Source: Arcticibacter pallidicorallinus (GTDB lineage Bacteria > Bacteroidota > Bacteroidia > Sphingobacteriales > Sphingobacteriaceae). Taken from it: a stretch of DNA of 64,000 nucleotides. Location: positions 372,001 through 436,000 of the forward strand of contig NZ_PVTH01000001.1 of the NCBI RefSeq assembly GCF_003002875.1. The letters run 5' to 3'. Each line of letters starts with the position of its first letter. Within the stretch, counting starts at the first letter, position 1. A program made the position numbers and the translations under genes. Positions 1-64,000 of the stretch are shown here, piece after piece. The notes beneath the pieces are model-generated. The model worked only from the letters and a program-made list of their open reading frames with translations, ran no database searches and was not told the DNA's origin.

Positions 1-2205
1 AGCGCATCTGCAAGACTAGAACAACTTGAATTCTGGAGTTGGGGTTATGGCTACCTGTATACGGTGACCACCCGCCTGAAATCTGATGGAAAGGTTATTG
101 ATGCCGTTAACACCAAAACCGGGTTCAGAAAGACAGATTTTTCCGACGGGATGGTTCGTTTGAACGACCGGGTTCTTCAGATGAAAGGATATGCCCAGCG
201 CACCAGTAATGAGTGGCCTGCAATAGGGATGTCCGTGCCTGCATGGGTGTCTGACTTCAGTAATCGGTTAATGGTCAAAAGCAATGCCAACCTCGTGAGA
301 TGGATGCATATCACCCCCTGGAAGCAGGATGTTGAATCTTGCGATAGGGTGGGCCTGATACAGGCCATGCAGGCCGGTGACGCAGAAAGGGACGTCGAAG
401 GCATCCGATGGACGCAGCGTACAGCGCTGATGCGTGATGCGATTATCTACAACAGAAACAGTCCGAGCATACTGTTCTACGAATCAGGTAATGAATCTAT
501 CAGCGAAGCGCATATGCAGGAAATGAAGGCTATTCGCGACCAATATGATCCTCAGGGTGGGAGGGCAGCCGGATCCAGAGAGATGCTTGATAGCAAGGTT
601 GCCGAATATGGGGGCGAAATGCTGTATATTAATAAAAGTGCCCGGATTCCTATGTGGGCAATGGAATATTCGAGGGATGAAGGGTTACGCAAGTATTGGG
701 ACGAATATTCTCCCCCCTATCACAAGGACGGAGACGGGCCGCTTCATAAGGGACAAGACGCTAGTATCTATAATCGTAATCAGGACTCACACGCAATAGA
801 GAACGTCGCCCGATGGTTCGACTACTGGCTTGAGCGTCCGGGCACGGGAGAGCGCTCCAGTGCCGGTGGTGTAAATATTATTTTTTCTGATTCCAACACG
901 CATTACAGAGGAGCGGAAAATTACCGCCGGAGCGGCGAGGTCGATGCCATGCGTTTACCTAAAGACGGCTACTTCGCACATCAGGTAATGTGGGACGGCT
1001 GGGTTGACATAGAACAACCACGCATTCACATCATCGGACACTGGAACTATGCGCCCGGTACAAAGAAAGATGTTCAGGTTATATCGGGTGCAGAGAAGGT
1101 AGAACTGTTCATCAATGGCTCATCGCAAGGTTTCGGAAAGCAAAGTAAACGGTTCTTGTACACATTTAATGATGTTGCCTGGGTGTCCGGTACGGTGACG
1201 GCGGTTGGGTATGATGAAGCCGGAAAGGAGCTCTGCAGGAAAGAAATCAGTACAGCGGCGAAGCCTCATTCTGTTCGATTGACACTGCAACAGGGTCCGG
1301 GGGGCTTCAAGGCAGATGGTGCGGACCTTTCATTCGTTGATGTAGAAGTAGTGGACGCAAAAGGTAATCGCTGCCCTACTGCTCTTAATCTGATCAGGTT
1401 TGAACTTGAAGGACCTGCGGAGTGGCGTGGTGGAATAGCCCAGGGTCCGGGTAACTATATTCTCTCCAAAACGCTGCCTGTGGAATGCGGCGTAAACAGG
1501 GTGCTTATCCGTTCTACAACACAGCCGGGAAAGATCAAACTAAGAGCATCGGCGGAAGGTTTGAAGCCGGACGCTATAAGCTTTGTTTCAAAGGCAGTTA
1601 AGGAAAGGAATGGCTTGTCAGATGAATTGCCTGGTTCGGAATTACCCGTATATCTCGACCGGGGGCCGACCCCATCAAGTCCTTCATACATCGTTTCGCG
1701 TAAAGCACTTCAAATTGTCAGCGCAAAGGCTGGGTCCAATCAGAATAAGGCGGCTATGAGTTATGATGACAATGAATTGTCCGACTGGTTTAATGATGGA
1801 AACTTGTCTACAGCATGGATCAACTACGAGCTTGATCGCCCGGCTCCAATTAGCGAGGTGACGTTAAAAATGAATAATTTCCGCACGAGAAGCTACCCGC
1901 TACGTATCACCATAGACGGTAAGGAAGTATACCGGGATTCTACGCAACGAAGCCTGGGATACTTCACCGCGAAGTTCAAACCTACTTCAGGTAAAAGTCT
2001 CAGGATTGAGCTTCTTGATTCAAAAGCGGAGGCCAGAGACTTTTTTGGGATGGTCGAAGTGACGGGTAAGAAACTGGATGATGGGGTTGTTCGTGATGAC
2101 AAAAATGCGCGCGGAAGAATCAGCATCGTCGAAATTGAGATCTACGAACGCATAACAGAAAGTTCTGGTCTTTTGAAGAATAAAACCATACATACCCCCA
2201 AATAA
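1..2205 (+). CDS. Glycoside hydrolase family 2 protein (beta-galactosidase-like), 5' end outside the window
   Basis: The reading frame is open from base 1, so the gene starts before the window; the GTG at 64 is internal. The 734 visible residues begin in the end of the GH2 sandwich domain (EFWSW...LYTV...GFR pattern). The TIM barrel follows: FYESGNES carries a candidate acid/base Glu near visible residue 165, and AMEYSRDEG a candidate nucleophile Glu near 222. After it come C-terminal Ig-like domains of the DUF4982/GH2 domain-5 kind (about 350-560) and a discoidin-like beta-sandwich (about 590-715). GH2 enzymes release beta-linked galactose, glucuronate or mannose, usually in the periplasm. 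The gene is 7 bp upstream of rhamnose mutarotase, so action on a rhamnose-containing glycan is plausible. The exact sugar cannot be told from sequence. Confidence 0.88.
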   Translation, partial: SASARLEQLEFWSWGYGYLYTVTTRLKSDGKVIDAVNTKTGFRKTDFSDGMVRLNDRVLQMKGYAQRTSNEWPAIGMSVPAWVSDFSNRLMVKSNANLVRWMHITPWKQDVESCDRVGLIQAMQAGDAERDVEGIRWTQRTALMRDAIIYNRNSPSILFYESGNESISEAHMQEMKAIRDQYDPQGGRAAGSREMLDSKVAEYGGEMLYINKSARIPMWAMEYSRDEGLRKYWDEYSPPYHKDGDGPLHKGQDASIYNRNQDSHAIENVARWFDYWLERPGTGERSSAGGVNIIFSDSNTHYRGAENYRRSGEVDAMRLPKDGYFAHQVMWDGWVDIEQPRIHIIGHWNYAPGTKKDVQVISGAEKVELFINGSSQGFGKQSKRFLYTFNDVAWVSGTVTAVGYDEAGKELCRKEISTAAKPHSVRLTLQQGPGGFKADGADLSFVDVEVVDAKGNRCPTALNLIRFELEGPAEWRGGIAQGPGNYILSKTLPVECGVNRVLIRSTTQPGKIKLRASAEGLKPDAISFVSKAVKERNGLSDELPGSELPVYLDRGPTPSSPSYIVSRKALQIVSAKAGSNQNKAAMSYDDNELSDWFNDGNLSTAWINYELDRPAPISEVTLKMNNFRTRSYPLRITIDGKEVYRDSTQRSLGYFTAKFKPTSGKSLRIELLDSKAEARDFFGMVEVTGKKLDDGVVRDDKNARGRISIVEIEIYERITESSGLLKNKTIHTPK

Positions 2206-2212
2206 ACCAACT

Positions 2213-2527
2213 ATGCAAACCATCGCATTTAAAATGAAACTGAAGCCCGGGTTTAAAGAAGAATACCGCAAAAGACATAACGCAATATGGCCTGAACTAA
2301 CAGAACTGCTGAAAAATAATGGGATCTATGATTATTCCATTTTTCTCGATGAGGAGACCGACATACTTTTCGCCGTCCAAAAGCAGAAGTCGGGACAATC
2401 GTCCCAGGATCTGGGAGATACAGAGATTGTAAAGCGCTGGTGGGCCTATATGGCAGATATCATGGACACCAACTCCGATAATTCTCCCCTCAGCGTCCCA
2501 TTAACGCCGGTATTCCGTATGGACTAA
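2213..2527 (+). CDS. rhaM: L-rhamnose mutarotase
   Basis: The 104-residue protein has the full length of the family. It interconverts the alpha and beta anomers of L-rhamnose so that the isomerase can use them. Family residues are visible: Tyr18, His22 and Trp26 in the YRKRHNAIWPEL stretch, and the Trp-Trp pair in KRWWAYMADIM. It follows the GH2 gene by 7 bp on the same strand and is probably co-transcribed with it. No rhamnose isomerase, kinase or aldolase is in the window. The 3' end overlaps the stop of the convergent M1 peptidase gene by 4 bp. Confidence 0.96.
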   Translation: MQTIAFKMKLKPGFKEEYRKRHNAIWPELTELLKNNGIYDYSIFLDEETDILFAVQKQKSGQSSQDLGDTEIVKRWWAYMADIMDTNSDNSPLSVPLTPVFRMD

Positions 2528-4179
2528 TTTGTCCGTTCGATATAGAAGTTTGCGGTGTCCACTTCGATATTCTGAAGCGTCAGGCCGCTAATCTTCAGCG
2601 GAACATAAGCATTCGAGGTGAGTGTCACGAAACGATATTCACCTCCCTTTTTACGGATCCGTATCGGCATTGAGAATCCCTTAACATCGCTTTTCCAGCG
2701 AGCCTCGATACGGTCTCCATTCTTCTTTATCTCCAGCCTGGGCAGATTGGAATAATAGAGATATTGCCTGAATATTGGCTGGAGATCTATTCCCGAGGTC
2801 TTGCTCATATATTTGACGATCTCTTCCGTGGTTACCGTCTTATGATAAAACGTTTTGTTTAGCCCACGTAAAATCATCCGCCACTTACTGTCGTCGTTAA
2901 TCATCGTACGTATGGTGTGAAGAATATTGCTCCCCTTAGAATACATATCACCGGAGCCTTCCTTATTGACGTGATAGTGTCCAATAATGGGACTTTTATT
3001 TTCGATATTCTTTCGGGTGCCTGCTATGTATTCCTGACCGGCTTTCTTCCCAAACTGGCTCTCAACATAGAGCCCTTCAGAGTAGCTTGTAAAGCCTTCA
3101 TGAATCCACATATCTGCAATGTCGCGGCACGTTATATTATTACCAAACCACTCATGACCCGTTTCATGAATGATTATAAAATCCCACTTCTTTCCCCATC
3201 CACTGTCTGACAGGTCGTTTCCAAGGTATCCGTTCTGGTAGCCATTGCCATAAGCAACAGCGCTTTGATGTTCCATTCCCAGATACGGTGTTTCAATTAG
3301 TTTATATCCATCCCGGTAAAAAGGATAAGGCCCAAACCAATGCTCAAAGCTCTTCATCATCGGCTTTACATTCCGAGGGAAGTGCACCTTAGCTTTTTCC
3401 AGACTGGCAGGCAATACCCAATAATCCAGACTCAACAATCCTTCTTCGCCCTGATAAGAATCACTGAAATGCACATAGTCGCCCACGTTCATCGCTACGC
3501 TGTAGTTGTTGATGGGATTGCTGACGAACCAGTCGAATCGCGTGGATCCATCAGGTTCTTCTTCAATCTGTCTCAGACGGCCATTTGAAATGTTTTTAAG
3601 ACCCCGGGGGACACTTACACTGATCAGCATACTGTCTGGCTCATCCGAAAGATGATCCTTGGTTGGCCACCACGAACTGGCACCCAGCCCCTGTACAGCG
3701 GTAGATACCCAAGGCTTTCCTGCCGGGTCGGTAGAAAAGATGAATCCACCATCCCAGGGAGCCTTTTTCGCAACAATAGGATTGCCGGAATAAAAGACAG
3801 TGAATGAATCACGGGTCCCGTTTTTTATCACTTCGGGGAAATCAATAAATACCGCATTTAATTCCCTGGTGAACGGCAGTGTGAGGCCTTTGTACACTAT
3901 CTTTTCGATCTTAAGGTTGTCGAAGAGATCAATTTGCAGCTTCGCGAAGTCCTCTTTTGCCGTAAATCTAAACTCATTGGAGCCACTGATGAAACGCTTT
4001 TCTATATTCAGCTTAACAGTAAGGTGGTAGTAGTTTACGTCATAACACGACCTTAGCGTCGTGAGCTTTCCCCGAAGCGAATCCGCACGGCTGAATGATT
4101 TTTTTCCAATCATCAGCTGTGCTGTACCGCGAGAAGGCGCGATCAGAAGGGTGAATAAAAAGATATATATGAACTTCAT
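2524..4179 (-). CDS. M1 family metallopeptidase (aminopeptidase N-like), secreted
   Basis: The 551-residue protein starts with a signal peptide (about residues 1-21). Zinc ligands are clear: HETGH at 338-342 and Glu361, 18 residues after His342, as in M1 peptidases. The exopeptidase motif normally written GAMEN appears as GMEHQ (301-305). A candidate transition-state Tyr lies in MYSKGSN. It should cleave N-terminal residues from peptides outside the cytoplasm. The protein stops soon after the catalytic and small beta domains and lacks the long C-terminal helical domain of PepN, as do many short Bacteroidota members. The assignment to family is firm; the substrate is unknown. Confidence 0.93.
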   Translation of the reverse strand: MKFIYIFLFTLLIAPSRGTAQLMIGKKSFSRADSLRGKLTTLRSCYDVNYYHLTVKLNIEKRFISGSNEFRFTAKEDFAKLQIDLFDNLKIEKIVYKGLTLPFTRELNAVFIDFPEVIKNGTRDSFTVFYSGNPIVAKKAPWDGGFIFSTDPAGKPWVSTAVQGLGASSWWPTKDHLSDEPDSMLISVSVPRGLKNISNGRLRQIEEEPDGSTRFDWFVSNPINNYSVAMNVGDYVHFSDSYQGEEGLLSLDYWVLPASLEKAKVHFPRNVKPMMKSFEHWFGPYPFYRDGYKLIETPYLGMEHQSAVAYGNGYQNGYLGNDLSDSGWGKKWDFIIIHETGHEWFGNNITCRDIADMWIHEGFTSYSEGLYVESQFGKKAGQEYIAGTRKNIENKSPIIGHYHVNKEGSGDMYSKGSNILHTIRTMINDDSKWRMILRGLNKTFYHKTVTTEEIVKYMSKTSGIDLQPIFRQYLYYSNLPRLEIKKNGDRIEARWKSDVKGFSMPIRIRKKGGEYRFVTLTSNAYVPLKISGLTLQNIEVDTANFYIERTN

Positions 4180-4210
4180 TAATACGATACGACAGCGTGT
4201 AAGATAGGCA

Positions 4211-5338
4211 TTACCGGACGATTTTCACCTCGAATGTCTCAAAGAGCGAGGCTTTTCCATCGCTGCTTTTCGACGTATTGTGTGGTATAGTATAGTAATT
4301 TCCGCGAACGAACAGTTCCATGCCCTGCCGTTCTACAGAAAGTTTTAAAAATCCATGCTGTTTGAAGCAGTAATTCTGAAGCACGATATTATCAAAAAGC
4401 GGACTTTGATCGCTGAACGCCTTATCCGCAGGGTCTGCAATAGGGTGAAGTTCGTCGTATCCTCCCGCGCCCGCTACCACATAGGTAACCGGTTTCCGGT
4501 CATAGGTTTTTATAAAGCGCTGGTAATTATGAACGTGTCCGCTAAATACCATGTCCGGTAACACACCAGCTTCATTGAAGGCACTTTCGAGAAATTCGAT
4601 CATCGGATAACTGGATCCATGATTGATGTCGGCTGAGTATGGCGCGTGATGCAGACACACAAATAACGCTTTATCGGGAAACTTCGCAGCATGGACTAAC
4701 TCTTTGATGAACCAGTCTCTCTGTTCTTTGCTGATCACCCCATATTTGGGCACATTACTATGTAAACCAATGATGGTCGCCAGAGGTGATTCCAGGGTCC
4801 AGTACACGTGTGGTTGAACAGAACTGACCCTTTTATCATTCTGGCAAAACGATATCTCTCTGGATTCTGTATCGCAAAAGACGCTGCTAAATGCCTGAAG
4901 ACTCGGGTAAGGATCCTTCGCTAGCGGATTGACATCGCTGTCGTGGTTACCTGCAATAGCGAATATTGGCGCCGGGTACTTAGAGTAGGCTTTGAAGAAC
5001 TGCTTAGGATATTCAGATTGTTCGCCGTAGTTATAAACGATGTCGCCCAGATGATACAGAAACATAGGCTTATCCTCGTGATCATCCGCATCAACAAACT
5101 GATCTATCATCCTGGCGACAACGACTTTTTGGAAATCCGTGTTCCGGACAGAGCCTGTGTCCCCAACCATATGCATAACCAGTTTATCTTCGCCCTGATC
5201 CGCCAGAGCCGAAGGTAGGCTCAGTCTGTATGGGTAAGGACCTGAAGGTGCAGGAAGAGCCTGGAACTTGTCACTGTCGTCCGGTTGATTCAGTTTAAAA
5301 ACAGGCCTGGTGCGGATAAGGGAGCCGTATGTAAGCAT
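4211..5338 (-). CDS. Calcineurin-like metallophosphoesterase
   Basis: The protein shows the full metallophosphoesterase motif series in order: VGDTG (Asp near residue 60), GDIVYN, GNHDSD, LHHAPYS and GHVHNYQRF, which together bind two metal ions. No signal peptide is seen. The frame could open at TTG 5362, but that codon lies inside a good promoter element (CAAAATTA on the plus strand at 5360-5367, TAATTTTG when read on the minus strand). I therefore place the start at ATG 5338, giving 375 residues and a leader of about 15 nt. The GHVHNYQR ending resembles purple acid phosphatase-like enzymes, but the substrate cannot be assigned. It lies 31 bp upstream of the M1 peptidase gene on the same strand. 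Confidence 0.9.
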   Translation of the reverse strand: MLTYGSLIRTRPVFKLNQPDDSDKFQALPAPSGPYPYRLSLPSALADQGEDKLVMHMVGDTGSVRNTDFQKVVVARMIDQFVDADDHEDKPMFLYHLGDIVYNYGEQSEYPKQFFKAYSKYPAPIFAIAGNHDSDVNPLAKDPYPSLQAFSSVFCDTESREISFCQNDKRVSSVQPHVYWTLESPLATIIGLHSNVPKYGVISKEQRDWFIKELVHAAKFPDKALFVCLHHAPYSADINHGSSYPMIEFLESAFNEAGVLPDMVFSGHVHNYQRFIKTYDRKPVTYVVAGAGGYDELHPIADPADKAFSDQSPLFDNIVLQNYCFKQHGFLKLSVERQGMELFVRGNYYTIPHNTSKSSDGKASLFETFEVKIVR

Positions 5339-5359
5339 ATCAAGTTTATTTAGACCCAG

Positions 5360-5367
5360 CAAAATTA
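5360..5367 (-). promoter_or_regulatory. -7 promoter element of the metallophosphoesterase gene
   Basis: Read on the minus strand this is TAATTTTG, an exact match to the Bacteroidota -7 consensus TAnnTTTG. It lies about 22 bp upstream of ATG 5338 and overlaps the alternative TTG start, which it argues against. No convincing -33 TTTG was found at the usual spacing. Confidence 0.55.
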
Positions 5368-5463
5368 CCGCAATTTAACAGCGTTTACATCACGCAATTG
5401 TTAAGTATTAGCTATAATTTGAAAACCGACTTCCATAAACGGTGTTAAGGGGGATACTGTACT

Positions 5464-6240
5464 ATGAAGAAAATTAAGTTTGTTGCCACATTATTTTTAA
5501 GTCTTTTAGTGGGTTCGGGAATTGCTCAGGAATGTAATAAGGAGTTTAGCAAGGACCGAAGAGTTCGTGTCAACTCGAATCAGCTGAAAGGAGATCTGTT
5601 GAAGGTTGTTCAACTCGATATTCGCAGGAAGGTCTGGCTCTGGAACGAGAAATACAATGCCACCGCGGCCTTTATTCACCCAAGGGTGCTCATTACCGCG
5701 GGTCATAATCTGACTGATCGTTTCGATCCTGTCTCGAAGATCCGCATAACTGTCGGGTTTACTAACAATAGCAGTTATTTGAAGCAGCAGGATGTTTTGA
5801 CCGAAATGAACCGGAACATCTACGTCCTACCCTCATACAGGGATAATCCAACTTATGAAGACGACTTCGGAATCATAATTCTGCCCGATTCTTCATTGTA
5901 TAAAAGCGCAAGGGGGCACTTTGTTCTCACGCCTTATGTACCTTCCCGTCCGCCCAAAGCTCTCTTTCTGAGCGGTTACCCCGATCCCGTAACAGGCATT
6001 AAGTTATGGACCGACAAAACCTCTAACTTCTTCTACACACCTGATCTTTTGCGGTACGACTTCTTCACCGTCGAAGGTTCGAGTGGATCTCCCGTGTACA
6101 CAGGGATGAATCAGCTTGTAGCCATCCATACAGGTGGTTTCGAAGAGCAGAACGTTTGTAATATCGGCACACCCATAACGGCGAAAATGAAAAGCCAGAT
6201 CAGTCAGTGGTGCCGCCGGCATGGAATCATTCTCCAGTAA
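5464..6240 (+). CDS. Secreted trypsin-like serine protease (S1 family, V8-like)
   Basis: The 258-residue protein carries a signal peptide (about 1-22) ending in GSGIAQ. The catalytic triad is visible: His81 in LITAGHN, Asp134 in YEDDFG and Ser209 in GSSGSP. The fold and the short length fit the glutamyl endopeptidase/V8-like branch of S1. No transmembrane or sorting segment follows, so release to the periplasm or medium is likely. It stands alone on the plus strand between two minus-strand genes, and its stop is 1 bp from the stop of the convergent DUF3298 gene. Cleavage specificity is not predictable here. Confidence 0.9.
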   Translation: MKKIKFVATLFLSLLVGSGIAQECNKEFSKDRRVRVNSNQLKGDLLKVVQLDIRRKVWLWNEKYNATAAFIHPRVLITAGHNLTDRFDPVSKIRITVGFTNNSSYLKQQDVLTEMNRNIYVLPSYRDNPTYEDDFGIIILPDSSLYKSARGHFVLTPYVPSRPPKALFLSGYPDPVTGIKLWTDKTSNFFYTPDLLRYDFFTVEGSSGSPVYTGMNQLVAIHTGGFEEQNVCNIGTPITAKMKSQISQWCRRHGIILQ

Positions 6241-6241
6241 T

Positions 6242-7042
6242 TCAATCGGCTTTAAATAAATGGCTGATTGCTGATTCTGGTTTAAGCAAATTCCGGATAG
6301 AATCGTAAGGGATAAGTAATTCTGTTCGTCCTGAGGAGTAAGGCTTGATTTCGTACTCGTTGTAAAGATATTTTATGCCTTCTTTAGTGAAAAGGTAGTT
6401 TTCGTTTAGAACGAACTTATTGTCCTCAAAGAAATATTGCTTTAGTGCGTCTGTTGGGGAAATACCTTCATTCTTTCTGAATATGTTCTCCGCAACGACC
6501 TGCAGGGAGTCGTACATATCTGGTTTCAATACATCGTTTATGGAAATCTGCTTTCTACCCTGGGTATCCCAGTTAATAAAACCATGAAACGTCCCTCCAT
6601 GTGCCCCCCCTGTGTAAATGTAGCTCTCAATCGTCAGTCCGAGTAGCTTATCGTTGGTTATTACTTTCGTCTTGCTTATCAACGAATATATCCTGTTATT
6701 GAAATTGGGGTCAGACCTGAATGTCCGATAATCAGCCATAAATCCCTGCACCATATCGCTCACTGACTCGTATGAAGTTTCTGTGGTATAGATTTTTTGA
6801 ATCCTGCTGTTCACCGAGTCATTTAAGGCAGGTTGATTTTCGAATTCAGGATATGTGATGTCAACGATTCTGCAGTCCCTGCTTAATGTACTGTCACAGT
6901 CTTCATCGTTTTCGATAATCGACTTTAAAGAATAGACGGCGGTATCTGTACTCACGCTGTCTTGAGACAACTGGGTGGGATTACTGTTATTGCAGCTGGC
7001 GAAAAAACCAGCTGCAATAAGAAAAAGAAAAAATTTGTACAT
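6242..7042 (-). CDS. DUF3298 (RsiV-like) lipoprotein
   Basis: The 266-residue protein has a lipoprotein signal with a Cys at residue 17 (FASC), so it is likely anchored in a membrane facing the periplasm. The central stretch YTGGAHGGTFHGFINWD and the following IND motif are typical of the DUF4163/DUF3298 pair found in RsiV-like and lysozyme-binding-type proteins. The family is known structurally, but its role in Bacteroidota is unknown. It begins 1 bp after the stop of the sugar dehydrogenase gene, so the two are probably one transcript. Confidence 0.85.
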   Translation of the reverse strand: MYKFFLFLIAAGFFASCNNSNPTQLSQDSVSTDTAVYSLKSIIENDEDCDSTLSRDCRIVDITYPEFENQPALNDSVNSRIQKIYTTETSYESVSDMVQGFMADYRTFRSDPNFNNRIYSLISKTKVITNDKLLGLTIESYIYTGGAHGGTFHGFINWDTQGRKQISINDVLKPDMYDSLQVVAENIFRKNEGISPTDALKQYFFEDNKFVLNENYLFTKEGIKYLYNEYEIKPYSSGRTELLIPYDSIRNLLKPESAISHLFKAD

Positions 7043-7043
7043 G

Positions 7044-8501
7044 TTATTTTAATAGTGGAACCAGTTTGTAAATTGTACCAGGGGATTCAACCGCAATATA
7101 AAGGTAGCCGTCGGGTCCCATTCTGACGTCTCTTACTCTGCCGATATTTTTAAAAAGTATTTCTTCGTGGATAACTTTGTTGCCCTTCATTTCACTGCGG
7201 TTCAAATACTTAAACCGTAAAGCTCCCGAAAGAATATTGTTTTCCCAGCCAGGATAGCGATTGCCGTTTACGAAAGCCAGACCACTCGTTCCAATAGATG
7301 GAAGCCAATAGTGTTCAGGCTGCTCCATGCCTTGCTTGGCAGAGATATCACTGATGATTTTCCCGTTGTAATTAATGCCATAGGTAATCACCGGCCAACC
7401 ATAGTTTCGTCCGGGTTTGACAATGTTCAACTCATCGCCACCTCGTGGTCCGTGTTCGTTAGACCATAATACTTTCGTACGGGAATTGAAAGCCAGGCCC
7501 TGTGGATTACGGTGCCCATAGGAATAAATGGTCGCTTGCGCACCTTTAAATTTCATCAACGGATTATCCGCCACTGCGCTCCCATCCGTTTTAACCCTGT
7601 GGATTTTTCCCAGATCATTGCCTTTTATCTCCTGAGGGTTCTGCTTCTCATTGCCCCGATCACCGACGGAGAAATAGAGGTAACCTTTGTCGTCAAATGC
7701 AATTCTTGAACCATAATGATGACGCGTCCTCGAGTATGGCTCGGCCACAAAAATGTCCTTTTGCTCTGTAAGCTTATTTTCCACTAATTTAGCCTGCATG
7801 ATGGCGGTGGTTGAAAGTATATTTCCGTTCTCATTTTTGGCTTTAGAATAAGAGAGATAGATGAGCCTGTTAGACGCGAAAGATGGGTCTGTGACCACAT
7901 CCATGAGGCCTCCCTGCCCCTGCGCAACCACTTCAGGCGCACCGCCGATCTCTGTTTTCGACTTGTCGCTTTTAACCCTGTAGAGTTTTCCGTTCCGGTC
8001 AGTTACTAAGAACTCATTGCCTGGTAGAAAAGCTATGCCCCAGGGAACGTCCATTCCTTCAGCTACCGCATCCAGTCTGATTGTTAATTTCTCTGTCTTG
8101 AAAGTATTCGATTTCGGTTTATCCTCGATCATATACCGGTCCACATTTTTAATACCGGTGAGGATGTAGTTTGCCAGACTTGTTATCTCTTCATCGCTGA
8201 AAGCGGCTGTGAAAGCTGGCATGCCTTCATCCGGATATCCATGCTTAATTGCTTTAATAAGATCTTTTTGCGTGCTTCCGTGCTTCCATTTTCTATCTAC
8301 AAAAGCGTTCATTTGTTCTCCATGACAGCCGCTGCAGTTAGCCATATAAAGATTGGCGACTTTGTTTCTTTTTGCAAGACTGTCCTGGTTTATCTTGACT
8401 TCCGGCCTGACGATTTCCTTGTTGGTTCCGCCATTATTGAAGCTTAGACAAATCATAAGAAAAAATATTACCACGGTTGCGGCGCTGAAGTATTTTAACA
8501 T
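7044..8501 (-). CDS. Cytochrome c domain fused to PQQ-dependent sugar dehydrogenase (GSDH/sorbosone type)
   Basis: The 485-residue protein has an N-terminal hydrophobic export segment (about 5-20). A class I cytochrome c domain follows, with heme motif CSGCH (56-60) and likely axial Met94 in EGMPAF. Residues about 145-480 form a six-bladed propeller of the glucose/sorbosone dehydrogenase family, with the patterns VPWGIAFLPG, GLMDVVTDP and SNEHGPRGGDELN. Such enzymes oxidise aldoses in the periplasm with PQQ; the fused cytochrome would pass electrons to the respiratory chain. No PQQ synthesis genes are in the window. It is the first gene of a two-gene unit with the DUF3298 lipoprotein. Confidence 0.92.
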   Translation of the reverse strand: MLKYFSAATVVIFFLMICLSFNNGGTNKEIVRPEVKINQDSLAKRNKVANLYMANCSGCHGEQMNAFVDRKWKHGSTQKDLIKAIKHGYPDEGMPAFTAAFSDEEITSLANYILTGIKNVDRYMIEDKPKSNTFKTEKLTIRLDAVAEGMDVPWGIAFLPGNEFLVTDRNGKLYRVKSDKSKTEIGGAPEVVAQGQGGLMDVVTDPSFASNRLIYLSYSKAKNENGNILSTTAIMQAKLVENKLTEQKDIFVAEPYSRTRHHYGSRIAFDDKGYLYFSVGDRGNEKQNPQEIKGNDLGKIHRVKTDGSAVADNPLMKFKGAQATIYSYGHRNPQGLAFNSRTKVLWSNEHGPRGGDELNIVKPGRNYGWPVITYGINYNGKIISDISAKQGMEQPEHYWLPSIGTSGLAFVNGNRYPGWENNILSGALRFKYLNRSEMKGNKVIHEEILFKNIGRVRDVRMGPDGYLYIAVESPGTIYKLVPLLK

Positions 8502-8660
8502 ATTGTGGGAAATGAATGGTTTAGTTCTGTGGCTAATTTAATAATTTGTAAGCAATCATAAAGCCTCAGAAGCAACCAAATAATATTTAATTATAATGGA
8601 TGACTTCTTTATAATTGCAGGAAGTACGTTTTGTTTTTCTTAAAACACAAATTCTTCATA

Positions 8661-9677
8661 ATGACAGATATACACGAGAGTAAAATTCAGCTACCAAGAG
8701 TAATTTTTGGAACGAGCGCCCTGGGAAACCTTTACACCGCGCTTGATTATTCCGTTAAGCTTGAGATAGTCGAGGAATGTATAAAGCATTCTCCAAAACC
8801 GGTCGTGTTCGATTCGGCAGGAAAATATGGCGCGGGGCTGGCGCTTGAGGCACTCGGCAAGAGCTTAAAAGATCTCGGTGTTCATCCCGATGATGTAATC
8901 ATTAGCAATAAGCTCGGATGGATGAGGACGGAGTTGGTAGGGCCAGAGCCTACATTTGAACAAGGTGTATGGAAAGACCTCGAGTATGACGCTGTTCAAA
9001 ACATCAGCTACGACGGAATCATCGCCTGCTTTGAGCAAGGCAATGATTTGCTGGGCGAATATATTCCGCAGATGGTATCGGTCCATGATCCGGATGAATA
9101 TCTTTTAGCTGCAAACAACGAGGAAGAGGCGGCTAAGAGATATCAGGACATTTTGGATGCTTACCGCGCCTTGTCTGATTTGAAGGAGATGGGCAAAGTA
9201 AAAGCGGTTGGTGTAGGAGCGAAAGACTGGCGTATCATCGAGCGTATATCAAAAGATGTAAAGCTGGATTGGGTAATGATCGCGAACAGCATGACCGTAC
9301 ATAGCCACCCGGCTAATTTGCTGGTCTTCATGACTACACTAAAGGAGCAAGGCATTACCATCATAAACTCGGCGGTGTTCAATGCCGGTTTCCTGATAGG
9401 TTCCGATTACTATAATTACCGTTTGGTTGACAGGGAGGCCGACGCTCAGCTTTTTAATTGGCGCGAAATGTTTTTCACAATTTGCGAGAAGTATGATGTG
9501 AAGCCTGCCGAAGCCTGCGTTCAGTTCGGGCTCTCTGCGCCTGGCGTCGAGGCCATCGCCTTGAATACCAGCAGCGCAAAAAGAGTCAAAGGTAATATAG
9601 AAATGGCTAATGTGAAGATTCCGGCCGCATTCTGGGATGAGCTGCGAGAAAAAAGGCTGGTTAGCACGATCTTTTAG
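8661..9677 (+). CDS. Aldo/keto reductase, D-threo-aldose (L-fucose) 1-dehydrogenase type
   Basis: The ATG at 8661 is chosen over the upstream in-frame start at 8631 because the family homology begins at ITDIHES-like residues just after it; this gives 338 residues. The aldo/keto reductase tetrad is seen as Asp51, Tyr56, Lys84 and His142 (FDSAGKYG, ISNKLG, VSVHDPDE). The layout is closest to D-threo-aldose 1-dehydrogenases, which oxidise L-fucose or similar sugars with NAD(P). Together with rhaM this hints at deoxy-sugar catabolism, but this is inference. It is flanked by divergent and unlinked genes and is probably monocistronic. Confidence 0.88.
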   Translation: MTDIHESKIQLPRVIFGTSALGNLYTALDYSVKLEIVEECIKHSPKPVVFDSAGKYGAGLALEALGKSLKDLGVHPDDVIISNKLGWMRTELVGPEPTFEQGVWKDLEYDAVQNISYDGIIACFEQGNDLLGEYIPQMVSVHDPDEYLLAANNEEEAAKRYQDILDAYRALSDLKEMGKVKAVGVGAKDWRIIERISKDVKLDWVMIANSMTVHSHPANLLVFMTTLKEQGITIINSAVFNAGFLIGSDYYNYRLVDREADAQLFNWREMFFTICEKYDVKPAEACVQFGLSAPGVEAIALNTSSAKRVKGNIEMANVKIPAAFWDELREKRLVSTIF

Positions 9678-9789
9678 ATCAGCTTTCCACTTGCGCACTC
9701 GATTGGCACGGTTGAACAAACGTCTTCACAGCAGTTTGTAAAAGCAAAGAATTTTGCACCTTAGATGTTCATAATCAATTGGATATCTA

Positions 9790-10767
9790 ATGAAAGTACT
9801 TAAAGTCGTCGGTATAGTCCTTGGTCTGGTTCTCATCCTCGCATTAGCGGGTGGTATATATTTGAAAGCAGCACTGCCTGACATTGAACCTGCTCCTGAA
9901 CTGACGATAGACAAAAGTGCTTCGCGCGTGGAAAGAGGCCGCTATCTGGCAAGCCATGTCGCTGTATGCATGGACTGCCATTCTACCCGCGAATGGAAAT
10001 ATTACTCGGGACCTATGGTCCATGAGACGAGGGGTGCAGGAGGGGAGAAGTTCTCCCGGGAGATGGGCTTCCCCGGAGTCTTCTACGCCCCCAACCTGAC
10101 GCCTTATGCATTGAAAGACTGGACAGATGGAGAGATCTTTCGTGCGGTTACATCCGGTGTCAATAAAGACGGTAAGGCGCTGTTTCCTTTAATGGCATCT
10201 CATCGGTTTGGGCGAATGGATAAGGAAGATATTTATAGCATTATCGCTTATATCCGCACCTTAAATCCAGTCAAAAGCGACATCCCGGAACGTGAAATTG
10301 ACTTCCCTGTTAATTTCATTATTAACACCATGCCTCAAGAACCCTCCTTTAGCAAAATTCCTTCTGAAAATAACCAGATAGGCTACGGTCGGTATCTGGT
10401 CAATGCGGCCGGATGTGTTGATTGTCACAGCCAGGTGGACCAGGGGAGCGTAATCAAAGGCACAGAATTCGGCGGAGGCATGGAGTTCAAACAGGCGGCC
10501 GGAACCGTCCGGTCGCCCAATATTACCCCGGATAAAGAAACAGGCATTGGCAACTGGTCAGAAGCGATGTTCATGACTCGCTTCGCCGCCTACGCGGACT
10601 CCAATTTCGTCAAACAGGAGCTGGCTCCCGATGAGCTGAATACGCCGATGCCATGGACCATGTATGCCGGTATGAAACCCTCTGATCTCAAAGCGATACA
10701 TGCATATCTTAAAAGTTTAAAGCCGATAAGCAATCGGGTGGAGCGGTCATTGAATGCTAAGTTTTAG
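9790..10767 (+). CDS. Membrane-anchored diheme cytochrome c
   Basis: The 325-residue protein has one N-terminal transmembrane anchor (about 5-27). Two cytochrome c domains follow, each with a CxxCH heme motif: CMDCH at 60-64 and CVDCH at 209-213. Each is followed by the PN(L/I)TP motif seen in alcohol and gluconate dehydrogenase cytochrome subunits. It should carry electrons in the periplasm. No partner dehydrogenase is adjacent; the cytochrome-fused sugar dehydrogenase at 7-8.5 kb is the nearest candidate. The last 11 bp overlap the end of the convergent pectate lyase gene. Confidence 0.9.
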   Translation: MKVLKVVGIVLGLVLILALAGGIYLKAALPDIEPAPELTIDKSASRVERGRYLASHVAVCMDCHSTREWKYYSGPMVHETRGAGGEKFSREMGFPGVFYAPNLTPYALKDWTDGEIFRAVTSGVNKDGKALFPLMASHRFGRMDKEDIYSIIAYIRTLNPVKSDIPEREIDFPVNFIINTMPQEPSFSKIPSENNQIGYGRYLVNAAGCVDCHSQVDQGSVIKGTEFGGGMEFKQAAGTVRSPNITPDKETGIGNWSEAMFMTRFAAYADSNFVKQELAPDELNTPMPWTMYAGMKPSDLKAIHAYLKSLKPISNRVERSLNAKF

Positions 10768-12097
10768 CATTCTCAGCTGCAACAATTGCGTTAAGATAGA
10801 CTTCAATATTCGTATATTCTTTGTCGATTGAATATTTGGATGAGTCTTCAGCGCTCTTTGGATTCAAGCCATGTTTACGTTCCCAGTCATCAGGCATTCC
10901 GTCCAGATCCGAGTCTATAATTTCATTATAGGTCTTGAGATCTGGCCATGATCCTACGTCAGCCGGAGAGTCTATGAGTCCTTTTCCCAATTTTCCGCTC
11001 GTGGATTTTCCGGTACGTACCTCGTTTACAATCCTCGAGTCTACCTGATCTCTCTTGTAGCTGGCTCCGGCATGTTTTAAAACAATATGGTAAGCATCCT
11101 CTGCCGACTGTAAGGACGTTTTCTGCACAGGAAAAGCCGTATCCATCCTGATAGAATCACAACCCTCGCATCGCACCCCGCCCGACCAGTTATCCCGACT
11201 GATGGAAACATTGTTATGCAAAACATTGCCTTTTACAAAGAAACGACCAAAGGGAGCCCAGGGATTAAGCAATGTGGTAGCCCTTTGTTTCGCTGTTGCC
11301 GGTCCGGCTTTGTAATAGTTGTTGACCACATTATAGCGACCTTTTTCACCTCCATAAGTACTATTGCTGCCCCAATTATAAATCACATTATTGCTAAAAT
11401 CTACCAGCTCGTCTTTGCTGTTGGGAGTGGTGGATGATCCGCTGAATCTTGGGGTTCTGCTGCTATGGCTGGCAATAAGATTGTGATGAAAAGACGCCCC
11501 CATACCTCCCCATATTCCGCCGTAGCCATGATCTCCCTTGGCATGTACAGACGCATTCAGGCTTTCGGTGATCATGCACCACTGCAGGGTGAAATCTTTG
11601 TTTCGGTAAAAGGATGCGCATTCATCGGTTGCCCAGCTCATCGAACAATGATCAATGATGATGTTATTGTTCGAGCTGTTGGCTCCTAATGCGTCTCCCT
11701 CAACTTTCTTTTCATCGCCCATGCGAAAGCGGATGTACCGGATGATCACGTTGTTTGCTTTGATACTGACCGGATAATTTTTTATGCAGATACCATCCCC
11801 CGGGGCCGACTGACCTGCTATCGTGATGTCGCCTTTGTTAATATCCAGCGGACTTTCGAGGGAAATATTACCTGAAACTGCGAAGACAATAACTCTTGGT
11901 CCGCTCGCCTGTATTGCCTTTCTTAGGCTGCCTTCGCCGCCGTCATTTAGATTACTTACGACCAGAGTTCTGCCCCCTCGTCCTCCGGACGTGTATTTTC
12001 CGAATCCTTCCGCACTGGGAAATGCGATTGGTTGTGCTTTTACGGTTATGCCCAGTACTGCCAGGCTTAAAAACAATAACGTCTTAATGGATATCAT
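10757..12097 (-). CDS. Pectate lyase (polysaccharide lyase family 1), secreted
   Basis: The 446-residue protein has a signal peptide (about 1-21) and then a right-handed beta-helix. The pattern FPSAEGFGKYTSGGRGG at its start, ITIAGQSAPGDG, and NIIIDHCSMSWATDE are typical of the PL1 pectate lyases of Bacteroidota; the Asp and Glu residues of the last stretch are probable calcium ligands. The C-terminal DSDLDGMPDDWE is a calcium-binding Asp-rich loop. It should cleave polygalacturonate by beta-elimination. It is the last gene of the SusC/SusD operon and is separated from it by a strong hairpin. Its 3' end overlaps the cytochrome gene by 11 bp. Confidence 0.93.
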   Translation of the reverse strand: MISIKTLLFLSLAVLGITVKAQPIAFPSAEGFGKYTSGGRGGRTLVVSNLNDGGEGSLRKAIQASGPRVIVFAVSGNISLESPLDINKGDITIAGQSAPGDGICIKNYPVSIKANNVIIRYIRFRMGDEKKVEGDALGANSSNNNIIIDHCSMSWATDECASFYRNKDFTLQWCMITESLNASVHAKGDHGYGGIWGGMGASFHHNLIASHSSRTPRFSGSSTTPNSKDELVDFSNNVIYNWGSNSTYGGEKGRYNVVNNYYKAGPATAKQRATTLLNPWAPFGRFFVKGNVLHNNVSISRDNWSGGVRCEGCDSIRMDTAFPVQKTSLQSAEDAYHIVLKHAGASYKRDQVDSRIVNEVRTGKSTSGKLGKGLIDSPADVGSWPDLKTYNEIIDSDLDGMPDDWERKHGLNPKSAEDSSKYSIDKEYTNIEVYLNAIVAAENAKT

Positions 12098-12133
12098 GAT
12101 GGTTGGAATGTTATGGAAAATGCTCGTAAAGCA

Positions 12134-12182
12134 CTTCGGCCTTCATTGTGACAGGATAATACTGTCATTATGAAGGCCGAAG
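12134..12182. other. Long hairpin inside the pectin operon
   Basis: A perfect 13-bp stem (12134-12146 with 12170-12182, core CTTCGGCCTTCAT) continues past a 2x2 internal loop into a 6-bp stem TGACAG/CTGTCA with a 7-nt loop. It lies in the 111-bp gap between the beta-helix lipoprotein and the pectate lyase. There is no T-run after it on the minus strand, so it is unlikely to be a simple terminator. An mRNA processing or stability element, or partial attenuator, is more likely. Confidence 0.6.
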
Positions 12183-12208
12183 CAATTAATAGTTTATTAG
12201 AGAAACGC

Positions 12209-13765
12209 TTACTGTCTCCATCTTGGATCACCAATTCCGTTAGCTTTTAGATCAAGGTCGGAAATAGTAAAGTTTCCGGTTGAAGGACTTGCGAACTTTG
12301 GATCCTTTGTTGTGAAAGTTCCTTTATCGTTCGTTGCCCCAGCAGTGGCACTTGCAGTGAAGTTAGGTGCCTCAAAATAATTATTATTCGCCATCGTAGC
12401 GATAGTCGGAGACTCTTTCGAATAATAGCCTACAGATTTTGCTATTATGTTCTTGGTGAAATTAATCTCATGTGACGCTAAACGAATGTATAACATTCTG
12501 CCAGCCGCAGTATTGATCACGTTATAGAAAGTGTTCGTCCTGATAGTAATGATACTTTTTACCCCTGAGAAAGCTGTTGAGCCTCCTGAATCCATGCGGA
12601 AAAAGTCCCTTTGTGGATCTGTTGTATTATAGACTGTGTTATTCTCGAAAAGGAAAGTGTCTGCTATGCTATTCCGGAAATCGAAAATATCATTCGTTCC
12701 TTTAATTTCGCTGAAGATATTGCCGCGAATCGTTACCGAAGCTACTCGCGCCTTTACGCTACCATAAAGTACTCCTTTTACATATTTAGTGATCTCACAG
12801 TCCTGTACCAGCAAAGATTCGTAGCTAGCATTTGTATTATCCTGGTCGTATATGATCGCTTGATTACCATCTGGCGCATCGGCACCATCAAGAACCAAAT
12901 CTCTCAAAGTTAAACCGGCCAGCTCTCTGATCCTGAAAATAGCACCGTTCACAACAGGCTTATTCGCCGGGTTTGTTCCTCTGATAGATATCGATTTACT
13001 TACCGTCACATTTGCTTTAATGTTGTAAGTGCCGGGAAACAACGCTATCGTCGCTCCAGGATTTGCGTTGGCAACTATCGCGGCAAGATCATCACCGGGG
13101 CTTACAGTAGTTACTTTGCTCAAATCCATTAAAGTCGTGAATGTTCGCGTGCCTCGGGTCTTTGTTCCACTGGTTAATTTCGCAGTATAATCAGTTTCTG
13201 GTGACAATCCTTCGATAACAGCCTGACCTGCAGCAAGCTCTCCGCTGGTCAGGGTGTGAGTTATGTTACCTGGTGAAATGGAAATGGCTGTTGCTGTGGC
13301 ACCGGCGGGCCAGTCAAGCGTAACGGATGTCGATGTTAACACCTTTAGATTGACATTTTGGAAAATCTGCTCCGCATCCGTTTTAAATGTTGTAGAAATC
13401 CATTTCGATTCGTCTACACCTTCACCAATAGCCTTAACGCGGACCCAATATGGTGTTTCTCCCGACAACCCTGGCACCGTATAGGGAAGCTGGGCAAACA
13501 TCACTTTTTCAATTGTTCTGACAGCTGTTCCAGTGAATTCAGCATTTTCGAATATCTCTATGCTGTAGGAACTGGCATTGCTTACCGCTCTCCAGTTCAG
13601 CCTTACTCCTGTTTTTTCGACTACGATAGCTTCTAAGTCAGTAGGAGAGAAGGCTCTCGGTACATCTAAAGTAGTTATTTCTGTAAAAAGGTCATCTTTA
13701 CACCCTGTGAAGCCGATGGAGCTTGCCAGGAGTAAACCAGCCAATAATATTTTATTTGTATTCAT
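12209..13765 (-). CDS. Surface lipoprotein with fibronectin III repeats and beta-helix (DUF4957/DUF5123 type)
   Basis: The start at ATG 13765 gives 518 residues with a standard lipoprotein signal (Cys22 in GFTGCKDD) and leaves a 10-bp gap after susD; the ATG at 13786 would overlap susD and put a poor extension before the signal. Two fibronectin type III-like domains follow (about 30-130 and 135-215), then a right-handed parallel beta-helix with the PGTY, ISIRG and IRGNIF features seen in DUF4957 and DUF5123 proteins. In pectin loci of Bacteroidota such proteins are encoded after SusD and are thought to bind or cleave homogalacturonan at the cell surface. No lyase catalytic residues could be assigned. 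Confidence 0.85.
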   Translation of the reverse strand: MNTNKILLAGLLLASSIGFTGCKDDLFTEITTLDVPRAFSPTDLEAIVVEKTGVRLNWRAVSNASSYSIEIFENAEFTGTAVRTIEKVMFAQLPYTVPGLSGETPYWVRVKAIGEGVDESKWISTTFKTDAEQIFQNVNLKVLTSTSVTLDWPAGATATAISISPGNITHTLTSGELAAGQAVIEGLSPETDYTAKLTSGTKTRGTRTFTTLMDLSKVTTVSPGDDLAAIVANANPGATIALFPGTYNIKANVTVSKSISIRGTNPANKPVVNGAIFRIRELAGLTLRDLVLDGADAPDGNQAIIYDQDNTNASYESLLVQDCEITKYVKGVLYGSVKARVASVTIRGNIFSEIKGTNDIFDFRNSIADTFLFENNTVYNTTDPQRDFFRMDSGGSTAFSGVKSIITIRTNTFYNVINTAAGRMLYIRLASHEINFTKNIIAKSVGYYSKESPTIATMANNNYFEAPNFTASATAGATNDKGTFTTKDPKFASPSTGNFTISDLDLKANGIGDPRWRQ

Positions 13766-13775
13766 AAAACTATGA

Positions 13776-15554
13776 TTATAAGCCAAGGTTAGTATTGTTT
13801 AATGTTCCGTTTGACGAGTCAATGAAGACTTGCCATATTGGCCAAAACTGTTGGCTATTCGGATCTTTCGTATAAAGAGCGTCCCAGAAGGTGATCTTGT
13901 CGCTGGTTGAAGACATTGTCCAGGCTTTATTAGCTGTATAGCCAAGTGAAGCACCTATTGCATCAGTATCTCCGAAGTTTAAACCATAAATTTCTACGGT
14001 TTCTTTATCATCCCGGGTTTTGTAATAGATCTTACTTGGTAAATCAGCATATCTTCCTTGTCTGTTTTCCAGTTGCTGAAGTTTTACCTTCGCTTCATCC
14101 AGCTTAGTCTTCAACAAATTCCAGCGAATGAGGTCAGCTTTTCGGAGCATTTCTCCAGTGAATTCTAAAGCTCTTTCGTCTACGATAGCGTTAAAGAAAC
14201 TAGTTTTCGAAGCTGTAACCTGAGCCATATAAGCCGTAACTTTGCCAGCGTTATTCGGGAAAGCTCTCTTGCGGATCATCTCCAGATATGGTGCTGCAGC
14301 TGCCGGACCGTCTAGTTCATTGATGGCCTCTGCAGCCATTAGTACTACGTCAGCATAGCGCATGTAAAGCCAGTTTAAACCGTCATCGTTAGTTGAAGTT
14401 ACCACCCTTTTCATCCACTCGTAGCGATACTTTCCAAAGTAGGTACGACCTAAGTTTGAAGGTACCTGAATTCCTCCGGTCCACTCGTAAGGAACGATTG
14501 ATACATCTCTTCTTACATCCTCTTTGTCGTATTCATACAGCATAATAGGGTTCGGCACGTTGGTTCCGCCCCGGTTTTGGCCAGTATATTTGTCGGTCGT
14601 CGTATGGCGTACCCCCAGGTCGAAGATTACTCTTCCGCGTCCTTCGCTAAAAGGTATTTCCCACATAGATTCTAAGCCCGCACGTCCGGTTTCCTCATTC
14701 AGCGTACGAAAAACTTCTTCAAAACCTTGCAGCTTTAAGGTTCCGCTGTTAATAATATCCAGACATTCGTTTTTCGCAATCGTGTACATCTTCTCGCGGG
14801 ATAGCTCCGGGTCTGTGCTCAAGCGGATTGTTCCATCCAGACGTTGTGCGTATCCACCGGCGGCTAACGCTAAACGCGCCCTTAACCCCTTTGCAAACGC
14901 TTTGCTGACACGTTCAACGGACTGAGTTCTGGCTGAAGCATTAGGCCATGGCAACAATGTAGCGGCCTCTTCCAGATCTGCAAGCAGTTGCTTGTAAATA
15001 ACATCTCTGTCGCTTCTCGGCAAATAAGTTGTTTCAGAAGTGATCGGCTCAAAGCGTGCAGGAACATCACCCCAACCTTTGATCAAATCACTATACACAA
15101 CGGCTCTTAGCGTTAATATCTCTCCCAGTATCTGTCCAAGCTGAGCATTATTTTGAATATCCCCGTAGGTTCTTAAACCTCTGATAGCCAGGTTAGCCCT
15201 TTCGATGCCTTCGTAGAACTTCGCCCAGGCGTTGTTGTCAGTGTTCATCTGTGTATTGGCCACATTGGTATTGAAGTTAGACAGTCTGGACTGCTCACTA
15301 TCTGTGGTCTTTAATCCATTGTACACTTCCGTATCTGTATTGATGCCGTAGAATACAAGATATCTTCCTCTGTAGGAGTTTGTCTCCCCAAATGACTGGA
15401 TGATCCCTGCTATCGATCCCTCGGCCAGGGCCGGGGTTGAGAAAATAACGGATTCGTCCAGAGATGATTTTGTAGGAGCGTCGAGAGCGTCCTTGCAGCT
15501 GCTTATACAAGTAAGCCCCGCAAGAAGTAAACATATATTGACAATTTTTTTCAT
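13776..15554 (-). CDS. SusD/RagB family glycan-binding lipoprotein
   Basis: The 592-residue protein has a lipoprotein signal with Cys20 (CISSCKD) and the helical, TPR-like layout of SusD: an N-terminal ALAEG...RGRY region, YSDLIKGWGDVP, and the C-terminal ALEFTGEMLRKADLIRWN motif. SusD proteins lie on the outer face of the outer membrane and act as the lid of the SusC transporter, binding the oligosaccharide. It starts 21 bp downstream of susC on the same strand. The neighbouring pectate lyase suggests a pectin-derived ligand. Confidence 0.97.
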   Translation of the reverse strand: MKKIVNICLLLAGLTCISSCKDALDAPTKSSLDESVIFSTPALAEGSIAGIIQSFGETNSYRGRYLVFYGINTDTEVYNGLKTTDSEQSRLSNFNTNVANTQMNTDNNAWAKFYEGIERANLAIRGLRTYGDIQNNAQLGQILGEILTLRAVVYSDLIKGWGDVPARFEPITSETTYLPRSDRDVIYKQLLADLEEAATLLPWPNASARTQSVERVSKAFAKGLRARLALAAGGYAQRLDGTIRLSTDPELSREKMYTIAKNECLDIINSGTLKLQGFEEVFRTLNEETGRAGLESMWEIPFSEGRGRVIFDLGVRHTTTDKYTGQNRGGTNVPNPIMLYEYDKEDVRRDVSIVPYEWTGGIQVPSNLGRTYFGKYRYEWMKRVVTSTNDDGLNWLYMRYADVVLMAAEAINELDGPAAAAPYLEMIRKRAFPNNAGKVTAYMAQVTASKTSFFNAIVDERALEFTGEMLRKADLIRWNLLKTKLDEAKVKLQQLENRQGRYADLPSKIYYKTRDDKETVEIYGLNFGDTDAIGASLGYTANKAWTMSSTSDKITFWDALYTKDPNSQQFWPIWQVFIDSSNGTLNNTNLGL

Positions 15555-15575
15555 TTTCTTTAATTTATAGTCCGT

Positions 15576-18500
15576 CTAGAAACCAACATTCAAACCGAAT
15601 ACATAAGATTTGCTTTTTGGATACGCTGAATAATCTACTCCTGGAGTAAGAGCGGTTCTGCGCCTTGTCGAAACCTCAGGATCGAATCCAGAGTAGTTTG
15701 TCCATAAGAACAAGTTGTAGCCGGATGCGTATACACGCAGGCTCTTCATCTTTAATTTTGAAGCAACCGCTTTTGGTAAGGAGTAGCCCAGTGTAACCGT
15801 TCCCAATCTCAGGAACGAACCATCTTCAACCGCCCAGTCACTCAATACATATCTGCTCATATATGGAGACCAAAGGGTAGTGTTGGCATTCATTGCCTGT
15901 AGTTCGGCTCCATCGTTGCTGATGGTTCCGTCAGGTCGTAGATTTGTCCATCTTTGTCCTGATGCCATAGTCGCGATCATGTTCCTTGAGCTATATTTAC
16001 TGGTAGATGTGTACTCTATCTTGTTGGCATTGTAGATGTCATTTCCATAGCTCCAGTTGAAGTATGCAGCCAAGTCAAAATTGTATATTCTTGACATTAT
16101 CGAGAATCCACCTGTATGCTTCGGATTGGTGTTTCCAATAACCGCTCTGTCAGTTGCGTCAATTTTACCGTCGCCGTTAAGATCTTTCAGTTTCATTGAA
16201 CCAGGACGTATTGTTCCAACAGTTGATGCCGCGTTAGCCACATCCGTATTCAAGGTCCAGCTTCCTTTGGCAGCATCGTAGCCTGAAAAGTCAGAAACTT
16301 CGTACCGGCCGTCACTTACATATCCGTAAATCCGCCCGATTGATGCTCCTTCCTGCACCAGGTAGTCATAGCCTACTTCTGTTGATGCCCAACCCGAGGT
16401 TCCTCTTACATCGAGACCACCTAAGGAAACAACTTCGTTCTTATTGGTTGCAATATTAGCGTTCAAAGTCAGATCAAAGTTTTTCTTTCTCACTGCGCTC
16501 CAGTTTAAAGAAAATTCGATCCCTTTGTTCTTCGTTTCACCCAGGTTACGATATTGAAAATCATAGCCCGTACCCGATACAGGGTATTCGATAAGTAGAT
16601 CCTTTGTGTTATTCAGGTAAAAATCCAATGTACCATTCAGTCGCGTGTTGAATAAAGAGATATCCAACCCGGCGTTCTTGGTAACCGTTGTTTCCCATTT
16701 CAAATCAGGATTTGCCATGGTTTTAGATGGGGCCCAATAGTTGTTACTTCCATTCACCCATGTGGTAGTAGTATTCAGGAATGATTGGACCATTTGACCT
16801 GAAGGGATGCCATTATTACCGGCCTCACCATAACTTAATCTTAGTTTCAAGTCGGTAAGCCATGATTTAGCTTCTTCCATGAAAGCTTCATCTGATACAC
16901 GCCATGCTGCCGATACTGATGGGAAATATCCCCATTGATTTCCTTCTTTGAATTTGGAAGAACCATCTGCTCTGAACGTTCCTGTCAGCAAGTATTTGCC
17001 TTTGAAATTGTAATTTACCCTTCCGAAAAACGACAACAAATTATCATTTACTAAAAAGTTATTGTCAATTGAATTGGCCTGACCTTGTGTAGACAGAGCA
17101 CGTGAGTCTTCAAACGAAAAGGTATTGGGTAATCCATGCACAGTTGCGGTCAGAATTCCCTCTTCTGTCTTGATATACTCCTGTCCCAAAAGCGCATTCA
17201 ACGAATGATCTTTGTTCAGTAGCTTACCAAAATCATAGTTTAATGTGTTGGTATTTCTAAAGCTGTTTCTGTTTGTATTAGTGAAAATGATGGCCGGATC
17301 TCCTTGATTCTCGCTTGACGGTACATTTTGTACATAATACGTTGATGTTCCATAGAATCGATCCTGGTCATTCCGGTATCCATCGTAGCCAATCTCCGTT
17401 CTGAATCGCAAATCTTTGATGACATCCCAGTTCAGTGCGCCATTGAAGTTATAGGTCTTTCTCTGAACGTACTGATCGTTGTCTGTGAGTGCTACAATAG
17501 GGCTGAATAGGTTGAAATCAGGATCTGTCTCTGTGCTGTTTGTTAAGCCATTCACCGGAATTGACGGATAAATCATGGCAAACTTCAATCTGGAGTCAGC
17601 AGAAGATATTTCCCGTTGCTCATTAGCGCCACCACCTTCGATTTTGGTGTTCGAATATCTTGCTCCAAAATCTATAGATAACTTGTCGTAGAGCTTATGG
17701 TTTAGTTTAAAGTTTAGGTTCTGTCTTTCGAACCCTGACAGCAACATGATAGCTTTATCTTTAACAAAGCTATGGCTTACGCTGAATTTAGTTTTCTCAC
17801 CTCCGCCGCTGATGTTCAGGTTTTGGTTGTAAGTTGTTCCGGTGCGTCCGAAAACGATATCCTGCCAGTCGTTTGCGTCTAAGTTAGCGTACATGTCGAT
17901 ATCCTGGAAGTTTCCAAAATACTTGGTGTAATCTTTTACCTCTCCGTCAAGCAATGCCCTTTCATACTGAAAATATGCATAATCCTGTGGCGTTAATACA
18001 TCCAGTTTATTGGCAAGATTTCGTACGCCTGAGAATACATTATAGCTGATGCTCGTGGTACCTGTCTTACTGTTCTTCGTTGTAATCAGGATTACCCCGT
18101 TAGCCCCTCTCGAACCGTAGATTGCGGTAGATGAGGCATCTTTTAGGATGTCGATTGTCTCGATGTCCGATGGAGCGATATCTGATATTGAATTGACAGG
18201 GAACCCGTCAACGATATATAGAGGTGCGTTGCTTCCCGTGATCGAACCTCCACCTCTTACCCGGACAGTCATTTCCGCATCAGGAGATCCTTCAGTCGTA
18301 GAAATCTGAACTCCGGCAACTCGTCCGGTGATCGCTTCTATAGCCGAAGAAACCGGAGCAGCTGTGATAACGTCAGCACTAACGGATGCAACAGCACCTG
18401 TCAGGTCTTTCTTTTTCACTGTACCATAGCCAATTACGACGACTTCATCCAGGGAGGTCACATCTTCTTCTAGCGTAACATTGATTTTTGACTGACCTCC

Positions 18501-18752
18501 AACATTTACTTCTTTGGCTTTAAATCCTACGTAATTAAGAACCAAAATTGTATTTGTGGAGGGAACGTTTAATTTGAAGTTACCATTTACGTCGGTACTC
18601 GCTCCTTGTTTTGTGCCTTTCACTGTGACACTCACGCCGATAAGAGCTTCTCCGCCCTTATCTGTGACATTACCCGTTACTTGTCTTGTTTGTGCAGACG
18701 CAACAAACAAAATTGAACACAGGAAAGTCACTACTAGTAGAACTTTTTTCAT
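15576..18752 (-). CDS. SusC/RagA family TonB-dependent outer membrane transporter
   Basis: The 1058-residue protein begins with a signal peptide (about 1-20), then a carboxypeptidase-regulatory-like domain (about 24-100), the TonB-box/plug region starting at VVIGYGTVKKKDLTGAV (about 106-230) and a long beta-barrel ending in an aromatic residue (GLNVGF). This is the usual SusC layout and length. It imports oligosaccharides delivered by SusD using energy from TonB. No extra N-terminal STN domain is present, so it is not of the anti-sigma signalling type. It is the first gene of the susC-susD-lipoprotein-lyase operon. Confidence 0.97.
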   Translation of the reverse strand: MKKVLLVVTFLCSILFVASAQTRQVTGNVTDKGGEALIGVSVTVKGTKQGASTDVNGNFKLNVPSTNTILVLNYVGFKAKEVNVGGQSKINVTLEEDVTSLDEVVVIGYGTVKKKDLTGAVASVSADVITAAPVSSAIEAITGRVAGVQISTTEGSPDAEMTVRVRGGGSITGSNAPLYIVDGFPVNSISDIAPSDIETIDILKDASSTAIYGSRGANGVILITTKNSKTGTTSISYNVFSGVRNLANKLDVLTPQDYAYFQYERALLDGEVKDYTKYFGNFQDIDMYANLDANDWQDIVFGRTGTTYNQNLNISGGGEKTKFSVSHSFVKDKAIMLLSGFERQNLNFKLNHKLYDKLSIDFGARYSNTKIEGGGANEQREISSADSRLKFAMIYPSIPVNGLTNSTETDPDFNLFSPIVALTDNDQYVQRKTYNFNGALNWDVIKDLRFRTEIGYDGYRNDQDRFYGTSTYYVQNVPSSENQGDPAIIFTNTNRNSFRNTNTLNYDFGKLLNKDHSLNALLGQEYIKTEEGILTATVHGLPNTFSFEDSRALSTQGQANSIDNNFLVNDNLLSFFGRVNYNFKGKYLLTGTFRADGSSKFKEGNQWGYFPSVSAAWRVSDEAFMEEAKSWLTDLKLRLSYGEAGNNGIPSGQMVQSFLNTTTTWVNGSNNYWAPSKTMANPDLKWETTVTKNAGLDISLFNTRLNGTLDFYLNNTKDLLIEYPVSGTGYDFQYRNLGETKNKGIEFSLNWSAVRKKNFDLTLNANIATNKNEVVSLGGLDVRGTSGWASTEVGYDYLVQEGASIGRIYGYVSDGRYEVSDFSGYDAAKGSWTLNTDVANAASTVGTIRPGSMKLKDLNGDGKIDATDRAVIGNTNPKHTGGFSIMSRIYNFDLAAYFNWSYGNDIYNANKIEYTSTSKYSSRNMIATMASGQRWTNLRPDGTISNDGAELQAMNANTTLWSPYMSRYVLSDWAVEDGSFLRLGTVTLGYSLPKAVASKLKMKSLRVYASGYNLFLWTNYSGFDPEVSTRRRTALTPGVDYSAYPKSKSYVFGLNVGF

Positions 18753-18836
18753 GCAATAATTATTTAGGTTAAAGAAATCCCTGTAGGCAATTGGGTTAGT
18801 ACTCTTAATTTATATTGGTTGAACTGCCTATGCGGC

Positions 18837-18865
18837 CAAATCTATATACTTTAATTTTAAACAAA
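18837..18865 (-). promoter_or_regulatory. Promoter of the susC operon
   Basis: Read on the minus strand there is a -33-like TTTG (complement of CAAA at 18862-18865), 17 bp, then TAGATTTG (complement of 18837-18844), an exact TAnnTTTG match. The start of susC is about 85 bp further downstream, so the mRNA would have a leader of about 75-80 nt. Confidence 0.55.
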
Positions 18866-19062
18866 ATGACCAGAGACATAATTATTTGTGCAATCGTTCC
18901 CGTAAATAGAAAACAATGCGTTTGATTTATTTAAACTGTACACAGACAATGATTTGATTGTATCTATTGCCCCTCAGATAAAATTTCAGAATACACAGCG
19001 CCTGGGTAGGACTTTGGCTTTAACCGTGGAAAGAAATCTGGTCACTCAACAAAATTCTGGGT

Positions 19063-19070
19063 TATATTTG
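19063..19070 (+). promoter_or_regulatory. -7 promoter element of topB
   Basis: TATATTTG matches TAnnTTTG exactly and is followed by the CAAC often seen after such elements. It is about 115 bp upstream of the topB ATG, so the transcript would carry a leader that contains the small ORF at 19094. No clear -33 element was found. Confidence 0.45.
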
Positions 19071-19093
19071 CAACTTAGAATTTGTTAGAAACC

Positions 19094-19189
19094 ATGTCCA
19101 GAGCTCGCCTTTACAACGCATCTTTTTCTTCCTTTCACTGTATAACTTCACTTCAATCAGTTGACTGCTCTATCCTTGCCGCGGTATGA
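19094..19189 (+). CDS. Possible 31-codon leader peptide overlapping topB
   Basis: An ATG at 19094, shortly after the predicted topB transcription start, opens a frame of 31 codons. It ends in a TGA that overlaps the topB start as ATGA (19186-19189). The peptide begins MSRARLYNASF and has no recognised domain. The 4-bp overlap is the arrangement used for translational coupling. It could also be chance, since 31 open codons are not rare. Confidence 0.3.
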   Translation: MSRARLYNASFSSFHCITSLQSVDCSILAAV

Positions 19190-21312
19190 AGGTCGTTATA
19201 GCAGAGAAACCATCCGTCGCCCGGGAGCTTGCCAAAGTATTCGGAGCAACGATGAAAAAGGAAGGTTACGTTGAAGGGAAAGGCTATTCTTTCACCTGGG
19301 CTTTTGGTCACCTCATTCAACTCGCCGCCCCGGAGGCTTACGGCTTCAAAGGCTGGCGACTGGAAAACCTTCCTATGCTTCCCGAGCGTTTTAAACTTGC
19401 GGTTAAGCAAAATAAAGTAAACGGCGTTTTGAAGGACGATCCGGGAGTCGTGAAACAGCTCAATGTCATTCGCAAGCTGTTTGAAGAAGCCTCCGAGATT
19501 ATTGTGGCAACAGACGCCGGAAGGGAAGGGGAGTTGATCTTTAGGTACATTTATTATCATCTCAAATGTAAAAAGCCTTTCAGAAGGCTGTGGATATCAT
19601 CGCAAACCGACGAAGCCATCAAACAAGGATTTCGCAATCTAAAGCCCGGGTCGGAATACGATACCCTTTTTTATTCTGCCCAATGTCGTTCAGAATCTGA
19701 CTGGATCGTTGGCCTCAATGCTACCCAGGCCCTGAGTATAGCCGCCGGGAACCACTCGGTGCTATCGCTCGGCAGGGTTCAGACGCCGACACTTGCGATG
19801 ATCTGTGCACGATATCTGGAAAATAAGAATTTCAAAGCTCAGATCTACTATCAGATTGCTATTTGGGTAAATAAAGACGGACAGCTTTTCAAAGCACTGT
19901 CGGTTAAGAATTTTGATAAACTGGATGCTGCGCAGAAGATTCTGGAAGCTGTAAAGGACGCTGCGTCCGGGTTCCCTCAGGGAGCTGAAATTCTTAACGT
20001 AGACGTGAAGCCACGAAAGGAACAGCCGCCGCTGTTGCATGATCTGAGCAGTTTACAGCAGGAAGCGAATAAGCGTAAGGGCTTTACCGCCGACCAAACG
20101 CTGACCCTGGCGCAAACCTTGTATGAATCTAAGCTAATTACCTACCCCCGGACGGGAAGCCGGTATATAGGCGATGATATTTTTGCTGAAATCCCTGCCC
20201 TGATAGCGAATCAGACAGGGCATCCAGCATTTGGTAAACAGGCCGTTGAATTGCTAACGGCCAAACTGAATAAACGCAGTGTGAACGCGAAGAAGGTCAC
20301 GGATCACCATGCACTTCTGCCTACAAACAACAAACCTCAGTTCCTTCCTGAGGATCAGCAGGTGATCTATGACCTGATCAGTGGAAGAATGCTGGAAGCC
20401 TTTCATCACGAGTGTGTTAAGGAGCTTACGAAAATATCGCTGGAGTCTGGCTCTATGTTTGTCGCGAACGGAACCGTTATCCAGTCCCCGGGTTGGCGTG
20501 CTGTATTCAATCAAGCCGATACAGAAAAAGAAGACGAGGAAAATCCGACGCTCCCCAAAGTGGTCAAGGGTGAATTGCTGCAGGTCGGAAAAAAGGAGCT
20601 ACTCGAGAAGCAGACCAAGCCAAAACCCCTTTACAATGAGGCGAGCCTTCTTAAAGCCATGGAAACGTCGGGAAAAGAAATTGAAGACGATGAACTGCGC
20701 CAGGCTATGAAAGACACGGGTCTTGGCACTCCCGCTACCCGCGCGTCGATTATTGAAACGCTGATCAAACGCGAATATATCCGACGTGACAAGAAAAACC
20801 TGCTTCCTTCTGAAAAGGGACTGGCGGTGTACGATCTGGTGAAGGATAAGCAGATTGCGCAAGCTGAACTTACCGGTCTGTGGGAGAAGCGGCTGGAAGA
20901 AATCAGATCCGGAGCCTCAGTACAAGAATTTAAAAATGAGATTCGCGAATACACCCGCACAATCACCAGGGAACTGCTCGAAGTAGGTGGCGAACTTAAC
21001 GGAAAGCTTTCTCCTCAGGAGGTAGAGGGTGCTACCGTTTGTCCGCTCTGCAAGAAGGGCATCATCCGCATAACAGAAAAAGCTGCCGGCTGCAGCGGCT
21101 ATGCCAGTGGCTGCAAGTTCATCATCTGGCGAACAATGTCGGAAAAGAAGCTTACCGAAGAACAGATCATGACCCTTATCGAAAAGGGGAAAACGGATGT
21201 TATCAGAGGTTTTAAATCTAAGTCCGGTAAAATATTTGATGCTTCTTTGATTCTTTCCGAGGGAAGGGCTCATTTTGTATTTGAACCCCGCACAATTCAA
21301 ACTACAGAATAA
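19186..21312 (+). CDS. topB: DNA topoisomerase III (type IA)
   Basis: The 708-residue protein has the type IA layout. A Toprim domain is at the N terminus (Glu7, and Asp110 in the DAGREGE motif). The active-site Tyr320 is in LITYPRTGSRY, and AMKDTGLGTPATRA marks the gate region. The C terminus has one four-cysteine zinc ribbon (CPLC...CSGYASGC). It relaxes negative supercoils and unlinks replication or recombination intermediates. The length fits chromosomal or element-borne TopB; in this phylum topB copies are also common on conjugative elements, but no transfer genes are nearby. The stop codon shares one base with the start of the next gene. Confidence 0.95.
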   Translation: MKVVIAEKPSVARELAKVFGATMKKEGYVEGKGYSFTWAFGHLIQLAAPEAYGFKGWRLENLPMLPERFKLAVKQNKVNGVLKDDPGVVKQLNVIRKLFEEASEIIVATDAGREGELIFRYIYYHLKCKKPFRRLWISSQTDEAIKQGFRNLKPGSEYDTLFYSAQCRSESDWIVGLNATQALSIAAGNHSVLSLGRVQTPTLAMICARYLENKNFKAQIYYQIAIWVNKDGQLFKALSVKNFDKLDAAQKILEAVKDAASGFPQGAEILNVDVKPRKEQPPLLHDLSSLQQEANKRKGFTADQTLTLAQTLYESKLITYPRTGSRYIGDDIFAEIPALIANQTGHPAFGKQAVELLTAKLNKRSVNAKKVTDHHALLPTNNKPQFLPEDQQVIYDLISGRMLEAFHHECVKELTKISLESGSMFVANGTVIQSPGWRAVFNQADTEKEDEENPTLPKVVKGELLQVGKKELLEKQTKPKPLYNEASLLKAMETSGKEIEDDELRQAMKDTGLGTPATRASIIETLIKREYIRRDKKNLLPSEKGLAVYDLVKDKQIAQAELTGLWEKRLEEIRSGASVQEFKNEIREYTRTITRELLEVGGELNGKLSPQEVEGATVCPLCKKGIIRITEKAAGCSGYASGCKFIIWRTMSEKKLTEEQIMTLIEKGKTDVIRGFKSKSGKIFDASLILSEGRAHFVFEPRTIQTTE

Positions 21313-21854
21313 TGGTTACAATTTCTGATATACGTATAGGCAATATTCTTCATCCTGATAGAAATGACCATACCATTGTCGCTACCGTCAGGGCTATCGA
21401 AGAGAATAAAATAGGTTTCTACGAACATGCTTCTGTAGCTCCCGCAGAAGTCGCGGCAGTCAGTTTGACCCCCCTGTGGCTGGCGGGATATTCTTTTTCA
21501 TATTCACAGGAACAGCTCACCTGGAGTAAAGGTAAAATGATCCTGAACAAAGTTGCTGAAGGTTTCGTTTTCTCGCTTGGCGACCATCGCCAGGCCCTGC
21601 GCCATGTGCACCAGCTGCAAAACCTCTATTTTGCTTTATTTACCGAAAATCTGGAAGTAGAGCTGGATCAGGAAGCTGCCTATGAAGAGGTCGAACTGGC
21701 CGCAGACAGCGTCATGGTGAACTATCTCCCAAAGGATAAACAGTGCGCCTCCTTCTCTTTCAATCTGGCTGCTGAAGGAAAAATATACCAGGTTTTCTAC
21801 AAAAAAGATCCGCAAGGTTATTGGAACTTCAGTTCTTATTCGGAAATTAACTAA
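21312..21854 (+). CDS. Unrecognised 180-residue protein, translationally coupled to topB
   Basis: The start overlaps the topB stop as TAATG, so the gene is almost certainly co-translated with it. The N-terminal two thirds show the order RIGN near residue 8, LTPLWL near 52 and HVHQLQNLYFAL near 97. As I recall, a similar order occurs in small phage- and element-associated proteins of Bacteroidota. The C-terminal 60 residues are a separate segment without known motifs. No signal peptide or membrane segment is present. The link to topB suggests a DNA-related or element-related role, but no function is claimed. Confidence 0.75.
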   Translation: MVTISDIRIGNILHPDRNDHTIVATVRAIEENKIGFYEHASVAPAEVAAVSLTPLWLAGYSFSYSQEQLTWSKGKMILNKVAEGFVFSLGDHRQALRHVHQLQNLYFALFTENLEVELDQEAAYEEVELAADSVMVNYLPKDKQCASFSFNLAAEGKIYQVFYKKDPQGYWNFSSYSEIN

Positions 21855-21855
21855 C

Positions 21856-21942
21856 GAATTGGCCCAAGTGCCCATCACAGTTTCGTATCACAGGTTGTTT
21901 TTTTTCGCCATAGCCAACTGCCCCCGAAAAATCGGCCAATTC
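21856..21942. repeat. Widely spaced inverted repeat after the topB unit
   Basis: GAATTGGCC at 21856-21864 is matched by its exact reverse complement at 21934-21942, with 69 bp between. It starts just after the stop of the 180-residue protein gene. There is no T-run next to the right arm, so its role as a terminator is doubtful. Confidence 0.3.
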
Positions 21943-22031
21943 TCAAAAAAATACTTCAGTTCAGCTATATCTTGTACCGTTCTAGATAAGAGTGGGAAAT
22001 TTTAAAACAAAAAACTTCATATATTGCTTAC

Positions 22032-22060
22032 ATTGAACTAAGGTTGACGATGTATTTTTG
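22032..22060 (+). promoter_or_regulatory. Promoter of the 76-residue protein gene
   Basis: ATTG at 22032-22035, 17 bp, then TATTTTTG at 22053-22060 fits the -33/-7 pattern of the phylum. Transcription would start about 9 bp before ATG 22076. This also argues against the in-frame TTG at 22058, which lies inside the element. Confidence 0.5.
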
Positions 22061-22075
22061 AATGGAGAATTATTT

Positions 22076-22306
22076 ATGAAACAGGCATTGAACTTAACGT
22101 TTAAAGATCTTGACTATAATTTTCAGGTAATTAGATTCCCTACGGTGAGCAAGTCGTGCATAGAAGTGCAGGTTTTGCTTAATCACGTGACCCGGACTTT
22201 GGTGAAAAACACAGCCACCTGGCGATTGAAGGGGAATGTGCCGCACGATCAGGAACTCATAGAAGCTATAGGCCAGATAATTGATGAGCGTTACCGGCTA
22301 TCTTAA
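22076..22306 (+). CDS. Small unrecognised protein (76 residues)
   Basis: The start at ATG 22076 is chosen because the promoter element ends at 22060. The protein begins MKQALNLTFKDLDYNFQVIRFP and looks like a small alpha/beta soluble domain without signal peptide or membrane segment. I do not recognise a family. It has a good promoter of its own and is followed after 71 bp by another unrecognised gene on the same strand, so the two may be co-transcribed. Confidence 0.65.
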   Translation: MKQALNLTFKDLDYNFQVIRFPTVSKSCIEVQVLLNHVTRTLVKNTATWRLKGNVPHDQELIEAIGQIIDERYRLS

Positions 22307-22377
22307 GTCTCCAAATTCTGTCCAGCATCTCTTTTGTTCAACGTGGTGTCGGGATTAACAGACCTGCATAAACCTTT

Positions 22378-22998
22378 ATGGAAGAAGCACAATTCGATTA
22401 CCGGGAAGAGATATTACAGAGCGCGTGCATGATGTGCGTTGTTTACAGGGAGCTGTTTGTGTATGCCTTAAACGCTGCTCTATGTGGCGAACTCAGCGAC
22501 CTAAGAGAAGTATTTGAAGAAGGAGAGGAATATCCGGGCGATATCTCCCTGCTGGAAGCACTGGAGGACCCTAATATCAAGCTGCTGCTCGAACTGATGT
22601 ATGACCTGGAAAAAACGGGCGATTCTCTTCTTAATATAAACAATATTGATGACGCGACATTGAAAGAAGCGCTCGCTAAGGGAATGGGCGATGAGTGTGT
22701 CTCGGAGCTCAATGAGGATGAAGAGCTCGGATCGTATGAGTTTTGGATGAATGATGCTATGGGCTACGCTCATCTGAGCATTTACTACCTGATGCAGCAA
22801 TGTTATCGCCTGACGCATAACCAGCATTTTATTTCTGAAGAGGCAGACAAGCTGTTATCGTTTCCGACAGAAGAGTCCCTTAAATTGATTGACGAAGGTG
22901 ATCAGAATGTGGCCATGTTGTCCAGCTTGTGCTTTCGTATGAGTGATAAGACTCACGCTTTATGTGAGAGCCTTATTAATTATCGAAAGTCCGGATGA
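22378..22998 (+). CDS. Unrecognised acidic 206-residue protein
   Basis: The protein is strongly acidic (runs such as EEGEEYPGD and ELNEDEELG) and predicted mostly helical, with several Cys residues including CMMC near residue 17. There is no signal peptide, membrane segment or known motif. The overlapping ORFs on the other strand are explained by this frame. It ends 30 bp before a hairpin that serves as terminator of the convergent small gene. No function can be proposed. Confidence 0.65.
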   Translation: MEEAQFDYREEILQSACMMCVVYRELFVYALNAALCGELSDLREVFEEGEEYPGDISLLEALEDPNIKLLLELMYDLEKTGDSLLNINNIDDATLKEALAKGMGDECVSELNEDEELGSYEFWMNDAMGYAHLSIYYLMQQCYRLTHNQHFISEEADKLLSFPTEESLKLIDEGDQNVAMLSSLCFRMSDKTHALCESLINYRKSG

Positions 22999-23020
22999 TA
23001 GTTTGCACCCGCTTAACCAT

Positions 23021-23058
23021 AAAAAGAGAAGGAGCCAGACTCTCACACTGGCTCCTTC
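23021..23058 (-). terminator. Rho-independent terminator of the small secreted protein gene
   Basis: A perfect 11-bp stem (23028-23038 with 23048-23058, GAAGGAGCCAG and complement) with a 9-nt loop is followed on the minus strand by TCTTTTT. It ends the minus-strand gene at 23086-23277. On the plus strand there is no T-run. Confidence 0.8.
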
Positions 23059-23085
23059 GATCATCGCTCAAAAGACATGTTTTTT

Positions 23086-23277
23086 TTATTTGGCTGACGT
23101 AGTGTCGCTGCCTGCTGTCGTGGTAGTGTCAGCAGGAGTTGCAGGAGTACTCGTTGCTGTATCAGTTGTATCCTGGGCAAAGCCCGCTCTAACAGTTTGT
23201 ACTTCGTGATTGCTTGCACTTATTGCCGTAATTCCTGCGAAACTCAATATTGCGGCTGAAAACAGTAATTTTCTCAT
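23086..23277 (-). CDS. Small secreted Thr/Ala/Asp-rich protein
   Basis: The 63-residue product has a good signal peptide (about 1-21, ending in ITAISAS). A short mature part follows, whose last 30 residues are nearly all Thr, Ala, Asp, Pro and Ser (low complexity). A proper terminator follows the gene, which supports that it is expressed. Similar short secreted low-complexity proteins are common in Sphingobacteria, with no known role. Confidence 0.65.
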   Translation of the reverse strand: MRKLLFSAAILSFAGITAISASNHEVQTVRAGFAQDTTDTATSTPATPADTTTTAGSDTTSAK

Positions 23278-23430
23278 AACTTTTTTTGTTTAGATGAATT
23301 GTACTACCCATAGTCTAATAATCAGGCCAAAACTTATTTTTATCATATATAATTGATTATAAGGTAGATAAAAAATAAAATACCTCAAACGGCGGTATTT
23401 CTTTGTTGGTTTATTCTACAGTTTGCTGTA

Positions 23431-23465
23431 TTTGAAAGCTAATTGCCATTCAAGCCTTACCTTTG
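23431..23465 (+). promoter_or_regulatory. Promoter of the DEAD-box helicase gene
   Basis: TTTG at 23431-23434, 23 bp, then TACCTTTG at 23458-23465, an exact TAnnTTTG. The predicted start leaves a leader of about 15 nt before ATG 23487 and excludes the in-frame TTG at 23463, which is inside the element. Confidence 0.55.
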
Positions 23466-23486
23466 CAACATAAATTTCTACCACAA

Positions 23487-24788
23487 ATGATCAAGAAAGT
23501 ACTTGAAAATTTAAAGATTGCCGCTCTTAACCCCATGCAGGAGCATGCACTCAACACATCAGCGAATAAAGACCTCGTTCTTTTCTCCCCTACAGGTTCG
23601 GGCAAAACTCTTGGCTTTCTTCTTCCCTTGATTAAATCACTTGATTCGGGTGCATCTCAGATCCAGGCACTCATTCTTGTTCCTTCCAGAGAACTTGCAC
23701 TGCAAATTGAACAGGTGTTCAAAGCGATGGGAACTTCTTTTAAAATCACTTGCTGTTACGGAGGACATTCTACGCAAATAGAGAAAAATAGTTTGATGCA
23801 TCCCCCCGCCGTGCTCATCGGGACACCGGGTCGGATCGCCTGGCATCTACGCAGAGAGAGCTTCAAAACCGAAGCTATAAGAACGCTTATTTTGGATGAA
23901 TTCGATAAATCTCTGGAATTCGGCTTTCAGGAAGATATGTCCTACATTATAGATTGCTTGCCAGCAGTACAGAGGCGTGTACTAACGTCTGCAACCAGAA
24001 TGGAAGAAATTCCGTCTTTCACCGGTGTGCAGGATCCTGTAGAACTCAACTACCTTAACAGGGCGGACAGTTTGCCGGATTTAACATATAAAGCAGTGAT
24101 GAGTGGTGCTGAAGATAAGCTTGAAACCCTTTTCTCGCTGGTCTGTATGATCGGTAATAAGTCGACCCTGGTCTTTTGTAATCATCGTGATGCTGTAGGC
24201 AGGATAGGTGAGCTGCTGGATCATATGGGAATCGTTCACGGAGAGTTTCACGGCGGAATGGAGCAGGAGGACCGGGAGAGAACTCTCCTAAAGTTCAGAA
24301 ACGGAACATACCGCCTGCTCATTACTACAGATCTTGCGGCGAGGGGACTTGATATTCCGGAGATTGAATATGTTATTCATTACCAGTTACCACTTACCAG
24401 GGAAGCTTTTATTCACCGAAACGGGCGTACCGCACGTATGCATGCTACCGGCACATCCTTCCTCATGCTCACAAAAGAAGAGTTACCGGCCCATCTTGGT
24501 GTCGAACCAGAAATTATCACGCTTCCTAAAAGGCCCGTTCTTCCTTCACCAACAGATTGGGATACCCTATATATCGCCGCCGGAAAGAAAGATAAAGTTA
24601 ACAAGATCGATATTGTCGGCCTGCTCCTCAAGAAAGCTCAGCTCCCCAAAGAAGACCTCGGCCTGATAGAAGTACTTGATCATTCTTCGTATGCCGCTGT
24701 AAAGCGTGACCGCATCCACGATGTGGTGCATCAATTGAAAGACGAAAGGATCAAAAATAAAAAAGTGAAGATCCAGATCTCCAGTTAG
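23487..24788 (+). CDS. DEAD-box RNA helicase, DbpA-like
   Basis: From ATG 23487 the protein has 433 residues. Helicase motifs run in order: SPTGSGKT, PSRELA, GTPGR, DEFD at 137-140 (in place of DEAD), SAT, ARGLD and HRNGRTAR. The last ~75 residues (KVNKIDIVGLLLKKA to KKVKIQI) resemble the DbpA RNA-binding domain that docks on 23S rRNA, so a role in ribosome assembly is likely. It stands alone, with its own promoter. DEFD for DEAD and HRNGRTAR for HRIGRTGR are small departures from consensus that should not abolish ATP use. Confidence 0.93.
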   Translation: MIKKVLENLKIAALNPMQEHALNTSANKDLVLFSPTGSGKTLGFLLPLIKSLDSGASQIQALILVPSRELALQIEQVFKAMGTSFKITCCYGGHSTQIEKNSLMHPPAVLIGTPGRIAWHLRRESFKTEAIRTLILDEFDKSLEFGFQEDMSYIIDCLPAVQRRVLTSATRMEEIPSFTGVQDPVELNYLNRADSLPDLTYKAVMSGAEDKLETLFSLVCMIGNKSTLVFCNHRDAVGRIGELLDHMGIVHGEFHGGMEQEDRERTLLKFRNGTYRLLITTDLAARGLDIPEIEYVIHYQLPLTREAFIHRNGRTARMHATGTSFLMLTKEELPAHLGVEPEIITLPKRPVLPSPTDWDTLYIAAGKKDKVNKIDIVGLLLKKAQLPKEDLGLIEVLDHSSYAAVKRDRIHDVVHQLKDERIKNKKVKIQISS

Positions 24789-24798
24789 AGTCTGGTGC

Positions 24799-24827
24799 GC
24801 CCTCGCCCCAGTTTTCATGGCGGGGGC
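24799..24827. other. GC-rich hairpin between convergent genes
   Basis: GCCCTCGCC (24799-24807) pairs with GGCGGGGGC (24819-24827) over 9 bp, including one G-T pair, with an 11-nt loop. It lies exactly between two convergent stops. No T-run follows on either strand, so it is only a possible terminator. Confidence 0.4.
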
Positions 24828-24832
24828 AGGCA

Positions 24833-25048
24833 CTATTTATCCTTGGGAGGGGTCTTGACCGGATTTACGGGTTGTTCAGACGTTTCCTTAGTTTTTGCAG
24901 GGTCCTTGAATCCGGCATCTTCTTTCTGATAATTCAGATCCTCCGGGTGTACTACCGCTTTATTATCATCTTTTTTAGGTTTGATATCTTTTTGTTCCGA
25001 ATCCTGAGGCTCCAGTTTCTCTGGTTTGTTACTTTGATTATTTGTCAT
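24833..25048 (-). CDS. Small highly charged hydrophilic protein
   Basis: The 71-residue product is almost all Lys, Asp, Glu, Gln, Pro, Asn and Thr with no hydrophobic core, so it is probably disordered. No motif is recognised. The reading frame is clean, has an ATG, and fills the gap between two well-defined genes, which supports it as real. Function unknown. Confidence 0.5.
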   Translation of the reverse strand: MTNNQSNKPEKLEPQDSEQKDIKPKKDDNKAVVHPEDLNYQKEDAGFKDPAKTKETSEQPVNPVKTPPKDK

Positions 25049-25117
25049 AGTAGTTTTACTTTATAAACTCTGTTCCTAAATAAAGGTTTCAAACACCCCG
25101 TATTTGGCCGAAAAACC

Positions 25118-25125
25118 TAACTTTG
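25118..25125 (+). promoter_or_regulatory. -7 promoter element of the gap-pgk pair
   Basis: TAACTTTG, an exact TAnnTTTG, lies 39 bp before the GAPDH ATG at 25165. No -33 TTTG is at the right distance. It would drive the GAPDH paralogue and pgk. Confidence 0.45.
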
Positions 25126-25164
25126 ATCAGGGATACCTGTCCCTTTAAAATAAATTTTATCCGA

Positions 25165-26166
25165 ATGAAAGTAGCTATAAATGGGTTTGGGCGAATTGGA
25201 AGGACTGTTTTTCGGACGTTACTGGAGAACGCTGACATAGAGATAGCCGCCATCAATGATCTTGCCGAACCAGCCACTCTTGCGCATCTCGTGAGGTACG
25301 ATAGTGTGCACAGAGGCTTCAAGGGGACGGTTGAGGCTGGCGAAAATGCGCTGATCGTTAATGGTCGTTCCATTCCTGCTTTTTCGGAGGCTTCTCCTGA
25401 AAATCTTCCCTGGGCGGATCTTCAGATCGATGTAGTTATTGAATCAACAGGTCGCTTCCTCAGTCGCGCTGCTGCAGAAGCGCACCTGCGGGCAGGAGCC
25501 AGGCAGGTGATCATATCCGCGCCGCCTTCTACAAAAGACGTCCAGGTGGTGGTCCTTGGTGTGAATGATCATCAAGTCGACTTTCGCTCCCCCGTCCTTT
25601 CCAACGCATCTTGTACAACGAATAATATTGCACCGATGATTAAGGTGCTGGAAGAAAACTGGGGGATAGTAAACGGTTATATCACCACGGTCCATTCCAT
25701 GACCGGAGACCAGAATCTTCATGATGCCCCGCATCGCGACCTTCGGCGAGCGCGTGCTGCGTCCTCTTCGATTATTCCAACCACTACGGGGGCGGCAAAA
25801 GCGATCACCAGTATCTTTCCCCGCCTGGAAGGAAAGTTGGGCGGCGCCGGCATTCGGGTGCCCGTATTGAACGGGTCGCTAACCGACTTCACCTGCACGC
25901 TGGTCAACCAACCAACGGTAGAAGAAATAAACGAGGTCTTCAGGAAGGCTGCCGCAAACGAACTTCAGGGTATTTTACAATATACATCAGATCCGATTGT
26001 GTCCGTCGACATTTTAGATAACCCTCATTCTTGTATATTTGACTCGCTCCTTACTTCTGTTGTCGGCGGGATAACCAAAGTGGTAGGTTGGTATGATAAC
26101 GAGTACGGATATTCCAGCAGGCTGACGGATATGGTGAAAAGGATTGCGCTGGCTAATGCAAAATAA
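25165..26166 (+). CDS. gap: Glyceraldehyde-3-phosphate dehydrogenase, divergent paralogue next to pgk
   Basis: ATG 25165 ([13 protein letters not shown]) is the true start; the upstream in-frame extension has no homology. This gives 333 residues. The NAD-binding Rossmann domain with Asp32 (INDL), catalytic Cys150 (SNASCTTN) and His177 (TTVHSMT) are present. The segment LHDAPHRDLRRARA is of the type seen in Firmicutes GAPDH and differs from the canonical copy at 56.1-57.1 kb. It catalyses the reversible oxidation of glyceraldehyde 3-phosphate. It lies 45 bp before pgk, the next enzyme of the pathway, so an operon is likely. Whether this copy works in glycolysis or gluconeogenesis is not shown by sequence. 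Confidence 0.93.
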   Translation: MKVAINGFGRIGRTVFRTLLENADIEIAAINDLAEPATLAHLVRYDSVHRGFKGTVEAGENALIVNGRSIPAFSEASPENLPWADLQIDVVIESTGRFLSRAAAEAHLRAGARQVIISAPPSTKDVQVVVLGVNDHQVDFRSPVLSNASCTTNNIAPMIKVLEENWGIVNGYITTVHSMTGDQNLHDAPHRDLRRARAASSSIIPTTTGAAKAITSIFPRLEGKLGGAGIRVPVLNGSLTDFTCTLVNQPTVEEINEVFRKAAANELQGILQYTSDPIVSVDILDNPHSCIFDSLLTSVVGGITKVVGWYDNEYGYSSRLTDMVKRIALANAK

Positions 26167-26211
26167 TAGCTTAACTTATCGAAGATTTCTTAAACACTAT
26201 ATTCAATAAAT

Positions 26212-27402
26212 ATGAAGACAATTGATAATCTGAACTTCTCAGGAAAGAAGGCACTCATCCGCGTTGACTTTAACGTTCCTCTGGACAAGGACTTTAACAT
26301 TACTGATGATAACCGTATCCAGGGTGCCTTGCCTACGATTAAAAAAATTCTGGCTGATGGAGGTTCGGTGATACTGATGTCGCACCTCGGTCGTCCGAAA
26401 GAAGGTCCTACTGAAAAATATTCACTAAAGCATATTGTTAAGCATCTGTCGGAGGTTCTTAACACGGAAGTGCAATTTGCAGACGACTGCGTAGGTGCTC
26501 AGGCTGCTGAAAAAGCGGCTGCGTTAAAAGGCGGGGACGTTCTTTTGCTGGAAAACCTTCGTTTCTATAAAGAAGAAGAAAAGGGAGATGAAGCTTTTGC
26601 TGAAAAGTTGAGCAAGCTTGGCGATGTGTATGTTAACGACGCGTTCGGTACTGCACACAGAGCACATGCATCTACAGCTGTGATCGCAAAGTTCTTCGCT
26701 GATTCAAAGTACTTCGGTTACCTGATGGCTGGAGAGCTGGCAAATGCAGAAAAAGTGCTGAACAATCCGGAGCGTCCGTTTACAGCCATTATGGGTGGAG
26801 CGAAAGTTTCTGATAAAATTCTTTTGATTGAACGTCTTTTGGAAAAGGTTGATAACCTGTTAATCGGAGGTGGAATGGCCTATACGTTTGCTAAAGCAAA
26901 AGGCGGACAGATCGGAAATTCATTGGTAGAGGAAGATAAACTTGAGCTTGCCCTCAGCCTGATTGAAAAAGCTGAAGCCAAAGGCGTAAAGCTGATTTTG
27001 CCTACTGATTCGGTAATAGCCAATAAGTTTGCAGCTGACGCAGATACGGATGTTGCTCAGAATGATGATATCAAAGAAGGTTGGATGGGTCTGGATATCG
27101 GTCCGGATGCTATCCAGGTTTACAAACAAGTAGTTGCAGAATCGAAGACAATCCTTTGGAATGGCCCAATGGGTGTATTTGAAATGGAGAAGTTCGAAGC
27201 AGGAACAAAGGCTGTGGCCGAAGCTGTGGTAGAAGCAACAGAAAAGGGAGCATTTTCTCTGATAGGAGGGGGCGACTCAGCAGCAGCTGTTGCGAAATTC
27301 GGTTTTGAAGAAAAAGTTAGCTATGTATCAACAGGAGGCGGAGCTTTGCTGGAGTACATGGAAGGTAAAGAGTTACCTGGCGTTAAAGCCATTAACGAAT
27401 AA
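26212..27402 (+). CDS. pgk: Phosphoglycerate kinase
   Basis: The 396-residue protein has the usual length and motifs: RVDFNVPLD at the N terminus (substrate-binding Arg and Asp), SHLGRPK, the hinge around [13 protein letters not shown], and the C-terminal nucleotide loop GGGDSAAAV. It transfers phosphate from 1,3-bisphosphoglycerate to ADP in the cytoplasm. It is preceded by a GAPDH paralogue and followed by a strong terminator, making a two-gene glycolytic unit. Confidence 0.98.
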
Positions 27403-27423
27403 GGATTATCTAAATATTTTGCG

Positions 27424-27454
27424 AACCGGCTCATTTAATGGGCCGGTTTTTTTT
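27424..27454 (+). terminator. Rho-independent terminator after pgk
   Basis: AACCGGCTCATT pairs with AATGGGCCGGTT (27424-27435 with 27437-27448), forming a GC-rich stem with a short loop, followed by a run of eight T on the plus strand. Confidence 0.9.
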
Positions 27455-27495
27455 GTGTTTAACCAGCCGTTGAGTAGTTATTCGCGAGCCGTTTA

Positions 27496-27677
27496 TCAGC
27501 TCTTGGTCAGTTAGTGATCAGCTAGTGCTTAGCTTAGGGATGTAACCAGAGTGTAGCCACCTTGCAGCCACAGTGAGGCCACGTTTTATTGGAAAAAGGT
27601 GGCCTCACTCTGGCCTCACTCTGGGATCACCCTGGCCTCAGACACTAGCAGACCACAGGCTGACCACTGCTTATCCT
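27496..27677. repeat. Degenerate 11-bp tandem repeat field with mirror-like arms
   Basis: In the left arm (27496-27583) similar 11-mers follow each other in strict register: TCAGCTCTTGG, TCAGTTAGTGA, TCAGCTAGTGC, TTAGCTTAGGG, ATGTAACCAGA, GTGTAGCCACC, TTGCAGCCACA, GTGAGGCCACG. After a 17-bp AT-rich spacer the right arm (27601-27677) again has period 11: GGCCTCACTCT twice, GGGATCACCCT, GGCCTCAGACA, CTAGCAGACCA, CAGGCTGACCA. The units next to the spacer are inverted: AGTGAGGCCAC at 27572-27582 is exactly complementary to 27599-27609. The period is not a multiple of three, so it does not encode protein repeats. It lies between the pgk terminator and mraZ. Confidence 0.75.
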
Positions 27678-27895
27678 CAGGTTTTTCAAGGCGGATTGAG
27701 AGTACGTTAAATGCAAGCTTTCGAAAACCTCCAAGTCCCGGGCGCTTTGGTCGATATCTTAAGCGAGCCGGAGCGATTTTGCGTTCATTTTTTCGTATTT
27801 CGATCAATTCGGGTACATTGACTAAGCGCTCATTTTCATAGAATTTGCCTTTTTTAGCTTAGAAAGCGACTATTATCTCTTGTTGAAAACTTTTT

Positions 27896-27921
27896 GTGGG
27901 GTTATGTGGTAGAAAGTGGTA
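27896..27921 (+). promoter_or_regulatory. MraZ operator: three direct repeats at 10-bp spacing
   Basis: GTGGG at 27896, GTGGT at 27906 and GTGGT at 27916 recur exactly every 10 bp, that is TGG(G/T)N boxes with 5-bp spacers. MraZ proteins are known to bind such boxes upstream of their own gene and to repress the dcw cluster. The last box ends 40 bp before the mraZ ATG. Confidence 0.75.
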
Positions 27922-27960
27922 AAAGTATGTAATTTTACTCCACTCAAACTAAAGCTGTTA

Positions 27961-28425
27961 ATGTCTCACTTCTTAGGCGAATTTGAATGTAAGCTCGATG
28001 CAAAGGGCCGACTGATGATACCAGCCGGACTCAGGAAGCAAATGCCTGAGGCTGAGAAGGAAGGGCTTGTCGTGAATCGCGGTTTCGAGAAGCATCTTGT
28101 GATTTATAGCCGGAAGGAATGGGACAAGATAATGGAAGACCTCAGCAAGCTTAATCAGTACGAAGAGAAGAACAGGCAGTTCATTCGGTACTTTACCAGG
28201 GGTGCGACTGAGCTTTCTCTGGACGCTGCGGGCAGGATATTGCTTCCAAAATCGCTTTTGGAGTATGCGGGTGCATCTTCGGAAGTGGTGCTGGCTTCAC
28301 AATTTAACAAAATTGAGCTTTGGTCAAAAGATGCATATGATGCACTGCTTGACAACGAACCCGATAACTTCTCCAAACTGGCAGAAGAGGTAATGGGTGG
28401 CGCAGGAAGGAGGGCTGATGTCTGA
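27961..28425 (+). CDS. mraZ: Transcriptional regulator MraZ
   Basis: ATG 27961 (MSHFLGEFE) is chosen; the in-frame start at 27916 lies in the operator. The 154-residue protein has two SpoVT/AbrB-like domains (about 5-50 and 77-120), each with the D-x-x-G-R motif (LDAKGRLMIP and LDAAGRILLP). MraZ forms ring-shaped oligomers, binds the repeats upstream of its gene and autoregulates the dcw cluster. It overlaps the start of rsmH by 8 bp. Confidence 0.96.
   Translation: MSHFLGEFECKLDAKGRLMIPAGLRKQMPEAEKEGLVVNRGFEKHLVIYSRKEWDKIMEDLSKLNQYEEKNRQFIRYFTRGATELSLDAAGRILLPKSLLEYAGASSEVVLASQFNKIELWSKDAYDALLDNEPDNFSKLAEEVMGGAGRRADV
28405..28414 (+). promoter_or_regulatory. Shine-Dalgarno sequence of rsmH
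   Basis: GGAAGGAGGG sits 3-4 bases before ATG 28418, inside the end of mraZ. Strong Shine-Dalgarno sequences are unusual in this phylum. Here it marks ATG 28418 rather than the upstream GTG 28397 as the start. Confidence 0.55.
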
Positions 28426-29320
28426 GTATCACGTGCCTGTTATGCTGAAAGAGTGCATGGAGGGTCTGCATATTATTCCGGACGGGGTGTACGTTGATGT
28501 CACCTTTGGCGGTGGTGGACATTCCCGGGAGATTCTGAAGAACCTGGGCGAAGGCGGCAGACTGCTGGCTTTTGATCAGGATGAAGATGCGAAAAAAAAT
28601 ATTCCAAACGATGATCGGTTAACCTTTATAGATCAAAACTTCCGCTTTTTAAAGAATTATTGCCGTTTACATTCGGCGATGCAGGTGGATGGTATTCTGG
28701 CTGATCTTGGTGTTTCATCCCACCAATTTGATCAGCCAGAGCGGGGGTTTTCTACAAGGTTTGATGCGGATCTCGATATGCGAATGGATCAGTCAGCACC
28801 GATCACGGCGAAAGAAGTTATTGCTTCATACAGTGAGGAGGAGCTCCACCGGATATTTGGTATGTATGGCGAAATTCAGAATGCCAAATCGCTTGCGCGG
28901 ACGCTTGTTACGGCAAGGTTAAACCGACAGATCGATACGATTGCTGAGTTTAAAGAGGTGATTAAAAAGCTTATCCCGAAGGGAAAAGAAAATAAATACC
29001 TGGCACAGGCTTTCCAGGCGCTTCGGATAGAGGTGAACCAGGAGCTGGAGGCTTTGCAGGAGTTCTTATTGCAGGCGGCCGATGTATTGAAGCCGGGCGG
29101 AAGGCTGGTGGTGATGTCTTATCACTCACTGGAGGATCGCCTGGTGAAGAATTTTATTGCCAAGGGCAAGTTCAGGGGCGAACTGGAAAAAGATTTTTAT
29201 GGAAATATACAGCGGCCTCTGGATGCGGTAACGCGCAAAGCAGTAGTGGCTACGGATGAGGAGATCGCCTTAAATAGTCGCGCCAGAAGTGCAAAGCTGC
29301 GGGTTGCTGTGAAGTTGTAG
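28418..29320 (+). CDS. rsmH: 16S rRNA (cytosine(1402)-N4)-methyltransferase
   Basis: The 300-residue protein starts MSEYHVPVML and carries the SAM-binding motif DVTFGGGGHSREIL (27-40) and the family motif MSYHSLEDRLVK near the C terminus. It methylates C1402 in the ribosomal P site. It overlaps mraZ by 8 bp and is the second gene of the dcw cluster, as in most bacteria. Confidence 0.97.
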   Translation: MSEYHVPVMLKECMEGLHIIPDGVYVDVTFGGGGHSREILKNLGEGGRLLAFDQDEDAKKNIPNDDRLTFIDQNFRFLKNYCRLHSAMQVDGILADLGVSSHQFDQPERGFSTRFDADLDMRMDQSAPITAKEVIASYSEEELHRIFGMYGEIQNAKSLARTLVTARLNRQIDTIAEFKEVIKKLIPKGKENKYLAQAFQALRIEVNQELEALQEFLLQAADVLKPGGRLVVMSYHSLEDRLVKNFIAKGKFRGELEKDFYGNIQRPLDAVTRKAVVATDEEIALNSRARSAKLRVAVKL

Positions 29321-29346
29321 GTTGTTAATGATTATTTGGAAGGCAT

Positions 29347-29757
29347 ATGAGTAATCGTTTCAGAAGGGATAAAGAAGAAGAGGAAATCGAACAGGAGATT
29401 GAAATCAAACCTGTTCAGAAGAAGGTTACGCTGCCCCGAAACTTCTTTACCGTGCTACTTACCGACGGAGTGATCTCCAAAGAAGCAGCATCTGAGATGA
29501 TGCCCTTTATTATTTTCCTCGCCTTTTTGGGGATGGTGTATATTGGAAACCGGCATTTTACGGAGAAGAATATCCGGAGCATCGATAAGCTTAACAAAGA
29601 GGTAAAAGAGATGCGCTGGGATTATAAGACGTTGAAAGCGGATTTGATGTTGCGAAGTACGCAGACAGAGGTAGCCAAGAAAGTGGATACTCTGGGGCTG
29701 AGGGAGCCCGTTGAACCGCCGAAGAAACTGATGGTTCCGGCCTTGACAGAAAAATAA
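29347..29757 (+). CDS. ftsL: FtsL-like division protein
   Basis: The 136-residue bitopic protein has a charged cytoplasmic N terminus (about 1-45, rich in Glu and Arg), one transmembrane segment (about 50-67) and a periplasmic coiled-coil-like stretch (about 70-115). This is the FtsL layout, and the place between rsmH and ftsI is that of ftsL. Sequence similarity to FtsL of other phyla is low, as usual. It should join FtsQ in the divisome complex that activates FtsW and FtsI. Confidence 0.88.
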   Translation: MSNRFRRDKEEEEIEQEIEIKPVQKKVTLPRNFFTVLLTDGVISKEAASEMMPFIIFLAFLGMVYIGNRHFTEKNIRSIDKLNKEVKEMRWDYKTLKADLMLRSTQTEVAKKVDTLGLREPVEPPKKLMVPALTEK

Positions 29758-29816
29758 AACAGTACACGGTCTGCCTGGGGCAGATTGCAAGAATAGAAGT
29801 AAATAAGCAGTGAGTT

Positions 29817-31913
29817 ATGAATATCAGAACTGACATTTTATTGCGTGTTTATATAGCCTTCGGACTGATCGTTCTGCTGGCATTTGCTGTATTGTTTAAA
29901 CTTTTTCACGTTCAGATTACCGAAGGTGAAAAGTGGAGGGCGATGGCCGACAGCTTGTCGACTAAGTTCGTAAATGTGGAAGCTGTAAGAGGTAATATCC
30001 TCTCTCACGACGGGAGTTTGCTGGCGACGTCTGTGCCTGAGTATGAGTTGCGTCTCGATTTGAAGGCCGGCGGCGTGGAGAAAGATCAGGTCTTCTACGA
30101 GAAGGTTGATTCTCTGGCGGAGAAACTGTCACGGTTCTTTAACGACAAAAGCCCGCGTCAATATTCCAATATTTTACGCAAGGCCAGGCAAGACGGGGAG
30201 CGGTACTTTCTTCTAAAAAGGAACGTAACTCACCAGGAGCTCAAGGTAATTAAGACTTTCCCGATCCTGAATATGGGAAAATATAAAGGGGGCTTAATCG
30301 CTGTTCAAAAGAACAAGCGAATTTTGCCGTTCAGGAGTCTGGCTGCCAGAACAATAGGTTATAATAATGAACACGTGCAGCCGGTAGGACTGGAAGGTGC
30401 GTTCGGCGAATATGTGGATGGTGAAAGCGGCAGAAGGCTGATGCAGCGTATAGCAGGTGGAATCTGGATGCCGGTAAATAAAGATATTGAAATTGCCCCT
30501 AAAGACGGTGCGGATATCGTATCGACGATCGATATCAATATTCAGGACGTCACGCAGAATGCACTACTGAAGCAGTTAATTAAAAGCGATGCTGAACATG
30601 GATCAGCTATTGTTATGTCGGTCGAAACAGGTGAGGTTCGGGCAATTGCCAATTATACCCGTACGGGAAAAGGCAGGTACGAAGAGAAATTTAATTATGC
30701 CATAGCCGGAAATCAGGATCCGGGATCTACGTTTAAGGTTGCGTCGTATCTGGCTCTTTTCGAAGACAAAGCTGTAGATACGAGTACATTGGTTTCGACG
30801 GAGAATTATAAAATCCCGGGACATATTATTAAAGATTCACACGGTAGTATTGGTACTATTTCGGTAAAAAGAGCTTTTAATACATCGTCAAATGCGGCGA
30901 TTGCAAAGCTCGTTAACCAAACGTATAAGGAGAACCAGTCCAAGTTTACTGACCATCTGTATAACTGGCACCTGCATGAGAAATTAGATTTACAGATTCC
31001 AGGGGAGGCTAAACCTGTGGTGAAGAATCCTAACAACAGAAGCTGGAATAAGAATATGTCGTTGCCTCAGATGGCTTATGGTTACGAAATGCAGCTTACA
31101 CCGTTGAAGATGCTGTCTTTCTATAATGCGATAGCGAACGACGGCAAATATCTGGCGCCTATATTCGTGAAGGAGATAAGAAGACTTGGAAATACGATAG
31201 AGCACTTTGATGCCCGGGTCATCAACGATAAAATTGCATCTGATGAGGCTATCAAGACGATGCAGGAGCTGCTGGAGAGTGTGATCACGGAGGGTACGGG
31301 ACGCAGGATCATCTACAATCCCTTGTATAAAGTAGCTGGGAAGACAGGCACTGCACAGGTAGCTGATGCGAACAGAGGTTACCGCGCGAAGCGTCAGTAT
31401 CAGGCTTCTTTCTGCGGGTATTTCCCGGCGGATAATCCGAAGTATTCGCTGATTGTTGTGGTTAACGGACCAAAGAATGGATATTATGGAGCCCAGGTTG
31501 CCGGTCCACCGTTCCGCGAAATTGCGGATAAGATTTATGCCAACGACAAGGAAATGTATAACCCGGTACCTGAAAGATTAGTGGGCAACACCAAATTGCC
31601 TCCTTCTAAGGCCGGCCATAATGAAGCAACGCGTCAGGTATATAAAGCGTTGGGCATAAAAGCATACTATGCGTCGAATAGTGAATTTGTGCATCCGATA
31701 GATACGAGTAATGGCGTGTCTGTGAGAGAGGTTTCGATAAACGCTCATAGTGTTCCGGATGTTGCGGGAATGGGATTAAAAGATGCGGTATATCTGTTAA
31801 GCAATGCCGGTCTCAAGCCAGTAGTGAAGGGTAGCGGCAAGGTTATCAAACAGTCGCTGGCTGCCGGTTCGAGAATTGTTAAAGGATACCCAATAAATAT
31901 AGAATTGCAATGA
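29817..31913 (+). CDS. ftsI: Division-specific penicillin-binding protein with PASTA domain
   Basis: The 698-residue protein has an N-terminal membrane anchor (about 12-32), a PBP dimerisation domain and a transpeptidase domain with all three motifs: STFK at 304-307 (catalytic Ser304), SSN at 357-359 and KTG at 509-511. Residues about 635-698 form a single PASTA domain (VPDVAGMGLKDAVYLL), as in SpoVD-type class B PBPs and usual for this phylum. It cross-links septal peptidoglycan made by FtsW. The stop overlaps the murE start by 4 bp. Confidence 0.96.
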   Translation: MNIRTDILLRVYIAFGLIVLLAFAVLFKLFHVQITEGEKWRAMADSLSTKFVNVEAVRGNILSHDGSLLATSVPEYELRLDLKAGGVEKDQVFYEKVDSLAEKLSRFFNDKSPRQYSNILRKARQDGERYFLLKRNVTHQELKVIKTFPILNMGKYKGGLIAVQKNKRILPFRSLAARTIGYNNEHVQPVGLEGAFGEYVDGESGRRLMQRIAGGIWMPVNKDIEIAPKDGADIVSTIDINIQDVTQNALLKQLIKSDAEHGSAIVMSVETGEVRAIANYTRTGKGRYEEKFNYAIAGNQDPGSTFKVASYLALFEDKAVDTSTLVSTENYKIPGHIIKDSHGSIGTISVKRAFNTSSNAAIAKLVNQTYKENQSKFTDHLYNWHLHEKLDLQIPGEAKPVVKNPNNRSWNKNMSLPQMAYGYEMQLTPLKMLSFYNAIANDGKYLAPIFVKEIRRLGNTIEHFDARVINDKIASDEAIKTMQELLESVITEGTGRRIIYNPLYKVAGKTGTAQVADANRGYRAKRQYQASFCGYFPADNPKYSLIVVVNGPKNGYYGAQVAGPPFREIADKIYANDKEMYNPVPERLVGNTKLPPSKAGHNEATRQVYKALGIKAYYASNSEFVHPIDTSNGVSVREVSINAHSVPDVAGMGLKDAVYLLSNAGLKPVVKGSGKVIKQSLAAGSRIVKGYPINIELQ

Positions 31914-33373
31914 GAAGAACATTTACTGAATTATTAAGCGGAATCACGATTCTTGATCTGCAGGGCTCTGGCACTGTCGGCATCGGGAATATCTGCTTTG
32001 ATTCGAGACAGGTAAAGCCAGGTTCTTTGTTCATTGCAGTTAAAGGCACGGTTTCTGACGGGCATGATTACATCGGAAAAGCCGTTGAGCTGGGTGTGTC
32101 TGCCGTTGTGTGCGAGACGATGCCCGCTGTGTTGGCAGAGGGTGTAAGCTATGCGGTCGTGGCGGATTCAGCTATAGCGCTGGGTTTGATCGCCTCTGAA
32201 TTTTACGATCATCCGTCTGAGTCAATGAAGGTGGTTGGCGTTACCGGAACGAACGGTAAGACGACTGTTGCTACGCTGCTGTTTAAGTTGTTTAAGGAGC
32301 TGGGGTATAAGGTGGGCTTGGTTTCTACGGTCGAGAACTATATTCATAATTCGGTGGTTCCCTCTACGCATACTACGCCTGATCCGATCGCGCTGAACAC
32401 GCTTTTGGCTGAAATGGTGGCCGCGGGCTGCGATTATTGCTTCATGGAAGTCAGTTCTCATGCAGTAGCTCAGCACCGTATTGCGGGTCTGCAGTTTACG
32501 GGTGGGGTTTTTACTAACCTGACGCACGATCATCTGGACTTTCACAAGACCTTCGATGCTTACCTGAAAGCAAAGCGGGGCTTTTTTGACTCTTTGCCTA
32601 AATCGGCTTTTGCCTTAACAAATGCAGATGACCGCAACGGGCAGGTTATGCTGCAAAACACGAAGGCCTATAAGAAGTCTTATGGCCTGAAGAATATGGC
32701 CGACTTCAAGGTTCGTATTATTGAAGACGAGTTGAGCGGACTGATTCTGGAAATTGATGGTCAGGAAGTTTGGTTCAAACTTATCGGGAATTTCAACGCC
32801 TATAACCTGCTAAGTGTGTATGCAACCGCTATGCTCCTGGAGCAGGATAGCAACCGCGTGCTGACCATTTTGAGCAGACTAAGCAGTGCGGAAGGAAGAT
32901 TTGATTATATAACTGCCCCTAATGGCGTGATCGCTATTGTCGATTATGCTCATACTCCTGATGCTGTCCAGAATGTGTTAAGCACCATTCAATCCGTCAG
33001 AAAAGGTATTGAACAGGTGATTACGGTGATTGGTTGTGGTGGTGACAGAGACAGGACAAAGCGTAAGCCGATGGCGCAGATTGCATGCGACTGGAGCGAT
33101 AAAGTGATTTTGACGTCTGATAATCCGCGTTCGGAAGAACCGATGGAGATCATCAGAGAGATGGAAGCGGGAGTAAGTCCGGAAAATAAAAGAAAAGTTT
33201 TGGTAATAGCGGACAGGGGAGAAGCCATTCGTACGGCATGTCATCTGGCGAAGGCCGGAGATATCATTTTGGTGGCTGGAAAAGGGCATGAGAAATATCA
33301 GGAGATAAAGGGTGTAAAGCATCCTTTTGATGACAAGAAAGTATTGACTGAACAACTAATCCAGGTAGGCTGA
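31910..33373 (+). CDS. murE: UDP-MurNAc-L-Ala-D-Glu:meso-diaminopimelate ligase
   Basis: The 487-residue Mur ligase has the ATP loop GTNGKTT (113-119) and the DNPR motif at 404-407, which is the signature of meso-diaminopimelate-adding enzymes rather than lysine-adding ones. It adds the third residue of the stem peptide in the cytoplasm. This fits the dapA gene elsewhere in the window. It overlaps ftsI by 4 bp (ATGA) and shares one base with mraY (TGATG). Confidence 0.97.
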
Positions 33374-34614
33374 TGTTATATTATCTATTTACATGGTTGC
33401 ATAATGAGTACGGTCTAACCGGTACGGGTGTTTTTCAATACATATCCTTCAGAACTGCCATGTCGATCATCTTCTCGCTATTGTTCACTACGATCTACGG
33501 AAGTCGCCTGATAAAGAAGCTGCACGCGCTGCAGGTTGGGGAAACGGTACGGAACCTGGGACTTGAAGGACAGATGCAGAAACAGGGGACGCCTACCATG
33601 GGTGGTATCATCATACTTTTGGGAATCCTGATTCCTACACTGTTGTTTGCCAAGCTGGAAAATGTCTATATCATTCTGATGCTCGTTACTACAGTTTGGA
33701 TGGGTATCATCGGGTTTATTGACGATTATATAAAAGTATTTAAGAAGGATAAAGAAGGTCTTGCAGGGAGGTTTAAGATCCTCGGTCAGGTTGTGCTGGC
33801 GCTGATTATCGGCTGGACGATGTATTTCCATCCGGATATTGTGGTACGTCAGCAGGTTACCCTGCCAACGACGAATACGAGTCCGCTTGAAGTACACCAA
33901 AAGGGTAATTCCTACTACTTCACGCAGAACCTGAAGTCGACCATGACAAACATACCTTTCGTGAAGAACAACGAATTCGACTATGCGAAATTCCTGAGCT
34001 TTTTGGGAGAAGGACATGAAAAGTATGCCTTAGTGGTGTTCCTGTTCTTTGTGATTGTAATCGTTACGGCGGTATCGAACGGCGCCAATATAACGGATGG
34101 AATAGACGGACTGGCCACGGGGACCTCGGCGATAATCGGGGTGACGTTGGCCGTGCTGGCCTATGTATCGGGTAATACCATCATGGCGGAGTATCTGAAC
34201 ATCATGTATATCCCCAACTCCGGAGAGCTCGTGATTTTTGCGGGGGCTTTTGTGGGTGCTTGCGTAGGCTTTTTATGGTACAACTCCTATCCGGCACAGG
34301 TGTTCATGGGTGATACGGGAAGTTTAGCTATTGGTGGTATTATCGCTGCTTTTGCGATTATGATTCGTAAGGAACTATTGATTCCGATCCTCTGCGGTGT
34401 GTTTTTGTTCGAGAATTTATCGGTAATCCTACAGGTGTCATATTTCAAGTACACAAAGAAGAAATTTGGTGAAGGGCGTCGGATTTTGCTGATGTCGCCA
34501 GTTCACCACCATTACCAGAAGAAGGGGTATCATGAATCGAAGATCGTGACCCGTTTTTGGATCGTCGGGATTATTCTGGCTGTGTTAACTATTGTAACCT
34601 TAAAACTGAGATAA
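33373..34614 (+). CDS. mraY: Phospho-N-acetylmuramoyl-pentapeptide transferase
   Basis: The 413-residue polytopic membrane protein shows the MraY motifs [15 protein letters not shown], the [15 protein letters not shown] stretch (Asp residues binding magnesium) and SPVHHHY near the C terminus. It makes lipid I. It carries an insertion of about 60 residues between membrane segments (around residues 155-215), common in Bacteroidota. The stop shares one base with the murD start. Confidence 0.97.
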
Positions 34615-35960
34615 TGGAATCAAAGCGTTATATCGTGATTTTAGGTGCGGGTGAAAGTGGCACGGGAGCGGCAGTCTTAGCCCAGAAGCAGGGCTTTGAG
34701 GTTTTCGTTTCAGACGCGGGACCTATAGCTCCTCAGTATATTAAGGAACTGGAAGATGCAGGGATTGCTTTCGAGCAGCTTCAGCATTCGGTAGAGAAGA
34801 TCGAGTCGGCTGATGAGGTAATTAAAAGTCCGGGTATTCCCGAGAAGGCTCCTCTGGTAAAGAAGCTTCGGGAGAAAGGTGTTTCAGTTGTTTCGGAAAT
34901 TGAGTTCGCTTCAAGATACTCCAAGGCGAAGACGATTTGCATTACCGGATCAAACGGGAAATCAACAACCACGATGCTGACCTACCACATTCTGAAGAAT
35001 GCAGGGATGAACGTGGGGCTTGCCGGAAATATCGGACAGAGTTTCGCCCGTCAGGTTGCGCAATCGGAACATGACTGGTACGTTTTGGAGATCAGCAGTT
35101 TCATGCTTGACGACATGTACGAGTTCAAGGCAGATATTGCGGTGTTACTAAATATCACACCTGACCACCTGGATCGCTATGACTACAAGCTGGAGAACTA
35201 TGCGGAGTCAAAGATCAGGATCATTCAGAACCAGACGGAAGGCGATGTTTTTGTTTACTGTGCAGACGATCCGGAGACGATCGAAATATTAAAGAAGCAT
35301 CCCGCGGTAGCGGTTACTTATCCTTTTTCAATAAAGGAAGAGCTCGAAAAGGGCGCGTATATAAAGGATAATCAGATAATTATTAAACTCAATACAGAAC
35401 AAGAATTTAAGATGACTATTACAGATTTAGCGTTACAGGGAAAGCATAATATCTACAATTCTATGGCTTCGGGTATTGTGGCTAAGGTTCTTGAATTGCG
35501 CAACGAAAGCGTAAGAGAGAGCATGGGCGATTTTAAGAATATCGAACACCGTTTAGAGCATGCCGGAAGAATCACGGGCGTTGAATTTATCAATGATTCT
35601 AAGGCGACCAATGTAAACTCTACATGGTATGCATTGGAAAGCATGACGACTGACGTGATCCTGATACTGGGTGGGGTAGATAAAGGAAATGATTATTCTA
35701 TTCTGAAAGATCTTGTTCGGCAGAAAGTGCGCGCAATTGTTTGTCTGGGTAAGGATAACAAACGTATCCATGAGGCTTTCGAGGAAGATGTGGAAGTGAT
35801 TGTAAATGCATTCTCGGCTCAGGATGCGGTAGAGATGTCGTATCATCTGGCGAAGAAGGGTGAAACGGTATTGTTATCACCGGCTTGTGCGAGTTTTGAC
35901 TTGTTTAAGAATTACGAAGATCGTGGAGATCAGTTCAAGGCGGCTATAAAGAATTTGTAG
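34614..35960 (+). CDS. murD: UDP-MurNAc-L-alanine:D-glutamate ligase
   Basis: ATG 34614 is chosen because it overlaps the mraY stop as TAATG and starts the [16 protein letters not shown] Rossmann motif; the longer frame runs into mraY. The 448-residue protein has the ATP loop GSNGKST at 112-118 and the family motifs NDSKATN and LSPACASFD. It adds D-glutamate to the muropeptide in the cytoplasm. Confidence 0.97.
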   Translation: MESKRYIVILGAGESGTGAAVLAQKQGFEVFVSDAGPIAPQYIKELEDAGIAFEQLQHSVEKIESADEVIKSPGIPEKAPLVKKLREKGVSVVSEIEFASRYSKAKTICITGSNGKSTTTMLTYHILKNAGMNVGLAGNIGQSFARQVAQSEHDWYVLEISSFMLDDMYEFKADIAVLLNITPDHLDRYDYKLENYAESKIRIIQNQTEGDVFVYCADDPETIEILKKHPAVAVTYPFSIKEELEKGAYIKDNQIIIKLNTEQEFKMTITDLALQGKHNIYNSMASGIVAKVLELRNESVRESMGDFKNIEHRLEHAGRITGVEFINDSKATNVNSTWYALESMTTDVILILGGVDKGNDYSILKDLVRQKVRAIVCLGKDNKRIHEAFEEDVEVIVNAFSAQDAVEMSYHLAKKGETVLLSPACASFDLFKNYEDRGDQFKAAIKNL

Positions 35961-35978
35961 TGATAAAACTATAAGAAT

Positions 35979-37151
35979 ATGGTTGAAAGTATATTAAGCA
36001 GAGCAAAAGGAGACCGATGGATCTGGCTGATCGTGATATTACTTTCGGTATTATCATTATTAGCGGTGTACAGCTCTACAGGTACGCTCGCCTATAAGAA
36101 GGGCGTGGGTACGGAGCAGTACTTATTCAAGCATCTGGTGATGATTGTTGGCGGCCTGGCGCTGATGTATTTCTCGCATTTGCTGGATTATCGCTATTAT
36201 GCGGGAATCTCGAAAGTGCTGATGATCGTGACTGTGCCATTGCTTTTATATACTTTGATTTTTGGTAATAACGTGAACGACGCGAGTCGCTGGGTAACGA
36301 TTCCGATCATAAATCAGACTTTCCAGACTTCGGATTTGGCTAAGCTGGCCTTGATTACTTTTCTGGCGAGGATGCTAACCCGTAAGCAGGAACAGATAAA
36401 GGACGTCAGGAAGTCGTTTCTTCCGATCATTCTGTATGTGGGTCTGGTATTCGTGTTAATTGCCTGGGCGAATTTGTCTACGGCTATGATGCTCTTCGGT
36501 GTGAGTATATTGCTGTTGATCATCGGAAGAATCAGTATCAAGCAGATAGGTGCTGTATGCTTGTTTGGATTTGTGTTGTTGTTAGGCGTTATATTTTTGG
36601 GACCCAGAAAGGCAACTTATGCTTCCCGTATTGATGTATATCTGCATCCGGAAAAAGCTGATCCTGATAAAGCGTTTCAGGCCAATCAGGCTAAGATTGC
36701 AATTGCGACGGGTGGAATTTTTGGTAAAGGGCCGGGTAACAGCACGCAGAGGAACTACCTGCCGCATCCGTATTCTGACTTTGTGTATGCATTGATTATT
36801 GAAGAGTATGGAATGGTGGGCGGTGTAGGAATTGTGTTTTTGTATCTGATGTTGCTTTACCGCTGCATTTTGATTGTAACAGCGAGTCCGAAGGCCTTTG
36901 GCGCTTTGCTGGCGGCGGGACTGAGTTTCAGTCTCAGTATCCAGGCGTTCGCAAATATGGCCGTGGCGGTCGGTTTAGGTCCCGTTACGGGGGTGCCCCT
37001 GCCTCTGGTTAGTATGGGAGGGACGTCGATCTTATTTACGAGTGTAGCTTTCGGGATTATACTCAGTGTAAGTCGTGATATTGAAGAGAAGAAGGGTAAG
37101 GAGAAAACTGTAGAAGATAGAGTAGTTGTGGGTGAAATACCGGCAATGTAA
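35979..37151 (+). CDS. ftsW: Peptidoglycan polymerase FtsW (SEDS family)
   Basis: The 390-residue protein has about ten membrane segments and the SEDS signatures SSTGTLAYKKG near the N terminus, GPGNSTQRNYLPHPYSDF in the large loop, and PLVSMGGTS near the C terminus. The catalytic Asp is probably the one in YSDF. It polymerises lipid II at the septum together with FtsI, encoded four genes upstream. RodA is related, but the position in the dcw cluster favours FtsW. Confidence 0.95.
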   Translation: MVESILSRAKGDRWIWLIVILLSVLSLLAVYSSTGTLAYKKGVGTEQYLFKHLVMIVGGLALMYFSHLLDYRYYAGISKVLMIVTVPLLLYTLIFGNNVNDASRWVTIPIINQTFQTSDLAKLALITFLARMLTRKQEQIKDVRKSFLPIILYVGLVFVLIAWANLSTAMMLFGVSILLLIIGRISIKQIGAVCLFGFVLLLGVIFLGPRKATYASRIDVYLHPEKADPDKAFQANQAKIAIATGGIFGKGPGNSTQRNYLPHPYSDFVYALIIEEYGMVGGVGIVFLYLMLLYRCILIVTASPKAFGALLAAGLSFSLSIQAFANMAVAVGLGPVTGVPLPLVSMGGTSILFTSVAFGIILSVSRDIEEKKGKEKTVEDRVVVGEIPAM

Positions 37152-37163
37152 GGAGATAAAGAA

Positions 37164-38261
37164 ATGGCGAAAAGAATAATCATCAGTGGAGGAGGAACCG
37201 GAGGGCATATATTCCCTGCGATAGCCATCGCTAATGCGTTGAAACGCCTTGATCCGGCAACGGAGATCCTCTTTGTTGGAGCTAACGGACGTATGGAGAT
37301 GGAAAAAGTCCCTGCTGCCGGATATAAAATAGTGGGACTGGATATTCAGGGTTTTCAGCGCAAGTCTCTGTTAAAAAACCTGAAGCTGCCTTTTAAGGTA
37401 GTAGCGAGCCTGATGAAGGCGAGGGCTGTAATCAGGAACTTTAAGCCGGATGCAGCTGTAGGTGTTGGTGGTTATGCATCAGGACCGCTCTTGCTGGCGG
37501 CGGGGAATATGAGCGTGCCCTATCTCATTCAGGAGCAGAATTCATACGCGGGCATGACCAATAAATGGTTAGGTAAAAAGGCGGAAAAAGTATGTGTGGC
37601 GTTCTCGGGAATGGACCAGTTTTTTCCTGCCGGAAAGATATTAATGACGGGTAATCCGATTCGTAAGGAAGCGGTTGAGGTAAGCGGAAAACGGGCGGAA
37701 GCGCTTGCCAGTTTTGGATTGTCAGCAGATAAGAAGACCGTTTTAGTTACTGGCGGAAGCCTTGGCGCTGGTACGCTGAATAAGAGCATGCTGGCTGAGC
37801 TGGATCTTTTTGCGAAAGAGGACGTGCAGCTGATCTGGCAGACGGGTAAGTTTTACTATAAGTCGATACTGGAAAAAACTCAGGGAAGGTTGCCGGCAAA
37901 CGTGCGCATCGTTGAGTTTTTAAACCGTATGGATCTGGCTTATGCCGCTGCTGATGTGATTGTATCGAGGGCAGGAGCGGGGACGATTGCTGAGCTGTGT
38001 GTTGTCGCCAAGCCGGTGATTCTGGTGCCTTCGCCAAATGTGGCAGAAGACCATCAGACGCAGAATGCGATGGCCCTTGTAAAGCGTAATGCAGCTGTTC
38101 TGATCGCTGATCATGAAGCCGAGGGAACGCTTGGTTCGCTGGCGGTAAGCTTGATCAGGGATGAGCAGAAGTCCAGGGAGCTGCAGGCGAATATCGCCAG
38201 CCTTGCGCTTCCGGATGCGGATGATGTGATTGCAAAAGAAGTTTTAATTATAGCTAAATGA
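37164..38261 (+). CDS. murG: Undecaprenyldiphospho-muramoylpentapeptide GlcNAc transferase
   Basis: The 365-residue GT-B glycosyltransferase has the N-terminal GGGTGGHIFPA loop (lipid I binding, His15) and the C-terminal nucleotide-sugar site with SRAGAGTIAEL. It adds GlcNAc to lipid I to make lipid II at the inner face of the membrane. It lies 12 bp after ftsW and 8 bp before murC. Confidence 0.97.
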   Translation: MAKRIIISGGGTGGHIFPAIAIANALKRLDPATEILFVGANGRMEMEKVPAAGYKIVGLDIQGFQRKSLLKNLKLPFKVVASLMKARAVIRNFKPDAAVGVGGYASGPLLLAAGNMSVPYLIQEQNSYAGMTNKWLGKKAEKVCVAFSGMDQFFPAGKILMTGNPIRKEAVEVSGKRAEALASFGLSADKKTVLVTGGSLGAGTLNKSMLAELDLFAKEDVQLIWQTGKFYYKSILEKTQGRLPANVRIVEFLNRMDLAYAAADVIVSRAGAGTIAELCVVAKPVILVPSPNVAEDHQTQNAMALVKRNAAVLIADHEAEGTLGSLAVSLIRDEQKSRELQANIASLALPDADDVIAKEVLIIAK

Positions 38262-38269
38262 TCGTATAA

Positions 38270-39622
38270 ATGGAGCTGGATTCAATTAAAAAGGTTTATC
38301 TCATAGGTATTGGCGGCATTGGAATGAGCGGCCTCGCCAGGTATTTTCATAAAAGAGGATGCCAGGTGAGCGGTTACGACCGTACGCGGACTGCCCTTAC
38401 AGATAGCCTTGTTGAAGAGAATATCAGCATTTCGTTTATTGACGATACCAGCGAACTGGTGAGTGCGTGGGCGGACAAGGAAAATATCCTTGTCATTTAT
38501 ACGCCGGCTATTCCGCGGGAATCCAGGATATTGAATTATTTCAAAGATGGCGGTTACATCCTGAAGAAACGTTCGGAAGTTCTGGGGATCATCAGCAGGG
38601 GTATGTTTACGATCGCTGTGGCGGGTACCCATGGGAAGACCACTACTTCGACGATGGTTGCGCATATACTGAAGCATACAGGATATGATTGTACCGCTTT
38701 TCTTGGGGGTATTTCGTCAAACTTCAATACGAATGTGCTCTTTGGAGAGAATAATGTGATGGTGGTGGAAGCGGATGAATATGATCGTTCATTTTTGACG
38801 CTGCATCCTGACATCGCTATTGTAACATCCATGGATGCGGATCATCTTGATATCTATGGAACAGACGATCAGGTAAAGGAATCGTTTCGGCTTTTTGCTT
38901 CGCAGTTGAAAGAAGGAGGAAAGCTGATTCATAAAAAGGGTCTCGCGCTGACAGGTGGATTGACTTATTCAGCGTCGGAACAGGCGGAGAGTTATGCACA
39001 TAACGTTCGTGTGGAGAATGGTCAGTTCTTTTTTGACTTCTCTGGTAATGGAAATGCGATCAGCGACATCGCTATGCCTTTGCCGGGACTACATAATATT
39101 GAAAACGCGGTAGCAGCGATACAGGCAGCCCTTTATTTGGAAATTCCGGCGGAGGATATAAAAACGGCAATTGCTGATTTCAGGGGCGTGAAACGTCGCT
39201 TCGAATATGTGGTAAGAGCAGAAAAGTCGGTTTATATCGATGATTATGCCCATCACCCGGAAGAATTGAGAGCCTGTATCTCGGCAGTAAAAACCCTGTA
39301 TCCGGATAAGACTTTAACGGTGATTTTTCAGCCGCATTTGTATTCCCGTACCAGGGACTTTGCTCCCGGCTTTGCCGAGGCGCTTGGTATGGCAGATGAG
39401 TTGATTCTGCTGGATATTTATCCTGCCAGAGAGCTTCCGATAGAAGGGGTGACGTCGAGGATTATTCTGGATGAAGTGGAAGGCGGCCTCAAAATGCTTT
39501 GCAGCATGGAGGAGTGCCTGCATTATATTTCAATCCGGAAGCCGGAACTTCTGCTTACGGTTGGAGCGGGTGATATTGATACTATGGTTGGACCTTTAAA
39601 GGAGATGATGAGCCATGCTTAA
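38270..39622 (+). CDS. murC: UDP-N-acetylmuramate:L-alanine ligase
   Basis: The 450-residue Mur ligase has a Rossmann start (YLIGIGGIGMSG) that binds the UDP-sugar, the ATP loop GTHGKTT at 119-125, and the MurC-type segments EADEYDRSF and DDYAHHPEE. It adds the first stem residue. The last 8 bp overlap ftsQ. Confidence 0.97.
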   Translation: MELDSIKKVYLIGIGGIGMSGLARYFHKRGCQVSGYDRTRTALTDSLVEENISISFIDDTSELVSAWADKENILVIYTPAIPRESRILNYFKDGGYILKKRSEVLGIISRGMFTIAVAGTHGKTTTSTMVAHILKHTGYDCTAFLGGISSNFNTNVLFGENNVMVVEADEYDRSFLTLHPDIAIVTSMDADHLDIYGTDDQVKESFRLFASQLKEGGKLIHKKGLALTGGLTYSASEQAESYAHNVRVENGQFFFDFSGNGNAISDIAMPLPGLHNIENAVAAIQAALYLEIPAEDIKTAIADFRGVKRRFEYVVRAEKSVYIDDYAHHPEELRACISAVKTLYPDKTLTVIFQPHLYSRTRDFAPGFAEALGMADELILLDIYPARELPIEGVTSRIILDEVEGGLKMLCSMEECLHYISIRKPELLLTVGAGDIDTMVGPLKEMMSHA

Positions 39623-40424
39623 AAGGATCGCCTGGAAACGGATTTTGTGCGTATTCACGTGGTTACTCAGCATTGGGGGACTGATGGTATTGATGAGCTT
39701 TATCGATGGTAAAAAGAGCTATTTAAAGTGTAAGGATATTAAAGTTATCATACCGGGAACTGCGGGATTTATTGACCGCAACGAAGTGAACAGGATTATT
39801 CAGAATCATTCAGGTCTGATTATCAGCAAGTACTTGCATGAGATTAATTTGCATGAGCTGGAGAATGAATTTAAGAGGAATCCTTATATCAGGGACGCGA
39901 AGGTTTTTGCGGATATGGACGGAACGGTAAACATTAAAGTTATTCAAAGTGATCCGATTTTAAGGGTCATGACTTTGAACAACCAGGATTATTACATTGA
40001 CAGGCTGGGAAACAAAATTCCTGTGTCTAAGGACTATACACCTCATGTACTGGTGGCGAACGGACATATAACGGAAAATTATACAAAAAGAGAAGATTCG
40101 CTTAGAACAAAAGTGACGCGCGATTTGTATAAAACAGCTCTGTACGTTGAAAAAGATTCTTTATGGCGAGATCAGTTTGAGCAGCTCTACGTGAATGCAC
40201 AACGAGAAATTGAGATCGTGCCTCGTGTTGGAAATCAGAAGATTATTTTAGGAGATGCAGACTCCCTGGAGACAAGGCTGCGCAATTTAAAAGTATTCTA
40301 CAAAAAGGCTATGCCGGTTGTGGGGTGGAATGCTTATAAAACAATAAACATTAAATACACGAACCAGATCATTTGTGAGCGCAACCTCGCAGACAGTGCC
40401 TGGCTCGTGATAACACAAAAGTAA
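39615..40424 (+). CDS. ftsQ: Division protein FtsQ
   Basis: The 269-residue protein has a short basic N terminus, one transmembrane segment (about 10-28), a POTRA-like domain (about 40-110) and a periplasmic beta domain. No strong motifs exist in this family; size, topology and the place between murC and ftsA decide. It should link FtsL and the cytoplasmic ring to septal synthesis. It overlaps murC by 8 bp. Confidence 0.9.
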   Translation: MLKRIAWKRILCVFTWLLSIGGLMVLMSFIDGKKSYLKCKDIKVIIPGTAGFIDRNEVNRIIQNHSGLIISKYLHEINLHELENEFKRNPYIRDAKVFADMDGTVNIKVIQSDPILRVMTLNNQDYYIDRLGNKIPVSKDYTPHVLVANGHITENYTKREDSLRTKVTRDLYKTALYVEKDSLWRDQFEQLYVNAQREIEIVPRVGNQKIILGDADSLETRLRNLKVFYKKAMPVVGWNAYKTINIKYTNQIICERNLADSAWLVITQK

Positions 40425-40473
40425 AACGGAAAACATCAACAATACATCAGCAAAAAAAATTAACACCTTAGTT

Positions 40474-41823
40474 ATGGATAAAGGCACTTCTACATCATCG
40501 AAAAATTCGCCTATTGTCGTCGGTTTAGACATAGGAACAACTAAAATTTGTGTGATAGTTGGCCGCCGAAGTGGACATGGGAAGATAGAAATACTCGGAT
40601 TGGGTAAGGCAGAATCGGCTGGTGTGAGCCGGGGTGTGGTAGCCAATATACAGAAGACTGTTCAGGGCATTCTTCAGGCGGTTGAGGAGGCCAGTGTCCA
40701 GTCTAACGTAGAGATTAAGATCGTCAATGTCGGTATCGCCGGGCAACACATAAAAAGCCTTCAGCACCGCGGAATTCTTACAAGGAAAGATCTGCAGAAC
40801 GAGATTCAGCGTAAAGACATCGAGAAGCTTATCGAGGATATGTATAAGCTTGTCATGCCTCCGGGAGAAGAGATTATTCATGTCCTTCCGCAGGAATTTA
40901 CCATCGACAACGAGCCGGGTATCAAAGATCCGATCGGAATGGCAGGAGTACGTCTTGAGGCGAATTTCCACATCATTTCGGGTCATGTGAGTGCCGTAAG
41001 GAACATTTTGAAATGCGTTCGCAATGCAAACCTGGAAACGCAGGAACTGATCCTGGAGCCACTGGCGTCATCTGATGCTGTGTTGAGCGACGAGGAAAAA
41101 GAAGCTGGTGTTGTTTTGGTAGACATCGGTGGTGGTACTACCGATATCGCGATCTTCCACGAAGGCATCATCAGACATACGGCTGTGATTCCATTCGGTG
41201 GTAACAGCGTTACAGAGGATATCCGTGAAGGGTGTTCGGTAATGCGCAATCAGGCAGAGCTCCTGAAAACACGCTTCGGATCTGCCCTGGCTGACGAGAA
41301 TAAAGACAATGAGATTATTTCAGTGCCGGGATTGAGAGGAAGAGAGCCTAAGGAAATTTCTGTTAAGAATCTGGCTTATGTGATCCAGGCGAGAATGGAG
41401 GAGATCATTGAGCACGTTTATTACGAAATCAAGGCTTCGGGATATGAGAAAAGGTTGATCGCCGGGATCGTGATTACGGGTGGTGGGGCGCAACTGAAGC
41501 ATCTGCCACAGCTGGTTGAGTATGTTACAGGGCTGGATTGCCGTGTGGGATATCCTAACGAGCATCTTGCTAAAAATGAAGTGCTGCCTAAGAATATATA
41601 TGATGATCTGAAGAGTCCGCTTTATGCTACAGGTATCGGTCTTTTGATCAAGGGAATTCAGAAAGCAGAAGAGGTGCAGGAAATGATGAAACAGCCAGGT
41701 GTTTATGTACAAGCGCCTCAGGATCCGAAGAATAAGAAAAGTATCGGCTTATTTGATAAGCTCCTTCAAACGGGTGCGAGGTTTATCAAAGATGATATCA
41801 AGGACGAGGATTACCTGAAGTAA
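40474..41823 (+). CDS. ftsA: Division protein FtsA
   Basis: The 449-residue actin-like ATPase has phosphate loop 1 (VVGLDIGTTKI), phosphate loop 2 (VDIGGGTTD), the adenosine motif (ITGGGAQLKH) and at the C terminus an amphipathic helix (LFDKLLQTGARFI) that binds the membrane. It tethers FtsZ filaments. A tail of about 40 residues between the core and this helix is of the kind found in the phylum. Confidence 0.97.
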   Translation: MDKGTSTSSKNSPIVVGLDIGTTKICVIVGRRSGHGKIEILGLGKAESAGVSRGVVANIQKTVQGILQAVEEASVQSNVEIKIVNVGIAGQHIKSLQHRGILTRKDLQNEIQRKDIEKLIEDMYKLVMPPGEEIIHVLPQEFTIDNEPGIKDPIGMAGVRLEANFHIISGHVSAVRNILKCVRNANLETQELILEPLASSDAVLSDEEKEAGVVLVDIGGGTTDIAIFHEGIIRHTAVIPFGGNSVTEDIREGCSVMRNQAELLKTRFGSALADENKDNEIISVPGLRGREPKEISVKNLAYVIQARMEEIIEHVYYEIKASGYEKRLIAGIVITGGGAQLKHLPQLVEYVTGLDCRVGYPNEHLAKNEVLPKNIYDDLKSPLYATGIGLLIKGIQKAEEVQEMMKQPGVYVQAPQDPKNKKSIGLFDKLLQTGARFIKDDIKDEDYLK

Positions 41824-41830
41824 TTTTCAA

Positions 41831-41876
41831 CAAAGGATTAGTTTTCCACAATCTTAACAAATGTGGAAAACCTTTG
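41831..41876. promoter_or_regulatory. Palindrome with two DnaA-box-like sequences between ftsA and ftsZ
   Basis: GTTTTCCACA (41841-41850) and its exact reverse complement TGTGGAAAAC (41862-41871) flank an 11-bp spacer; an outer CAAAGG...CCTTTG pair extends the symmetry. Each arm holds TTTTCCACA, one base from the DnaA box TTATCCACA. It lies 79 bp before the ftsZ ATG. It could be a DnaA or other dimer site, or an RNA hairpin between the two genes. Confidence 0.45.
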
Positions 41877-41949
41877 TGTAAAATTATTTAATATTACGAT
41901 GGTGCAATGGCGATAAAATTCGAAATCTATTCTATTGATTGATAACGAT

Positions 41950-43575
41950 ATGCAGTTTGAAATGTTAAAAGAAAAATCATCAATTATCAAGGTAATTGGT
42001 GTTGGTGGCGGCGGTGGTAACGCAGTAAACCATATGTATAGGCAAGGAATTACAGGGGTGGATTTCATCATTTGTAATACGGATGCCCAGGCCCTTGAAC
42101 TTAGCCCGATTCCTAATAAGGTTCAGCTGGGTGCAAGTTTAACGGAGGGAATGGGCGCTGGATCAATACCTGAGGTGGGGAAGAACTCTGCAATAGAAAA
42201 TATTGAAGATATAAAACGTATGCTTGGCAGCACGACCAAAATGTTGTTCATTACTGCAGGAATGGGTGGTGGAACCGGTACGGGCGCAAGTCCGATCATA
42301 GCAAAAGCTGCGAAAGAACTGGATATTCTTACGGTAGGCATCATTACTACTCCTTTCTCTTTTGAGGGAAAGCGTAGAAAGATGCAGGCAGAAGAAGGGC
42401 TCGAGGAGTTTAAAAAGTACGTAGATTCTTATCTGGTCATATCCAATGACCGGTTACGGGAAATCTTCGGAAACCTGACGCTTAGTGCAGCCTTCGCCCA
42501 GGCAGACAATATTTTAACAACTGCAGCAAAAGGGATAGCGGAAATTATTACGATACCGGGTTATATAAACGTCGACTTTAAGGATGTTCGCACAGTTATG
42601 AACAACAGCGGTGTTGCGATCATGGGTAGCTATTCTGCAGAAGGCGAGAGCCGTGCTCTTCGCGCTGTTGAGGGTGCTCTTGCATCTCCATTGCTGAAGG
42701 ATAACGAAATCGAAGGTGCCCGTTACATTCTGTTGAATATCAGTTCGGGTTCGAGGGAAGTCTCTATGGACGAGGTGAGCGTGATTACAGATTACATCCA
42801 GGATGAAGCTGGTTTAGCGGCTGATCTTATCTGGGGTAACTGTATGGATGAAAATCTTGGTGATAAAATATCGGTAACGATCATTGCTACAGGCTTCCAG
42901 ACGAAAGAGGAAAGGGCTATAGAGAAGAGTCATCAAAAAAAGGTGTCTTTGCTGACACCGGACAATGCGCCGATGATTAAGCCTGTAAATTCTTTCATTG
43001 AACAAGTTGAAGAGGCTGAAGAGCTGAAAGAAGAGGAGCCTGCTCCGTCTAAGTTTACAGCGGAATTACAGGTTGATTTGTTTGGAGGTTTTGCTCCGAA
43101 GAAAATAGAAGAAAAGAAGGTTGCTGAACAACCGAAAGTGATCAGACATACTTTGCAGGATGAAGAAAAGCAGATTCAGGAGTCGTCTTTTGAATTTGGT
43201 TTTAAAGTGGCTGAAAGTGAATATCAGTTTGATGATGTACCCGTACAATCGGCACCCTCAGCTCAGGAGCCAGCTAAACCGGTTGAGCCAATAGCTTATA
43301 ACCCCGACGAGAACAAGACAGATGAGTCTATCGAGGAGCAGCTCAGAAAGTCAAGGGAACGTATTTTGAGACTAAAGGATTTGAGTATGAAGCTACGTTC
43401 AGCGAATGGGCTTCAGGAGTTGGAAGCAGAGCCAGCTTACAAAAGGAAACAAATGGCTCTTCAACAGGTTCCGCATTCTTCAGAATCTCAGGTTTCTCGG
43501 TTTACCTTATCTAATGAAGATGGGGTGACTGAAATCAGACCTAATAATTCGTTTTTACACGATAATGTAGACTAG
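41950..43575 (+). CDS. ftsZ: Division protein FtsZ
   Basis: ATG 41950 (MQFEMLKEKSS) is preferred to the in-frame TTG 41935. The 541-residue protein has the N-terminal GVGGGGGNAVN, the tubulin signature GGGTGTG at 106-112 and the T7 loop NVDFKDV. After the core (about 1-320) comes a long variable linker rich in Glu, Lys and Pro, and a conserved end (EIRPNNSFLHDNVD) typical of the phylum that should bind FtsA. It polymerises with GTP into the Z ring. Confidence 0.98.
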   Translation: MQFEMLKEKSSIIKVIGVGGGGGNAVNHMYRQGITGVDFIICNTDAQALELSPIPNKVQLGASLTEGMGAGSIPEVGKNSAIENIEDIKRMLGSTTKMLFITAGMGGGTGTGASPIIAKAAKELDILTVGIITTPFSFEGKRRKMQAEEGLEEFKKYVDSYLVISNDRLREIFGNLTLSAAFAQADNILTTAAKGIAEIITIPGYINVDFKDVRTVMNNSGVAIMGSYSAEGESRALRAVEGALASPLLKDNEIEGARYILLNISSGSREVSMDEVSVITDYIQDEAGLAADLIWGNCMDENLGDKISVTIIATGFQTKEERAIEKSHQKKVSLLTPDNAPMIKPVNSFIEQVEEAEELKEEEPAPSKFTAELQVDLFGGFAPKKIEEKKVAEQPKVIRHTLQDEEKQIQESSFEFGFKVAESEYQFDDVPVQSAPSAQEPAKPVEPIAYNPDENKTDESIEEQLRKSRERILRLKDLSMKLRSANGLQELEAEPAYKRKQMALQQVPHSSESQVSRFTLSNEDGVTEIRPNNSFLHDNVD

Positions 43576-43594
43576 ATTTATTTTAATAGAAATC

Positions 43595-43625
43595 AAAGCC
43601 CTTGCAGTTAGTAAGGGCTTTTTGC
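43595..43625 (+). terminator. Rho-independent terminator after ftsZ
   Basis: AAAGCCCTT (43595-43603) pairs with AAGGGCTTT (43613-43621) around a 9-nt loop and is followed by T-rich sequence. It closes the dcw transcript. Confidence 0.9.
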
Positions 43626-43664
43626 TTTTGTAAGAATTAATGCAGGCAAGCTTTTTAAAATTGC

Positions 43665-43672
43665 TAACTTTG
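43665..43672 (+). promoter_or_regulatory. -7 promoter element of the alpha-oxoamine synthase gene
   Basis: TAACTTTG followed by CAAC matches TAnnTTTG. It lies 36 bp before the TTG start at 43708. No good -33 element is seen. Confidence 0.5.
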
Positions 43673-43707
43673 CAACTTTATTTTGTAGTTAATTAAATTT
43701 TAATACG

Positions 43708-44949
43708 TTGGATATATTCGATAAGATATCTCAGAACATGGGACCGTTAGGCCAGCACCAAAAGATGGCGCATGGATACTTTGCATTTCCTAAACTGGAA
43801 GGTGAGATCGGACCTCATATGAAGTTCAGGGGAAAGGATCACCTGGTGTGGAGCCTGAACAATTACCTTGGCCTTGCAAATCATCCGGAGGTAAGGGAAG
43901 CGGATGCGAAAGGTGCGCAGGAGTTTGGAATGGCTTACCCAATGGGAGCCAGGATGATGTCTGGAAATTCCAACCATCATGAGGCTCTGGAGCAGGATCT
44001 TGCAAAATTTACTGGAAAGCAAGATGCGTTCTTGCTGAACTACGGATATCAGGGGATGGTATCGATTATCGATACGCTTGTTGACCGTAACGATGTTATC
44101 GTTTATGACGCGGAATGTCATGCGTGTATTATAGATGGTTTAAGGCTTCATATTGGTAAGCGGTTTGTTTACCAACACAATGATATTGAAAGCTGCAGAA
44201 AGCAGTTGGAGCGTGCTACAAAGCTTACCAGTCAGACTGGTGGTGGTATATTAGTGATTACAGAAGGTGTATTTGGTATGTCGGGTGCTCAAGGCAAACT
44301 GGCGGACATTGTGGCTTTGAAAAGCGACTTTAATTTCCGTTTGCTTATCGATGACGCACACGGATTCGGTACAATGGGAGCAACAGGAGCGGGTACTCAC
44401 GAGGCTCAAAACTGCATTGACGGAGTTGATGTTTACTTTGGGACATTTGCGAAGTCTATGGCAGGAATTGGTGCGTTCGTGTCTTCCACCGAGACGATTG
44501 TTAACTATCTCAGGTATAATATGCGTTCACAGACCTTTGCGAAGGCTCTTCCGATGCCTATGGTTATCGGTTTACGTAAGAGGCTGGAGCTGCTTCAAAG
44601 TAAGCCTGAGCTGAGAGAGAAACTATGGAATATTGCTGCTACTTTACAAAAGGGACTGCGTGAACGCGGATTCAACCTAGGTGTAACTGACACCATGGTA
44701 ACTCCTGTATTCTTGAAAGGTGAGCTGAACGAAGCTACGGCCATCACGATGGATTTACGTGAGAACTACAGTATTTTCTGCTCAATCGTTGTGTATCCGG
44801 TTATTCCGAAAGGTTTAATGGAGCTTCGGATCATTCCAACGGCCGCACACTCACCGGAAGATGTTCAGGTTACCCTGGATGCGTTTTCAGAGGTTGCAGA
44901 AAAGCTTAAAGCAGGTTATTACAAAGAGCAGAGTGCTGTAAACGTATAG
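43708..44949 (+). CDS. PLP-dependent alpha-oxoamine synthase (serine palmitoyltransferase / KBL-like)
   Basis: The 413-residue protein has the alpha-oxoamine synthase features NNYLGL, SGNSNHHEALE, DDAHGFG (215-221) and the PLP lysine K249 in GTFAKSMAG. Members condense an amino acid with an acyl-CoA: serine palmitoyltransferase, 2-amino-3-ketobutyrate ligase or AONS. The phylum makes sphingolipids, so a link to that pathway is possible, but this sequence differs from the classical Sphingobacterium enzyme as I remember it, and the substrate is open. The start is TTG (no ATG in frame upstream); starting at the next ATG, 43738, would cut conserved residues. Confidence 0.85.
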   Translation: MDIFDKISQNMGPLGQHQKMAHGYFAFPKLEGEIGPHMKFRGKDHLVWSLNNYLGLANHPEVREADAKGAQEFGMAYPMGARMMSGNSNHHEALEQDLAKFTGKQDAFLLNYGYQGMVSIIDTLVDRNDVIVYDAECHACIIDGLRLHIGKRFVYQHNDIESCRKQLERATKLTSQTGGGILVITEGVFGMSGAQGKLADIVALKSDFNFRLLIDDAHGFGTMGATGAGTHEAQNCIDGVDVYFGTFAKSMAGIGAFVSSTETIVNYLRYNMRSQTFAKALPMPMVIGLRKRLELLQSKPELREKLWNIAATLQKGLRERGFNLGVTDTMVTPVFLKGELNEATAITMDLRENYSIFCSIVVYPVIPKGLMELRIIPTAAHSPEDVQVTLDAFSEVAEKLKAGYYKEQSAVNV

Positions 44950-45063
44950 TCTTCGTTTTCAGGTCGGTTAGCTGTCTTAATTCGTAGATAATTATTTTTT
45001 TTCTTCAAAAAAGCTATTACATTAGCTTAAGCTTAATAGAAGCAGAACTAAAACTAACGTATT

Positions 45064-45261
45064 ATGGCAAATTTTGAAAGGTTTACCGAGCTAAAGGAGC
45101 TCCTGACTGGCTTAGAGGCAGATGCAGACAAATTCTATAACAAAGGAAATAGTGCTGCCGGTACTAGATTAAGAAAAGGCTTGCAGGATATTAAAAATCT
45201 TGCACAGTCCATTCGTCTGGAAATTCAGGAATCTAAAAATTCGGTAGCTGCTAAGAAGTAA
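45064..45261 (+). CDS. Histone H1-like protein
   Basis: The 65-residue protein (MANFERFTELKELL start, KNSVAAKK end) matches the short H1-like/Hc1 proteins of Bacteroidota, which are helical and have a basic tail. They are thought to bind DNA or to act as small nucleoid proteins. A strong terminator follows at once, so it is a single-gene unit. Confidence 0.82.
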   Translation: MANFERFTELKELLTGLEADADKFYNKGNSAAGTRLRKGLQDIKNLAQSIRLEIQESKNSVAAKK

Positions 45262-45270
45262 TTTTACACA

Positions 45271-45300
45271 AAAAAAGAGAGTAGCGATACTCTCTTTTTT
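45271..45300. terminator. Bidirectional terminator between the H1-like gene and dapA
   Basis: AAAAAAGAGAGTA (45271-45283) and TACTCTCTTTTTT (45288-45300) form a perfect 13-bp stem with a GCGA loop. The A- and T-runs allow it to work in both directions for the two convergent genes. Confidence 0.9.
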
Positions 45301-45305
45301 TGTTT

Positions 45306-46184
45306 TTATATGATTTTATCCAACTCCAGGCGGATCACTTCGCTGTTCTGCTCACTAACAGGACATAGCGGTAAGCGGAGGTAATCATCACAAATCCCTA
45401 AGTGCTTCAAGGCTGATTTTATGCCCCCAGGGTTGTTTTCAGCGAAGAGTTTGCTGAAGAAATTCGTAAGCTTCAGAAACTTGGGTGCAGCTGTCTTAAA
45501 GTCGCCGGAAAGACCAAGCCGAACGACATCCGAGAGTTGCTTTGGTATGGCATTTCCTGCTACAGAAATGATACCCGAGCCACCCATCGCTATAAGGGGA
45601 AGGGTGATGCCATCATCTCCTGAGATAAAGAGGAAATCTTCCGGCTTATCACGCAGTATAACGTTAAACTGATCGAAATTACCGGAGGCTTCTTTAGTGC
45701 CAAATATATTGCTGCAATCGTTAGCAAGACGCAGCGTGGTTTCAGCAGAAATATTGCTGGCTGTTCTGCCCGGAACATTATAGATCAGAACCGGCAGGGG
45801 AGATTGTTCAGCAATGATTTTATAATGCTGATAAATTCCTTCTTGTGTTGGCTTATTATAGAAAGGGCTCACAGAGAGGATTGCGTCGTAGCCTTCTGTA
45901 TTAAACTTCTTAAGTCCTTCAAGCACTTCTGCGGTATTATAGCCGCCTATACCTGCCATGAGAGGAACCCGTTTATCTACCACTTCGGCAGTAAACTTCC
46001 ATACAGCTTCTTTTTCACTCTTGCTTAGGGTAGCAGCCTCACCTGTTGTTCCCAGAACAACCAGGTATTCGACTCCGCCGTCTATTTGATAGTTAATCAG
46101 TTTGCTTAGTCCCTGATAATCTATTGATCCATTCTGATCGAACGGGGTAACCATAGCTACTCCAGTTCCTAAAAATTTATTCAT
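45306..46184 (-). CDS. dapA: 4-hydroxy-tetrahydrodipicolinate synthase
   Basis: The 292-residue TIM-barrel protein has GTTGEAATL (45-53), Tyr residues at YNVPGRT (135-141) and the Schiff-base Lys164 in FGTKEASG. It condenses pyruvate with aspartate semialdehyde, the first step to diaminopimelate and lysine. This fits MurE of the diaminopimelate type in the same window. Confidence 0.97.
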   Translation of the reverse strand: MNKFLGTGVAMVTPFDQNGSIDYQGLSKLINYQIDGGVEYLVVLGTTGEAATLSKSEKEAVWKFTAEVVDKRVPLMAGIGGYNTAEVLEGLKKFNTEGYDAILSVSPFYNKPTQEGIYQHYKIIAEQSPLPVLIYNVPGRTASNISAETTLRLANDCSNIFGTKEASGNFDQFNVILRDKPEDFLFISGDDGITLPLIAMGGSGIISVAGNAIPKQLSDVVRLGLSGDFKTAAPKFLKLTNFFSKLFAENNPGGIKSALKHLGICDDYLRLPLCPVSEQNSEVIRLELDKII

Positions 46185-46270
46185 TCGTAAGTGCCTGTGA
46201 TTCCTAATTATCGGATTTGAAATTTAGTCTGCTAAGTTAATAGGTTTTATTGAAAAATAGTTCCGTTTTA

Positions 46271-48999
<2,729 letters not shown>

Positions 49000-49083
49000 G
49001 GGTTGGAGGTGACGCGCAATTGCTACAATATAATAAGATTTATTGATTCAGGGAAGCGAGAGCTCATTAAGTCGCAGAATTTC

Positions 49084-49091
49084 TATCTTTG
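49084..49091 (+). promoter_or_regulatory. -7 promoter element of tyrS
   Basis: TATCTTTG matches TAnnTTTG and is 18 bp before the ATG, giving a leader of only about 10-13 nt. No -33 TTTG is seen at the right distance. Confidence 0.5.
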
Positions 49092-49109
49092 CGACTTTAA
49101 ACGAACAAA

Positions 49110-50393
49110 ATGAATTTTATAGAAGAACTCAGATGGAGAGGCATGCTACACGATATGATGCCTGGAACAGAGGAAGAACTGAATAAAGGCATGGTATCGG
49201 GATATATTGGTTTTGATCCAACTGCTGATTCTCTCCATGTGGGGCATCTTACACAAATCATGACGCTCATCCATTTCCAGAACGCAGGACATAAGCCTTT
49301 TGCGCTTGTGGGTGGAGCCACAGGAATGGTTGGGGACCCTTCAGGGAAATCGGCGGAGAGAAACTTGCTCTCGGAAGAAACGCTCCAGAAGAATGTTCAT
49401 GCCCTGGAAACGCAGTTGAAGAAGTTTTTGGATTTCGACTGCGGTCCTAATAGTGCCGAGATGGTTAACAACTACGACTGGTTCAAGAATTTCAACTTTC
49501 TAGACTTTATTCGTGACGTTGGAAAGCACATCACCGTGAATTATATGATGGCCAAAGACTCCGTTAAGAAGCGTTTGGAGGGAGATGCCGGTCTGTCATT
49601 TACCGAATTCAGCTACCAGCTGATTCAGGGTTATGATTTTTATTGGTTGTGGAAGAACAAAAACTGTCAGGTTCAGATGGGTGGTTCAGATCAGTGGGGC
49701 AATATTGTGACCGGAACAGAGCTAATACGCCGTATGGGCGGAGGAGGAGCTTTCGCGATGACTACTCAACTCATCAAGAAGGCTGATGGTAACAAGTTCG
49801 GAAAGACTGAGTCTGGTGCCGTTTGGCTGGATCCCGAGAGGACTTCTCCTTATAAGTTTTATCAGTTTTGGCTGAATGCGAGTGATGAGGATGCGAAAAA
49901 TTGGATCAGGATCTTTTCCTTGAAATCTAAGGAGGAAATAGAGGCTATTGAAGCTGAGCATGCAACGGCTCCACATATGCGCGCACTTCAAAAAGCCCTC
50001 GCTGCTGAGATTACCATCCGCACTCACTCTGAGGAAGCGCTGCAAAAAGCGTTAACGACCTCAGACTTCCTTTTTGGAAACGGACCGATCGAATTTCTTT
50101 CACAACTGACTGAAGCTGAAGTGCTGGAGATATTCGAAGGGATACCCCAGTTCGACATGTCAAGGGAATTGCTTAGTGAAGGTCTCAACGTGGTAGATAT
50201 GCTTGCTGAACATACGAAGGTATTCCCCTCTAAGGGCGAAGCACGCAAGATGATTCAGGGTGGTGGTTTAGCTATTAATCGTTCCAAGGTTGCTGATGCC
50301 GCGGAGCTCATACAGTTAACACACCTGATTAGCGACAAATTTATAGTGGTACAAAAGGGTAAGAAGAACTATTTTCTTATTACCGTAGCATAA
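49110..50393 (+). CDS. tyrS: Tyrosyl-tRNA synthetase
   Basis: The 427-residue class I synthetase has the HIGH-type motif HVGH at 43-46, tyrosine-binding residues in GGSDQWGN, the KMSKS-type loop KFGKT at 229-233 and a C-terminal S4 RNA-binding domain (about 355-420). It charges tRNA-Tyr. It is a single-gene unit closed by a terminator. Confidence 0.98.
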
Positions 50394-50400
50394 TAGTAAA

Positions 50401-50457
50401 AAAAAAGGTGCAGTGTGGGCGCGGGAGGGAAACTATTACCAGCGCTGCGCCTTTTTT
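50401..50457. terminator. Terminator between tyrS and the LuxE-like gene
   Basis: AAAAAAGGTGCAG (50401-50413) pairs with CTGCGCCTTTTTT (50445-50457), with one G-T pair. The loop is long (31 nt) and has a further GCGC pair. A- and T-runs suggest action for both convergent genes. Confidence 0.75.
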
Positions 50458-50527
50458 ATTCAGTGTAACCTCCGTATGGTCAGCTGTCGCATCCTGAAGC
50501 TGCCGCTAAGTCACAGGCCTGATAATG

Positions 50528-51514
50528 TTACTGAACCAGCAAGTTACAGCCGCGTATGTCACTGTTATCGAACCTTCCTATGATCTCAAATGAGCCGTCC
50601 TGGTACTTCTTTCCAAGATCCTGAGTTGCAATGAACGAACACGAATAGATATTCGCCAGATCAATGATGTTGATTCCCCCCGTCGCTCCTGTTTGCAAGA
50701 AGCTAAATGGATCATTGATATCCCGTATGTCGATGCGCATCCAGGGTGGGCACCTAAATAACCCTTTTCCCGAAGAGTATGCCTGGGAAAGAAGCTCGGT
50801 CATCCCGTATTCTGAATGAATAGCATTCACGCCAAAGCCCGCACACAGCTGCTGATGAAGCTCCTCCCGGATCATCTCCTTGCGCTTTCCTTTCATTCCC
50901 CCGGTTTCCATCACAATAAGATCAGGAAAATCCAGCGTATAGCGTTCTACAAAATCAAGCAAGGCGTACGTTACACCGATTAGTATCACTTTACTACCGG
51001 CATGGCGCAGTTTAACTAGAGCCTGATACAACTCATCGTGATTGTATAAGAAGTAGCCACTTTCCGGATTACCAGTTCGTTGAATCAGATCTTCGACCAT
51101 ATAGATCAAAGAGGACCCCTCTCGCTCCAGGTAAGATGGCAGGAGCGCCAGAATGACGAGATCACGGATATCGCCGTAGAAAAGTTCGAACGTTTTACGG
51201 AAACTCTCCTCGTACACCGACAGATCAAGTACTTCATGCTTGCTTTGCACCATTCCGGTGGTTCCGGAGCTGCTGAAAACTATTTCCGGGGAATCTGAGC
51301 CGGATATTATACTGTGATTTTTGAAGAACTCCACCGGCATATAGGGGATATCCCTGACGTTGGTAATTGATTCAGAATCTTTCTTTAACCCTTTCACGAA
51401 ACTTGCGTATACAGCGTTATGAGCTACCTGAAATCTGAACACGTCTATCGCCAGATTATTAAAGTTTTCTTCTGAACGGTTCAGAAATAGCGGTTTTGAA
51501 AAAACATGTTCCAC
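50528..51514 (-). CDS. LuxE-like acyl-protein synthetase (adenylate-forming family)
   Basis: The 328-residue protein has the adenylate-forming signature VFSSSGTTGM, and later METGGMKG and HSEYGMTELLSQ, as in LuxE/PaaK-like acyl-activating enzymes. LuxE activates fatty acids as acyl-AMP and passes them to a protein. The GTG at 51514 is chosen: homologues, as I recall them, begin at about this residue, and a -7 element (TACCTTTG on the minus strand, 51526-51519) lies within the longer frame that opens at ATG 51574. No LuxC, LuxD or acyl carrier gene is near, so the substrate is unknown. Confidence 0.85.
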   Translation of the reverse strand: MEHVFSKPLFLNRSEENFNNLAIDVFRFQVAHNAVYASFVKGLKKDSESITNVRDIPYMPVEFFKNHSIISGSDSPEIVFSSSGTTGMVQSKHEVLDLSVYEESFRKTFELFYGDIRDLVILALLPSYLEREGSSLIYMVEDLIQRTGNPESGYFLYNHDELYQALVKLRHAGSKVILIGVTYALLDFVERYTLDFPDLIVMETGGMKGKRKEMIREELHQQLCAGFGVNAIHSEYGMTELLSQAYSSGKGLFRCPPWMRIDIRDINDPFSFLQTGATGGINIIDLANIYSCSFIATQDLGKKYQDGSFEIIGRFDNSDIRGCNLLVQ

Positions 51515-51518
51515 AAGA

Positions 51519-51526
51519 CAAAGGTA
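51519..51526 (-). promoter_or_regulatory. -7 promoter element of the LuxE-like gene
   Basis: TACCTTTG on the minus strand, an exact TAnnTTTG. It ends 4 bp before the GTG start, so transcription would begin at or very near the start codon, suggesting a leaderless mRNA. Confidence 0.4.
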
Positions 51527-51594
51527 ACAACATTTAAAGTTCAATTTTCTATATTTACCCCCAAACACTTTCATCAGGGCAACAGAATTACATC

Positions 51595-54051
51595 ATGGAA
51601 GAAAAAGAAAAGCAATCATTGCCGGAGATCAGCATTGAGCAATTGGAAGAAGGCGTACAGCATGTCAACAATCCAATAATAGGTTTAAAGCCCATTGAAA
51701 AGCGTTACTTACAGTCTGTAAAGGAATACAAACAGGTTAACAACAGTTTCTATTTTACAGACGGCGAGTCGACCGTTGAAGTTATGGTCCTGAGTGACGA
51801 GATTATTCGCGTCCGCATGGCCCCCCAGGGTACCTTTCTGGAAGACTTCTCCTACGCTGTTCCCAAGCTTGTTAACACGGCAACAGTATTCTCTTTTACC
51901 GAAACAGCCGAAGATTACCGTGTGGAAACCAACACGGTCTCTTGCATCATCGACAAAAAGCACTTCCTGATATCGTTTGCCGATAATCAGCAGAATATCA
52001 TCAACGAAGACCTTTCTGCAATGCATTGGGAGGAAAACGTCGACTTCGGAGGGTATTACGTCTACTGTACGAAGAAAGGTCACCCCGGGGAAGGTTATTT
52101 CGGATTAGGAGATAAGCCAACCACATTTAACATGCGTGGCCGTCGTTTCCAGAACTGGAATACGGATACCTATTCATTTGCAAGAGACCAGGACCCCCTA
52201 TACAGGTCAATTCCTTTCTATATAGGGCTGAAGGATACGACTGCTTACGGAATCTTTTTTGATAATTCTTACAGAACTTACTTTGACTTCGGTCAGGAAG
52301 ATCAGGACAAAACCAGTTTCTGGGCCGAGGGCGGAGAACTACTATACTATTATATTCACGGTCCTCATATGATGGACGTAGTGAAGAGATATCATACGCT
52401 TACAGGAACCCACCCTATGCCACCGCAATGGGCACTCGGTTATCAGCAATGCCGCTGGAGCTACTATCCTGAAAGTAAGGTTAAAAAACTCGCGCAAACA
52501 TTCCGGGACAAGAAGATTCCTTGTGACGCACTGTATCTCGATATCGACTATATGGACGGCTACAGATGCTTCACCTGGAACAAGAAATATTTCCCTGATC
52601 CAAAGAAAATGGTCAAGGAGCTGTCAGACGACGGCTTCAAAACGGTAGTGATCATCGACCCGGGAATTAAGGTCGACGAAAATTATTGGGTCTACAAAGA
52701 AGGGAAAGATAATAAGTACTTCTGTCGCAGGAGCGACGATTATTTCATGGAAGGCCACGTATGGCCAGGCAGATGCCAGTTTCCTGATTTCACCAATCCC
52801 GAAGTACGCGAGTGGTGGGGAGGTCTTTTCAAAGGTCTTGTCGACACAGGAGTAGCCGGTATCTGGAATGACATGAATGAGCCAGCGGTATTTGGTTCAG
52901 GTACTTTCCCTGACGACGTCAGGCATCAATACGACGGACACCGTGGTTCCCATCGTAAAGCACACAACGTCTACGGCATGCAGATGGTACGTGCAACCTA
53001 TGACGGCTTGAAGAAACTTTATAAAAACAAACGTCCGCTTACTATTACCCGTGCGGGTTATGCAGGCGTTCAGCGATATTCATCTGTATGGACGGGCGAT
53101 AACCTCGCTTCATGGGATCACTTGAAGCTGGCCTTGCTGCAATGTATGAGGCTTTCCTTATCAGGAGTGTCCTTCTGCGGAACCGACATCGGAGGCTTTA
53201 CAGGTGAACCTGATGGAGAACTTTTCACGAGATGGATCCAGTTAGGCGTGTTCACGCCGTTTATGCGCGCCCATTCTGCCGGTGATACCAGAGAAAGAGA
53301 GCCCTGGAGCTATGGCGAAGAACTTGAAGCCATCAACCGCAAGTTCATCGAGCTTCGGTACAAGCTGATGCCTTATATCTACTCAACTTTCTGGGAACAC
53401 CACAAATATGGCTTCCCTATTTTAAGGCCCGTGGTGATGCTGGAGCAGGATAAGATTGAGAACAGAGCACGTGAGGAAGAGTTCACATTTGGCGACAAGA
53501 TTCTTATTTCGCCAATCCTACATCCGGGACAAACGTCTAAAACCGTCTATCTTCCCGAAGGTAAATGGTACAACTACTGGACTTACGAAAGCTACGAAGG
53601 AGGGATGGAGCATACCGCACATGCGGCGCTCGATAGCATGCCTATATTCGTGAAAGCAGGTTCTGTAATACCAGAATGGCCGGTAATGCAATATGTGGGA
53701 GAGGTAGATCTTGAAGAGATCAAGTTCCAGGTTTACCATGCGCCGTATGAAGTGAATTCCTTCTATTATGAGGATCATGGCGACACATTCGCCTATGAGC
53801 AGGAAATTTATACAGAAAAGAAATTTGTCGTCAAAGGAGATGACCACAGCCTGAGCATTCGTCAATTCTCGGAAGGCTTATACACCCCGCGTTACGAAAC
53901 GTATGATCTTAAGCTGATTGGACTTCCTTTCCTTCCAACACGCGTTATTATCGACGGGAAGGAACAGCAAGTGGAGCTTGAATTTGATGCGTTAAAGCGC
54001 GTACGTATTAATGCAAACAAAAACTTTAAGGAAATACAGGTGTTAAGTTAA
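51595..54051 (+). CDS. Glycoside hydrolase family 31 alpha-glucosidase
   Basis: The 818-residue protein has a GH31 N-terminal beta-sandwich (about 60-255) with GLGDKP and a catalytic barrel. The nucleophile is Asp426 in WNDMNEP and the likely acid/base is Asp502 in WTGDN. C-terminal beta domains follow. No signal peptide is seen, so it is probably cytoplasmic. It should release glucose from alpha-glucans or maltodextrins. It is 17 bp upstream of glgB, which suggests a shared role in glycogen turnover. Confidence 0.95.
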   Translation: MEEKEKQSLPEISIEQLEEGVQHVNNPIIGLKPIEKRYLQSVKEYKQVNNSFYFTDGESTVEVMVLSDEIIRVRMAPQGTFLEDFSYAVPKLVNTATVFSFTETAEDYRVETNTVSCIIDKKHFLISFADNQQNIINEDLSAMHWEENVDFGGYYVYCTKKGHPGEGYFGLGDKPTTFNMRGRRFQNWNTDTYSFARDQDPLYRSIPFYIGLKDTTAYGIFFDNSYRTYFDFGQEDQDKTSFWAEGGELLYYYIHGPHMMDVVKRYHTLTGTHPMPPQWALGYQQCRWSYYPESKVKKLAQTFRDKKIPCDALYLDIDYMDGYRCFTWNKKYFPDPKKMVKELSDDGFKTVVIIDPGIKVDENYWVYKEGKDNKYFCRRSDDYFMEGHVWPGRCQFPDFTNPEVREWWGGLFKGLVDTGVAGIWNDMNEPAVFGSGTFPDDVRHQYDGHRGSHRKAHNVYGMQMVRATYDGLKKLYKNKRPLTITRAGYAGVQRYSSVWTGDNLASWDHLKLALLQCMRLSLSGVSFCGTDIGGFTGEPDGELFTRWIQLGVFTPFMRAHSAGDTREREPWSYGEELEAINRKFIELRYKLMPYIYSTFWEHHKYGFPILRPVVMLEQDKIENRAREEEFTFGDKILISPILHPGQTSKTVYLPEGKWYNYWTYESYEGGMEHTAHAALDSMPIFVKAGSVIPEWPVMQYVGEVDLEEIKFQVYHAPYEVNSFYYEDHGDTFAYEQEIYTEKKFVVKGDDHSLSIRQFSEGLYTPRYETYDLKLIGLPFLPTRVIIDGKEQQVELEFDALKRVRINANKNFKEIQVLS

Positions 54052-54068
54052 CCTACTCAAACCATATA

Positions 54069-56033
54069 ATGAAAACCAGGAAAAAAAGTTTAACTCCTAT
54101 ATCGACCCCTGTTATTGCTTATTCTCGTTTTACAGACTATGATATTCACCTGTTCAAAGCCGGTAAACACTATAAGCTCTACGACAAGCTGGGCTCGCAT
54201 GTAGTCACAACCGACGATGGCCAGACTGGCACTTACTTCGCGGTATGGGCTCCCAATGCGCTCGGCGTATCGGTCATAGGAAACTTCAATGGTTGGAATA
54301 GAGAATCCCATCAGCTTTCAAGCAGATGGGACAGTTCAGGGATATGGGAAGGCTTCATACCAAACATTGCTGCAGGCGAAGTCTATAAGTATCTGATCAA
54401 GTCAAATACAGGCGAGGTCCTGGAGAAGGCTGATCCTTACGCATTGAGATGGGAGGAACCTCCGCATACGGCCAGTATCGTCTGGGATACCTGGTTTGAA
54501 TGGACAGATGCGGAGTGGATGGAATCCCGCTTTAAGAACAACAGCCTGAACAGACCCTGGTCTGTTTACGAAGTACACCTGGGATCATGGAAAAGAAGCC
54601 CAGAAGCTCCTGAAAAGTTCCTCGGGTACCGTCTGATGGCGGACGAGCTGGTGCCGTATATCAAGGAGATGGGCTTTACGCATGTAGAGTTTATGCCTTT
54701 AATGGAGCACCCTTACTATCCTTCTTGGGGCTATCAGATTACCGGCTTCTTCGCAGCATCGTCACGATATGGTACACCACAGGATCTGATGTATCTCATC
54801 GAACAATTGCATCTGAACGGAATAGGCGTAGTGCTCGACTGGGTGCCTTCTCACTTTCCCGGAGATATGCACGGCTTATATAAGTTCGATGGTACTAATC
54901 TCTACGAGCATGCTAACGATAAAGAGGGTTTTCATCCAGATTGGAAGTCATATATCTTCAACTACGGGAGAAACGAAGTTCGTTCTTTCCTGATAAGCAA
55001 CGCCCTTTTCTGGCTTGATCGCTACCACATTGATGGCCTCCGTGTGGATGCCGTAGCTTCAATGCTTTACCGGGATTACTCCCGTAAGGAAGGAGAGTGG
55101 ATACCTAACGAGTTCGGTGGAAGAGAGAATCTTGAAGCCATTAGCTTCCTTAAGGAGCTGAACATAGCTGTGTATGGGCAATTTCCCGACGTACAAACTA
55201 TCGCCGAGGAATCAACAGCGTTTCCGGGGGTAAGTAAACCCGTATTTAGCGATGGCCTGGGTTTCGGTATGAAGTGGATGATGGGTTGGATGAACGACAC
55301 ACTGTCCTATTTCCAGCAAGATCCCATTCATAGGAGATATTTTCATGGCCAGATTACTTTCAGTACCGTTTATGCCTTTACAGAGAACTTCATGATGCCC
55401 CTGTCGCACGATGAAGTTGTTCATGGCAAGAAGTCGCTGGTTTATAAAATGCCCGGTGACGAGTGGCAGAAGTTTGCCAACCTCCGGTTGATGTACAGCT
55501 ATATGTTTACGCATCCCGGTACCAAGTTGCTGTTCATGGGTAATGAGTTTGGACAGACCTCAGAATGGAACTTCGAACAGTCGCTTGATTGGCACCTGCT
55601 CGATTTTAAGCCTCACCAGGGCATAAAACAACTCGTTAAGGATCTTAATGCTCTTTATACAACAGAAGGCGCCCTGTATCAGAAGAACTTTGAATGGGAG
55701 GGCTTTAGATGGATAGAGGCAGGGGATGCAGAGAACTCAGTTCTTGCTTACTGCAGAAAAGGCGATGTGAACGATGAGAAGCTCGTCATTGTACTCAACA
55801 TGACGCCCGTCCCGCGCTACAACTACCGCATTGGCTTACCTATGCATGGCGATTGGGAAATTGTCTTCAATTCAGACGAAGTGCAATATTACGGTAGCGG
55901 CTTTGAGCTAAACTACAATATCACCACTCAGCAGTTACCCTGGCAAGGAAAAGAGCAATCTGTATTGCTCAATCTTCCGCCACTTTCAGCACTCGTGCTG
56001 AAGCGATTTAACAGACAGTCCAAGTTCTGGTAA
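54069..56033 (+). CDS. glgB: 1,4-alpha-glucan branching enzyme
   Basis: The 654-residue protein has a CBM48 domain (about 45-150, with AVWAPNA and GNFNGWN), then the GH13 barrel with nucleophile Asp327 (GLRVDAVASM), acid/base Glu380 (TIAEEST) and the third acid in LSHDEVVHGK, then a C-terminal beta domain. It makes alpha-1,6 branches in glycogen. It is the second gene of a unit with the GH31 enzyme, closed by a strong terminator. Confidence 0.97.
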   Translation: MKTRKKSLTPISTPVIAYSRFTDYDIHLFKAGKHYKLYDKLGSHVVTTDDGQTGTYFAVWAPNALGVSVIGNFNGWNRESHQLSSRWDSSGIWEGFIPNIAAGEVYKYLIKSNTGEVLEKADPYALRWEEPPHTASIVWDTWFEWTDAEWMESRFKNNSLNRPWSVYEVHLGSWKRSPEAPEKFLGYRLMADELVPYIKEMGFTHVEFMPLMEHPYYPSWGYQITGFFAASSRYGTPQDLMYLIEQLHLNGIGVVLDWVPSHFPGDMHGLYKFDGTNLYEHANDKEGFHPDWKSYIFNYGRNEVRSFLISNALFWLDRYHIDGLRVDAVASMLYRDYSRKEGEWIPNEFGGRENLEAISFLKELNIAVYGQFPDVQTIAEESTAFPGVSKPVFSDGLGFGMKWMMGWMNDTLSYFQQDPIHRRYFHGQITFSTVYAFTENFMMPLSHDEVVHGKKSLVYKMPGDEWQKFANLRLMYSYMFTHPGTKLLFMGNEFGQTSEWNFEQSLDWHLLDFKPHQGIKQLVKDLNALYTTEGALYQKNFEWEGFRWIEAGDAENSVLAYCRKGDVNDEKLVIVLNMTPVPRYNYRIGLPMHGDWEIVFNSDEVQYYGSGFELNYNITTQQLPWQGKEQSVLLNLPPLSALVLKRFNRQSKFW

Positions 56034-56048
56034 AAGCCAAAATAGAAA

Positions 56049-56093
56049 GCATAAAAAAAGAGCTTTGCGAATCGCAAAGCTCTTTTTTATGCT
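56049..56093. terminator. Bidirectional terminator between glgB and gapA
   Basis: A near-perfect stem of about 20 bp with core AGAGCTTTGCGA/TCGCAAAGCTCT and flanking A- and T-runs lies between two convergent stops. It can end both transcripts. Confidence 0.92.
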
Positions 56094-56102
56094 TAAGGAA
56101 TA

Positions 56103-57952
<1,850 letters not shown>

Positions 57953-57961
57953 ATCTATTTA

Positions 57962-58945
57962 TTATATTGACAGGATGGCGGCCATTTCAACAAGATCATC
58001 TTCCAGCTTGTAGGAATGATTGTTGATCGCCTCCTGTATATCAGTGAGCTTGATCTCGTTTCCGCGAAGGCCTACCATTTTTCTGCTCTCGCCCGCAACC
58101 AGTGCTTTTACAGCTGCATAACCCAATCTGCAAGCCAAAACCCTGTCAAAGCTGCTCGGAGTTCCGCCCCTCTGAAGGTGGCCAAGAATAGTAACCTTGA
58201 TATCGTAGAAGTTGAACTTCTCTTTTACGCGTTTAGCAACGTTATATGCCCCGCCATTCTTATCACCTTCGGCGATAATCACGATACTGGAGCTTTTATT
58301 ACTCAAAGCACCTGCTTCAAGTTTGGCGATAAGGTCGTCAATAGCAGTCTCTTTCTCGGGAAGCAAAATAGCCTCTGCACCACCGGCAACGCCTGAGTGT
58401 AATGCAATACATCCGGAGTCGCGACCCATTACCTCAACAAAGAAGAGCCTGTCATGAGAAGCTGCAGTATCACGGATCTTGTCAATAGCCTCCAAAACAG
58501 TATTGGTTGCCGTGTCATATCCCAGGGTAAAGTCAGAACCATACAAATCGTTGTCAATTGTTCCGGGAATACCGATCACAGGAATATCAAACTCTCTCGA
58601 CAGTACTTCAGCACCTGTAAATGTACCGTCGCCACCGATAGCAACAATCGCATCGATACCCTCTTCCTGTAAGTTTTTATATGCTTTCGCCCTTCCTTCA
58701 GGAGTCCTGAATTCCGCGCAACGGGCTGTTTTTAAAACCGTTCCCCCTAATTGTATGATATTTCTTACTGATCGGGCATCCATGTTGATGAACTTCTTTT
58801 CGATCATTCCCTGATAACCCTGATGAATGCCAACCACTTCCATGCCATGGAAGATGCCTGTACGTACAACAGCACGAATGCAGGCATTCATGCCGGGAGC
58901 ATCACCACCAGAAGTAAAAACACCTATTTTTTTTATGCTGGACAT
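57962..58945 (-). CDS. pfkA: 6-phosphofructokinase
   Basis: The 327-residue ATP-type enzyme has TSGGDAPGMN (11-20), GGDGTF (104-109), the catalytic TIDND with Asp131, and MGRDSG. It commits fructose 6-phosphate to glycolysis. It is the first gene of the pfkA-BadF-gapA operon and is divergent from the Nudix-type regulator gene, with 114 bp between them. Confidence 0.97.
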   Translation of the reverse strand: MSSIKKIGVFTSGGDAPGMNACIRAVVRTGIFHGMEVVGIHQGYQGMIEKKFINMDARSVRNIIQLGGTVLKTARCAEFRTPEGRAKAYKNLQEEGIDAIVAIGGDGTFTGAEVLSREFDIPVIGIPGTIDNDLYGSDFTLGYDTATNTVLEAIDKIRDTAASHDRLFFVEVMGRDSGCIALHSGVAGGAEAILLPEKETAIDDLIAKLEAGALSNKSSSIVIIAEGDKNGGAYNVAKRVKEKFNFYDIKVTILGHLQRGGTPSSFDRVLACRLGYAAVKALVAGESRKMVGLRGNEIKLTDIQEAINNHSYKLEDDLVEMAAILSI

Positions 58946-59059
58946 TTTATTTTTGTTTTATTTGGCTAATATACTGTGTGTGACTTACACTAAGAGAATT
59001 TTTGGGAATTTTTTCCACTTTTGTGATGACGATCATAGTTAGATTTTACTAATAGCACA
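58946..59059. promoter_or_regulatory. Divergent promoter region of pfkA and the Nudix-type regulator
   Basis: This 114-bp gap must hold both promoters. A short dyad GTGTGACTTACAC (about 58979-58991) is a possible operator for the adjacent regulator. No exact TAnnTTTG was found on either strand, so the promoter positions are not fixed. Confidence 0.3.
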
Positions 59060-59749
59060 ATGCTTTCAAAATTCGATTCCATATTTTCAATTGACTGTGT
59101 CATCTTTGGCTTCGAAGAAGGTGAGCTCAAAGTATTACTTATCGAAAGAAACGATGAACCTTTTCAGAACTGGTGGGCCCTTCCTGGTTATTTTGTAGAA
59201 AACGACGAAAGTATAGAAGACGCCGCGGAGCGTATTTTGCATAGCTTTACTGGCTTGAGAGATATCTATCTGGAACAGTTTTATACCTTCGGCGACGTAA
59301 ACCGCCATCCGCAGGGGCGGGTGATCACAGTTGCCTACTATGCCATGATCAGGTTAAACGGTAAGGCAGATCTTCATCCAACCACACCCTTTGTTAAAAC
59401 GGCGGTCTGGCATCCGGTTAGCGAAATGCCCGACCTTGCTTTTGATCATAAGCTCATATTTGACAAGAGCCTTCAGAAGATACGCAGAAAGATAAGCTAC
59501 CAGCCGATTGCCTTCGAGCTATTACCCGAAAAGTTTACGCTCACCCAGCTCCAGAACGTCTATGAAGCTATTCTAAACAAAAAGCTGGATAAAAGGAACT
59601 TCCGGAAGAAAATGCTCAATCACGGAATCCTCAAGGAGCTTGACGAAAAGCAGCAGGGGGTGTCGTATCGCGCGGCAACTTTTTACAAATTCGACAGACG
59701 CGCATACAACAAACAATTCAAAAAGGAACTCAGCTTCTCGAAGGAATAA
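59060..59749 (+). CDS. Nudix-domain transcriptional regulator (NrtR/AraR-like)
   Basis: The 229-residue protein has a Nudix fold (about 8-140) and a C-terminal winged-helix-like domain (about 150-225). In the Nudix box the position of REuxEE reads RILHSF (58-63), so the metal-binding Glu residues are replaced by Ile, Ser and Phe and hydrolysis is unlikely. This is the state of Nudix-derived repressors such as NrtR relatives and the arabinose regulator AraR of Bacteroides. It is divergent from pfkA, so regulation of the glycolytic operon or of the following sugar kinase is plausible (inference). Confidence 0.85.
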   Translation: MLSKFDSIFSIDCVIFGFEEGELKVLLIERNDEPFQNWWALPGYFVENDESIEDAAERILHSFTGLRDIYLEQFYTFGDVNRHPQGRVITVAYYAMIRLNGKADLHPTTPFVKTAVWHPVSEMPDLAFDHKLIFDKSLQKIRRKISYQPIAFELLPEKFTLTQLQNVYEAILNKKLDKRNFRKKMLNHGILKELDEKQQGVSYRAATFYKFDRRAYNKQFKKELSFSKE

Positions 59750-59761
59750 TCAGAAGCAATC

Positions 59762-59798
59762 AAAAAAAAGGAGGGTCTCTGCATAAGAGCCCTCCTTA
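59762..59798 (-). terminator. Terminator of the sugar kinase gene
   Basis: AAGGAGGG pairs with CCCTCCTT, and past one mismatch CTCT pairs with AGAG, around a short loop. On the minus strand the stem is followed by a run of eight T, ending the convergent kinase transcript. Confidence 0.8.
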
Positions 59799-59822
59799 TA
59801 AAAACATTAAACTTGATATCGC

Positions 59823-60677
59823 TTATCCCCGCGGATGATCAATATGGAATTTTACCAGGTCATCTATAGGGGAACGAATGAGCTTCCCAATCTTCATTCC
59901 GAATTCGTCAGCTACCTCTTCGAGAATATTCCGGAAATTATAACCTACTGAACCGATACAGTTTAGCTCGTATTTTTGATAGTCAGGATAATGGCTGACC
60001 AGATTTTTAAAGAAATCAGTAAATGAAGTCTTTACCAGGTTATGCGTATAGCCAATGTTGTCTGAATTGTCATAAACAAACTTCGCGAAACTCGCACAAA
60101 AGCGGTTTGCAAGTGGCTTGGTATACACGTTTTCCTGAATATCATCAGGTGTGAGCTTGAAAGTCTCCCAGAAAGTTGCTCTTACCGCCTCTGGCATATA
60201 GCCTCTCAGGTAATCCGTGAGGAGTTTCTTGCCGATGTGGCAACCACTACCTTCGTCTCCCAGGATGTAGGCAGCCGAGTTAATTTGAAAAACAATATCA
60301 TCACCGTCGTAAATTCCGGTATTGGTTCCGGTGCCCAAAATGGCCGCAAAGCCGGTATCCTTACCTAGAAGAGCCCGTGCCGCTGCCAGCAGGTCGTGAC
60401 CTACGAAGATATCACTATGAGTAAATACAGCTCCGAACGCCTCTTTCAATTGCGCGGCTTTCTCCTTATTGTGCACACCAGCACCGTAAAAATTCACTTC
60501 CGTGATCTTTTCGAACTCCAGATCGTCAGGGAGATTCTTTTTGAGCGACTCAATTACATATTCTACGGTAACAAAATAGGGATTATACCCTTCTGTGTTA
60601 AAATAGATCTTTTTATTGTCGTCATTTAACAGACACCAATTGGTTTTTGTAGAACCGCCGTCAGCTATTATTATCAT
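59823..60677 (-). CDS. N-acetylglucosamine kinase-like protein (BadF/BcrA family)
   Basis: The 284-residue protein has an intact ASKHA fold: DGGSTKTNW (6-14, phosphate loop 1), GHDLLAA (catalytic Asp), ILGTGTNTG (phosphate loop 2), DEGSG and the adenosine segment IGSVGYNF. It should phosphorylate N-acetylglucosamine or a related amino sugar in the cytoplasm. It is a paralogue of the degenerate copy in the pfkA operon. It has its own terminator and is probably a single-gene unit. Confidence 0.88.
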   Translation of the reverse strand: MIIIADGGSTKTNWCLLNDDNKKIYFNTEGYNPYFVTVEYVIESLKKNLPDDLEFEKITEVNFYGAGVHNKEKAAQLKEAFGAVFTHSDIFVGHDLLAAARALLGKDTGFAAILGTGTNTGIYDGDDIVFQINSAAYILGDEGSGCHIGKKLLTDYLRGYMPEAVRATFWETFKLTPDDIQENVYTKPLANRFCASFAKFVYDNSDNIGYTHNLVKTSFTDFFKNLVSHYPDYQKYELNCIGSVGYNFRNILEEVADEFGMKIGKLIRSPIDDLVKFHIDHPRG

Positions 60678-60784
60678 GTTATTTTAATAAGCGTAAATAA
60701 TCAATGGTAAATGTAAATAATTCTTTAAGATTGTATAAAAACAAAAAATATTTGTTGTCTTAAGCCAAAAAAATACGCCGATTT

Positions 60785-61804
60785 ATGATAGTCGATCTAC
60801 GAAGTGATACTGTAACGAAGCCAACTCCCCAAATGCTCGACGCCATGTTCTCAGCAAACGTCGGCGATGATGTTTATGAAGAAGACGAATCTGTAAACGC
60901 GCTGGAGCGCAAAGCAGCTGCCATGTTCGGAATGGACGATGCCCTGTTTTGTCCCTCCGGAACCATGACCAACCAAATCGCCATCAAATGCCACACAGCT
61001 CCTATGGACGAAGTAATATGCGACGAGTCATCACACATTTACCGGTACGAAACCGGAGGTATCGCTTTCAACTCAGGCGCCTCTGTTAAGCTGCTTTACG
61101 GAGACCGCGGTCGTCTGACAGCAGAAATGATCGAAAAAGTTATTAACCCGGACGACGTTTGCATGCCCCATTCTAAACTGATTGTTCTTGAAAATACCTG
61201 TAACAGGGGAGGAGGCAGCTATTATGATCTCGACGAAATAGAATCGATTTACCATCTTGCCCGGCTGAAAAACTGTAACCTGCATCTTGATGGCGCCCGG
61301 CTGTTTAACGCGCTCGTGGAGACTGGCGATAGCATGGAGCGGTACGGTCATTTCTTCGATACCATTTCCATCTGCCTGTCCAAAGGACTGGGGGCGCCGG
61401 TTGGCTCGGTGTTGCTTGGAGATATCAAAACCATCCGTCAGGCAAGACGTATCCGCAAGGTGTTTGGAGGTGGAATGCGTCAGGCAGGGTTCCTGGCCGC
61501 AGCCGGCAGCTATGCGCTCGACCATCATATCGACAGACTGAAAACCGATCACCTCCACGCGAGGTTACTCGGTGAGACGCTGGAAAAACTTTCTTACGCG
61601 GATAAGGTATTACCCGTCGACACCAATATTGTCATTGTTAAGCTTCAGGATGATGTGAACGCAGATGTTTACGTGGAACGTATGCGTGATAACGGAATTT
61701 TATGCAGCAGGTTCGGAGAGCAGCTGGTGCGCTTCGTCACTCATCTGGATATCACGCCCGAAATGATAGATCATACCATTACCGTTTGCAAAAAGCTACA
61801 TTAA
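60785..61804 (+). CDS. ltaE: Low-specificity L-threonine aldolase
   Basis: The 339-residue fold-type I PLP enzyme has DLRSDTVTKPT at the N terminus, HLDGARLFNA (Asp binding the PLP ring) and the PLP lysine Lys200 in SICLSKGLGAPVGS. It splits threonine and allo-threonine into glycine and acetaldehyde. It is convergent with cysM, with only 3 bp between the stops and no hairpin. Confidence 0.95.
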   Translation: MIVDLRSDTVTKPTPQMLDAMFSANVGDDVYEEDESVNALERKAAAMFGMDDALFCPSGTMTNQIAIKCHTAPMDEVICDESSHIYRYETGGIAFNSGASVKLLYGDRGRLTAEMIEKVINPDDVCMPHSKLIVLENTCNRGGGSYYDLDEIESIYHLARLKNCNLHLDGARLFNALVETGDSMERYGHFFDTISICLSKGLGAPVGSVLLGDIKTIRQARRIRKVFGGGMRQAGFLAAAGSYALDHHIDRLKTDHLHARLLGETLEKLSYADKVLPVDTNIVIVKLQDDVNADVYVERMRDNGILCSRFGEQLVRFVTHLDITPEMIDHTITVCKKLH

Positions 61805-61807
61805 TGA

Positions 61808-62680
61808 TCAGCCGAAAAGATCAGTGCTGAGATACCTGTCGCCGCGGTCGCATGCAATAAAAACGATAACGCCGCTTTCAAGCGTCTCAGCCACTCTAAG
61901 CGCAGCGTGTGCAGCTCCGCCGGTACTCATTCCTGCAAAGATACCCTCGGTTCTGGCCAGCTTACGCGCCATGTCAGTCGCATCAGCCTGCGAAATATCC
62001 AGCACCTCATCAACGCGCGATGCATCAAATATCTTCGGCATATAAGCGGCAGGCCAGCGTCGGATCCCGGGGATAGACGATTCTTCCGTAGGCTGGCAAC
62101 CAACAATCCGAATCTCCGGATTTTGCTCTTTCAAAAACATGGAATTACCCATAATGCTTCCTGTGGTGCCCATCGCACTCACAAAGTGGGTGATCTTTCC
62201 CTCCGTATCCCGCCATATTTCCGGACCGGTAGTTTTGTAATGCGCCAGGTAATTATCCGGATTGGAGAACTGATTCATCAGGTAATAATCATCTCCCAGC
62301 CCCTTCTCCTCTGCATAATCCCTGCAGATTTCCATCGTTTCCATCAGCACCACTTTGGCGCCGAACGCCTCCATGGTCAGCGTCCGCTCCTTGCTGGAGC
62401 TCGCCGGCATAATCAGCTCAATCTCCAAGCCGAATAAACGCGCCATCATGGCCAGCGCGATACCCGTGTTCCCGCTTGTCGCTTCTATAAGCTTCATCCC
62501 GGGCTTGATATCCCCCCGCTCAAGCGCAGTCCGAATCATATTCAATGCTGCCCGGTCCTTTACACTTCCGGCAGGGTTATTACCCTCGAGCTTGGCATAT
62601 ATTTTTACATTTTTGTTCGGATTAAGCCTTGTAAGCTCCGCCATGGGCGTGTTCCCAACAAGATCGATTATTCCAGCCAT
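61808..62680 (-). CDS. cysM: O-acetylserine sulfhydrylase B (cysteine synthase)
   Basis: The 290-residue PLP enzyme has Lys41 in NPAGSVKDRA, the substrate loop EATSGNTG, and the CysM-type stretch SSIPGIRRWPAAYMP, which separates it from CysK. It makes cysteine from O-acetylserine and sulfide or thiosulfate. It is 6 bp downstream of cysE, which makes its substrate. Confidence 0.96.
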   Translation of the reverse strand: MAGIIDLVGNTPMAELTRLNPNKNVKIYAKLEGNNPAGSVKDRAALNMIRTALERGDIKPGMKLIEATSGNTGIALAMMARLFGLEIELIMPASSSKERTLTMEAFGAKVVLMETMEICRDYAEEKGLGDDYYLMNQFSNPDNYLAHYKTTGPEIWRDTEGKITHFVSAMGTTGSIMGNSMFLKEQNPEIRIVGCQPTEESSIPGIRRWPAAYMPKIFDASRVDEVLDISQADATDMARKLARTEGIFAGMSTGGAAHAALRVAETLESGVIVFIACDRGDRYLSTDLFG

Positions 62681-62686
62681 AACAAA

Positions 62687-63493
62687 TCAGCTTTTGCGTT
62701 CAACAACCTTAAACTGCGTCTCATGGTAAACTACCGAACCCGCAGGCACACTCTTAGTCAGCCAGACGTTCCCGCCTATGATGCTGTTTTCTCCAATAAC
62801 GGTGTCGCCACCCAGGATTGTCGCACCTGAGTAGATCACTACATGATCCTGTACCGTAGGATGACGCTTCTTAGACGCCATCGTTTTGTCCACACTTAAA
62901 GCGCCCAGCGTAACTCCCTGATATAGCTTAACATGACAGCCTATATGCGTCGTTTCACCAATAACAATACCGGTGCCGTGGTCGATATACAAATAGTCGC
63001 CAATCACCGCTCCAGGATGAATGTCAATACCCGTCTTGGAATGAGCGTATTCAGTAAGTATCCGTGGTAACAAGGGAACATCCAAGATAAACAGGGCATG
63101 CGCGATCCGGTAAAACGATATGGCATAAAAGCCAGGATAAGCCCGGATAATCTCAAATTCGCTCCTCGCAGCTGGGTCGCCCTGCAGAATGGAGCTGATA
63201 TCGGTATTCAGGGCACGGTACAGTTCAGGAACTTGTTCAAAAAACGCTTTAGCGCGCTGTTCGTTGTCGCATTCCTCACAGGCACGTGTTGAGTCCATGA
63301 TCTCTTTCAGTCGCGCCTCCAGCGACTGAATCTCCATCTCAATATCCCTCACAGAAAGGAAAAAACTCTTCGACTGTTCCGGAAATAAAAGGCGTATAAG
63401 GGCCAGAGCCCAGCCGGCAATCTCTTTATTGGACGGGACGGCCTCAATTTGCTGGTGCCTCTTGAAAATGTATTCGTAAAAGTCTTTATCCAT
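62687..63493 (-). CDS. cysE: Serine O-acetyltransferase
   Basis: ATG 63493 (MDKDFYEYIFKRH) is chosen; the longer frame overlaps the histidine kinase gene. This gives 268 residues: a helical N-terminal domain (about 1-165) with DISSILQGDPAA, then left-handed hexapeptide repeats with the acetyltransferase stretch DIHPGAVIGDYLYIDHGTG. It makes O-acetylserine, used by CysM encoded 6 bp downstream. The N-terminal part contains an extra charged helical stretch with a CEEC motif (near 70-76). The start overlaps the kinase stop by 8 bp. Confidence 0.94.
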   Translation of the reverse strand: MDKDFYEYIFKRHQQIEAVPSNKEIAGWALALIRLLFPEQSKSFFLSVRDIEMEIQSLEARLKEIMDSTRACEECDNEQRAKAFFEQVPELYRALNTDISSILQGDPAARSEFEIIRAYPGFYAISFYRIAHALFILDVPLLPRILTEYAHSKTGIDIHPGAVIGDYLYIDHGTGIVIGETTHIGCHVKLYQGVTLGALSVDKTMASKKRHPTVQDHVVIYSGATILGGDTVIGENSIIGGNVWLTKSVPAGSVVYHETQFKVVERKS

Positions 63494-64000
63494 TAATCGG
63501 CAAAATAAAAAAGAAAGTAGAGCCTTCTTGAGGTTTACTGTCGACGCCAAACTTTCCCATATGAGCTTTGATGATTTCGGCAGATATATACAAGCCAATA
63601 CCTAAGCCGCTGGCTGCATAATTTTTATCATCAACTCGATAGAAACGTTCGAATATACGGTCTTTTTGATGATCTGACAATCCAATTCCAAAGTCTTTTA
63701 CCGATATCTTTACCGAGTCGCCAATCACTTCCGTGCTCAGGATAATGTCTTTGTTTACGGGCGAATATTTTACCGAGTTGTTGATCAGATTCATGATTAC
63801 CTGTTCGAGTCGCTCCTGATTTCCCTCCAATATCACCTCCTCGCTATTTTCCACCGTGATATTATAGGTTGGATACATAAATCTCGCGTTGTCGGCACAT
63901 GAATGTATCAAGGTGTTCAGACTAAGAGAATACTTGCTGAAGGCAAGTTTGCCCGCCTGGATCTTACTTACGTCCAGAAGGTCATTAACCAGGTTAGCAA
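63486..64000 (-). CDS. Sensor histidine kinase, C-terminal part (N terminus outside the window)
   Basis: The frame is open to the window edge. The visible 170 residues begin with the end of the dimerisation domain (NLVNDLLDVSKIQAGKL) and contain the ATPase domain: N box (QVIMNLINNSVKYSP), G1 box (DFGIGLSD), F box (IFERFYRVD) and G2 box (GLGIGLYIS). It ends soon after, so there is no receiver domain at the C terminus. Sensor region, phosphorylated His and partner regulator are not visible. The gene overlaps cysE by 8 bp on the same strand. Confidence 0.93.
   Translation of the reverse strand, partial: ANLVNDLLDVSKIQAGKLAFSKYSLSLNTLIHSCADNARFMYPTYNITVENSEEVILEGNQERLEQVIMNLINNSVKYSPVNKDIILSTEVIGDSVKISVKDFGIGLSDHQKDRIFERFYRVDDKNYAASGLGIGLYISAEIIKAHMGKFGVDSKPQEGSTFFFILPING

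Follow-up and report, generated by a model that had tools for sequence, protein, structure and literature searches.

What is the field of 11-bp repeats that lies between two genes of Arcticibacter pallidicorallinus, one of which we take to encode phosphoglycerate kinase (pgk) and the other of which is presumably mraZ, the first gene of the dcw cluster? An earlier note had described about 14 imperfect 11-mers at 27496–27677 of the window (the whole stretch of 64,000 nucleotides that was analysed) and had suggested a protein-binding or nucleoid-organising array, a recombinogenic repeat or a structured RNA. The strict register of the repeats holds, but the count does not: the array comprises sixteen 11-bp units at 27496–27685, which fall into two classes and form a dyad around a 14-nt spacer. 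The features of the locus are as follows:

26212–27402, + strand: open reading frame, upstream neighbour, presumed phosphoglycerate kinase gene (pgk)
27496–27539, no strand: outer left units, four of 11 bp, TCAGCTGGTGG-like and degenerate (from the unit layout and lag-11 identity)
27540–27583, no strand: inner left units, four of 11 bp, imperfect copies of GTGANGCCACN (from the unit layout and a model match)
27584–27597, no strand: central 14-nt spacer TTTTATTGGAAAAA, the dyad axis (from the unit layout)
27598–27641, no strand: inner right units, four of 11 bp, inverted, GTGGCCTCACT-like (from the unit layout and a model match)
27642–27685, no strand: outer right units, four of 11 bp, the inverted outer motif, degenerate (from the unit layout)
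27961–28425, + strand: open reading frame, downstream neighbour, presumed mraZ, first gene of the dcw cluster

Read from left to right, four outer and four inner units are followed by a spacer of the form T4-N6-A4, and then by four inner and four outer units in inverted orientation, so that the class of unit switches after the fourth unit on each side. The exact 11-bp inverted pair reported next to the spacer is confirmed as AGTGAGGCCAC/GTGGCCTCACT and is part of an inverted pair of 14 nt. A G.G mismatch beside the spacer, common to most copies of the array, marks the polarity of the element. Model R1, which was trained on a set that includes the window copy, matches 27540–27641. Within 27496–27677, identity at a lag of 11 bp is 0.53, compared with 0.20–0.25 at lags 5–10. 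The mean over lags 11, 22 and 33 is 0.413. A first-order Markov model of this segment was used to generate 5000 control sequences; their average is 0.252 (sd 0.021) and none reaches 0.413, so the suspected periodicity stands above every control. When 3191 segments of 182 bp covering the whole 64 kb are ranked by 11-bp periodicity, the eight best all overlap the array.

The array lies between pgk and mraZ. A terminator-like hairpin with a T run is found at 27424–27455, outside the array. Directly upstream of mraZ, and separate from the array, are three GTGG repeats with 10-bp spacing (27896–27919), which are probably MraZ boxes; GTGG repeats likewise precede mraZ in genomes G001–G005, among them A. 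eurypsychrophilus (G001), a closed relative (G002) and A. svalbardensis (G005). In the closed relative an array also lies upstream of mraZ, but behind a different upstream gene. The roughly 600 bp that precede mraZ in G003, G004 and A. svalbardensis show no array by eye, nor do the 224 bp visible in A. eurypsychrophilus. No tie of the array to the dcw cluster emerges from these comparisons.

Similar arrays do occur elsewhere. The A. pallidicorallinus genome (4.1 Mb; G000) carries 12 array places, that of the window and 11 others, with 21 strand-wise matches in all. These 12 arrays are built alike: on either side of a spacer stand four inner units (GTGANGCCACN), inverted in the second arm, and beyond them come degenerate outer units of a different motif (TCAGCTGGTGG). 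The spacer is usually TTTTnnnnnnAAAA, with the G.G mismatch beside it (C.C on the other strand). Single units are degenerate, most so in the array L027. In these arrays lag-11 identity is at chance level from unit 4 to unit 5 (0.17) and stands at 0.43–0.55 between units 5 and 8. The same sharp end after four inner units per arm was found in ten of ten groups tested, in which the identity of units 4 and 5 drops to 0.17–0.36. Outer units 5–8 are periodic in family A, in G003 and in a mixed group from other genera, but hardly so in family B and G085; beyond the outer units, unit-to-unit identity is near background.

Outside the genome, a pattern made of the spacer and first units matched six of 399 family genomes, all from the genus of A. 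pallidicorallinus, and its reversed control gave zero matches throughout. In a collection of named genomes it was found in Arcticibacter svalbardensis, A. eurypsychrophilus, Pararcticibacter amylolyticus, a Sphingobacteriales bin and Pedobacter steynii (17 stretches). A covariance model built from 35 copies, nearly all from six own-genus genomes, finds arrays in all six of these genomes and in 24 of 121 Sphingobacteriaceae genomes representing six genera, 18 of the 24 being outside the training genus. In a class-wide sample of 198 genomes, which includes a few members of the family, the model matched only the A. pallidicorallinus genome. Arrays at other loci and in other genera follow the same plan with different unit sequences, for example GTGAGTCCAGG as inner and TACCTGCTTCG as outer unit. 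More than one unit type can coexist in a genome, with two seen by eye in each of G001, G005 and G004, and three in G003. One array (L018, 3484–3867) lies just downstream of an RNase P RNA gene. In addition, a viral contig from IMG/VR (L202, 5893–5954) carries an 11-mer repeated 5.6 times in direct orientation, which reads GTGAYGCCACA on the other strand and resembles the family-A inner unit; this is probably chance convergence, because such a tandem array repeats one short unit.

How stable are these sites? Between A. svalbardensis and A. eurypsychrophilus, most arrays have stayed in place, and their sequence is better conserved than the flanks. In 11 orthologous pairs, the inner 59 bp are identical at 579/649 positions and units 3–4 at 403/484, compared with 881/1298 for the outer units and 1806/3069 for the flanks. 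At two loci the array type was switched in situ, at two others the array centre with its palindrome is deleted in A. svalbardensis, and two of the 11 pairs agree better at the spacer if it is inverted, which makes these candidate spacer inversions. The suggestion of a recombinogenic repeat is partly upheld by these type switches, palindrome losses and candidate inversions. The sites of the two species are old, and no clean insertion was seen between them in a tally of 11 same-type pairs, two type switches and two centre losses, which leaves aside L129, L130 and L137. A. pallidicorallinus shares few sites with other species, namely L027/L042 and the window site, the latter with the closed relative.

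Folded as RNA, the window array forms a hairpin of -89.8 kcal/mol (z=-7.07), and 11 bp corresponds to one turn of A-form RNA. A structured RNA, whether a bidirectional terminator or a dsRNA hairpin, would be in keeping with this strength and with the covariation between arms in inner units 1–2 (z=+4.6), as measured in a controlled run on 79 of 93 elements. Omitted from that run were L018, L133, L193, L089, L100, L108, L112–L115, L072, L169, L170 and L172, on grounds of odd spacers, another subfamily or single copies. The covariation is carried by family B (p 0.002–0.006) and is not significant in family A; when family-A elements are oriented by polarity, p values are 0.037, 0.035 and 0.058 for units 1–2, and 0.37, 0.89 and 0.998 for units 1–4. 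An earlier run, with mixed subfamilies and elements centred by their own pairing, gave z=+5.9 for unit 1, +7.7 for unit 2 and -3.9 for unit 4.

Other features of the arrays argue against RNA. Mispairs in units 1–2 of the 93 elements are divided almost equally between G.T (51) and A.C (53), with no wobble bias, and are mixed within elements (33 same-type vs 39 different-type pairs). Units 3–4 pair less than expected (z=-5.1, the same 79 of 93 elements), which may reflect polarity with one stronger arm. The intergenic spacers that hold arrays are co-directional in 42, divergent in 33 and convergent in 17 of the 92 cases classified, so that there is no fixed orientation to genes. Rfam gave no match at gathering score, either at the window array or at the arrays of 16 loci. 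Array cores overlap an open frame of at least 150 aa at four of 93 loci. Furthermore, the covariation is not specific to RNA, because template switching between inverted repeats, as described in PMC8794818 and PMC8604942, can yield the same result. A structured RNA is accordingly improbable despite the extreme hairpin energies, and this proposal of the earlier note is not borne out. The evidence instead favours a DNA element, in which the array is read by its sequence and the arms of the inner palindrome are kept alike in part by template switching. Since units 3–4 are conserved without pairing, the protein-binding array that had also been proposed gains ground as a sequence-read array, with the binding itself a plausible extension.

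Template switching could also lend symmetry to a functionless tandem repeat made by slippage. The covariation of the inner arms, the palindrome deletions and the candidate spacer inversions would all suit such an origin, yet each group tested has four inner units per arm, one plan is common to many loci in several genera, constraint extends to units 3–4, and arrays are linked to a gene, as described below. An origin by slippage alone is hardly credible against this background.

Among the neighbours of 93 arrays there is one recurrent gene. It encodes a protein of about 275–330 aa with the N-terminus MAIxDKxG..GKxG, from which the name MAI family is coined here, and it lies beside ten of the 93 arrays, in eight genomes and with several unit types. 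The linkage is clearest in the closed relative, where 11 of 16 model-detected arrays lie 165–439 bp upstream of a MAI gene, a twelfth precedes a truncated MAI gene, and the remaining four, which have no such gene, all belong to the family-A unit type. On the chromosome of this relative, ten of 15 arrays are MAI-linked, compared with at most two of 15 in 20000 random placements. A second contig of the same genome (470 kb; G002:C2, 209640) also carries a MAI gene with an array. Viewed from the gene, a palindrome of the array kind was seen by eye upstream of MAI at 12 of 16 evaluable loci in A. pallidicorallinus and 16 of 20 in the closed relative. The distance from array to gene is mostly one per paralogue group: 201–203 bp in A. 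pallidicorallinus, and 216, 274–279, 328–331 or 438 bp in the closed relative. Gene-linked groups of the latter show lag-11 identity of 0.38–0.43 vs 0.22–0.33 at lags 9, 10, 12 and 13, with the break after unit 4. In the A. pallidicorallinus paralogue group the palindrome is present but the phase hardly so (0.295 at lag 11; 0.28–0.29 at lags 10 and 12).

MAI copies are mostly full length, and purifying selection acts on them, with a median dN/dS of 0.08 in one paralogue group and 0.25 in another. Each of the six own-genus genomes has from 10 to at least 19 copies, and a MAI profile detects related proteins in 50 of the 121 family genomes. MAI genes are present in 23 of 24 genomes with arrays vs 27 of 97 others (Fisher p=6e-10), a comparison that presumes the same 121 genomes and ignores shared ancestry. 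In 27 of the 121 genomes there are MAI relatives and no array found by the model. No MAI relative was found on phages, plasmids or viral contigs, the first search using an alignment and the other two one MAI protein. Two A. pallidicorallinus contigs end inside MAI genes (L249 and L250; G000:C2 and G000:C8), which fits dispersed repeats, because assemblies break at such repeats. At six of the ten linked loci (L027 5076, L042 5048, L060, L100, L149 and L151) the MAI gene is followed by a gene for a DUF6266 protein. DUF6266 is named in no paper found in the open-access literature, and homology between it and MAI was considered and rejected (hhalign probability 1.2, E 0.045).

The neighbourhood also bears on whether the array centre is the core site of a tyrosine recombinase. 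Such cores have 11-bp arms around a 6-bp spacer, with arm-type sites in the flanks. In favour are the 11-6-11 geometry of the array centre and the better fit of an inverted spacer in two of 11 orthologue pairs. The spacer itself is, on the other hand, often palindromic (CCGG-like), and besides MAI and DUF6266 no neighbour protein occurs at more than four of 93 loci, so that a recombinase core is scarcely to be expected here.

Array and MAI gene have been copied together around the genome. For instance, two such units 1.2 Mb apart (L251 and L252) are 99.3% identical over 1512 bp. On the 5′ side the shared stretches extend 22–93 bp past the array centre, which takes them up to the outer edge of the array or stops short of it. 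On the other side they end no more than 3 bp from the stop codon in three of the four groups of the closed relative. Ends of this kind were found in L251/L252, in L264/L265 and in five of six comparisons of the L258 group, the sixth involving a truncated copy. Elsewhere the end lies 304 bp past the stop codon (L254/L255), 80 bp before it (L254/L257) or 9–128 bp before it (A. pallidicorallinus). Neither terminal inverted repeats nor a target-site duplication were seen by eye at the unit ends in L251/L252 and the L258 group, and no empty site for the whole array-plus-gene unit was found.

Where does the window copy stand in this scheme? The sole family-A array with a MAI gene in A. pallidicorallinus is L027 (G000:C8:16610; its gene, MAI-A, is at G000:C8:16808), and no MAI gene was found less than about 4 kb away from the remaining 11 arrays, that of the window included. 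These 11 orphans are 73–76% identical to the L027 array vs 40–46% to the other gene-linked type. Since L027 is the only MAI-linked array of family A in the genome and resembles the orphans more than the other gene-linked type does, the window array belongs to the L027 subfamily as one of its orphans. One gene-linked array per set, the rest being orphans, was found in six genome-subfamily groups (G000A, G001A, G002A, G004A, G004B and G005B). No gene-linked array was found for family B of A. eurypsychrophilus, and the gene-linked array of family A in A. svalbardensis has lost its centre. At one locus both of these species have the array, and the segment that holds the MAI gene is found in A. svalbardensis but not in A. 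eurypsychrophilus; loss of the gene may thus be another source of orphans.

What kind of protein is MAI? None of ten proteins matched Pfam; for six of six, nothing in NCBIfam was above cut-off and the best PHROGs match had E 0.19; and the best relative sought by sequence in the PDB had E 0.42. No nuclease or transposase domain could be recognised with these four libraries. These results bear on whether the arrays are a REP-RAYT or IS200/IS605-type system. Palindromes scattered through a genome, some next to a cognate gene and others orphaned, follow the logic of REPtrons (PMC3733652). The defining Y1 transposase (PF01797) was, however, found in none of eight genomes, compared with matches in five of 14 controls, and no conserved HUH motif was seen in MAI by eye; such a system is very improbable here.

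The architecture of the arrays, their copy number and conservation, their linkage to and co-occurrence with MAI genes, and the joint copying of the two are matters of observation, and action of the array at the level of DNA is supported. From these the window feature is probably, if by a modest degree of confidence, an orphan non-coding copy, MITE- or REP-like, of an undescribed element that consists of an array and a MAI gene and that spread with the help of MAI. Among the genomes examined, this element was detected in Sphingobacteriaceae only. Binding by MAI, its role as the mobilising enzyme and the spread of orphans through it are what we infer. MAI protomers would occupy one 11-bp unit after another, roughly one protomer for each helical turn and on one face of the DNA. 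The complex so built would span both arms, with the dyad in the middle, and would promote the copying of the array, either alone or together with its gene; the window copy would be a MITE/REP-like derivative of that process.

Alternatively, the arrays may have no present mobility and serve regulation or nucleoid organisation, with MAI or another protein bending or wrapping the DNA, controlling its own gene where the two are linked, and using orphans as architectural sites. Such a role would agree with the constraint on sequence at orthologous sites, the single distance to the MAI start codon in each paralogue group, the T4-N6-A4 centre with its helical phasing, the stability of sites between A. 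eurypsychrophilus and A. svalbardensis, and the 15 chromosomal sites of the closed relative, which are not clustered (Rayleigh p about 0.83). It is harder to reconcile with the few sites common to more distant species, the disregard of gene orientation among the 92 classified spacers, and the near identity of array-plus-gene copies at distant loci. We regard a purely regulatory or architectural role as less likely than mobility, though it is the main rival.

The mobile reading can be taken a step further, to a claim that is possible and falls short of probable: that the arrays represent a new class of prokaryotic mobile element. Its unit would have one gene, for an enzyme of an undescribed family, and a single 5′ end formed by a phased palindromic array; the array alone would spread as orphans, such as the one before mraZ, and the specificities of array and protein would coevolve. 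The exact repeat architecture, together with a protein family that has no known domain, points to an unrecognised DNA-binding, and perhaps DNA-mobilising, system. Subfamilies with different units, several of which have their own gene, amount to a natural experiment on how the specificity of protein and array changes.

How does the system compare with those already described? It works like REP-RAYT or a MITE and fails the defining tests that were run, and neither the array nor MAI matches a known family in the libraries used; the earlier remark that the repeats match no nameable class stands, in that no class tested fits. Among the open-access papers listed, judged by title and opening of the abstract, none dealt with such arrays, and in an Arcticibacter genome comparison (PMC5435697) the term “palindromic repeat” occurs twice, both times about CRISPR.

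Inverted arms of short tandem units are known from eukaryotic foldback elements. The arms here are similar, but the arrays are bacterial, about 190 bp long, fixed at four inner units per arm and made of different units. BIMEs and nucleoid-protein sites of enterobacteria are dispersed intergenic palindromes proposed to shape the chromosome; the present arrays are likewise dispersed intergenic palindromes, but differ in architecture and are linked to a specific gene family. MITEs, like the window copy, are short non-coding relatives of a gene-bearing element. Unlike MITEs, the arrays have no terminal inverted repeats or target duplication by eye, and their palindrome sits at one (5′) end of the gene-bearing unit. 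Two features that define MITEs and insertion sequences, terminal inverted repeats (sought in L251/L252 and the L258 group) and a recognisable transposase, were not found. In REPtrons, which combine REP with RAYT, the palindrome is 20–40 bp, compared with a phased 11-bp array of about 190 bp here, and the partner gene differs in that MAI has no Y1 match. A GTAG or CGTC tetranucleotide beside a short hairpin is a further mark of REP-RAYT systems. Finally, parC of plasmid R1 is also an array of 11-bp repeats read by an oligomer, its ParR needing at least two such repeats (PMC9426499). In parC-like centromeres the partner is a ParR-type DNA-binding protein, together with ParM; the putative partner of the present arrays, MAI, has no Pfam match. 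The phased 11-bp arrangement is shared with the arrays described here, which differ from parC in having inverted arms around a dyad and many chromosomal sites per genome.
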